From an uncultured Gammaproteobacteria bacterium (GTDB lineage Bacteria; Pseudomonadota; Gammaproteobacteria; GCA-001735895), in NCBI GenBank assembly GCA_947259305.1, contig CAMYML010000009.1, forward strand, positions 1 through 37,362: a stretch of 37,362 bases of DNA, in the 5' to 3' direction. The position numbers and the translations under genes were made by a program. This document shows, in pieces, positions 1 through 37,362 of this stretch. The number at the start of each line of letters is the position of its first letter. Position 1 is the stretch's first letter. The notes under the pieces are model-generated. The model saw only the letters and a list, made by a program, of their open reading frames with translations, was not told the DNA's origin and made no database searches.

Positions 1-14
1 GATGACTGATCGGC

Positions 15-138
15 GTCGTCCCCGCGGAAGCGGGGACCTTATAACGCGCCTTCTTCGCGAGATCCCGGCTCAAGCGGGCCGCGTAGGTGCCGGGATGACG
101 TTTTGGGGAGTCATTCCCGCGCTAGCGTGGGAATGACA
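15..138. repeat. Cluster of REP-like palindromes (GTCATTCCCGCG...CGTGGGAATGAC type)
   Basis: gtccccgcggaagcggggac, and gtcattcccgcgctagcgtgggaatgac is a near-perfect palindrome; similar motifs recur in other intergenic regions of the window. Confidence 0.7.
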
Positions 139-145
139 GCATATT

Positions 146-184
146 AAAAAAAATCCCCGGCCGGTGGCTAAACCGGTCGGGGAT
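146..184 (-). terminator. Rho-independent terminator downstream of the 239..1030 minus-strand gene
   Basis: Minus strand reads atccccgaccggt-ttagcc-accggccggggat followed by a T-run (tttttttt). Confidence 0.75.
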
Positions 185-238
185 GACGCCCTCCTCGGGG
201 CAAGGCGCTTGCGCGCCGGGGGAACCAGGGACCGCAGC

Positions 239-1030
239 TCAGGGAAGCCTTTTCTTATTGTTATCGTCGCTTTTTTTACAGGGGGTTAACGCGAGGGCCC
301 CCCTGGCTGCGATCACAACCTGGATAATCAGGAAAAATAGCAATAGCGTGGACATGCTGCCGGCGTGGTGAGTTGATACGCTGACTTCGCCATACGCGCC
401 GACATTCGCTTCATCCCAGTAAAGATCTTCGAGCGTTACCTCACGACCGAGATAGTAATAGTCGATCACTTCGCTGGTAACCATGTAGGCATGGTCGAGG
501 CTGTAGATCTCGACCAGCACCGCGTAATAGCCAGGCGCATAGCCATCGACCAGCTCGGTCTCAACCTCGTAGGCATCGGCAACATCGTCACCGTATATAT
601 GAAACAGGTCGGTGGTGAAATACTGGCTCCAGGGCCCGCCTTCCCTGCTCAGATACAGCTTGGCGTAAACCTCGGCGTCAGCGTAATTGACATCGACATC
701 GAAATAGACGTTGAGCGCGTGGTGAAACCCATCGCCATCGTAATCGCCGGTCAGTTGCACATCGGCGTCATAAATCTCGAACAGCTGATCGTGCCGATTA
801 GCGATGCCGGCAAGGCGTTGCGCTGCAGCCGATTCCGCGTAATTTTCTGGCGCGGTCGGCATGGGCTTGACCACCAGCTCGCGCTGTTTCAGCACGGCGG
901 GCAAATCGATGCTCTGATCCTGTTTCAGCTTGCCCGCCGAGCGGCTCGATTGCTCAACCTCGGCGGCGAAGGCCGATGATTCTGCGCCCAGTAGCGCGGC
1001 GGTCAAGCAGATGATTGCGATAGTCTTCAT
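239..1030 (-). CDS. Secreted protein resembling the choice-of-anchor H family, with C-terminal TM segment and basic tail
   Basis: N-terminal signal peptide (MKTIAIICLTAALLGAESSAFA); DYDGDGFHHALNVYFDVDVNYADAEVYAKLYLSREGGPWSQYFTTDLFHIYGDD core; C-terminal hydrophobic helix STLLLFFLIIQVVIA. Confidence 0.6.
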   Translation of the reverse strand: MKTIAIICLTAALLGAESSAFAAEVEQSSRSAGKLKQDQSIDLPAVLKQRELVVKPMPTAPENYAESAAAQRLAGIANRHDQLFEIYDADVQLTGDYDGDGFHHALNVYFDVDVNYADAEVYAKLYLSREGGPWSQYFTTDLFHIYGDDVADAYEVETELVDGYAPGYYAVLVEIYSLDHAYMVTSEVIDYYYLGREVTLEDLYWDEANVGAYGEVSVSTHHAGSMSTLLLFFLIIQVVIAARGALALTPCKKSDDNNKKRLP

Positions 1031-1036
1031 CGCCGT

Positions 1037-1321
1037 TTACCAGTTTCCGTGCTTTTTCCGGCGCGGATTATGGTAACCACCCTGGCTATGGCTATGACGT
1101 CGCGGCTTGTGTCCATAATGCCCACCGTGTCCACCGTGCCTGTGCCGACGGTAATGGTTATGCTGGTTGTGCTGGAACAACGCACTGAAGGCGATGAAGG
1201 CGGCTAATGGCGCCACGTAGTTATGCCCCTGGTGCGCGTTAGCCGGTGCGCTCGCCAGCGCCAGTACAACCAGGCTGGTGGCCGCCATAACCCCAAATTT
1301 ATTTACCCCTTGCTTAATCAT
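1037..1321 (-). CDS. Small secreted histidine-rich protein of unknown function
   Basis: Signal-peptide-like N-terminus from MIKQGVNKFGV, then H/R/G-rich tail (HNQHNHYRRHRHGGHGGHYGHKPRRHSHSQGG). Start placed at the internal Met rather than the ORF start at 1390. Confidence 0.5.
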   Translation of the reverse strand: MIKQGVNKFGVMAATSLVVLALASAPANAHQGHNYVAPLAAFIAFSALFQHNQHNHYRRHRHGGHGGHYGHKPRRHSHSQGGYHNPRRKKHGNW

Positions 1322-1493
1322 TTCTGTCTCCAGTCTGCTTTGATGACGGGGCCACTCTAGCGCGCAGAGACTTAATCGAAGCTGAACCAAAAAATGATTC
1401 GTGTGAAATAATTACTGTTTTATAATGGCGCGTCACTGCGGCACCCCGCAGGAATATTGAATCCGTATCCACGAGGCTGAAAAAGCACAGGCC

Positions 1494-2111
1494 ATGTACA
1501 GTATAAAAATAGACGGGGATCGTTTTACGCCTTCCAAAATAGTTTGCGTCGGGCGCAATTATCTCGAGCACATCCGCGAACTGGGTAATGAAACCCCCGA
1601 CGAAATGGTTATTTTCAACAAACCCAATTCATCGATATCGAAAACGCTCCATGCCGCTCGCGATGGCGAGCCGCTGCATTACGAGGGCGAGATCTGTTTC
1701 ATGCTGCGCAACAATTCCCTGCACGGGGTGGGATTCGGTCTCGACCTGACGCGGCGCGAGTTACAGTCGAAACTGAAAGCCAGGGGCTTACCCTGGGAGC
1801 GCGCCAAGGCTTTCGACGGCGCCGCCTGTTTCAGCGATTTCGTCAGCCTGGGCGACACCGACATCAGCAGCCTGTCGCTGCAACTCGAAGTCGATGGGGA
1901 TTTACGCCAGGACGGCGGTTACGAGCTGATGATGCATAAACCCGCACAGATTCTGGCGGGTATCGAGGCGTTCATGAGCCTCGAGGACGACGACATCGTC
2001 ATGACCGGCACGCCTAAAGGCGTCGGCCAGGTTGCAACCGGGGAACGCTTCGTTGGCAGGATACTGGCCGACGGCCGCGAACTGGTCAGACACGAGTGGC
2101 GAGTCGAATAA
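1494..2111 (+). CDS. Fumarylacetoacetate hydrolase (FAH) family protein
   Basis: CVGRNYLEHIRELGNE...FNKPNSSI...HYEGEICFML...DDDIVMTGTPKGVGQV motifs. Confidence 0.88.
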   Translation: MYSIKIDGDRFTPSKIVCVGRNYLEHIRELGNETPDEMVIFNKPNSSISKTLHAARDGEPLHYEGEICFMLRNNSLHGVGFGLDLTRRELQSKLKARGLPWERAKAFDGAACFSDFVSLGDTDISSLSLQLEVDGDLRQDGGYELMMHKPAQILAGIEAFMSLEDDDIVMTGTPKGVGQVATGERFVGRILADGRELVRHEWRVE

Positions 2112-2118
2112 TCGGCAT

Positions 2119-2147
2119 AAAAAAGGCCGGATCAAGTCCGGCCTTTT
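2119..2147. terminator. Bidirectional rho-independent terminator between the FAH gene and rpsT
   Basis: aaaaaggccgga-tcaag-tccggcctttttc perfect stem with A and T runs on both sides. Confidence 0.85.
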
Positions 2148-2168
2148 TCGATTCGATACAAAAGCTGC

Positions 2169-2429
2169 TTACAGCGCCTTGATCTGAGTATTCAGGCGGG
2201 TCTTGTGACGCGCGGCCTTGTTATGGCTGATCAGCCCGTGAGTGGCCGAGCTATCGAGCACGGGCACGACCTTTTTATAAGCTTCTTCAGCGGCCTTTTT
2301 GTCAGCGGCGTCGATCGCGGCAACGGTGGCCTTGATATGAGTCCGCATCATGGAACGTCGACTGGCGTTTCGCTGGCGACGCTGTTCGGCCTGGTTTGCG
2401 CGCTTGCGCGCCGATGCTGAGTTTGCCAA
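2169..2429 (-). CDS. rpsT: 30S ribosomal protein S20
   Basis: [35 protein letters not shown]...[12 protein letters not shown]-like S20 sequence; 86 aa. Confidence 0.97.
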
Positions 2430-2468
2430 GGTTTACTCCTGGAATGGGCTTGAAAAAAAGAGGCGCGC

Positions 2469-2497
2469 ATTATCTTCACTGCGCCCTGCGCTGTCAA
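2469..2497 (-). promoter_or_regulatory. Sigma70-type promoter for rpsT
   Basis: Minus strand TTGACA - 17 nt (gcgcagggcgcagtgaa) - GATAAT, just upstream of rpsT. Confidence 0.75.
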
Positions 2498-2518
2498 CCT
2501 AAAATGACTGCTATACAA

Positions 2519-2804
2519 GGACTTAAACCTGCAAATTGCACCAGTCGGTCTCGGGCCTCGATCTATCCAGTCGAATTATTGAGGGAAACTAATATTTTTC
2601 CGGGTTTACTGAACAAATACTGCTGGTAAACGGCCCGAGCCCTATCCCGGCGCTGACTTGTCCAGATACGCCTGAACTGCCCGGGGCGCGCAGCCTTCCC
2701 TCAAGCCATAGCTGCGGCTATGACTTGAGATCCAGGCCGGCGTTCAGCCGCATCTGTTCGGCGCCAGCATCCGGGATACTGATACAATTTGCAGGTTAAG
2801 TGCT
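2519..2804. repeat. Structured intergenic element bounded by ~25-nt imperfect inverted repeats
   Basis: Left acttaaacctgcaaattgcaccagt; reverse complement of right arm acttaacctgcaaattgtatcagt; internal hairpins including ctcaagccatagc-tgc-ggctatgacttgag (about 2700-2729) and ctcgggcc/ggcccgag (2550/2632). Confidence 0.55.
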
Positions 2805-2855
2805 AGAATTCCGCGCTTTTATGGACCCGAAAGTAAACGGCTTAACACACTGGCT

Positions 2856-4406
2856 ATGAGCGCGCTGATCAAATCAACAGCCTCGGTAGGCTCGATGACC
2901 TTACTGTCGCGCCTGCTCGGGCTCGCGCGCGATATCGTCATCGCGCGCTTTTTCTCGGCCAGCGATGCCGCGGACGCGTTTTTCGTCGCTTTCAAGATCC
3001 CTAACTTCCTGCGTCGGCTGTTCGCCGAAGGCGCATTTTCACTGGCTTTTGTGCCGGTGCTGACCGAGTACCGCAATAACTACACGGCGGCACAGACGCG
3101 CGACCTGATCGACCGCGTTGCCGGCACGCTGGGTGCCATCCTGCTGCTGCTGAGCCTGTTCGGCGTGGCCGCATCGCCGTTGTTGATCAGTGTTTTCGCC
3201 GCCGGCTTCCTCGATCAGCCGGCCAAGTTCGACCTGACCGCGGATATGCTGCGCCTCACCTTCCCCTACATCCTGCTGATTTCGATGACGGCGATGGCCG
3301 GGGGCATTCTCAACACCTGGAAACGCTTCGCGGTACCGGCCTTCACCCCGGTGTTGCTCAACCTGAGCATGATCGGCTGCGCGATGTATCTGAGCCCGCG
3401 CCTCGACGTTCCCATCACCGCGCTGGCCTGGGGTGTCCTGCTCGCCGGTGTGGCACAGTTGCTGTTTCAGCTACCCTTCCTCTATCGCGCGGGCCTGCTG
3501 CCGCGACCGAAATGGGGCTGGCGCCATGCAGGCGTGCAAAAAATCATCAAACTGATGATCCCCGCGCTGTTCGGCTCCTCGGTCGCGCAGATCAACCTGC
3601 TGTTCGATACCTTCATCGCCTCCTTCCTGATGACGGGCAGCGTGGCCTGGCTCTATTATTCCGACCGCCTGCTCGAATTTCCGCTCGGCGTATTCGGCAT
3701 CGCGCTCGCCACGGTCGTGCTGCCCAACCTGTCAGAGGCGCATTACAAAGAGGGCGCCACCCATTTCAACGACACGCTGCGCTGGGCGATACAGCTGTCG
3801 CTGCTGATCGCGGTGCCCGCCACCTTCGGCCTGTTCCTGCTGGCGCAGCCGATTCTCGCGACCCTGTTCGAATACGGCGCCTTCAGCGCTAACGATTCGA
3901 TGATGGCGGCCTACAGCCTGATGGCTTACAGCCTCGGCCTGCCCGCCTTCATACTGATCAAGATCCTGGCCAGCGGCTTTTACGCACGCCAGGACACCAG
4001 GACCCCGGTGCGTATCGGCATCCAGGCAATGATCTTCAACATGGTGCTGAATGTCGTCTTCGTGGTAACGATGCTGCAGACCGATTTTATCGCGCCGCAC
4101 GTCGGTCTCGCGCTCGCGACCACGGCCTCGGCCTATTTCAACGCGTTTCGCCTCGCGCGCGAACTGCGCCGCGATGCCATCCTCGGCGCCCTCGAAACCT
4201 TCAGCCGGCCGCTGCTTAAAATCCTCTGCGCCTGCCTCGCGATGGCTGTGCTGATTCACCTGATGCTGCCAGAGGTGGACCTGTGGAGCGAGCTGCGCTG
4301 GTATGGCCGCCTGCGCGAACTCGCCTGGCTGATCCTGCCCGCGATCTTGTGTTACGCCATCCTGCTTTGGATAATGGGCTTTCGTCGTCAACAGTTCGTT
4401 TCCTGA
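2856..4406 (+). CDS. murJ: Lipid II flippase MurJ (MviN)
   Basis: ASVGSMTLLSRLLGLARDIVIARFFSASDAADAFFVAFKIPNFLRRLFAEGAFSLAFVPVL; MurJ signature, many TM helices, position upstream of ribF. Confidence 0.97.
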   Translation: MSALIKSTASVGSMTLLSRLLGLARDIVIARFFSASDAADAFFVAFKIPNFLRRLFAEGAFSLAFVPVLTEYRNNYTAAQTRDLIDRVAGTLGAILLLLSLFGVAASPLLISVFAAGFLDQPAKFDLTADMLRLTFPYILLISMTAMAGGILNTWKRFAVPAFTPVLLNLSMIGCAMYLSPRLDVPITALAWGVLLAGVAQLLFQLPFLYRAGLLPRPKWGWRHAGVQKIIKLMIPALFGSSVAQINLLFDTFIASFLMTGSVAWLYYSDRLLEFPLGVFGIALATVVLPNLSEAHYKEGATHFNDTLRWAIQLSLLIAVPATFGLFLLAQPILATLFEYGAFSANDSMMAAYSLMAYSLGLPAFILIKILASGFYARQDTRTPVRIGIQAMIFNMVLNVVFVVTMLQTDFIAPHVGLALATTASAYFNAFRLARELRRDAILGALETFSRPLLKILCACLAMAVLIHLMLPEVDLWSELRWYGRLRELAWLILPAILCYAILLWIMGFRRQQFVS

Positions 4407-4419
4407 AATAGCCTGAACA

Positions 4420-5352
4420 ATGAAATTAATCCGTGGACTCTATAACCTGAGGCAACCGCTAGCGGCGAGCGCGGTGACGATCGGCAATTTCGATGGCGTG
4501 CACCGCGGGCATCAACTCGTCATCAGCCAGCTGCAGCGGGTCGCCGCCGAGGCGTCCCTGCCGACCGTGGTGATCATTTTCGAACCGCAGCCGATCGAGT
4601 ATTTCGCGCCCGCCAGGGCGCCCAAACGTCTGTCCCGATTTCGGGAGAAAATAGCTTATCTGAAGGCGCAAAAAATCGACTACCTGCTGTGCCTGCATTT
4701 CGATCACAATCTCGCCCAGCAAAGCGCCGAGGATTTCGTGCAGAAAATTCTGCTCGACAGCCTCAACACCCGCCACCTCGTCATCGGCGACGATTTTCAT
4801 TTTGGCAAGAACCGACAGGGTAACTTCGACTTTTTACTGCAAAACAGCGCGCGCTTCGGTTTCACTGTCGACGAAACCGAAACCCTGATACAGGACGGCG
4901 AGCGCGTCAGCAGCACAAGGGTCCGCCACTGCATCGAACAGGGCGATTTCGAAAAAGCCAGCGAGTTGCTCGGCCGCCCCTATTCATTGTCGGGCCGGGT
5001 CGCGCATGGGCAAAAACTGGGACGCCAGCTCGGATACCCGACTATAAACATCAAAATGGGCGATAAAACCCTGATCGTTAAAGGAATATTTGCGGTTCGG
5101 GTGAAAGGAATAGATAATCGCGTGCTTGAGGGCGTGGCCAGTATTGGCACCCGCCCAACGGTGGCCGGCGTCGACACTATCCTCGAGGTATATATTCTGG
5201 ATTTCGATCGGGACGTATATGGTAATAGCGTCGAGGTCGAGTTTTTGCACAAGATACGTGATGAACAGAAATTTGATTCGCTGGAAGAGTTAACCGTCAA
5301 TATCGGGCGGGACACCGAAAACGCGATCGCTTATTTTAGACGAGACGAATAG
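4420..5352 (+). CDS. ribF: Bifunctional riboflavin kinase / FAD synthetase
   Basis: VTIGNFDGVHRGHQLVI, GDDFHFGKNRQGN, SSTRVRHCIEQGD, LGYPTINI motifs. Confidence 0.97.
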   Translation: MKLIRGLYNLRQPLAASAVTIGNFDGVHRGHQLVISQLQRVAAEASLPTVVIIFEPQPIEYFAPARAPKRLSRFREKIAYLKAQKIDYLLCLHFDHNLAQQSAEDFVQKILLDSLNTRHLVIGDDFHFGKNRQGNFDFLLQNSARFGFTVDETETLIQDGERVSSTRVRHCIEQGDFEKASELLGRPYSLSGRVAHGQKLGRQLGYPTINIKMGDKTLIVKGIFAVRVKGIDNRVLEGVASIGTRPTVAGVDTILEVYILDFDRDVYGNSVEVEFLHKIRDEQKFDSLEELTVNIGRDTENAIAYFRRDE

Positions 5353-5355
5353 CAG

Positions 5356-8193
5356 TTGGCTGACTACAAATCCACATTAAATTTACCCGACACCGAATTC
5401 CCGATGCGCGGCAACCTCGCCAATCGCGAGCCCGAGCGCCTGCAGAACTGGCAGGATAAGGATCTTTACCAGAAAATCCGAGCAGCGCGCGTCGGCCGCA
5501 AGCGTTACGTTCTTCACGACGGCCCGCCCTACGCCAACGGCGACATTCACATCGGTCACGCGGTCAACAAAATTCTGAAGGACATGATCGTCAAGTCGCG
5601 CACCCTGAACGGCGAGGACGCGCCCTATGTGCCCGGCTGGGATTGCCACGGCCTGCCGATCGAGCACCAGGTCGAAAAAACCATCGGCAAGGCCGGGATC
5701 AAGGTCGAAGCTGACGCGTTTCGCCAGGCCTGTCGCGACTATGCGCTCAAGCAGATCGACCAGCAACGCCTTGATTTCATTCGCCTCGGCGTGCTCGGCG
5801 ACTGGTACGATCCCTACCTGACCATGAAGTTCGACACCGAGGCCAATATCGTGCGCGCGCTCGGCAAGATTATCGAAAACGGACACGTGATCCGCGGCGA
5901 CAAGCCGGTGCACTGGTGCACCGATTGCGGCTCCGCGCTGGCCGAGGCCGAAGTCGATTACAAGGACAAGACTTCGCCCGCGATCGACGTGCGCTTCAAT
6001 GCCGTCGATGAAGCCGCGATCCTGGCGGCACTGCAGGTCGAGGCCGATGGACCCGGTGAAGGCCCGATCTCGGTGCTGATCTGGACGACCACGCCATGGA
6101 CGCTGCCGGCCAACCTGGCGGTGGCGCTGAATCCGACAGTGGAATACGTACTGCTGCAGGTTGACAGCGAGCTGGGTAGGGAACGCCTGCTGCTGGCGGA
6201 GGAGCTGGCGGACGCAGCCCTGCAACGATACGGTATCGAGAATCACGTCGTGGTTGCGCGAGGCAAGGGCGAAGCCCTGGACCGACTAACCCTGCGGCAC
6301 CCGTTTTACGAGCGCGAATCGCTGCTCGTCATCGGCGACCACGTTACCCTCGAAGCCGGCACCGGTGCGGTGCACACCGCTCCCGGCCACGGCCAGGACG
6401 ACTTCGAAATCGGCCGCAAATACGGTCTCGATATTTACAACCCGGTCGGCGACAACGGCTGTTTCCTGCCCAGTACCGAATTCTTCGCCGGCGAGCACGT
6501 GTTCGCCGCCAACGATCACGTGATCGAGGTTTTGCAGGAGCACAAAGCCCTGATCCATGTCGAAAAGTACCAGCACAGCTACCCGCACTGCTGGCGGCAC
6601 AAAACCCCGATCATCTTTCGCGCCACCCCGCAATGGTTCATCAGCATGGAGCAGGCCGGGCTACGTGATCTCGCCATGGCGGAGATCAAAAAGGTACGCT
6701 GGGTTCCGTCCTGGGGTCAGGCGCGCATCGAAAGCATGATCGAAAACCGGCCCGACTGGTGTATCTCGCGCCAGCGCTACTGGGGCGTACCGATACCGCT
6801 GTTCATGCATCGCGAAACCAAGGCGCTGCACCCGCGTACCGCCGAGTTGATCGAGGCCGTCGCCAAACGTATCGAAGTCGCCGGCATCCAGGCCTGGTTT
6901 TCGCTCGAGGCGAACGAATTGCTCGGCGACGAGATCGACGATTACGTCAAACTCAGCGACACGCTCGATGTCTGGTTCGATTCCGGCACCACCCATTTCA
7001 GCGTGCTGCAGCAGGATGAAGAACGCTTTCATTTTCCGGCCGACATGTATCTCGAAGGCTCGGATCAGCACCGCGGCTGGTTCCATTCATCGCTGTTGGC
7101 GTCCTGCGCGATGCACGGCCAGGCGCCCTATCGCCAGGTTTTGACGCACGGTTTCACGGTCGACGCCAAGGGCATGAAGATGTCGAAATCGGTGGGCAAC
7201 GTGATCGCGCCGATCAAGGTCACCAAGACGCTCGGCGCCGATATCCTGCGCCTGTGGGTCGCGGCCACCGATTATTCCGGCGAAATGTCGATTTCCGATG
7301 AAATCCTGAAACGCACCGCCGATTCTTACCGCCGCATCCGCAACACCCTGCGTTTCCTGCTGGCCAATACCAATGGCTTCGATCCCGCCGAACATTCGGT
7401 CGCGGCCTCGGAATTGCTGGCGCTCGATCAATGGATCGTGGCGGCAACGCTGCAGCTGCAAACCGAACTACAGCAACACTACGACGACTATCACTTTCAC
7501 GTCGCGGTGCAGAAAATCCATAATTTCTGCTCCGAAACACTGGGTGGATTCTACCTCGACGTCATCAAGGACCGGCAATACACTACCCAGGCCGACTCGC
7601 GGGCGCGGCGTTCCTGCCAGACCGCGATGTACCATGTCACCGAGGCGATGACGCGCTGGATCGCGCCGATCCTGAGCTTCACCGCCGATGAAGTCTGGGA
7701 AAACATGCCGGGTGAGCGCGCGGATCTCGGCGTGTTTACCGCCGAATGGTATGACGGCCTGTCCGCATACTCGAATAGCGACGTCGATGGCGCGGTCTGG
7801 GACGCGCTCGAACAGGTGCGCACCGAAGTCACGCGCAGCCTCGAAGTTCTGCGCCAGGACGGCAAGATCGGTTCCAGCCTCGATGCCGATGTCACCATTT
7901 TTGCCAAACCGGCGCTGATCGACCAGCTGCAGGTCATCAGCGACGAACTGCGCTTTGTCATGATCACTTCCTCGGCGCAGTTGAAACCGCTCGAGGCCGC
8001 GCAGGCCGAGGCCGCGCTTGCCTTGCGTGACGGCAGCAAGATCGTGGTTCAGGCCGGGCCGAGCGCGCACGAAAAATGCGTGCGCTGCTGGCATCACCGC
8101 GCAGACGTCGGCAGCCACGCCGAGCATCCGGAACTCTGCGGGCGCTGTATCGAAAATGTCGACGGTAACGGTGAACAGCGCCGCTACGCCTGA
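5356..8193 (+). CDS. ileS: Isoleucyl-tRNA synthetase (apparent TTG start)
   Basis: [48 protein letters not shown] (KMSKS), C-terminal zinc motif CVRCW...CGRC; 945 aa. Confidence 0.98.
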
Positions 8194-8212
8194 GCGCCCC
8201 TTGCCTGCATCC

Positions 8213-8722
8213 ATGACCAGCACTCACCCTCAACTGAAATGGTTATGGATCAGCCTGCTGGTGGTGGCGCTGGACCAGGCTACCAAGCAGATCGCCGAAT
8301 CCCAGTTGACCCCGCACCAGGCGGTCAACCTGTTGCCTTATTTCGACTGGTACCTGACCTATAACACCGGCGCGGCCTTCAGCTTTCTCGCCAATGCCGG
8401 CGGCTGGCAACGCTGGTTGTTTACCGTTATTGCGGTGGTTATCAGCCTGATCATCGTGCAGTGGATGCGCAAGCTGCCGCCTGAGGAAACTCTGACCGCG
8501 GTTTCCCTGAGCCTGATTCTGGGCGGCGCCATCGGCAACCTGATCGACCGGGTTTACCTCGGCCACGTCATCGATTACATTCAGATCTGGCTCGGCAGCT
8601 ACCCCTGGCCGGCCTTTAATATCGCCGACGCCGCGATCTTCGTCGGCGCGGTGATGCTGATCCTGAGCAGCTTTAGCGGAACCGGCAAAACCCCTACCGA
8701 AGAGTCGCATGAGCCTGATTGA
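8213..8722 (+). CDS. lspA: Lipoprotein signal peptidase (signal peptidase II)
   Basis: DQATKQIAES, YNTGAAFSFL, GGAIGNLIDRVYLGHVIDYI, FNIADAAIFVG. Start at internal Met (MTSTHPQLKW) of the ORF at 8018. Confidence 0.96.
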   Translation: MTSTHPQLKWLWISLLVVALDQATKQIAESQLTPHQAVNLLPYFDWYLTYNTGAAFSFLANAGGWQRWLFTVIAVVISLIIVQWMRKLPPEETLTAVSLSLILGGAIGNLIDRVYLGHVIDYIQIWLGSYPWPAFNIADAAIFVGAVMLILSSFSGTGKTPTEESHEPD

Positions 8723-9170
8723 ACGCAACAGCCTGGTCACCCTTTATTACCGCCTTGGACTACCGAATGGCGATATCCTGGAGGAAAATTTCGACGACGA
8801 ACCGTTGACCGTGCAACTCGGCTGCGGGGAAATGGCCGAGGGCCTGGAGCTTGCGCTCATTGGTTTAACCGCAGGCCAGAAAGAAACCATCGACATTGGC
8901 CCGGATCTCGCCTTCGGTTATATAGATGAAACCCTGTTTCGCTCGATCCCGCGGGTCGAGTTCGATCCCGATATCGAACTGGAACCGGGGCTGATCATCG
9001 AGTTTGCCACCGAAGACGACGAAACCTTGCCCGGCACGATTCTCGAAATTAACGAGGATGAGGTGCGCGTCGATCTGAATCATCCGCTCGCGGGACAAAC
9101 CGTGCGCTACAGCGTAAAGATTGTCGCCGTCGACGACGGCGCCGAAACCGGTACCAAGACAATTCACTGA
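8709..9170 (+). CDS. fkpB: FKBP-type peptidyl-prolyl cis-trans isomerase, FkpB/SlpA type
   Basis: [45 protein letters not shown]...FNHPLAG-like [14 protein letters not shown]; position between lspA and ispH. Confidence 0.93.
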
Positions 9171-10111
9171 TGGATATCCTGCTCGCCAATCCGCGCGGTT
9201 TTTGCGCCGGTGTAGACCGCGCCATCGAAATCGTCGAACGCGCAATATCGCTGTTTGGTACGCCGATCTATGTTCGCCACGAAGTCGTGCACAACCGCTA
9301 CGTGGTCGATGACCTGAAACAGAAAGGCGCGATTTTCGTCGATGAACTCGATCAGGTACCCGATGACAGTTACGTCATTTTCAGCGCCCACGGCGTATCC
9401 AGGGCGGTACAGCGCGAGGCCGAGCGGCGCAAGCTCAAGGTGTTCGACGCCACCTGCCCATTGGTCACCAAGGTACATATGGAAGTCAGCCGCTACAGCC
9501 GCAAGGGGATCGAAACCATCCTCATCGGCCACCGCGGACATCCCGAGGTCGAGGGCACCATGGGCCAGTACGATCGCTCGGCCGGCGGCGACATTTACCT
9601 GGTGGAATCGGCCGACGACGTGCACCAGCTCGAACTGCGCAATCCGCAGGAACTGCGCTTCGTCACCCAGACCACGCTCTCCAAGGACGACACCGCGATC
9701 GTGATCGATCGTCTCTATGCGACCTTTCCCGAAATTCGGGGGCCGAAAAAGGAAGATATCTGCTACGCCACGCAAAATCGCCAGGACGCGGTCAAGCAAC
9801 TCGCCGAGCGCTGCGATCTGATCCTCGTGGTTGGTTCGAAAAACAGTTCGAACTCGAACCGCCTGCGGGAAATCGCCGAAAATAAAAACATTGAGGGTTA
9901 CCTGATCGACAGCGAGGCCGACATCAAACCGGAATGGCTACAGGGCAAAACCCGGATCGGGGTGACCGCGGGCGCATCGGCGCCCGAACTACTGGTGCGG
10001 AATGTTGTCAATTATCTGCAACAGCATGGTGCGGGTAAGGCCTCATCGCTCGGCTTCACCGAAGACGTCATTTTCCCATTGCCGAAGCCACTCAGAGACA
10101 CTGCTCGCTAA
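9170..10111 (+). CDS. ispH: 4-hydroxy-3-methylbut-2-enyl diphosphate reductase
   Basis: [76 protein letters not shown]. Confidence 0.98.
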
Positions 10112-10205
10112 GGCGATGGCAGGCCGCCACGCTGCTGCTGGCCCAACCTGGCATTTACCTGTCAGGCAAATCGATTAAGGTTGTGCGCAGGCATCAGATG
10201 AATCG

Positions 10206-11042
10206 ATGAAATATCTTCCAAAGATCCTTTTTGCTAGCACCCTCCTGCTCTGGCTTAGCAGCTGCAGCTTCGCCGACATGGCTTACAACAATGCGCCCAG
10301 CTTCGTCGCCGGCGAACTCGAAGAAGCCTTCGACCTGAGCGAGGCGCAAAGCAGCCAGCTCGACTCCCGGCTCGATCGGTTTTTCATCTGGCACCGCCAG
10401 GAAGAACTGAGCCGTTACCGGGAATTTCTCGAGCGCGCCGCCCTCGACGCGGCAGACGGCATCACGGCGAGCGAATTTCTGACCCTGCGAAACGATATCG
10501 GCGCCGCCTGGAACCGCTCGCTCGAAAAGGGTATCGACAGTCTCGGTGACCTGTTCGCCAATCTGACACCGGCGCAAATCGAGCAGTATCGGCAGTATCA
10601 CCGCGAAAGCTCCGAGGAGTACCAGGACTATCTCGAAAAATCAGCGCAACAACGAGAGATCTACCGTGTAGAACGCAGTTTCGAACACCTCGAAAACTGG
10701 TTCGGCGAATTCGACTTCCTGGTGGAGGAAAGAATTATGCAACGCCTGCGGCAGGTGCCCGATATTTACCAATCCTGGATCGAGTACCGCGAACGGCGTC
10801 ACCAGGCGCTGGTCAGTGCGTTGAAAAGGGGCCTGACCGTGCAACAGCTGAAAGTCATCATGCTGGATCCATCGACCGATCATGCCCGCGCTTTCCAGCC
10901 GGCACGCCAGGCTTACTGGCAGGCTTACGCGCAAGCGCTCGAAGATATCAGTTCCTGGCTGAGCGAGGGGCAACGACAGCACGCGGTCAGCCGTTTACAG
11001 AGATACGCCCGCCTCGTCGAACGCCTGCGCGGCGCAGATTAG
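10206..11042 (+). CDS. DUF6279-like lipoprotein
   Basis: Lipobox LLWLSSC; YNNAPSFVAGELEEAFDLSEAQSSQLDSRLDRFFIWHRQEELSRYREFLERAA resembles DUF6279 proteins. Confidence 0.75.
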   Translation: MKYLPKILFASTLLLWLSSCSFADMAYNNAPSFVAGELEEAFDLSEAQSSQLDSRLDRFFIWHRQEELSRYREFLERAALDAADGITASEFLTLRNDIGAAWNRSLEKGIDSLGDLFANLTPAQIEQYRQYHRESSEEYQDYLEKSAQQREIYRVERSFEHLENWFGEFDFLVEERIMQRLRQVPDIYQSWIEYRERRHQALVSALKRGLTVQQLKVIMLDPSTDHARAFQPARQAYWQAYAQALEDISSWLSEGQRQHAVSRLQRYARLVERLRGAD

Positions 11043-11129
11043 CGCTACGCTCCGATTGCATTAGCCCTGAGCGCGGATCACAATAGCTGGACAATCCATC
11101 CAGCATCCCCAGGTTAAGCCGGAAGATCA

Positions 11130-11612
11130 ATGCGCAATAGAATCTCGGGTGAAAATGTAGAAAAAAGTTCTTCTTTCAAGTCGGCACAAGACTCGGCAGT
11201 CGAATACGCGAAAAACCCCAAAAAACTGAATGAGCTGCTCGACCGCGCGCTGAAGAAGGCCCATTCCAGCAAAGGACGACTGCTTGAGGTATGGGAATCC
11301 CTGCAGGCCAGCTTCAGGCTGCTGCGAGCCTATGCCACGGGCCGCTACCGGGATATTCCCTGGACGAGCCTGGTGTCGATCGTGGCCGCGGTGATTTACT
11401 TTGTCATGCCACTCGACCTGATTCCAGACTTCATCCTGGCGCTCGGTTTGATCGACGACGCCGCGCTGCTGGGATGGATACTAACGTCCCTGAAAACCGA
11501 TATCGACAATTTCATCGAATGGGAAAGGTCACAGGCGACAGGCAAAGATAATGACGCGAGTAAATCAGATCCTGCAACCCTGCAGGAGCGGAATCAGGAA
11601 GCAGATAACTGA
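11130..11612 (+). CDS. YkvA family / DUF1232 membrane protein
   Basis: Y(R)DIPWTSLVSIVAAVIYFVMPLDLIPDFILALGLIDDAALLGWIL is the DUF1232 motif. Confidence 0.85.
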   Translation: MRNRISGENVEKSSSFKSAQDSAVEYAKNPKKLNELLDRALKKAHSSKGRLLEVWESLQASFRLLRAYATGRYRDIPWTSLVSIVAAVIYFVMPLDLIPDFILALGLIDDAALLGWILTSLKTDIDNFIEWERSQATGKDNDASKSDPATLQERNQEADN

Positions 11613-11644
11613 ACCACGGAAATCAGGAAAGCGCCTGCCCAGGT

Positions 11645-11830
11645 TCAAGCGAGATCGGACAGCATCAGCAATAGGCCGATTACTGCAAATGCGGCGCCGA
11701 CAACCGCCAGGCGGGCAACCAGTTCAGAATAGGCAATACGCGCTATCAGTGGGCTCTCTAACCTGTCCTTTAGCCAGAACAGGCCGATGATCGCCAACAC
11801 CATGCTCACGCCGGTGAGAAAAAAATACAT
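11645..11830 (-). CDS. Small two-TM membrane protein, unknown function
   Basis: 61-aa ORF with two hydrophobic helices; intergenic position, no competing ORF of known function. Confidence 0.5.
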   Translation of the reverse strand: MYFFLTGVSMVLAIIGLFWLKDRLESPLIARIAYSELVARLAVVGAAFAVIGLLLMLSDLA

Positions 11831-12041
11831 GTAATAAATCCTCCCACGTTTACTCCTCGATGATGGCTTGCGCCCGGCGCAGCGCTTCGATGCGGCCAGC
11901 CAGCATTTTTTCCCTGCCCGGTCTTTCCCTGTAGATATCTGCTTCGATGGCGAATTTAAATTCCGGCGGCCGATATGAAGACTATCGATCGCTCGTTGTT
12001 GGCAATGCCGATGTAATTGACTACGTGTATAGCCAACCTGC

Positions 12042-12746
12042 TTACCCGCGCTTGAACTTGCCGGTTTGCAGGTAATGAATCACCTGGTCGATGACCTTGT
12101 CGTTGCGCATCATGAAAGTATGCGTAACCTCCATTTCGAGGTGATCGCGCATGCCTTCAAGCTTGGTGTTTTCGACCGAGACCTTGCCGTCGTCGGTTCC
12201 CGGAATCATGTTCGACAGGAACAGGTTGACGCTGCGCGTGCCGGCAATGATGCCGAGATCGAAATCGGCGCCGCCGAGCTTGTTGGGTACGCTGGTGGCG
12301 CCGGTACCGAGTTCCAGTCCGGCGTCGCCGTGCACAAAGTAAAATCCCGGAAAATCGCGCAGCTTGTCGATCACTTCGCTGCCCTTGTTGGGCGGCCCCA
12401 GCATGACCACCCGCCCGAGGTTGCCGATCTGATGATTGCGCAGGTACTGACGCACCAGTATGCCGCCCAGCGAATGGGTGACGAAGTGAACCCTGCCCGT
12501 CTCCGCGCAAGCCGCCAGCGCCGGGCCGATCGCCTGCTCGGCGAGCCTGGCAACGTTGTTGCGGGTCGACTCGTAGCTGACGTTCTGCACGCAATAACCC
12601 TGCTCCAACAGCGCTTTTTCGAGCTTCTGCATCGAGCGTTCGCTGCGCGCGAGACCATGCAGCAGGATTACGCTATCGGCTACGGACGGCATTGGCAGGA
12701 CAGTCAGTGCTAACGCGCAGGCGAGGAATCTAGCCCTCGATTTCAT
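12042..12746 (-). CDS. Secreted alpha/beta hydrolase (lipase-like)
   Basis: Signal peptide; VILLHGLARSERSM, VHFVTHSLGGILVRQYL (GxSxG = HSLGG), VMLGPPNKGSEV. Confidence 0.85.
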   Translation of the reverse strand: MKSRARFLACALALTVLPMPSVADSVILLHGLARSERSMQKLEKALLEQGYCVQNVSYESTRNNVARLAEQAIGPALAACAETGRVHFVTHSLGGILVRQYLRNHQIGNLGRVVMLGPPNKGSEVIDKLRDFPGFYFVHGDAGLELGTGATSVPNKLGGADFDLGIIAGTRSVNLFLSNMIPGTDDGKVSVENTKLEGMRDHLEMEVTHTFMMRNDKVIDQVIHYLQTGKFKRG

Positions 12747-13143
12747 CCGTGTCGTACTGCCCCGAAAGTTTGCGACGCACGTGCGACCAGGACATACCGA
12801 CCGCGAGCACAAATGACAGCACGACCATCACGACCCAGGTGATCGCGGTGGGATTGTCGAGACTGATGAGTTGCCAATGGACGAGTAACCAGATGAAAAT
12901 GCTGAAAAAGGCAACCGCCAGGATCGTGCCGAGCGCACCGAGTGAGTTCCAGGTCGCGCGCAGGAACATAATCCAGCCGATCAGCAACACGATACCGGAT
13001 GCGGCCAGGTATACCTTGTCGACCTCCATATTAAACAGGCCCACCCAGGAGTAACCGCTGGGGTTATAGGTCACGAATACAAGCAAAATCGCAAACAGCA
13101 GGCGCAGCAGGAAACTAACAAAGTCAAAATCGTTACGGGCCAT
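12730..13143 (-). CDS. DUF6524-like integral membrane protein
   Basis: MARNDFDFVSFLLRLLFAILLVFVTYNPSGYSWVGLF; four hydrophobic helices; overlaps the start of the hydrolase gene. Confidence 0.6.
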   Translation of the reverse strand: MARNDFDFVSFLLRLLFAILLVFVTYNPSGYSWVGLFNMEVDKVYLAASGIVLLIGWIMFLRATWNSLGALGTILAVAFFSIFIWLLVHWQLISLDNPTAITWVVMVVLSFVLAVGMSWSHVRRKLSGQYDTDEIEG

Positions 13144-13284
13144 TTTTCGAGCTTCACAAAAAAACACTATTTTAACAGACACAAGCGCGCGGATACCAAT
13201 TCACATGCAGTCGCAATGAAATTAAATTCTACCCGCCGCCTGCGGTGAACCCTGCCGCGGCAGTAAACCCGAATTAAATGCGGC

Positions 13285-14457
13285 TTAGCGGTTGAGCAGC
13301 TTGATCTGTGCGCGCCGATCGACCGCCCAGGCGTATTGCTGGGGCCACATTTGATAATCGGGATCGACCCCGAGCGCCTCGGCCGCATGCAACGGCCAGA
13401 AGGGATCGTGCATGATTTCCCGCCCCAGCGCGACCAGGTCGGCGCCACCGCTTTGCAGGATTTCCTCGGCCTGGTGCGGATCGATGATAACCCCAACCGC
13501 CATCGACCTGATTCCCGCTTCGTCCCGGATTCGACGCGCAAAAGGCACCTGGAAGCCGGGCGCCCTGGCCGAATCCGCGGTCAGCGGTTTCCCGGTATCG
13601 TCGCTGCGAAAGCGCGGCGCGCCGCCAATGCCGCCGGAGGAGCAGTCGATAACATCGGCACCGGCCTCGGTCATGCGCCGGCTGAACAGCACCGAGTCAT
13701 CCAGGGTCCAACCGCCTTCCCTGCCATCGATGGCGGAGATGCGCGCGAACAGCGGCAATTCATCGGGTATCGCGGCGCGCACCGCTGCGGTCACTTCCAG
13801 CGGAAAGCGCATGCGACCCTCGAGATCGCTGCCGTAGGCATCATCGCGTTCATTGCCGAGCGGCGACAGAAAACTGTGCAACAGGTAACCGTGCGCCATG
13901 TGCAGTTCAAGCACGCGAAAACCGACCTCGACGGCGCGTCGCGCCGCGTCCACGAATGCCTGCTTGACCTGCTGCAAGCCGGCGGCATCCAGTTCGCTCG
14001 GGATGTGCCAACCGTCGGCCACCGGCAGCGCCGATGGCGCCACGGTTTGCCAGGGCGCGCCTGCGGTGGCGCTGTCTGCCTGGTTGAGTGGAAGCGGACC
14101 CCCGGCGGAGAACGGCGGCCGCGTCGAGGCCTTGCGCCCCGCGTGCGCCAGCTGCAGACCCGGCACGCAACCCATCGATTCGATAAATTCGGTTATCGGG
14201 CGCAAGGCCTCGGCCTGATCGTCGCTCCAGATACCGAGACAGGCCGGGGTAATCCGTCCGCGCGCTTCGACCGCGGTTGCCTCGGTGAACACCAGGCCGG
14301 CCTTGCCGCGGGCAAAGGTACTGAGGTGGGCAAAATGCCAGGGTTGCGCAAAGCCTTCGACGGCCGAGTACATGCACAGCGGCGACACCACGATGCGGTT
14401 GGGTAGCACGGTGCCGCGCAGGGTCAGGGGTTCAAACAGCTTCACGGGTTCGCTCAT
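13285..14457 (-). CDS. NADH:flavin oxidoreductase, old yellow enzyme family (YqjM-like)
   Basis: LFEPLTLRGTVLPNRIVVSPLCMYSA, QLAHAGRKAS, HMAHGYLLHSFLSPLGNERDDAYGSDLEGRMRF, VALGREIMHDPFWPLHAA. Confidence 0.93.
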   Translation of the reverse strand: MSEPVKLFEPLTLRGTVLPNRIVVSPLCMYSAVEGFAQPWHFAHLSTFARGKAGLVFTEATAVEARGRITPACLGIWSDDQAEALRPITEFIESMGCVPGLQLAHAGRKASTRPPFSAGGPLPLNQADSATAGAPWQTVAPSALPVADGWHIPSELDAAGLQQVKQAFVDAARRAVEVGFRVLELHMAHGYLLHSFLSPLGNERDDAYGSDLEGRMRFPLEVTAAVRAAIPDELPLFARISAIDGREGGWTLDDSVLFSRRMTEAGADVIDCSSGGIGGAPRFRSDDTGKPLTADSARAPGFQVPFARRIRDEAGIRSMAVGVIIDPHQAEEILQSGGADLVALGREIMHDPFWPLHAAEALGVDPDYQMWPQQYAWAVDRRAQIKLLNR

Positions 14458-14624
14458 GTCATCTCGATCCTGGGTCATAAAAGGCGACATTATTAGCCTT
14501 AGCACCGGAGATTTCAAAACAAACCGATGCCGGCGATACAGGCATCGGCTTTGTCTTGCAAGATTAATGCTTTTCCATTAGCGCGAATTCAACTTCCACG
14601 AATACCATTATTAATGGCGCTGCC

Positions 14625-16697
14625 TCAGGCCGCGGGCTCAAGCGCGGCAAACCTGATCCTGAATTCGGCGCCCGGCTCGCAGTTGACCACGTCGACCTCG
14701 GCCTGCATCGCGCTCGCCAGCTGCTGCACCAGCGCCAGGCCGATACCGGTACCGACGGTTTCGCGCGTGAGCTCGTTTTCGCTGCGGTAGAACAGCCTGA
14801 ATATCTTCTTCATCTGATCGGGCGCAATGCCGGGGCCGAAATCGCGCACCGAGAACTGGAGCCTGCCGTCGCGCAGCCGCCGGTAGTCGATATCGACGCG
14901 CCGCGTCGCGGCGTTGGCGGAAAACTTGAGCGCGTTATCGACCAGGTTGATAAAGATCTGCAGGAACCAGTCAATGTCAATTTGCACGGACAGCGATTCG
15001 ACTTCGACCGCGCCGCAAATCTTCAGCTCGAATCCCGAGGGCTCCAGCTGCGACTCGAGCCGCGGTTTCAGTTCGGCCAGCGCGTCGCCGACGGTGACGG
15101 CACTCAAGTTTGCCACCTGCTCGTTGCGAGACATGCGCGCCAGCTGCAGCACGTTATTGATCAGCCGCGTCAGCCGTTCGGCCTCGTGAAAGATAAAGTC
15201 GTAATAGGTCTTGCGCTTTGCCTCGTCGGCCCAGCCCTCGCGCAGCATTTCGCCATACATGCGGATCGAGGTCAGCGGCGTCTTCAGTTCATGACTGACC
15301 GCGGACACGAAATCCTGCTGCTGGCGCGCCAACGCCAGCTGGCGCTGCCCCAGGCGTAACAGCATGAAGCAGCCACCGATCAGCACGACCGCGAGCACCA
15401 GCGCCGACCAGAGTATGACCTTGCCACCGGCGCCGATCGGCAGTCGAGCCAGCGTGTAAATCAGTTCGATATCGCCAAACGGCGCGATCAGGCGCGCCTG
15501 GTAGAGCAATTCATTGCTTTCCTGCTCCGCGCCAGGGCGATACAGGCTGCCGTAGTCCGCGGCAAAGCTGCGTAAGATCGCGCCTCGATAGGCGACGATC
15601 AGTTTACTCATCGACGACAGCTCCGATTCACGAAACGCGGGCGCGATCAGGCGCTCGATGAAACTGGCCTGGTCGAACAGGATACCCTGCACATAGCGTT
15701 CATCCTGGTGCCAGACGCGGCGAAACAGCACGAAATGGCCGCTGTCGAGCAGCGCGAATTCCATCGGCTCGACTTCGCTTTCGAAAGTCTGGATACGGAT
15801 TGCGCGCTGCTCCACTATCTGCTCGGCAAGCCTGTCCCGATCATCGACGGATTCGTCGAGGCTCTGCTCCAGGCTAACGGCATCTTCGAGTATCGCCCGC
15901 GGCAGGTTAACCTTTTCCTTGCGCGAGCGCTTGGCCGCGGCCTGCTTTCCGGCTTCCAGCTGCCGCTCAGCGGACGCGACCTCGTAACTGTCCTCGAGTT
16001 TCAGGTCCTTGACCTGGTCCACGGGGGCCTTGCTTTCGGCCGGGGTGACCAGCGCACGCGAGGTCAGTTCATCGAAGGCCGACTGCCCCTGTTTGCTGAG
16101 TTTCGGCAGTGCGCGATACTGGCTACCGCTATCGAGTTCGCTGGCGAGCGTCGGGCTGTCGGCGCGCGGTTCGCGCGCGCTTTCCTCTTCGGCCTGCAAG
16201 CGGCCGACCGCGGGCGCCGCGGCGACATCGCTTTTGCCCACCAGCCGGTTTTGATCGAGGATACCGCGGATGCGGCCTTCCTGTTGCTCGCGCTGGCGCA
16301 ATTCAGACGGCGAAATGCCGTAGTTTGCCGCATCGGTCGCGGGCACGATCGGCGTGCGCAGCTGGCCCGAGGCGTCGACCTGGAAATACCCGAGCAGGCC
16401 GGGGGCCTCGGCCTGCAGCGGATACTCGGACAGTGGCGAGCGCTGTAAAAACGCGGTATCGTCGGATCCGGTTACATTGAGAAATTCATAGTCGCTGATC
16501 GGCCGCTTTTCCTCGCGCTCGATCAAATCGCGAAATCCGCTATCGACGCGCCGCGAAAGCTCACGCGCGAGCCGTTGGTGCTGGTAGAACGCTTCCCATT
16601 TCAACTGCCCGTAAGCCTGGTAAACCAGGATCGAGGTGGGAATCGCCAGCGCCAGGAAGAACAACACCAGCAACAGGGAGAGGCGTCGCTGGGTCAT
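14625..16697 (-). CDS. Membrane sensor histidine kinase with large (~400 aa) periplasmic region
   Basis: TM1 near N-terminus, TM2 VILWSALVLAVVLIGGCFMLLRL, H-box SHELKTPLTSIRMYGEML, N-box FINLVDNALKFS, G-boxes DFGPGIA and GTGIGLALVQQL; overlaps the response regulator by ATGA. Confidence 0.93.
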   Translation of the reverse strand: MTQRRLSLLLVLFFLALAIPTSILVYQAYGQLKWEAFYQHQRLARELSRRVDSGFRDLIEREEKRPISDYEFLNVTGSDDTAFLQRSPLSEYPLQAEAPGLLGYFQVDASGQLRTPIVPATDAANYGISPSELRQREQQEGRIRGILDQNRLVGKSDVAAAPAVGRLQAEEESAREPRADSPTLASELDSGSQYRALPKLSKQGQSAFDELTSRALVTPAESKAPVDQVKDLKLEDSYEVASAERQLEAGKQAAAKRSRKEKVNLPRAILEDAVSLEQSLDESVDDRDRLAEQIVEQRAIRIQTFESEVEPMEFALLDSGHFVLFRRVWHQDERYVQGILFDQASFIERLIAPAFRESELSSMSKLIVAYRGAILRSFAADYGSLYRPGAEQESNELLYQARLIAPFGDIELIYTLARLPIGAGGKVILWSALVLAVVLIGGCFMLLRLGQRQLALARQQQDFVSAVSHELKTPLTSIRMYGEMLREGWADEAKRKTYYDFIFHEAERLTRLINNVLQLARMSRNEQVANLSAVTVGDALAELKPRLESQLEPSGFELKICGAVEVESLSVQIDIDWFLQIFINLVDNALKFSANAATRRVDIDYRRLRDGRLQFSVRDFGPGIAPDQMKKIFRLFYRSENELTRETVGTGIGLALVQQLASAMQAEVDVVNCEPGAEFRIRFAALEPAA

Positions 16698-17389
16698 TGC
16701 GCGGCGAGCATCAAGCGGTAGCCGGCCCCGCGCACGGTGACGATCGCCGCCGGATTGGCGGCATCGGTTTCGATCTTGCGGCGCAGCTTGGCGATGTGAA
16801 TATCGACGGTGCGGGTTTCGATCTCCATGTGGTTGGCGTAGCCCCAGACGCGCGCCAGTAATTCCTCGCGCGCCACCGGTCGGTCAGATTGCTGCGCCAG
16901 GTACTGCAACAGATCCATTTCACGACGGGTAAACACCGTCTCGCCCGCCGACAGGTTCTCGGTGTCGATAAGCAGACCGTTATTCAACCTGATCTCGCGC
17001 GCGTTATCCCTCGCAATGCCTGAGCGGCGCAACACCGCCTGCACGCGCAACACCAGTTGCGTCACCGAAAAAGGCTTGGCGACATAGTCGTCGGCGCCCA
17101 ACGTCAGTCCCTGCACAATGTCCTCGTCGCTCGATTTCGCGGTCAGCATGATAACCGGTTGCTGCCGATCCTGCTGGCGAATGCGATTGCAGATTTCGAA
17201 TCCGTCGACACCGGGCAGCATGACGTCGAGCAAAATCAGGTTGAATTTTCCGCTCAGGGCCAGGCGCAGGCCGTCGTCGCCATTATCCGCGGTTTCGACT
17301 TCGTAACCATGGTAGACGAACACGTCCACCAGGCCGCTGCGAATCGCGGCTTCATCTTCGACCACCAGTAAACGCGCCTTTTGCGCCAT
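16694..17389 (-). CDS. OmpR-family response regulator
   Basis: LLVVEDEAAIRSGL, LILLDVMLPGVDGFEIC, MLTAKSSDEDIVQGLTLGADDYVAKPFS, winged-helix C-terminus TVDIHIAKLRRKIE...TVRGAGYRL. Confidence 0.95.
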   Translation of the reverse strand: MAQKARLLVVEDEAAIRSGLVDVFVYHGYEVETADNGDDGLRLALSGKFNLILLDVMLPGVDGFEICNRIRQQDRQQPVIMLTAKSSDEDIVQGLTLGADDYVAKPFSVTQLVLRVQAVLRRSGIARDNAREIRLNNGLLIDTENLSAGETVFTRREMDLLQYLAQQSDRPVAREELLARVWGYANHMEIETRTVDIHIAKLRRKIETDAANPAAIVTVRGAGYRLMLAAQ

Positions 17390-17441
17390 CGGCTTTACCC
17401 TCTTTATGAACATCTCAATCCTAGCATTCCAGCCCGGCGGC

Positions 17442-17460
17442 TTTGTAAATTTTTTGTAAA
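17442..17460. promoter_or_regulatory. Candidate response-regulator binding site in divergent promoter region
   Basis: Direct repeat TTTGTAAA at 17442 and 17453 (11-bp phasing, typical of OmpR-family sites) between the RR and PspA-like genes. Confidence 0.4.
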
Positions 17461-17554
17461 CGCCAAACGCCAGGTTTTACCAAAGCCTGTCTGTTTTAAC
17501 GCCCATCCCTGAACCAGAATAAGTTCACCTTTTAGCAACAATGGAGCAAACGAC

Positions 17555-18085
17555 ATGGCATTGATTACACGACTCTCGCGACTGTTCGAGGCCGATTTTC
17601 ACGCGGTGCTGGATCGCATCGAGGAACCGGATCTGCAATTGAAGCAGGCGGTGCGCGAAATGCAGTTCGCCCTTGACCAGGACCGGCAACGCATCAAGCT
17701 GCTGCAACACGAGGCCGATCAACTGGCCAGGACGACGTCCGCCGTGCTGACCAATCTCAAGGGCTTCGACGAAGAACTCGATATTTGCCTGGCCGCCAAA
17801 AAGGATGATCTGGCGCGCGACCTGGTGCGGCGCAAGCTCGCGGCTGAAAAACAGCTGCAGGCATTGAAACAGCAGTCCGCTGGCGTCGACGCGCAGCAAC
17901 GGCAGCTTACGACTGAAATCGAAGAGCAAAGCCAGCAACTGACCAGCATGAAGCAAAAACTGGAATTGCTGGTGAGCGACGACGGCTCGCCTGCCGGCGG
18001 CGACTTCAGCCACGCCGATACAATCCGCAACGATGAAATCGAAATTGCGCTGCTGCGTGAAAAGCAACGGAGGGCAAAGTCATGA
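17555..18085 (+). CDS. PspA/IM30 family protein, short form (176 aa)
   Basis: MALITRLSRLFEADFHAVLDRIEEPDLQLKQAVREMQFALDQDRQRIKLLQHEADQLA; coiled-coil organisation, DLARDLVRRKL motif as in PspA. Confidence 0.85.
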   Translation: MALITRLSRLFEADFHAVLDRIEEPDLQLKQAVREMQFALDQDRQRIKLLQHEADQLARTTSAVLTNLKGFDEELDICLAAKKDDLARDLVRRKLAAEKQLQALKQQSAGVDAQQRQLTTEIEEQSQQLTSMKQKLELLVSDDGSPAGGDFSHADTIRNDEIEIALLREKQRRAKS

Positions 18086-18648
18086 AAACACCCGGAATCA
18101 TCGATGGTCTCATCCTGGCGTTCGTGATCAGCCTGGGCGCCGGCGCGGCAAATCTCGTACTGGGCGGCTTCATCGGCTATGGCACGCTGTTCAACCTGGT
18201 GCTGCTGGCGGCGGCGCTGACTTACCTCCTGTACCTGTTTAAACGCAGCAGCGCCCGTGTCGGCCGCGTGGTTATGCTCGCCGCCTGGGCGACGCTGAGC
18301 CTCGCCTGCTGGTTTTTCGAGGTCCATTTGTTCGAACAGGTGCTGCTACAGGCCGGGTTTATCTGGCTCGTGCGCGCGCTCTACTTCCACGGCACGCTGT
18401 TCGCGGCGGCGCTCGATTTCGGCCTGGTATCCGCCGGACTCGCGGCGGGTGCCTGGGCCATGGTCAACACCGGCAGCCTGGCCGCAGCGCTGTGGAGCTT
18501 CTTCCTGATCCAGTCGCTGTTCGGCTGGATCCCGGATTTGAGCCGCAAGCAGCGCGGCGAATCTTACCGCGGCCAGTCTGATTATTCGGCTTTCCAGTCG
18601 GCACACCGCGTCGCACTCGACGCCGTGCGCAAACTCACCCAACCCTGA
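18082..18648 (+). CDS. Multi-pass membrane protein of unknown function, in operon with PspA-like and vWA genes
   Basis: ATGA overlap with upstream PspA-like ORF; about five hydrophobic helices; cytosolic-looking tail. Confidence 0.8.
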   Translation: MKTPGIIDGLILAFVISLGAGAANLVLGGFIGYGTLFNLVLLAAALTYLLYLFKRSSARVGRVVMLAAWATLSLACWFFEVHLFEQVLLQAGFIWLVRALYFHGTLFAAALDFGLVSAGLAAGAWAMVNTGSLAAALWSFFLIQSLFGWIPDLSRKQRGESYRGQSDYSAFQSAHRVALDAVRKLTQP

Positions 18649-18662
18649 AACGGAGAAAACTC

Positions 18663-19871
18663 ATGAACTACAAAACATTCAATCCAAAGATAGTCGCCCT
18701 GGTGCTGATCATAGCCACCGCCACCGGCATTGCGCTGTTTCCGCTGCTAAAACAGGCGCAGGCGATTAATACCACCAGGACCACGACCGCGCTACCGGGT
18801 CAGAGCCACCGTATCGAAGTGGTTTTTATTCTCGATACCACCAGCAGCATGAGTGGCCTGATCCAGGCGGCCAGGGAAAAGATCTGGTCGATCGCGACCA
18901 CCATGGCCTCGGCCCAGGAAAATCCCGACATCAAGATGGGGCTGGTCGCGTTTCGCGATCGTGGCGATGCCTATATCACGCGGGTTTACGATCTGTCTGA
19001 AGACCTCGATTCGATGTATGCCAGCTTGATGGACTTTCGCGCAGAGGGTGGCGGTGACGGCCCGGAGAGCGTCAACCAGGCACTGCATGACGCCATCCAC
19101 AAGGTTTCGTGGAGTCAGGACGGCAATGTCTACAGGGTAGCGTTCCTGGTCGGCGATGCGCCGCCGCACATGGATTATCACAACGACGTCAAGTACCCGG
19201 TGACCCTGGCCGCGGCCAAACGCAAGGGTATCGTGGTCAACACGATCCAGAGCGGTCAGCACCAGTACACGCGGCCCGCCTGGCAGCAGATCGCGGCGCT
19301 GGGTCACGGCAATTACTTTCAGGTCGAAGACTCAGGTAATGCGGTTGCGGTGACCACACCCTTCGACGAAAAACTGTCAACCCTGGCCGCCGAACTCGAA
19401 GATACCCGGCTCTACTACGGTGATGCTGAAACCCGCGAAAAACAAAAAGCGAAACTCGATGCGAGCGCGAAACTGCGCAAGGAATTGTCGACCGAGGCGC
19501 TGGCCAGGCGCTCCGAATACAACGCGACCGACAGCGGCAAGAAAAACTTTCTCGGTGAAAGCGAACTGGTCGATGCGATAACTTCGGGTCGGGTCGCGCT
19601 GGAGGAAATCGAGGCAAGTAACCTGCCGCACAGCCTGCAGCTAATGGCGCCGGCAGCGCAAATGGAAGTCATTAACGAGCAGGCGCATCGCCGCGATCAG
19701 TTGAAGCAGGAAATCAGGCAGCTGTCCGACTCGCGTAATCGCTTCATCAAGGAAAAGGTTGCCGCCGAGGGCGGCGCCGACGACTCACTGGATGAAAAGA
19801 TTTACCGCTCGGTAAAGGATCAGGCGGCGTCGGTCGGGCTTACCTACGAGAGCGACAGCGCGAAGTACTAG
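18663..19871 (+). CDS. Membrane-anchored von Willebrand factor A (vWA) domain protein
   Basis: N-terminal TM; VVFILDTTSSMSGLI MIDAS (DxTxS), GLVAFRDRGDAYITRVYDLSEDL, GGGDGPESVNQALHDAI, VAFLVGDAPPHMDYHNDVKYP. Confidence 0.92.
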   Translation: MNYKTFNPKIVALVLIIATATGIALFPLLKQAQAINTTRTTTALPGQSHRIEVVFILDTTSSMSGLIQAAREKIWSIATTMASAQENPDIKMGLVAFRDRGDAYITRVYDLSEDLDSMYASLMDFRAEGGGDGPESVNQALHDAIHKVSWSQDGNVYRVAFLVGDAPPHMDYHNDVKYPVTLAAAKRKGIVVNTIQSGQHQYTRPAWQQIAALGHGNYFQVEDSGNAVAVTTPFDEKLSTLAAELEDTRLYYGDAETREKQKAKLDASAKLRKELSTEALARRSEYNATDSGKKNFLGESELVDAITSGRVALEEIEASNLPHSLQLMAPAAQMEVINEQAHRRDQLKQEIRQLSDSRNRFIKEKVAAEGGADDSLDEKIYRSVKDQAASVGLTYESDSAKY

Positions 19872-19879
19872 TAACAACA

Positions 19880-19993
19880 GTCATCCCCGCGCAGGCCTGC
19901 GCGGATTTGGGCCCGGCGGGACCGGCGTGATCTCGAAATGTGCTTGCGCTACAAGATCCCGATACGTCGGACCGACGCTTTCGCGGGGATGAC
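19880..19993. repeat. REP-like intergenic element
   Basis: gtcatccccgcgcaggcctgcgcgg ... caagatcccgatacgtcggaccgacgctttcgcggggatgac; the 42-bp right part recurs at 31446-31487. Confidence 0.7.
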
Positions 19994-20075
19994 TTCGTCT
20001 GGGGACGACTTCAGGTTCTGGCAAATAGCTCGGATAGCGGCCAGCGCGCTTGCGGGCTCACGGCAGAAGCTTTTC

Positions 20076-20465
20076 TCAAGCCCTGGCCTTGACGGGTACC
20101 GCGCGCGGGCCCTTTTTAATGCCGCCGTCACGCAACAACAGGTAAAGCTCGTGCACCAGCCGCTCGTTGCCCTGGATTTCGAGCCACTTGTCCTTGGGCA
20201 CCCGACGTTTGACCAGTTCGCGCACGACCTTGAGCGTAAACGAGTCGCTCGCGAGGTTGGGATCGGGGTGGCCGGCACTGATGTTCTGGATTGTGCGGCT
20301 AAGAATAAAAGTGGTCGATTCGTCCGCATCCTGGTACAGGCGGGTGCGGATACGGTTGTCGGAAAGTAACTCTTCGGTGGCAAGGCGTTGATTGCGCATC
20401 TGCAAAATCAGCACGACCAGCATTCCCAGGGTGAAAATTGAAAGTAATGTTGCGACTAAATTCAT
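20076..20465 (-). CDS. Small membrane-anchored protein of unknown function
   Basis: N-terminal TM (NLVATLLSIFTLGMLVVLILQM), soluble domain to 129 aa; convergent with the vWA gene. Confidence 0.65.
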   Translation of the reverse strand: MNLVATLLSIFTLGMLVVLILQMRNQRLATEELLSDNRIRTRLYQDADESTTFILSRTIQNISAGHPDPNLASDSFTLKVVRELVKRRVPKDKWLEIQGNERLVHELYLLLRDGGIKKGPRAVPVKARA

Positions 20466-20656
20466 GGCTATTGACTGCTAGTAATAATGTTGTGATGAGA
20501 TTCGAGTTTAGCAGTAAAAATTCGGCCTGGAACGGATTGTGACCTGTGTCGCATTTTTAGCTGCATGTAGTTATGCTAACTCGGCTATTTTAATCGCCTG
20601 TCGGGTCGATTATATTCTCGATTCGCGTGGGTCGACCCGCTAAGGAGGAACTAGAT

Positions 20657-21688
20657 ATGCGTCACATCGGGATTTTTCTGAAAACCATCGGACTGGTCTT
20701 ATTACTGAACCTGGCGCTACCCGCCGGCGCCGCTGAAACCGCGACCCGCGGCAGCATTACCGGCGGTGTCGCACACGAGGCGCCAACCTGGTTCAAGGAA
20801 AGTTTTCTCGAAATCGCCGATGATGTCGACGATGCAACCGAGGCCGGCAAGCACGTCCTGCTGTTTTTCCAACTCAACGACTGCCCCTACTGCGACCGGA
20901 TGCTGGAGGAATGTTTCGAAGCCGAGCCGTTACGCAGCTATATTCAGCAGCATTTCGACAGTATTGCGATCAATGTCCGCGGCGACCGCGATATCGCGTT
21001 TAACGAAGAGATTTCGGTCACCGAAAAAGAACTGTCGGAAATCCTCAAGGTCGCGGCGACCCCGGCAATCCTGTTTCTCGACCAGGACAATAAGACCGTC
21101 GTGCGCGTCAACGGCTATCGTGCGCCCGCGCGCTTCAAACAGGTACTCGAATTCGTCGCCACCAAATCCTATCGGAGCACCAGCCTGGCCGACTACCTGC
21201 AGGCCAAACTCGACAAAAACGTTTACCAGTTGCGCGCCAATCCGTTGTTCACCGAGGTCAGGGATCTGTCCAGTATCGACGGCCCGCTGATGCTGATCTT
21301 CGAGGATGGCGGCTGTTACGACTGCAACGAATTTCACGACGGAATTCTGGGACACGAACTGGTGCGCAAGGAGATTGAGCCCTTCACCATCGTGCGGCTC
21401 GATGCCGATTCCCGGGAAACCATCATCGACGTTTACGGCAATCAAACCACGCCGGCCGAACTCGCCAGCAAACATGAAATGATTTATCGGCCGGGCGTGC
21501 TCGCTTTCGATGACGGCAACCTGGTGCGACGCCACGACAGTCTGACCTTCCCCCACCATTTCAAGGAAAGCATGCGTTACGTCGCCGGCGGGTTTTACCG
21601 GCAAACCGATTATCAAACCTACTCGCAGCAGCGCACCGAGGAGCTCCTCGCAGCCGGCGTCGTCATCGACCTCGGCCGCCCGAGGTAG
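20657..21688 (+). CDS. Periplasmic protein with two thioredoxin-like domains (SoxW/DsbD-gamma-like)
   Basis: RBS taaggagg before ATG 20657; signal peptide; domain 1 VLLFFQLNDCPYCDRML, TPAILFLDQDNKTVVRVNGY; domain 2 LMLIFEDGGCYDCNEFH. Confidence 0.82.
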   Translation: MRHIGIFLKTIGLVLLLNLALPAGAAETATRGSITGGVAHEAPTWFKESFLEIADDVDDATEAGKHVLLFFQLNDCPYCDRMLEECFEAEPLRSYIQQHFDSIAINVRGDRDIAFNEEISVTEKELSEILKVAATPAILFLDQDNKTVVRVNGYRAPARFKQVLEFVATKSYRSTSLADYLQAKLDKNVYQLRANPLFTEVRDLSSIDGPLMLIFEDGGCYDCNEFHDGILGHELVRKEIEPFTIVRLDADSRETIIDVYGNQTTPAELASKHEMIYRPGVLAFDDGNLVRRHDSLTFPHHFKESMRYVAGGFYRQTDYQTYSQQRTEELLAAGVVIDLGRPR

Positions 21689-21709
21689 CGCCGGAAAACA
21701 CCATTCTTC

Positions 21710-21765
21710 GTCATCCCCGCGCAAGCGGGGATCTTGCAGCAAGCGGGGATTGCAGGTGCCTGTCC
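21710..21765. repeat. REP-like intergenic element
   Basis: gtcatccccgcgcaagcggggatcttgcagcaagcggggattgcagg. Confidence 0.65.
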
Positions 21766-21889
21766 TACGAACCGCGGGCGTATGGTGTTAGCCAAACCGC
21801 CAACCAGAACCAACACTTGACCCAGGACAAATGCGATCAATGACGCAAGGCGTATTCTTGTCACTATATACCACCAGAGGACGATCAGG

Positions 21890-22234
21890 ATGCCGATTAC
21901 GATCGAATTTAGCGTTAAAAATGGCGACCAGACCATCAAGCAAGACAGTGTCTCGCTCGCCTCGCCGATAGAGCTGTTCGAATATATTGCGCCCGGCGGC
22001 GACTGCGAAAGAATGCCGTCCGATCTCAGCGAAATTCAGCTGGTTCTGCAGTCTCCCGAACACCCCAATGTGATCAACCCGATAGCCGACAAACGCGTCA
22101 CGCTGCAGCTCGGGCTGGTGTTGATTACGGGTCCGTTAGCGGAGATCCTGCAGGTCTCGCAGGAGCTCATCGACAAGATGGGCCGCGGCGAACTATCCGA
22201 GGCCTTCCTCGCCGCCGCCTGCGTGCAATACTAA
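21890..22234 (+). CDS. Hypothetical protein, 114 aa
   Basis: Intact ORF with upstream aggacgatcagg; no family recognised. Confidence 0.55.
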   Translation: MPITIEFSVKNGDQTIKQDSVSLASPIELFEYIAPGGDCERMPSDLSEIQLVLQSPEHPNVINPIADKRVTLQLGLVLITGPLAEILQVSQELIDKMGRGELSEAFLAAACVQY

Positions 22235-22253
22235 GATCCCAAAAACTGCTATC

Positions 22254-22310
22254 GGTCATCCCGCGACGCATCAACGTCATCCCGCGGCTTGACCCGATGC
22301 GTCGAACCGG
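22254..22310. repeat. Degenerate REP-like element
   Basis: gtcatcccgcgacgcatcaacgtcatcccgcggcttgacccgatgcgtcg; two GTCATCCCGCG half-elements. Confidence 0.5.
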
Positions 22311-22412
22311 CCGGATCCGTCCGATAAACCCAGCAGATCCCGACCCGCATTCAAGCTGGATGAAACCCGATCGGCGACTATACTTAGTGCAATCCCGGTT
22401 ACTGAGATCCCC

Positions 22413-24974
22413 ATGTCTCGAAAATTCCTGAGCGCTATCCTGGTGCTGACCCTGCTTGCGCTGGCATCGTTTAACGGCCAGGCCCAACTGTACAAGTGGG
22501 TCGATGAAAAAGGGAAAATTCATTATTCCGACAAGGAACCAGGAGAAGAGACCAGTACAAAAGTCATCCGCCGGGATCAGAACAGCGGCGGCCAGAACCA
22601 GCAGGCATCGACGACCTCGGCCAGGCCGGTTATTCGGCCTTACGAAAAAACCGCGCGCAAGCTGCACCTGCTCGATACCCGCTACCTGTGGAAGTCGGAA
22701 TCCCATGTCAATGAAACCACCAAAATCGGGGTCTTCCACAGCGGCAAGGGTTGCACCTCGCGCGGTGCGATGAACACACCGGATATTTTTGTCTATCACA
22801 AATCGCTGTTCCCATCCGAGTCCGACCTGACCTACCGCATCAACAAGATTATCAATGGTCTCGACTACGACTCCGAACGCACCGAAAAATATCGCCTGCT
22901 GGGGCGGCTGAAAAAAACCGGGGGCTTAAGCCTGCACGCGGAAATCGTAGCCATGGATTTCAACACCTGCGCCCCGGGAATCCGCAAGAGCGAGCGCCTG
23001 AAAAAAATTGAAAGCATTTCCACGCATCGGTTCACCAAGAACCGGGTCAAGCTGCAGGTCAACTGGCAGCTGCGCACCAATCGTGACCAGGACGTGGTCT
23101 ACGAAGTGACCACGGCGGGCAATTACAACGGCTGGAGCCAGTCGACGACTTCCAAAACCGCCATCGGCAACGCGCTGGAGTCGGCCGTGTTGGCGTTGTT
23201 TTCCGACCAGGCCTTTATCGCCCGCATCCTGGTCGAGGAAGACGGCAGCGGTCTCGACGATCTCCAGCACAGCAGCCTGCTGCCGATCAATTCGGATCAG
23301 AAAACCAGGACCCGCAAGTTATTCGTGGTTGCCGACGGCAAGGCCTGGATCAAGGACCAACAGTCGCAGGCTGAAATCGGGCAGCTGTTGTTCGGCGAAA
23401 ATTGCGCCGCCAAGAAACCCATGCCGCTCGGCGTCGCGCTGAATCATAAAAAATGGCTGGCCGCGGATGCCTACCGCGCCAGCGACGCGATCGTCAAACA
23501 GACCCGGCCGTTAGGATATTCGATCAGCCCGGCGAGCAGCGACGCGCTGACAAAACTCGAAAACTCGGGCGGCTACAGCCTCAATGCCAGGCTCGTCAGG
23601 CTTACCTACGACGCCTGCGCACCGTCGCTATCGGCGTCGACAAGATACAAACCCATCGACCAGGTCTCATTCAAATACCTGACCCGGAACCGGATTCAGG
23701 TCTGGGTCGAGTGGACGCTGAAAACCGACCGTAACAGCAAATTGCTGTATCGAACCAGCACCATGGGCTTTGCCGGCAGCCTGCTGACCGACAAGCGTGG
23801 CGAAGAAGCCATGTCGGAAGCCATCGGCATGGCGGCGGAGCAGCTGTTTGCCGATCGCGATTTTATCGGCTTGATTACCGTGAAACCCCGCGATCCGGCG
23901 CCGGCGCAAAGCTTTGCCGCAAAAGATAACTCGTCGGTGAAGGGGATTGTCATGGCGGGGAATCAGCAGGCAACGAAACTGATACTCGTTAGCGCAACCA
24001 ATCCCTGGAACCGTATTCCCGCGGATAAATCGGTGGGCTTCTACGCCTATGGCGCGGACTGCACGCCCTTCGAAGACCGCAGCTGGCCACAGACCCTGAA
24101 TGACCATCCGCGCATATTCCCGGACGCGGGCGAAATCATCAACGCCGAGTCAAAGGTGGTGAAAAGCCTCGGTTATCCGGCGCAGGTCGCCGATGAATAC
24201 AGCGTCGTCAGCATGAAGCGCAAACTCGGTGGTTACAGCCTGCATGCCGATATCGTCGATATACGCTTCGATTCCTGTGCGCCCGAACTCGACGAAGACA
24301 TCGTCTACTCCAAACGCAAAATATCCTCGAGCCAGTTTAAGCGGCACCGCGTCATCGTCAGGATTAACTGGAAGCTGGTCGGAGCCAGCGATGACCAGGT
24401 CCTGTACCAGAAGATGACCGAAGGCGTTGCCGACAGCTGGCTGTTGAACGCAAAGGGCAAAAAAGTGTTCAGCCTGGCGGTTGAAAATGCGACCTCGCAA
24501 CTGTTTGCGCAACCGGCGTTTGTCGCCAACCTGGTAACGGACGGGCAGCAGGAAGAGCCAGGGTTCTTCGGCAATCTGCTGTCGTTTCTGAACTCGCAGG
24601 ACGGCGCCGATTCAGATGCGGGTGCGGGCCTGACCAATCGGTTTGTGTTACAGGCGCATGCGGCCCAGGCCTTCTCCGAGATCAGCGTGCTCAAAGTCGG
24701 TGCGCTGCAACACTACATGATGGAAGGCGACTGGCCGGATAGCCTGCCGGCGATGGGCTATTCCGCTTCGACGTTCAACAATAGCGACACCATCTCGCAT
24801 GTAAACCTGCAGCCGGACGGCAGTATCGTGGTCGAGCTGAAAGAGATGTTCGGCGCTGACAAGATCATTACCCTGAATCCCGAAACCGACAATGGCGATG
24901 TCGGCATGAACCGCTGGCACTGCAGCAGCAATCTCGACTCGGCTTTCCTGCCACAGAACTGCGAAGGCCTGTAA
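22413..24974 (+). CDS. Secreted DUF4124-like N-terminal domain protein with three tandem repeats and a pilin-like C-terminus
   Basis: Signal peptide followed by QLYKWVDEKGKIHYSDKEPGE (DUF4124); three copies of GG[LY]SLxAxxV...CAP...R[VI]xVxxxWxL; C-terminus with HYMMEGDWPDSLPAMGY...WHCSSNLDSAFLPQNCEGL as in type IV pilin globular domains. Confidence 0.85.
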   Translation: MSRKFLSAILVLTLLALASFNGQAQLYKWVDEKGKIHYSDKEPGEETSTKVIRRDQNSGGQNQQASTTSARPVIRPYEKTARKLHLLDTRYLWKSESHVNETTKIGVFHSGKGCTSRGAMNTPDIFVYHKSLFPSESDLTYRINKIINGLDYDSERTEKYRLLGRLKKTGGLSLHAEIVAMDFNTCAPGIRKSERLKKIESISTHRFTKNRVKLQVNWQLRTNRDQDVVYEVTTAGNYNGWSQSTTSKTAIGNALESAVLALFSDQAFIARILVEEDGSGLDDLQHSSLLPINSDQKTRTRKLFVVADGKAWIKDQQSQAEIGQLLFGENCAAKKPMPLGVALNHKKWLAADAYRASDAIVKQTRPLGYSISPASSDALTKLENSGGYSLNARLVRLTYDACAPSLSASTRYKPIDQVSFKYLTRNRIQVWVEWTLKTDRNSKLLYRTSTMGFAGSLLTDKRGEEAMSEAIGMAAEQLFADRDFIGLITVKPRDPAPAQSFAAKDNSSVKGIVMAGNQQATKLILVSATNPWNRIPADKSVGFYAYGADCTPFEDRSWPQTLNDHPRIFPDAGEIINAESKVVKSLGYPAQVADEYSVVSMKRKLGGYSLHADIVDIRFDSCAPELDEDIVYSKRKISSSQFKRHRVIVRINWKLVGASDDQVLYQKMTEGVADSWLLNAKGKKVFSLAVENATSQLFAQPAFVANLVTDGQQEEPGFFGNLLSFLNSQDGADSDAGAGLTNRFVLQAHAAQAFSEISVLKVGALQHYMMEGDWPDSLPAMGYSASTFNNSDTISHVNLQPDGSIVVELKEMFGADKIITLNPETDNGDVGMNRWHCSSNLDSAFLPQNCEGL

Positions 24975-25107
24975 ACCCGCTCGCCTTCCCGCGGTCAGGC
25001 CCGACTACTCGGACCCGCGGGACCCAATACCGGGTCGCCGCGCCACCTGTTTTTCCGGCGATTTTAGTGCATATTGTCGACTTCGAAACCATTCAGTCTA
25101 TTAAACC

Positions 25108-26277
25108 GTGAGCGCCAACGGATTCTTTTCCCGCATCGAAGCCTTCGACGAATTTGTCGAAATCGCGAATATCGACAATTACCTGACCGCACCGGATGAC
25201 TGGCATGTGGTCATTTCCGACGTCGAAGGTTCGACCCGGGCGATCGCCGAGGGACGCTACAAGGAAGTCAACATGATTGGCGCCGCCTGTATCAACGCGG
25301 TGCTGAACCTAACCGACAGCGGCGAGATTCCTTACGTATTCGGCGGCGACGGCGCCACCCTGCTGCTGCCGGCGCACAGGCTCGCCGACTGTGAACAAGC
25401 CCTGCTCGCGGTGCGCCGACTGGCCGAATCCGATTTTGCGCTGTCGCTACGCGTGGGCGTGGTTCCGGTCGCGGCCATCCATGCGCAAACCTCGGCGCGG
25501 GTCAGGGTCGGCAAATTCCGGCTCAGCCCGGGTAACGAGCTGGCGACCTTTTCCGGCGGTGGCATCGAACTGGCCGAACGCTGGATCAAGTCGAACCCCG
25601 ACTACCTGGTGCATCCGACGGCCGACGACGGCCCGCCGGATTTGAATGGGCTATCCTGCCGCTGGGAGCCACTGGCGTCACAGCATGGCGTCATGCTTAG
25701 CCTGCTGCTGCAGGCCGCCGCTGGCGCCGATGAAGCGGCAAGCGCGGCGCTGTACCGTGCGCTGATCGGCGACATCGAGCGCATTACCGGCAACCGAGAA
25801 AGCGGCGGCAAACCGGTAGCGGATGCGAACATGAAGTTTCGCTGGCCGCCGCGAGGGCTGCGCGCCGAGATCAAGGCTACCGCGGGTAAGCGCAATCGCT
25901 TCCGCTTCGGGTTAGGTCTGTACCTCAACAGCCTGATCCAGTGGGGCCTGGACCGATTCGATTTGACCGCGGGCGGTTACCGCGGCCGCAGGTACCGGGT
26001 CGAGCTGCGCCGCAACACCGACTACCGGCGTTTCGACGACACGCTGCGTATATTGCTCGATTGCAGCCTCGCGCAGGCCGACGAAATCGAAAATTTGCTG
26101 GAGACCCGCGCGCGCGAAGATGGGCTGGTTTACGGCGTACACCGTTCCGATTCGGCGTTGATGACCTGCCTGGTATTCAACCTCGAGCGCGGCGAGCATA
26201 TCCACTTCGTCGACGGCAGCGACGGCGGCTTCACCAACGCGGCGAAAATCCTGAAAGCAAAACTGAATTCCGGCTAA
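25108..26277 (+). CDS. DUF3095 domain protein with cyclase-like motifs (GTG start)
   Basis: DWHVVISDVEGSTRAIAEGRYKEVNMIGAACINAVLNL...YVFGGDGATLLLP, characteristic of DUF3095 proteins. Confidence 0.85.
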   Translation: MSANGFFSRIEAFDEFVEIANIDNYLTAPDDWHVVISDVEGSTRAIAEGRYKEVNMIGAACINAVLNLTDSGEIPYVFGGDGATLLLPAHRLADCEQALLAVRRLAESDFALSLRVGVVPVAAIHAQTSARVRVGKFRLSPGNELATFSGGGIELAERWIKSNPDYLVHPTADDGPPDLNGLSCRWEPLASQHGVMLSLLLQAAAGADEAASAALYRALIGDIERITGNRESGGKPVADANMKFRWPPRGLRAEIKATAGKRNRFRFGLGLYLNSLIQWGLDRFDLTAGGYRGRRYRVELRRNTDYRRFDDTLRILLDCSLAQADEIENLLETRAREDGLVYGVHRSDSALMTCLVFNLERGEHIHFVDGSDGGFTNAAKILKAKLNSG

Positions 26278-26296
26278 CCGGGGAATAACCCGGTTT
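26276..26296 (+). terminator. Possible rho-independent terminator after the DUF3095 gene
   Basis: aaccggg-gaataa-cccggttt stem-loop; short T-run only. Confidence 0.4.
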
Positions 26297-26393
26297 AATG
26301 TGAATACTGCTCTCGTGCTGTAACCAGCCATCGATGGCCTGGCCCGCGCCGGCCGATTCGATGCGGAAGCTCCGCTCGAGGACAGGCCGCCAC

Positions 26394-27929
26394 CTACTTA
26401 CCATGCTGACGCTGGCGTTTATTCGCTATACCGGAGCGGCTCACCATTTCGAGTTTCGGTCCGTCCAGGTCGATGGCGCCTTTTTGCCCGCAGCGCTGGT
26501 AATCGGCTTCTAATGCCTGCCGCACCGCCTCCGGCCGGAGTTTCATCTGTTCGGTTAGCGCAATAAACAGCAATGAGAATAACCGGCGCAAAGCAATCTT
26601 CCAGGTGCTGCCGGCAAGCTGGTACAGAAAATCGCTGACTTCGAGAAAGCTGTGGAAGGGTCGTTGCCCCAGGATCAGCGGCAGCGTGTTACCGAAGCGG
26701 CCCGAATTGCCGATCATGTCCCAGAATCGGGCGAATCGGGTGACGCGTTGCATGGTCGCGAAATCGATGTCGCGCGTGCTCAGGATGTTGTAGGGCGCCA
26801 GCGGATTATAGCGCAGCTGGTATGCGTCGCTGTGCCGGTTGATCGGGGCGCCGCGCAGGCGCTTCAGAATTCCGAGCTGGATTTCCTGCGGCCGCAGCGC
26901 CACCAGCCGATCAAAACTGTGGGCAAAGTTTTCCAGCGTATCGCCGGGCAAGCCGAATATGAGATCGGCGTGAATATGGGCACCGGTGTTTTGCCGCAAC
27001 CAGCGTAAATTGTCGCAGGTATTCTGATTGTTTTGCCGGCGACTGATGGTTTGCTGGATTTCGGGGTCGAAGGTTTGCACCCCGATTTCGAACTGTAGTA
27101 CCCCGGGCGGAAAGCGGGCCAGCACCTGTTTGAGTTTCTGCGGCAGATAATCCGGAATGACCTCGAAGTGCAGGTACAGGTTTTCGTCCATGCGCTGCAG
27201 GAAAAACTCCAGGATCGAGACGCTGGTGCCGATCTTTAAATTGAAGGTGCGATCGATGAACTTGAAATTGCGTGCGCCGCGCTGGTACAAATCATCCATT
27301 GCGTCGAGAAAGCGCTTTAAGTCGAACGGTTTCGCCGTTTTATCCAGCGACGACAGGCAAAATTCACACTTGAACGGGCAGCCGCGCGAGGCCTCGACAT
27401 AAATCAGGCGGTTGCGAATGTCCTCGGCATTATAGTGGGCATAGGGAAGTTCGAGTGCATCGAGACTGGGCGCCTTGCCCGCGATGATTGCCGACGCTAC
27501 CGGCCGGTTGCCGAGCAGGTCTGCACAGAGTTGGCGAAAACTGATTTCACCCGGGCCCGTGATAATGTAATCCACGCGTTCAGCGAGGTCGGGTAAATCG
27601 TCCCGGTAGCTGACTTCGGGGCCACCCACGACAACTATGGTCTGTGGCGACACCTGTTTTAGCAGCGCGATGACTTCGCCGGTCTCACTCACGTTCCAGA
27701 TGTAAACACTGAAGGCGACTATCCTCGGCTTCTGCGCAAGCAGTTGCTCGACGATATCGATGGGACGTTGCTGTATGGTGAACTCCCGGATTTGCGCCAG
27801 CGCCTGCAACTCGCCCAGGTTCGCATACAGGTAACGCAGGCCGAAAGCACAGTGCATATAGCGCGCGTTAAGCGTGGTCAGTAAAATCTTATTACTCATG
27901 CCGTGGGTTTTGCTCGTCCGGTAAAGCAC
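26394..27929 (-). CDS. B12-binding domain radical SAM protein (DUF4080-type)
   Basis: N-terminal B12-binding-like domain (VVVGGPEVSYR), radical SAM motif EASRGCPFKCEFCLSS, C-terminal DUF4080-like region. Confidence 0.9.
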   Translation of the reverse strand: MLYRTSKTHGMSNKILLTTLNARYMHCAFGLRYLYANLGELQALAQIREFTIQQRPIDIVEQLLAQKPRIVAFSVYIWNVSETGEVIALLKQVSPQTIVVVGGPEVSYRDDLPDLAERVDYIITGPGEISFRQLCADLLGNRPVASAIIAGKAPSLDALELPYAHYNAEDIRNRLIYVEASRGCPFKCEFCLSSLDKTAKPFDLKRFLDAMDDLYQRGARNFKFIDRTFNLKIGTSVSILEFFLQRMDENLYLHFEVIPDYLPQKLKQVLARFPPGVLQFEIGVQTFDPEIQQTISRRQNNQNTCDNLRWLRQNTGAHIHADLIFGLPGDTLENFAHSFDRLVALRPQEIQLGILKRLRGAPINRHSDAYQLRYNPLAPYNILSTRDIDFATMQRVTRFARFWDMIGNSGRFGNTLPLILGQRPFHSFLEVSDFLYQLAGSTWKIALRRLFSLLFIALTEQMKLRPEAVRQALEADYQRCGQKGAIDLDGPKLEMVSRSGIANKRQRQHGK

Positions 27930-28051
27930 ACAGGATGCGCAATGATACCCGCAATTGCAGCAACAGGAGCATTAAATCCTGCCGTGACCGCTGGTCGCGA
28001 AATAGAATTAAGGGTAGCAAACTAGAGGAACACCCGTCCTCTACTGACAGG

Positions 28052-28264
28052 CTATTTCGATTTACTGATCTTTTTTGGCGCGGGTTTATCGACCCGTACC
28101 GAGAGTGCAATTTCGAGCGCGGTTTCGAGTCGAATGATCCTTCCGGTTAAATCCTCGATACGGGATTGCTGATCCTTGACAGAATTTGCAAGGCTTTCCA
28201 GCTTGGCATCCATGCGAATGACGCGGCTGATGCCCTCCCACATCTTCTCCGAAATGCCCATCAA
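28052..28264 (-). CDS. Small coiled-coil protein, second gene of a two-gene unit
   Basis: ATGA overlap with upstream ORF at 28261-28264; SVKDQQSRIEDLTGRIIRLETALEIA coiled coil. Confidence 0.55.
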   Translation of the reverse strand: MMGISEKMWEGISRVIRMDAKLESLANSVKDQQSRIEDLTGRIIRLETALEIALSVRVDKPAPKKISKSK

Positions 28265-28545
28265 GCAACCTTGCGCTTTGCCCTGGCTTCGAGCCGGGCG
28301 ATTCGCTTGTTGGAATCTGCGACGAACTTGAGCGTCGCGTCGATGGCCTTTTCGGTATTGGCCGTAACGCGATTCATTTCCTCGATCATCGCCACCAGCG
28401 CGGCCTCATCTTTGCTCGGGCTGAAACCTTCCGCGGCACGACGCATATACTCGGCGGTGGTTAATCCCGCTTTCTTTGCGCGCGCCACGATTCGCTTTTT
28501 CTCCGCCACGGTCATCAACACCGGGACTCTCTCTGTCGCTGCCAT
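28261..28545 (-). CDS. Small protein with ribbon-helix-helix / MobC-like N-terminus and coiled-coil C-terminus
   Basis: ERVPVLMTVAEKKRIVARAKKAGLTTAEYMRRAAEGF resembles RHH/MobC-type DNA-binding segments. Confidence 0.55.
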   Translation of the reverse strand: MAATERVPVLMTVAEKKRIVARAKKAGLTTAEYMRRAAEGFSPSKDEAALVAMIEEMNRVTANTEKAIDATLKFVADSNKRIARLEARAKRKVA

Positions 28546-28637
28546 GGTTTACCTCGAGGATGGACATGTGCTTGTCATGTGCCTATTCTAGTTGCGTCCG
28601 TCCAGACATGCAAGCGGCCCAATCAAACGGGTCGGTT

Positions 28638-29589
28638 TCAGGCTGCCGCGTGGTCTTTCGATTCCCGCGCCTGTTCGCCGTTGGCGACGATGCCGAGCTT
28701 GTCGAACAGCTCCAGGTCCTGGTTTTCGTCCGGATTCGGCGTGGTCAGCAGCGTATCGCCATAGAAAATCGAATTGGCGCCGGCGAGGAAACACAGCGCC
28801 TGCAACTCTTCGCTCATCGCGGTGCGCCCGGCCGACAGCCGCACCACCGACGCCGGCATCATGATGCGCGCGACCGCGATGCTGCGCACGAATTCGATGG
28901 GATCGAGCGCTTCGGTGCCGTAAAGCGGCGTGTTCTCGACCTGCACCAGCAGGTTGATCGGCACGCTTTGCGGGTGTTCGGGCAGGTTGGCGAGCTGTTG
29001 TAGCAGCGCGGCGCGATCCTTGTCGGTTTCGCCCATGCCGATGATGCCGCCGCAGCAGACGTTGATATCCTCGGCGCGCAGGTTTTCCAGCGTAGTACTC
29101 CGGCGAGGTGTCGAGGTTGTGGTTGTAGTAATCGAGCCCGGCCGTTTTCAGTTTGCGCGTTTGCGCACGCGTCAGCATGCCGAGCGTAACGCAGGTTTCC
29201 ATGCCGAGATCCTTGACCAGGCTGATCATTTCGATAACCTTGTCGAGATTCTTGTCGGTCGGATTACGCCAGGCCGCGCCCATGCAGAAGCGGGTGGCGC
29301 CATTATTTTTTGCATTCATCGCTGCAGTGCGCACCTCTTCGATCGGCAACAGGCGCTCGCGTTCGAGCCCGGTATCGTATTTGGCGCTTTGCGGGCAATA
29401 GGAACAGTCTTCCGGGCAGGCGCCGGTCTTGATGCTCAACAGGGTGCTGATCTGGACCGCGTTCGGATCGAAACTGGCGCGGTGCGTGGTCTGGGCTCGG
29501 AACAACAAATCGTTGAAAGGCAGTTCGAAAAGCGCTTTAATTTCGTCTAGCGTCCAGTCGTGGCGGATGGATTGCACTGCGTCGGTCAT
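28638..29589 (-). pseudogene. bioB: Biotin synthase, disrupted by an internal deletion/frameshift near 29091-29100
   Basis: N-terminal part in ORF 28588..29589 ([43 protein letters not shown]); C-terminal part in another frame ([50 protein letters not shown]...[20 protein letters not shown]); conserved IITTRTYxxRLD segment absent between them. Confidence 0.88.
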
Positions 29590-29646
29590 CGGAACGGGCC
29601 GTCAAAAAGGAGAACGCCAAGTCTATTGCAAGACAGGGAATAGTCA

Positions 29647-30363
29647 ATGTCAGGAAGACGCCTGGTACAAAGCATAGCCGGTTTCATCGATTACCTGTTC
29701 GCGCCCGGGCTATGCCTCGCCTGCGGATGCGAACTCGATAACGCGGAATCGCTGTGCGATTGCTGCGCCGAACGTCTGCAGCGCGTGCCGAATCCATGCC
29801 TTTACTGTGCTCAGCCGAATCCGGTCGAAGGCCAGGTATGCCCCGCCTGCCTGCTGAATCCGCCGCGCTGGCAACGCATGATCGCGCCGTTGCAATATCG
29901 CGGACTGACGCGGGACTACCTGCAGCAACTCAAGTATTCCGAGGCGCTGCATCTGTCGAAAACCCTGTGCCGGCAATGTTTCGGACCCTTCCGCCAGTGC
30001 GCGCCCAAACCCGAAGTATTGCTGCCGGTGCCGCTGCATCGCGAACGCCTGCGCGAGCGTGGTTACAACCAGGCGGATGAAATCGCTATCCTGTGGTCGC
30101 GGGAATTTGGAATTCCGGTCGAGCGCAAGGCATTGACCCGCCTGCGGGCGACTCCGAGCCAGTCGGGCCTGAGCGCAAATCAGCGCGCGCAAAATGTGCG
30201 CCGGGCGTTTGCCTACGAAACCATCCATGATTATCGACACGTTGCCATCGTCGATGACATCGTCACCACCGGTTCGACCGTGGGCGAGATCACCAAAACG
30301 CTGCATCGCGCCGGCGTCGAATACGTCGAAGTCTGGGCGCTGGCGCGGGTTTACCACCGGTAG
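29647..30363 (+). CDS. comF: ComF family protein (phosphoribosyltransferase domain)
   Basis: Double zinc-ribbon N-terminus CLACGCELDN...CDCCAERL...CLYCAQPNPVEGQVCPAC; PRTase motif VAIVDDIVTTGSTVGEI; divergent from bioB. Confidence 0.92.
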   Translation: MSGRRLVQSIAGFIDYLFAPGLCLACGCELDNAESLCDCCAERLQRVPNPCLYCAQPNPVEGQVCPACLLNPPRWQRMIAPLQYRGLTRDYLQQLKYSEALHLSKTLCRQCFGPFRQCAPKPEVLLPVPLHRERLRERGYNQADEIAILWSREFGIPVERKALTRLRATPSQSGLSANQRAQNVRRAFAYETIHDYRHVAIVDDIVTTGSTVGEITKTLHRAGVEYVEVWALARVYHR

Positions 30364-30371
30364 CCAACACT

Positions 30372-30454
30372 GTCGTCCCGCGACGTGAGCGCGGGACCCA
30401 GAAATAAATGTGCACCCTGCGGACGCGATTGGTTAACTGGATCCCGCGGTCGAG
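30372..30454. repeat. REP-like palindromes flanking the tandem array
   Basis: gtcgtcccgcgacgtgagcgcgggaccc and gatcccgcggtcgagccgcgggatgac. Confidence 0.65.
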
Positions 30455-30598
30455 CCGCGGGATGACGGATTTCCGCGGGATGACAGTTTTCCGCGGGATG
30501 ACAGTTTTCCGCGGGACGACAGTTTTCCGCGGGATGACAGTTTTCCGCGGGGTGACAGTTTTCCGCGGGATGGCAGTTTGCCGCGGGGTGACAATTTA
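30455..30598. repeat. 18-bp tandem repeat, 8 units (ccgcgggatgacagtttt)
   Basis: ccgcgg starts at 30455, 30473, 30491, 30509, 30527, 30545, 30563 and 30581, exact 18-bp period with scattered substitutions. Confidence 0.95.
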
Positions 30599-30639
30599 TA
30601 TCCGGATGATTGGTTGTTGCTACCTGTTCGATATTGAGA

Positions 30640-31257
30640 TCAGGCCGGGCGCTTGACGGACAGGACTTCGCCGAAACTTGCGTATTCGCTGGCGCCGAGA
30701 CGCGACAGCGGCTGGACCTTGTCAGCGTGGATTTTGAGGCGGCCCTGGGGGTTTATTTCAGCGCAGTCATCGGCGACGTAAATCTCCTTGATTTCGGCAA
30801 ACAGTAACGACTGCTGTTTCTTGCTGCCGATCATCTGGATATCGTGGCGTTCGCAAAAGAAGGCGATCTTGCAGTCGGCTAGCCGCGGCATGCGAAATCC
30901 CGGTACCCGCGTCAATTCCAGGTCACTGGCTTCGACTTCCGATTCCCGCGGCGGCAGCGTGGCCGAGGACTGGTTCAGCGCCGCCAACTGATCGCAGCTG
31001 GCGATATGGATGACGAACTCGTGGCGCTCGCGGATATTACGAATCGAATCCTTGTCGCGGCCATCGTCCTGCTTGCCGATCGACACGATCGCCAGTGGCG
31101 GGTCGCTGCAGACCGCGTTGAAATAGGAAAACGGCGCCAGGTTGTAACCGGCGTCGTCGTTTTCGGTCAGCAGCCAGGCGATCGGGCGCGGCAGCATGGT
31201 CTGGGTCATCGTGAAATAGACCTGTGGCGCGGGGAGTTCTTCCAGTTTGATTTGCAT
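30640..31257 (-). CDS. Flavin reductase family protein (FMN-binding split barrel)
   Basis: MTQTMLPRPIAWLLTENDDAGYNLAPFSYFNAVCSDPPLAIVSIG...KDSIRNIRERHEFVIHIAS. Confidence 0.88.
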   Translation of the reverse strand: MQIKLEELPAPQVYFTMTQTMLPRPIAWLLTENDDAGYNLAPFSYFNAVCSDPPLAIVSIGKQDDGRDKDSIRNIRERHEFVIHIASCDQLAALNQSSATLPPRESEVEASDLELTRVPGFRMPRLADCKIAFFCERHDIQMIGSKKQQSLLFAEIKEIYVADDCAEINPQGRLKIHADKVQPLSRLGASEYASFGEVLSVKRPA

Positions 31258-31355
31258 GTTTTATTGTCCGTGGGTTTAGCGTAAATCGGGGATGAACCAG
31301 GTTTTTCGTTTTTGAGAAAAACCTGTCCCGTTCCCCTGTATATTCCTATTGCAAC

Positions 31356-31487
31356 GAGTCATACCCGCACAAGCGGCTTTCCTGCAAAAAAAGCATGTCA
31401 GTTGCTTCAAGATCCCCGCTTTCGCGGGGATGACAGCCTTCGGCTCAAGATTCCGATACTTCGGACCACCGCTTACGCGGGAATGAC
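31356..31487. repeat. REP-like intergenic cluster
   Basis: gtcatacccgcacaagcgg, caagatccccgctttcgcggggatgacag, caagattccgatacttcggaccaccgcttacgcgggaatgac. Confidence 0.7.
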
Positions 31488-31530
31488 TCTTCATTCGTCA
31501 GTCAGATGCACACTAATCTACCCCCTTTTT

Positions 31531-33051
31531 TCAGGGATGGAAGCTAACCTCCCGCTGGCTGATTTTTTCGGCCCAGATCTTCGGCCCGGTCTGATGTATC
31601 GATTCGCCGCTATGGTCGACGGCGACGGTAACCGGCATATCCTCGAGCGTGAATTCGTAAATCGCTTCCATGCCCAGTTCAGGGAAGGCAACCACCTCCG
31701 CGCGCTTGATCGCCTGCGCCACCAGGTAGGCCGCGCCGCCAACCGCCATCAGGTATACCGACTCGAAATCGCGGATCGCCTCGATTGCGCTGGGTCCGCG
31801 TTCGGCCTTGCCGATCATGCCGAGCAAGCCGGTCTGTTCGAGCAGGGTGCGGGTGAACTTGTCCATGCGCGTCGCGGTGGTGGGACCCGCCGGGCCGACG
31901 ACCTCGTCGCCAATCGGATCGACCGGGCCGACATAGTAGATAAAGCGGCCTTTCAGATCGACCGGCAAGGCCTCGCCGTTGGCGAGCATGTCGACCATCT
32001 TTTTGTGTGCGGCGTCGCGCCCGGTCAGCATCTTGCCGGAGAGCAGCAGCGTATCGCCCGGTTTCCAGGTCTTGACCTCGTCATGCGTCACCGTATCGAG
32101 GTTGACGCGCCTGACGTTGTCGCCGGTTTCGCGCGTCACTTCGGGCCAGTCTTCCAGCTTCGGCGGCTCGAGTTTCGCCAGGCCGCTGCCGTCGAGCGTG
32201 AAATGCGTGTGCCGCGTCGCGGCGCAATTCGGAATAATGGCAACCGCCTTGTTGGCCGCGTGCGACGGGTAGTCTTTCACCTTGACGTCCATCACCGTGG
32301 TCAGCCCGCCGAGCCCCTGCGCGCCGATACCGAGCCGGTTGACCTTGTCATAAAGCTCGAGACGCAGCTCTTCGGCGCGGTTGCTGGCGCCTTTTGCCTG
32401 CAGGTCATGGATATCGATCGGCTCCAGCAGCGCTTCCTTGGCCAGGATCATCGCCTTTTCGGCGGTACCGCCGACGCCGATGCCGAGCATGCCGGGCGGG
32501 CACCAGCCGGCGCCCATCAGCGGCACCTGGCCGAGCACCCAGTCGACGACCGAGTCGGAGGGATTGAGCATCGCGAACTTGGACTTGGCTTCCGAGCCTC
32601 CGCCCTTGGCGGCGACGTGCACCTCGAGCGTGTCACCCGGCACGATTTCGTAGTGGATTACGCCCGGGGTATTGTCGCCGGTGTTTTTACGCGCGCCGTC
32701 GGGATCGTCGAGAATCGAGGCACGCAGCACGTTATCCGGGTTTTGATAGGCGCGCCGAATCCCCTCGTTGCACATGTCGCTAACCGACATGTCGGCCTCC
32801 CACTGCACCTGCATGCCGACGCGCAGAAACACGGTGACGATACCGGTGTCCTGGCAAATCGGACGGTGCCCCAGCGCGCACATGCGCGAGTTGATCAGGA
32901 TTTGCGCGATCGCGTCGCGCGCCGCCGGGTTTTCCTCGCGCCGGTAGGCTTCATCCATGGCGCGGATGAAATCCAGCGGATGGAAATAGGAAATGTACTG
33001 CAACGCATCGGCGATGCTATCGATCAGGTCGTTCTGTTTGATGACGGTCAT
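31531..33051 (-). CDS. Class I (iron-sulfur) fumarate hydratase
   Basis: ALGHRPICQDTGIVTVFLRVGM, KGGGSEAKSKFAMLNPSDS, GIGVGGTAEKAMILAKEALL, VGPAGPTTATRMDKFT; single fused polypeptide. Start at MTVIKQNDLIDSI. Confidence 0.93.
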   Translation of the reverse strand: MTVIKQNDLIDSIADALQYISYFHPLDFIRAMDEAYRREENPAARDAIAQILINSRMCALGHRPICQDTGIVTVFLRVGMQVQWEADMSVSDMCNEGIRRAYQNPDNVLRASILDDPDGARKNTGDNTPGVIHYEIVPGDTLEVHVAAKGGGSEAKSKFAMLNPSDSVVDWVLGQVPLMGAGWCPPGMLGIGVGGTAEKAMILAKEALLEPIDIHDLQAKGASNRAEELRLELYDKVNRLGIGAQGLGGLTTVMDVKVKDYPSHAANKAVAIIPNCAATRHTHFTLDGSGLAKLEPPKLEDWPEVTRETGDNVRRVNLDTVTHDEVKTWKPGDTLLLSGKMLTGRDAAHKKMVDMLANGEALPVDLKGRFIYYVGPVDPIGDEVVGPAGPTTATRMDKFTRTLLEQTGLLGMIGKAERGPSAIEAIRDFESVYLMAVGGAAYLVAQAIKRAEVVAFPELGMEAIYEFTLEDMPVTVAVDHSGESIHQTGPKIWAEKISQREVSFHP

Positions 33052-33210
33052 GATTTGCTGCTTCGTTTGGACTGTGGTGTATTTTATCCGCATAACCCTC
33101 AAACACCATAATAAGAATGCTCAATGATCGCGCCAGCAAAATTTACTCTGAGTAAATATTGTAGGTTGGTGCCGCGGTATGACAGATTTGTTCTAGTCCC
33201 TGGAATCGGT

Positions 33211-34992
33211 TTAGAAGGGCCAGACGATGAGGATCATCGGGATCGAGACGACGATGACGATGACTTCGAGCGGCAGGCCCATGCGCCAGTAGTCGCCGAA
33301 GCGGTAGCCGCCCGGTCCCATGATCAACGTGTTGTTCTTGTGCCCGATCGGCGTCAGGAAGGCGCAGGAAGCGGCGATCGCGACCGTCATCAGGAAGGGA
33401 TCGGGGTTGACGCTCAGGCGGTTGGCGATATCGATCGCGATCGGCGCGGCGATGACCGTGGTCGCGGTGTTGTTGAGCACGTCGGAGAGCGACATGGTGA
33501 CGATCATCAACAGCGTCATTACCACTACCGGCCCGTAACCCGCGGCGAAATCGATAATTTGCTGTGCGATTAGCGCGGTGCCGCCGGAGGCTTCGAGCGC
33601 CGAGCCGATCGGGATCATCGATCCCAGCAGCACGATCACCGGCCACTCGATCGAGGTATAGATTTCCTTCAGCGGCACGATGTTGAATCCGACCATGACG
33701 ATGCACACCAGCGCCAGCGCTTCGGGCAGATGCATGATGCCGGAAGTCGCCGCGGCGATCGCGAGCGCAAAGCTCAGCACCGCGATCCAGGCCTTGTTGC
33801 GTTGCACCACCTGCAGGTCGCGCTCCTGCAGCGGCAGGCATCCAAGCCAGGCGACGACATCGTCGATGCGTTCGCTTGGCCCCAGCAAGAGCAATACATC
33901 GCCGGCCCGGGTATCGAGCTTGCGCACCCGTTCGCGGAAGGTCTTGCCCTTGCGCGACACCCCGAGCAGCGTCACCCCGTGCCGGTACAGCAGCCGCAGG
34001 CTAAACGCGCTACGGCCCTCGATGCGCGCGTTTTCCGGCACCACCGCTTCGATCAGCGACAGGCCTTCGGCGGCGTGGCCGGCATATTTTTCGCTGCCGA
34101 CATAATCGAGCTTGAAGGCGCCGACAAAGGCATCGATATGTTCCGCGTCGGCCTCGATCACCAGCAGGTCGCCGCGGCGGATTTCCTCCGCGCGCGCCCG
34201 CCCGGGCAGACGCTTGCCTTTGCGCACCAGGCCGACGATGGCAACGTCGGCTTCGTCCGCCTCGGCGTCCAGGTCGCGCACGCGCCGGCCGATAATGCTC
34301 GAGCCTTCGGCAACCCGGACTTCGGCAACGTAATCCTCGTGCGGCAGCGGGACATTGGACTTCGCGTCAGCACCCTCCGGCAGTGGAATCAGCCGCCAGC
34401 CGACAAAGACGATGAAGATGACACCAGCCAGTGCGGTCACTGCACCCACCGGCGAAAAATCGAACATGCCGAAGGGCTCTCCGAGCGCCTGTTCGCGGAA
34501 ACTGGCGATGATGATATTGGGCGGGGTACCGATCAGCGTGATCATGCCGCCGAGAATCGACGCGAATGACAGCGGCATCAGGCTCAATGCGGCGCTGCGT
34601 TTCGCCTTTTTCGCGGCCTGCATGTCGATCGGCATCAGCAGCGCGAGCGCGGCGACGTTGTTCATCACCGCCGACAACACCGCGGCAACGCCCGACATGA
34701 CGCTGATATGCATGAACAGCGAACGCCCGCCGGAGATGATGCGGTTGGCGATCAATTCGATCGCACCCGAGTTCGACAGGCCTCGGCTTACAATCAGTAC
34801 CAGCGCGATGATCACCGTGGCGTGATGGCCGAAGCCGGCGAAGGCATCTTCCTGCGGCACCACGCCGATGACGATCGCCGTCACCAGCGCGCCGAAGGCG
34901 ACCAGGTCGTAGCGAATCTTGCCCCAGATCAGCAAGCCGAAGACGACGCCGAGCAGGCAAAACAGGACAACCTGGTCGGAAACTATTCCCAT
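33211..34992 (-). CDS. SLC13/CitT-type transporter with two RCK_C (TrkA-C) domains
   Basis: IWGKIRYDLVAFGALVTAIVIGVVPQEDAFAGFGHHATVIIALVLIVSRGL; two TrkA-C-like segments; C-terminal FLTPIGHKNNTLIMGPGGYRFGDYWRMGLPLEVI. Start at MGIVSDQVVLF. Confidence 0.9.
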   Translation of the reverse strand: MGIVSDQVVLFCLLGVVFGLLIWGKIRYDLVAFGALVTAIVIGVVPQEDAFAGFGHHATVIIALVLIVSRGLSNSGAIELIANRIISGGRSLFMHISVMSGVAAVLSAVMNNVAALALLMPIDMQAAKKAKRSAALSLMPLSFASILGGMITLIGTPPNIIIASFREQALGEPFGMFDFSPVGAVTALAGVIFIVFVGWRLIPLPEGADAKSNVPLPHEDYVAEVRVAEGSSIIGRRVRDLDAEADEADVAIVGLVRKGKRLPGRARAEEIRRGDLLVIEADAEHIDAFVGAFKLDYVGSEKYAGHAAEGLSLIEAVVPENARIEGRSAFSLRLLYRHGVTLLGVSRKGKTFRERVRKLDTRAGDVLLLLGPSERIDDVVAWLGCLPLQERDLQVVQRNKAWIAVLSFALAIAAATSGIMHLPEALALVCIVMVGFNIVPLKEIYTSIEWPVIVLLGSMIPIGSALEASGGTALIAQQIIDFAAGYGPVVVMTLLMIVTMSLSDVLNNTATTVIAAPIAIDIANRLSVNPDPFLMTVAIAASCAFLTPIGHKNNTLIMGPGGYRFGDYWRMGLPLEVIVIVVSIPMILIVWPF

Positions 34993-35996
34993 TGAAATAT
35001 CCTCGCGCCGATGATCAACAGGATGACGCTCGATATGCCGAGCACCAGCAGGTGGTCGGATATCTGCACCAGGCCGGCGCCGTCGATCATGATTTCGCGC
35101 GCCGCTGCGGTGACATGCGTCAGCGGCAGCAGTAGCGCGAACTTCTGCATCGCCGGATGCGCGCCCTCGAGCGAAAACCACACGCCGGAGAGGAACATCA
35201 TCGGCCAGCTGAACAGGTTCAGTACCCCGTTCGCTACTTCCTCGCTGGATACGCGCGCGGCCACCAGGAGGCCGCAGCAAATCAGGTTGATACTGCCTAG
35301 CATAAATACCAGGAACAGGTTCAGATAGGACCCGTGCATGCGGAAGTCGAGGACGAAATCCATGCCGACGAAGATGACGACGTTAACCGCGATCATCAGC
35401 CATAGCCGGGACAGGATTTGTGCGGCCAGGAACTCGATCGCGCTCACCGGCGTCGCGCGCAGGCGCTTGAGCACGCCGAACTTGCGGTAGCGCACGATCA
35501 CGTAACCGATGCCGAACAGGGCGCCCCACATGATGTTCATGCCGATGACCCCGGGGATGACCCAGTCGATGTAGCGAATTTCGTCACCCTCGACCAGGAT
35601 CTGCTGCAGCGCCTCCCCGAAATTGGCGTAAGCCGCAATCAGCAGTTTCTCGACGATATAGCCGTTGGGCGAAGTCTGGTTGATCCAGTAACGGTTCGTG
35701 TTCGGGTCGAACAACAGATCGATCTGGTGACGCTCGACTTTGGACAGGCTGGACTCGACTTCGGCGAATTCGATAAACTTGACGAAGCGCGTATTGCCGA
35801 ATTCCGCCGCGGCGCCCTCGAGCGCGCCGCCAGCGATGATCCCGACCTTGAATTTTTCCGGATTTTCCTCGGTAAACGCGTAGGCGAATACAAAAATAAT
35901 CAGGATCGGCAGCAGCACGCTCCAGGCCAGCGACGAACGGTCACGAATGAATTCAAGATTGCGCGCGACGAACAGCGCGTAGATTCGGTTCCACAT
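34983..35996 (-). CDS. ABC-2 type transporter permease
   Basis: MWNRIYALFVARNLEFIRDRSSLAWSVLLPILIIFVFAYAF; C-terminal ABC-2 membrane domain; overlaps the ATPase and SLC13 genes. The longer ORF (36383) is an artefact upstream of the true start. Confidence 0.88.
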   Translation of the reverse strand: MWNRIYALFVARNLEFIRDRSSLAWSVLLPILIIFVFAYAFTEENPEKFKVGIIAGGALEGAAAEFGNTRFVKFIEFAEVESSLSKVERHQIDLLFDPNTNRYWINQTSPNGYIVEKLLIAAYANFGEALQQILVEGDEIRYIDWVIPGVIGMNIMWGALFGIGYVIVRYRKFGVLKRLRATPVSAIEFLAAQILSRLWLMIAVNVVIFVGMDFVLDFRMHGSYLNLFLVFMLGSINLICCGLLVAARVSSEEVANGVLNLFSWPMMFLSGVWFSLEGAHPAMQKFALLLPLTHVTAAAREIMIDGAGLVQISDHLLVLGISSVILLIIGARIFQWE

Positions 35997-36880
35997 CAGC
36001 CGCGTAATTCCTTGCCGGTCAGTTCCAGGAAAAGGTCCTCGAGATTGCGTGCGCGGATGCGCAGGTGGTTCAGCGGGATATCTAAATGCAGCAGGTGCTC
36101 GATGGTCCTGTTGACGTCGCCGGTAACGATATGCGCGCTGTCGTTGCGGTAAATCGCCTGGAATTCCCGCTCGCCGATATCGCGCGGGATATCGGCGGCC
36201 TGGATCTGTACCACGACGTCGTCGAAATGCGCCGCCAGCAAAGCGTCCGGCGCGTCGTGGGCGATAATCCGGCCATGGTCCATGATCGCGATCTCGTCGC
36301 AGAGCTCGTAGGCCTCTTCCATGTAATGCGTGGTCAGCAGTATCGTCGCGCCTTCCTCCTTGACCTGCTGCACCTGCCGCCAAAGGTTGCGCCGTGACTG
36401 GGGATCGAGCCCGGTTGTGGGTTCGTCGAGGAACATGATTTTCGGCTTGTTAATCAACGCCATCGCCAGCAGCAGGCGTTGCTTCTGCCCCCCGGAGAGC
36501 TTGCGCGTGTCCTGGTCCAGGAAATCATGCAGGGCGAACTGCTCGGCGAGTTCGTCGATGCTCGCCGTGTCGGGGTAGAAGCGGCTGAACTGAATCATGA
36601 TTTCGCGCACCGTGATGAAATCCTGCAACGCGGTATTCTGGAACATGATGCCGGCCTCGTTGCGAAATTGCGTTCCCAGCGCTTCGCCCTGGTACATGAT
36701 CGTGCCGGCGTCCGGGGTCTTGATGCCTTCCATCATTTCGATGGTCGTGGTCTTGCCGGCGCCATTGGGTCCGAGCAGGCCGAAACAGGTACCCTGCCGG
36801 ATCTCGAAACTGACATCGCGCACCGCGGTTAACGAGCCGAATGACTTGACCAGGTTGGATACTTGCAGGATGAAGGACAT
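35996..36880 (-). CDS. ABC transporter ATP-binding protein
   Basis: Walker A GLLGPNGAGKTTTIEMM, signature KLSGGQKQRLLLA, Walker B IMFLDEPTTGLD, H-loop LLTTHYMEEA. Confidence 0.95.
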   Translation of the reverse strand: MSFILQVSNLVKSFGSLTAVRDVSFEIRQGTCFGLLGPNGAGKTTTIEMMEGIKTPDAGTIMYQGEALGTQFRNEAGIMFQNTALQDFITVREIMIQFSRFYPDTASIDELAEQFALHDFLDQDTRKLSGGQKQRLLLAMALINKPKIMFLDEPTTGLDPQSRRNLWRQVQQVKEEGATILLTTHYMEEAYELCDEIAIMDHGRIIAHDAPDALLAAHFDDVVVQIQAADIPRDIGEREFQAIYRNDSAHIVTGDVNRTIEHLLHLDIPLNHLRIRARNLEDLFLELTGKELRG

Positions 36881-36987
36881 GAGCGGACTCGATCAGGGAG
36901 CGCAAAGTATAAACAGCCTTAGGGGTTAAAACTACCTTGCACATGGAGGTAGGCAATGCGCAAGCATCTATCTTATACTCGGATGCC

Positions 36988-37362
36988 ATGGGCGAAGAAA
37001 TCCACAAAGAACATTTCGAACAGGCCGATTACGACCGTTTCCAGCAGCGGCTGGAGCAGGAAACCGAGTTGCTGCGCTCGCTATTTGCAAAGCGCGCGTT
37101 CGACAATGAAAGCCGCATGCTCGGTTACGAGCTCGAACTGTGCCTGGCCGACGCCAGCGGCAATCCGAGCAAAAACAATCTCGACATCATCAATGCCGCC
37201 GGAAATCCGCTGTTCACCTCCGAGCTCGCCAAGTTCAACATGGAGATCAACGGCAATCCCTTTCCCTATACCGGCGATATCTTCAACCGGGTCGAGGCCG
37301 ACCTGAATACGCTGTTTCAGCAGGCCGACGCTGCCGCGCATCAGTTCGACACCCGTATCGGC
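36988..37362 (+). CDS. GCS2-type glutamate-cysteine ligase family protein, 3' truncated by window edge
   Basis: ATG at 36988, open to the end (not in ORF track because it lacks a stop): MGEEIHKEHFEQADYDRFQQRLEQETELLRSLF...MLGYELELCLADASGNPSKNNLDIIN...AKFNMEINGNPFPYTG. Confidence 0.75.
   Translation, partial: MGEEIHKEHFEQADYDRFQQRLEQETELLRSLFAKRAFDNESRMLGYELELCLADASGNPSKNNLDIINAAGNPLFTSELAKFNMEINGNPFPYTGDIFNRVEADLNTLFQQADAAAHQFDTRIG

Follow-up and report, generated by a model that had tools for sequence, protein, structure and literature searches.

The window analysed here, a stretch of 37,362 nucleotides, contains an ORF at 22413-24974 (+) that encodes 853 aa and was recovered exactly as described in the first-pass annotation. 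The product starts with a Sec-type signal peptide (aa 1-24, MSRKFLSAILVLTLLALASFNGQA; 22413..22484, +), which was assigned by eye from the sequence and ends in GQA. A DUF4124 match (PF13511, E 2e-8; 34.8 bits against a curated cut-off of 22) covers aa 14-58 (22452..22586, +), with the mature part beginning at LYKWVDEKGKIHYSDKEP. Three repeat units come next: unit 1 (aa 79-278; 22647..23246, +) with C114 and C186, unit 2 (aa 294-498; 23292..23906, +) with C331 and C402, and unit 3 (aa 516-715; 23958..24557, +) with C550 and C622. A linker (aa 716-747; 24558..24653, +), delimited by alignment to prepilins and to relatives, carries the semi-conserved aromatic stretch PGFFGNLLSFL and leads into a pilin head (aa 748-850; 24654..24962, +) with the D-loop cysteines C837 and C850. 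The head matches the Pilin family PF00114 (37.8 bits against a cut-off of 22, E 3.9e-9), and relatives also score above this cut-off. The composite architecture proposed earlier, with a DUF4124 start, three internal repeats and a pilin-like C-terminus, thus stands, both Pfam domains passing their curated cut-offs. Residues 1-113 are free of cysteine, the first being residue 114, and the ORF sequence contains no lipobox cysteine after the signal peptide, the mark of the outer-membrane lipoproteins of the unit's fold (CsgG, PelC, LptE and HpaA). The product would be best explained as an exported, soluble periplasmic protein. Matches of the protein to hydroxylamine-reductase and phage RBP families were sub-threshold noise, and a defence-system library search gave no matches.

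Directly downstream, at 25108-26277 (+), lies a gene for a DUF3095 protein (E 2e-120), whose function is unknown according to Pfam; the two genes also adjoin in the Olavius algarvensis Gamma3 symbiont. Further along, a 599-aa ORF at 31312-33111 (+) has a counterpart of 57% identity in genome G030 and no Pfam match at E 0.01. An ispH-minor-pilin cluster was sought in the window and not found; DUF6279 and DUF1232 genes come after ispH.

The three units are clearly homologous. Pairwise identity is 27-28% over 185-195 aa (BLASTP E 6e-22 to 7e-30), and the Smith-Waterman scores of 188-241 compare with 30 +/- 5 in 500 shuffles (maximum 55), which places them 31-43 s.d. above the shuffled sequences. 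Of the features quoted earlier for the repeats, the motif rows lie at aa 170, 386 and 606; the GxxC cysteines upstream of them, which bring each repeat to two conserved cysteines, lie at aa 114, 331 and 550. The earlier unit spans (22659-23232, 23312-23880 and 23972-24536) hold as approximations and are replaced by the limits given above. As far as sequence goes, the earlier statement that the repeat belongs to no named domain is right: a Pfam/NCBIfam scan of the units returned no family above its cut-off, and hence no strong match to an existing Pfam family. The closest sequence family is Pfam LptE (PF04390), which remains sub-threshold for the whole protein (22.2 versus 23 bits) and matches 4 of 24 units with a best E of 0.016; the unit relates to LptE by fold and is not a PF04390 member. 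In a PDB sequence search, the unit profile found only chance matches, mostly to ribosomal eS8 (E 0.09), and a broader unit alignment found none.

An AlphaFold2 model of unit 1, built from a 7-row alignment of units from the window and related loci, reached a pLDDT of 83 and a pTM of 0.83 and shows a CsgG/FlgT/LptE-like alpha/beta arrangement. A Foldseek search of the PDB gave 25 chains at E <= 0.001 (probability about 1.0), almost all of which belong to a single class. HpaA and its homologue are at the top (E 4e-6 to 6e-5), followed by CsgG and FlgT (both E 1e-4), by Cj1090c, PelC and DUF330 (E 3e-4 to 1e-3), and by LptE (E 2e-3); the CsgG, FlgT, PelC, DUF330 and LptE set lies mostly between E 1e-4 and 4e-3, with match probabilities of 0.96-1.00. 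The entries compared were 8t8d, 3bgh, 4uv2, 3w1e, 5t11, 2iqi and 5iv8. TM-scores between the unit 1 model and known structures are only about 0.35-0.55, so the likeness is at the level of fold. On the model of this one unit, the repeat is assigned to the CsgG/FlgT/PelC/LptE-like fold group; its predicted fold is already known and its sequence family is new. In a viral structure library, the one match below E 0.001 was a pyrophosphatase, next to a weak match to a CsgG-named phage protein and partial ERF/Rad52-like matches. The full-length model is poor (pLDDT 45), with a tail at pLDDT 70-83. Equivalent folds in all three units, one point raised by the first-pass annotation, are predicted by the model for unit 1 and by sequence homology for units 2 and 3; nothing found argues against equivalence.

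The cysteines form an unusually regular pattern. Across 23 units from three architectures, the only invariant columns are C36, C108, W140 and L184 (unit-1 numbering). The mature window protein has eight cysteines, as do five of six three-unit orthologs examined; single-unit forms have four and protease fusions two, which amounts to exactly two per unit throughout plus two in the pilin D-loop. The sole exception is the O. algarvensis protein, in which one D-loop cysteine is missing. This pattern is as expected of one disulfide per domain: we strongly infer a C36-C108 bond within each unit and a further bond that closes the pilin D-loop. Upstream, at 20657-21688 (+), an exported-looking protein with thioredoxin-like domains and CPYC and CYDC motifs could be a periplasmic disulfide enzyme. 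Its gene adjoins the repeat-protein gene in the window and in three orthologs. An operon of the two genes was considered because of the unit disulfides and was rejected, the thioredoxin-like gene being absent from the region examined in the O. algarvensis symbiont genome (G029) and from the loci of genus g3.

Aligned to true pilins, the pilin head still has the latter half of the helix as well as the sheet and the D-loop WHC...LPQNC, and C837 and C850 align with the D-loop cysteines of the fimbrial protein chains 1hpw and 1qve. The tail of the low-confidence full-length model has the Neisseria meningitidis major pilin (4v1j) as its top match (probability 1.00, TMt 0.55). Aligned to true prepilins, the head has no hydrophobic alpha1-N, no prepilin-peptidase site (G|F) and no E5. 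Without this N-terminal helix and cleavage site the head cannot polymerise as a pilin, and judged by signal and helix the protein is not a functional type IV pilin. The linker stretch PGFFGNLLSFL, a similar version of which is present in relatives, aligns opposite GFTLIELMIV of true prepilins; speculatively, it may be a vestige of the prepilin signal.

Pilin heads occur in other settings in these genomes. Four loci (G000:C11:7383-7694, here L165, with L176, L154 and L164) encode PF00114 domains that keep their hydrophobic helix but form part of longer proteins. In L165, L154 and L164 these are joined by TM2-like membrane segments and a CRxCGA...CPxC motif resembling a zinc ribbon; such proteins are not ordinary pilins. 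The secreted-looking products of L155:814-1797 and L181 carry collagen-like GPP repeats and, behind them, a tandem pair of pilin heads that lack the polymerising helix, a further soluble pilin-head architecture.

The window's own genome has one copy of the repeat-protein gene. Its order is represented in the sample by a single family of 41 genomes, and the gene was found in 10 of these, absences being blurred by the draft state of the genomes. Full-length three-unit relatives occur in six other genomes at 42-81% identity. The closest sequenced ortholog is that of the O. algarvensis Gamma3 symbiont (81%); others are in G007, G002 and G030, with a fragment in G020, and a second genus contributes those of G038 and G036 (42-43%). 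These relatives and the low dN/dS argue against an assembly quirk. In G037 and G040, one unit lies between DUF4124 and the pilin head, and single-unit proteins with a pilin head are also present in Pleionea and three relatives within its family, so that the association of unit and pilin is kept in three-unit and single-unit forms and in two distant families.

A further architecture, of about 500 aa, joins DUF4124 and one unit to a trypsin-like protease (Trypsin_2, E about 1e-32) with an apparently intact triad (TNQHVV / GRDVALL / GNSGGP). It was found in G003, G006, G013, G016, G020, G029, G030 and G034 and, outside the order, in G407 and G444; a match in G404 lies in a 501-aa frame, similar in length to the protease-type proteins. 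The unit in these fusions is the same domain (hmmsearch E down to 1e-17, hhalign probability 98.9). Loci L116, L117, L118, L119, L120, L128, L140, L141 and L150 are uncatalogued members of this protease family. The earlier question of whether single-unit as well as multi-unit versions exist is therefore answered in favour of both, with protease-fused versions in addition. Among 369 genomes sampled evenly across the class, the unit profile had no match beyond the window's own genome, and one further genome matched the protease-type profile; within this sample the family is therefore narrow.

The history of the repeat was read from a maximum-likelihood tree of 35 units. All unit 2s form one group (100/99) across both genera, as do all unit 3s (95/90), which places a single triplication before the two genera split. 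The unit-1 clade (98/100) includes the single units of G037 and G040, whose proteins have therefore probably lost units 2 and 3. The single units of the Pleionea group lie outside, as an ancestral form would; several of their branches are long and the order is unsure. All domains are under purifying selection with dN/dS about 0.1 (0.13 between the window and O. algarvensis Gamma3, 0.10 for another ortholog pair), and values by domain range from 0.06 to 0.25 and are low in each unit.

What might such a protein do? The reading we favour, still tentatively, is that of a periplasmic protein that serves an outer-membrane machine, most likely the type IV pilus, as a docking or scaffold factor. The three units would form a rigid arm packed against the outer-membrane complex, by analogy with the role of the unit fold in CsgG, PelC, FlgT and LptE; PelC, for example, forms a ring in the periplasm that sits on its outer-membrane barrel (PMC12141448). 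The C-terminal head would present a pilin surface to its partners without entering the filament. With the pilus machine as the most likely partner, the protein could be an accessory factor that aids docking or stability from the periplasm, in a role comparable to that of TfpC, a DUF4124 protein that N. gonorrhoeae requires for the maintenance of its type IV pili (PMC7593972), or of TsaP, an accessory protein that stabilises the type IV pilus secretin (PMC10653833); homology to either is not implied. A bolder version, which we regard as unlikely, has the soluble, non-polymerising head on its three-module CsgG/FlgT-like arm dock on the type IV pilus machine as a built-in pilin mimic and there gate or stabilise the assembly of pili; in other proteins, the module would aim an HtrA-like protease at the same site.

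The suggested pilus link derives from domain content rather than from gene neighbourhood. Conserved synteny with pil genes was not found around the orthologs, whose neighbours vary by lineage, and only G038 has a nearby gene for a PilT/PilU-like T2SSE-family ATPase, about 2.8 kb off. A PilQ secretin model matches all 41 family genomes (36 above cut-off, the window's genome included), which makes co-occurrence of pilin and secretin uninformative; since the repeat-protein gene is found in only 10 of them, it is dispensable for pili. The PF00114 heads with zinc ribbons and membrane segments or with collagen-like repeats indicate that having a pilin head does not by itself imply a function in pili. 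The absent pil neighbourhood, the patchy gene and these other heads keep the pilus scaffold at a tentative grade and leave a more general envelope role as a possibility. The pilQ-like gene of the O. algarvensis symbiont (G029:C2:1144467-1145716) comes up as two matches, and a TAG interrupts one of them, which points to a possibly broken secretin or to an assembly error.

That general role, possible but doubtful, would be in envelope quality control or ligand binding: the unit would be a general periplasmic binder of polypeptide, peptidoglycan or lipid, joined to an HtrA-type protease or to a pilin head, and the window protein its non-catalytic form, an adaptor in protein quality control or the stress response. 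The unit with both invariant cysteines between DUF4124 and Trypsin_2, the apparently intact triad and the presence of ligand binders such as LptE among the CsgG-fold relatives are all consistent with it. However, protease and pilin versions co-occur no more than expected by chance (3 of 41 genomes with both, Fisher p 0.38), so the two forms are not obligate partners, and the pilin head is left unexplained.

A surface adhesin or symbiosis factor, whose pilin head would be the knob that attaches to host or sediment surfaces, is rather improbable. This analogy draws on the top fold match, the adhesin HpaA (PMC10936181), and on the symbiont origin of the closest sequenced relative, but adhesion by HpaA sits in an apical extension distinctive of Helicobacteraceae (PMC10936181). 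The missing lipobox leaves no obvious surface anchor, all units have a dN/dS of about 0.1, lower than one would expect of an adhesin exposed at the surface, and Pleionea and its relatives also have the single-unit form. Least probable is an accessory to, or substrate of, type II secretion, in which the head would mimic a pseudopilin and work with the T2SS secretin: pseudopilins and pilins are related, and each genome has several more secretin-like genes that match the secretin profile at lower scores, but PF00114 is the type IV pilin family with a D-loop disulfide and no pseudopilin model, and no T2SS genes lie nearby within the window.

The ORF combines known parts in a new way and adds one new sequence family within a known fold; the original finding is correct, and the gene is under-annotated rather than revolutionary. 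The family has no Pfam or NCBIfam entry, and its fold recurs among outer-membrane assembly machines. Its history is simple (one module, one triplication, later losses and one protease fusion), and its cysteine signature is unusually clean. A soluble, non-polymerising pilin head offers a natural way to learn which components of the pilus recognise the surface of a pilin, and the single-unit relatives in the genus Pleionea open the family to testing.

Compared with HpaA, CsgG, FlgT, PelC, DUF330 and LptE, the unit has the predicted alpha/beta fold and the envelope location in common at a sequence identity of only 8-14%. Unlike these proteins, the window protein carries three tandem copies per chain, a conserved pair of cysteines predicted to form a disulfide, and no lipobox. 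TfpC and other DUF4124 proteins likewise place DUF4124 behind an export signal, whereas TfpC is about 147 residues long when mature, has a coiled-coil C-terminal domain and contains neither repeats nor a pilin head. The HtrA-like fusion proteins share DUF4124 and one unit with both cysteines, a serine protease domain replacing the further units and the pilin head. With the type IV major pilin (PF00114), the window protein has the head in common, including the WxC...LPxxC D-loop; it differs in having a Sec signal peptide at the far N-terminus and no polymerising helix.
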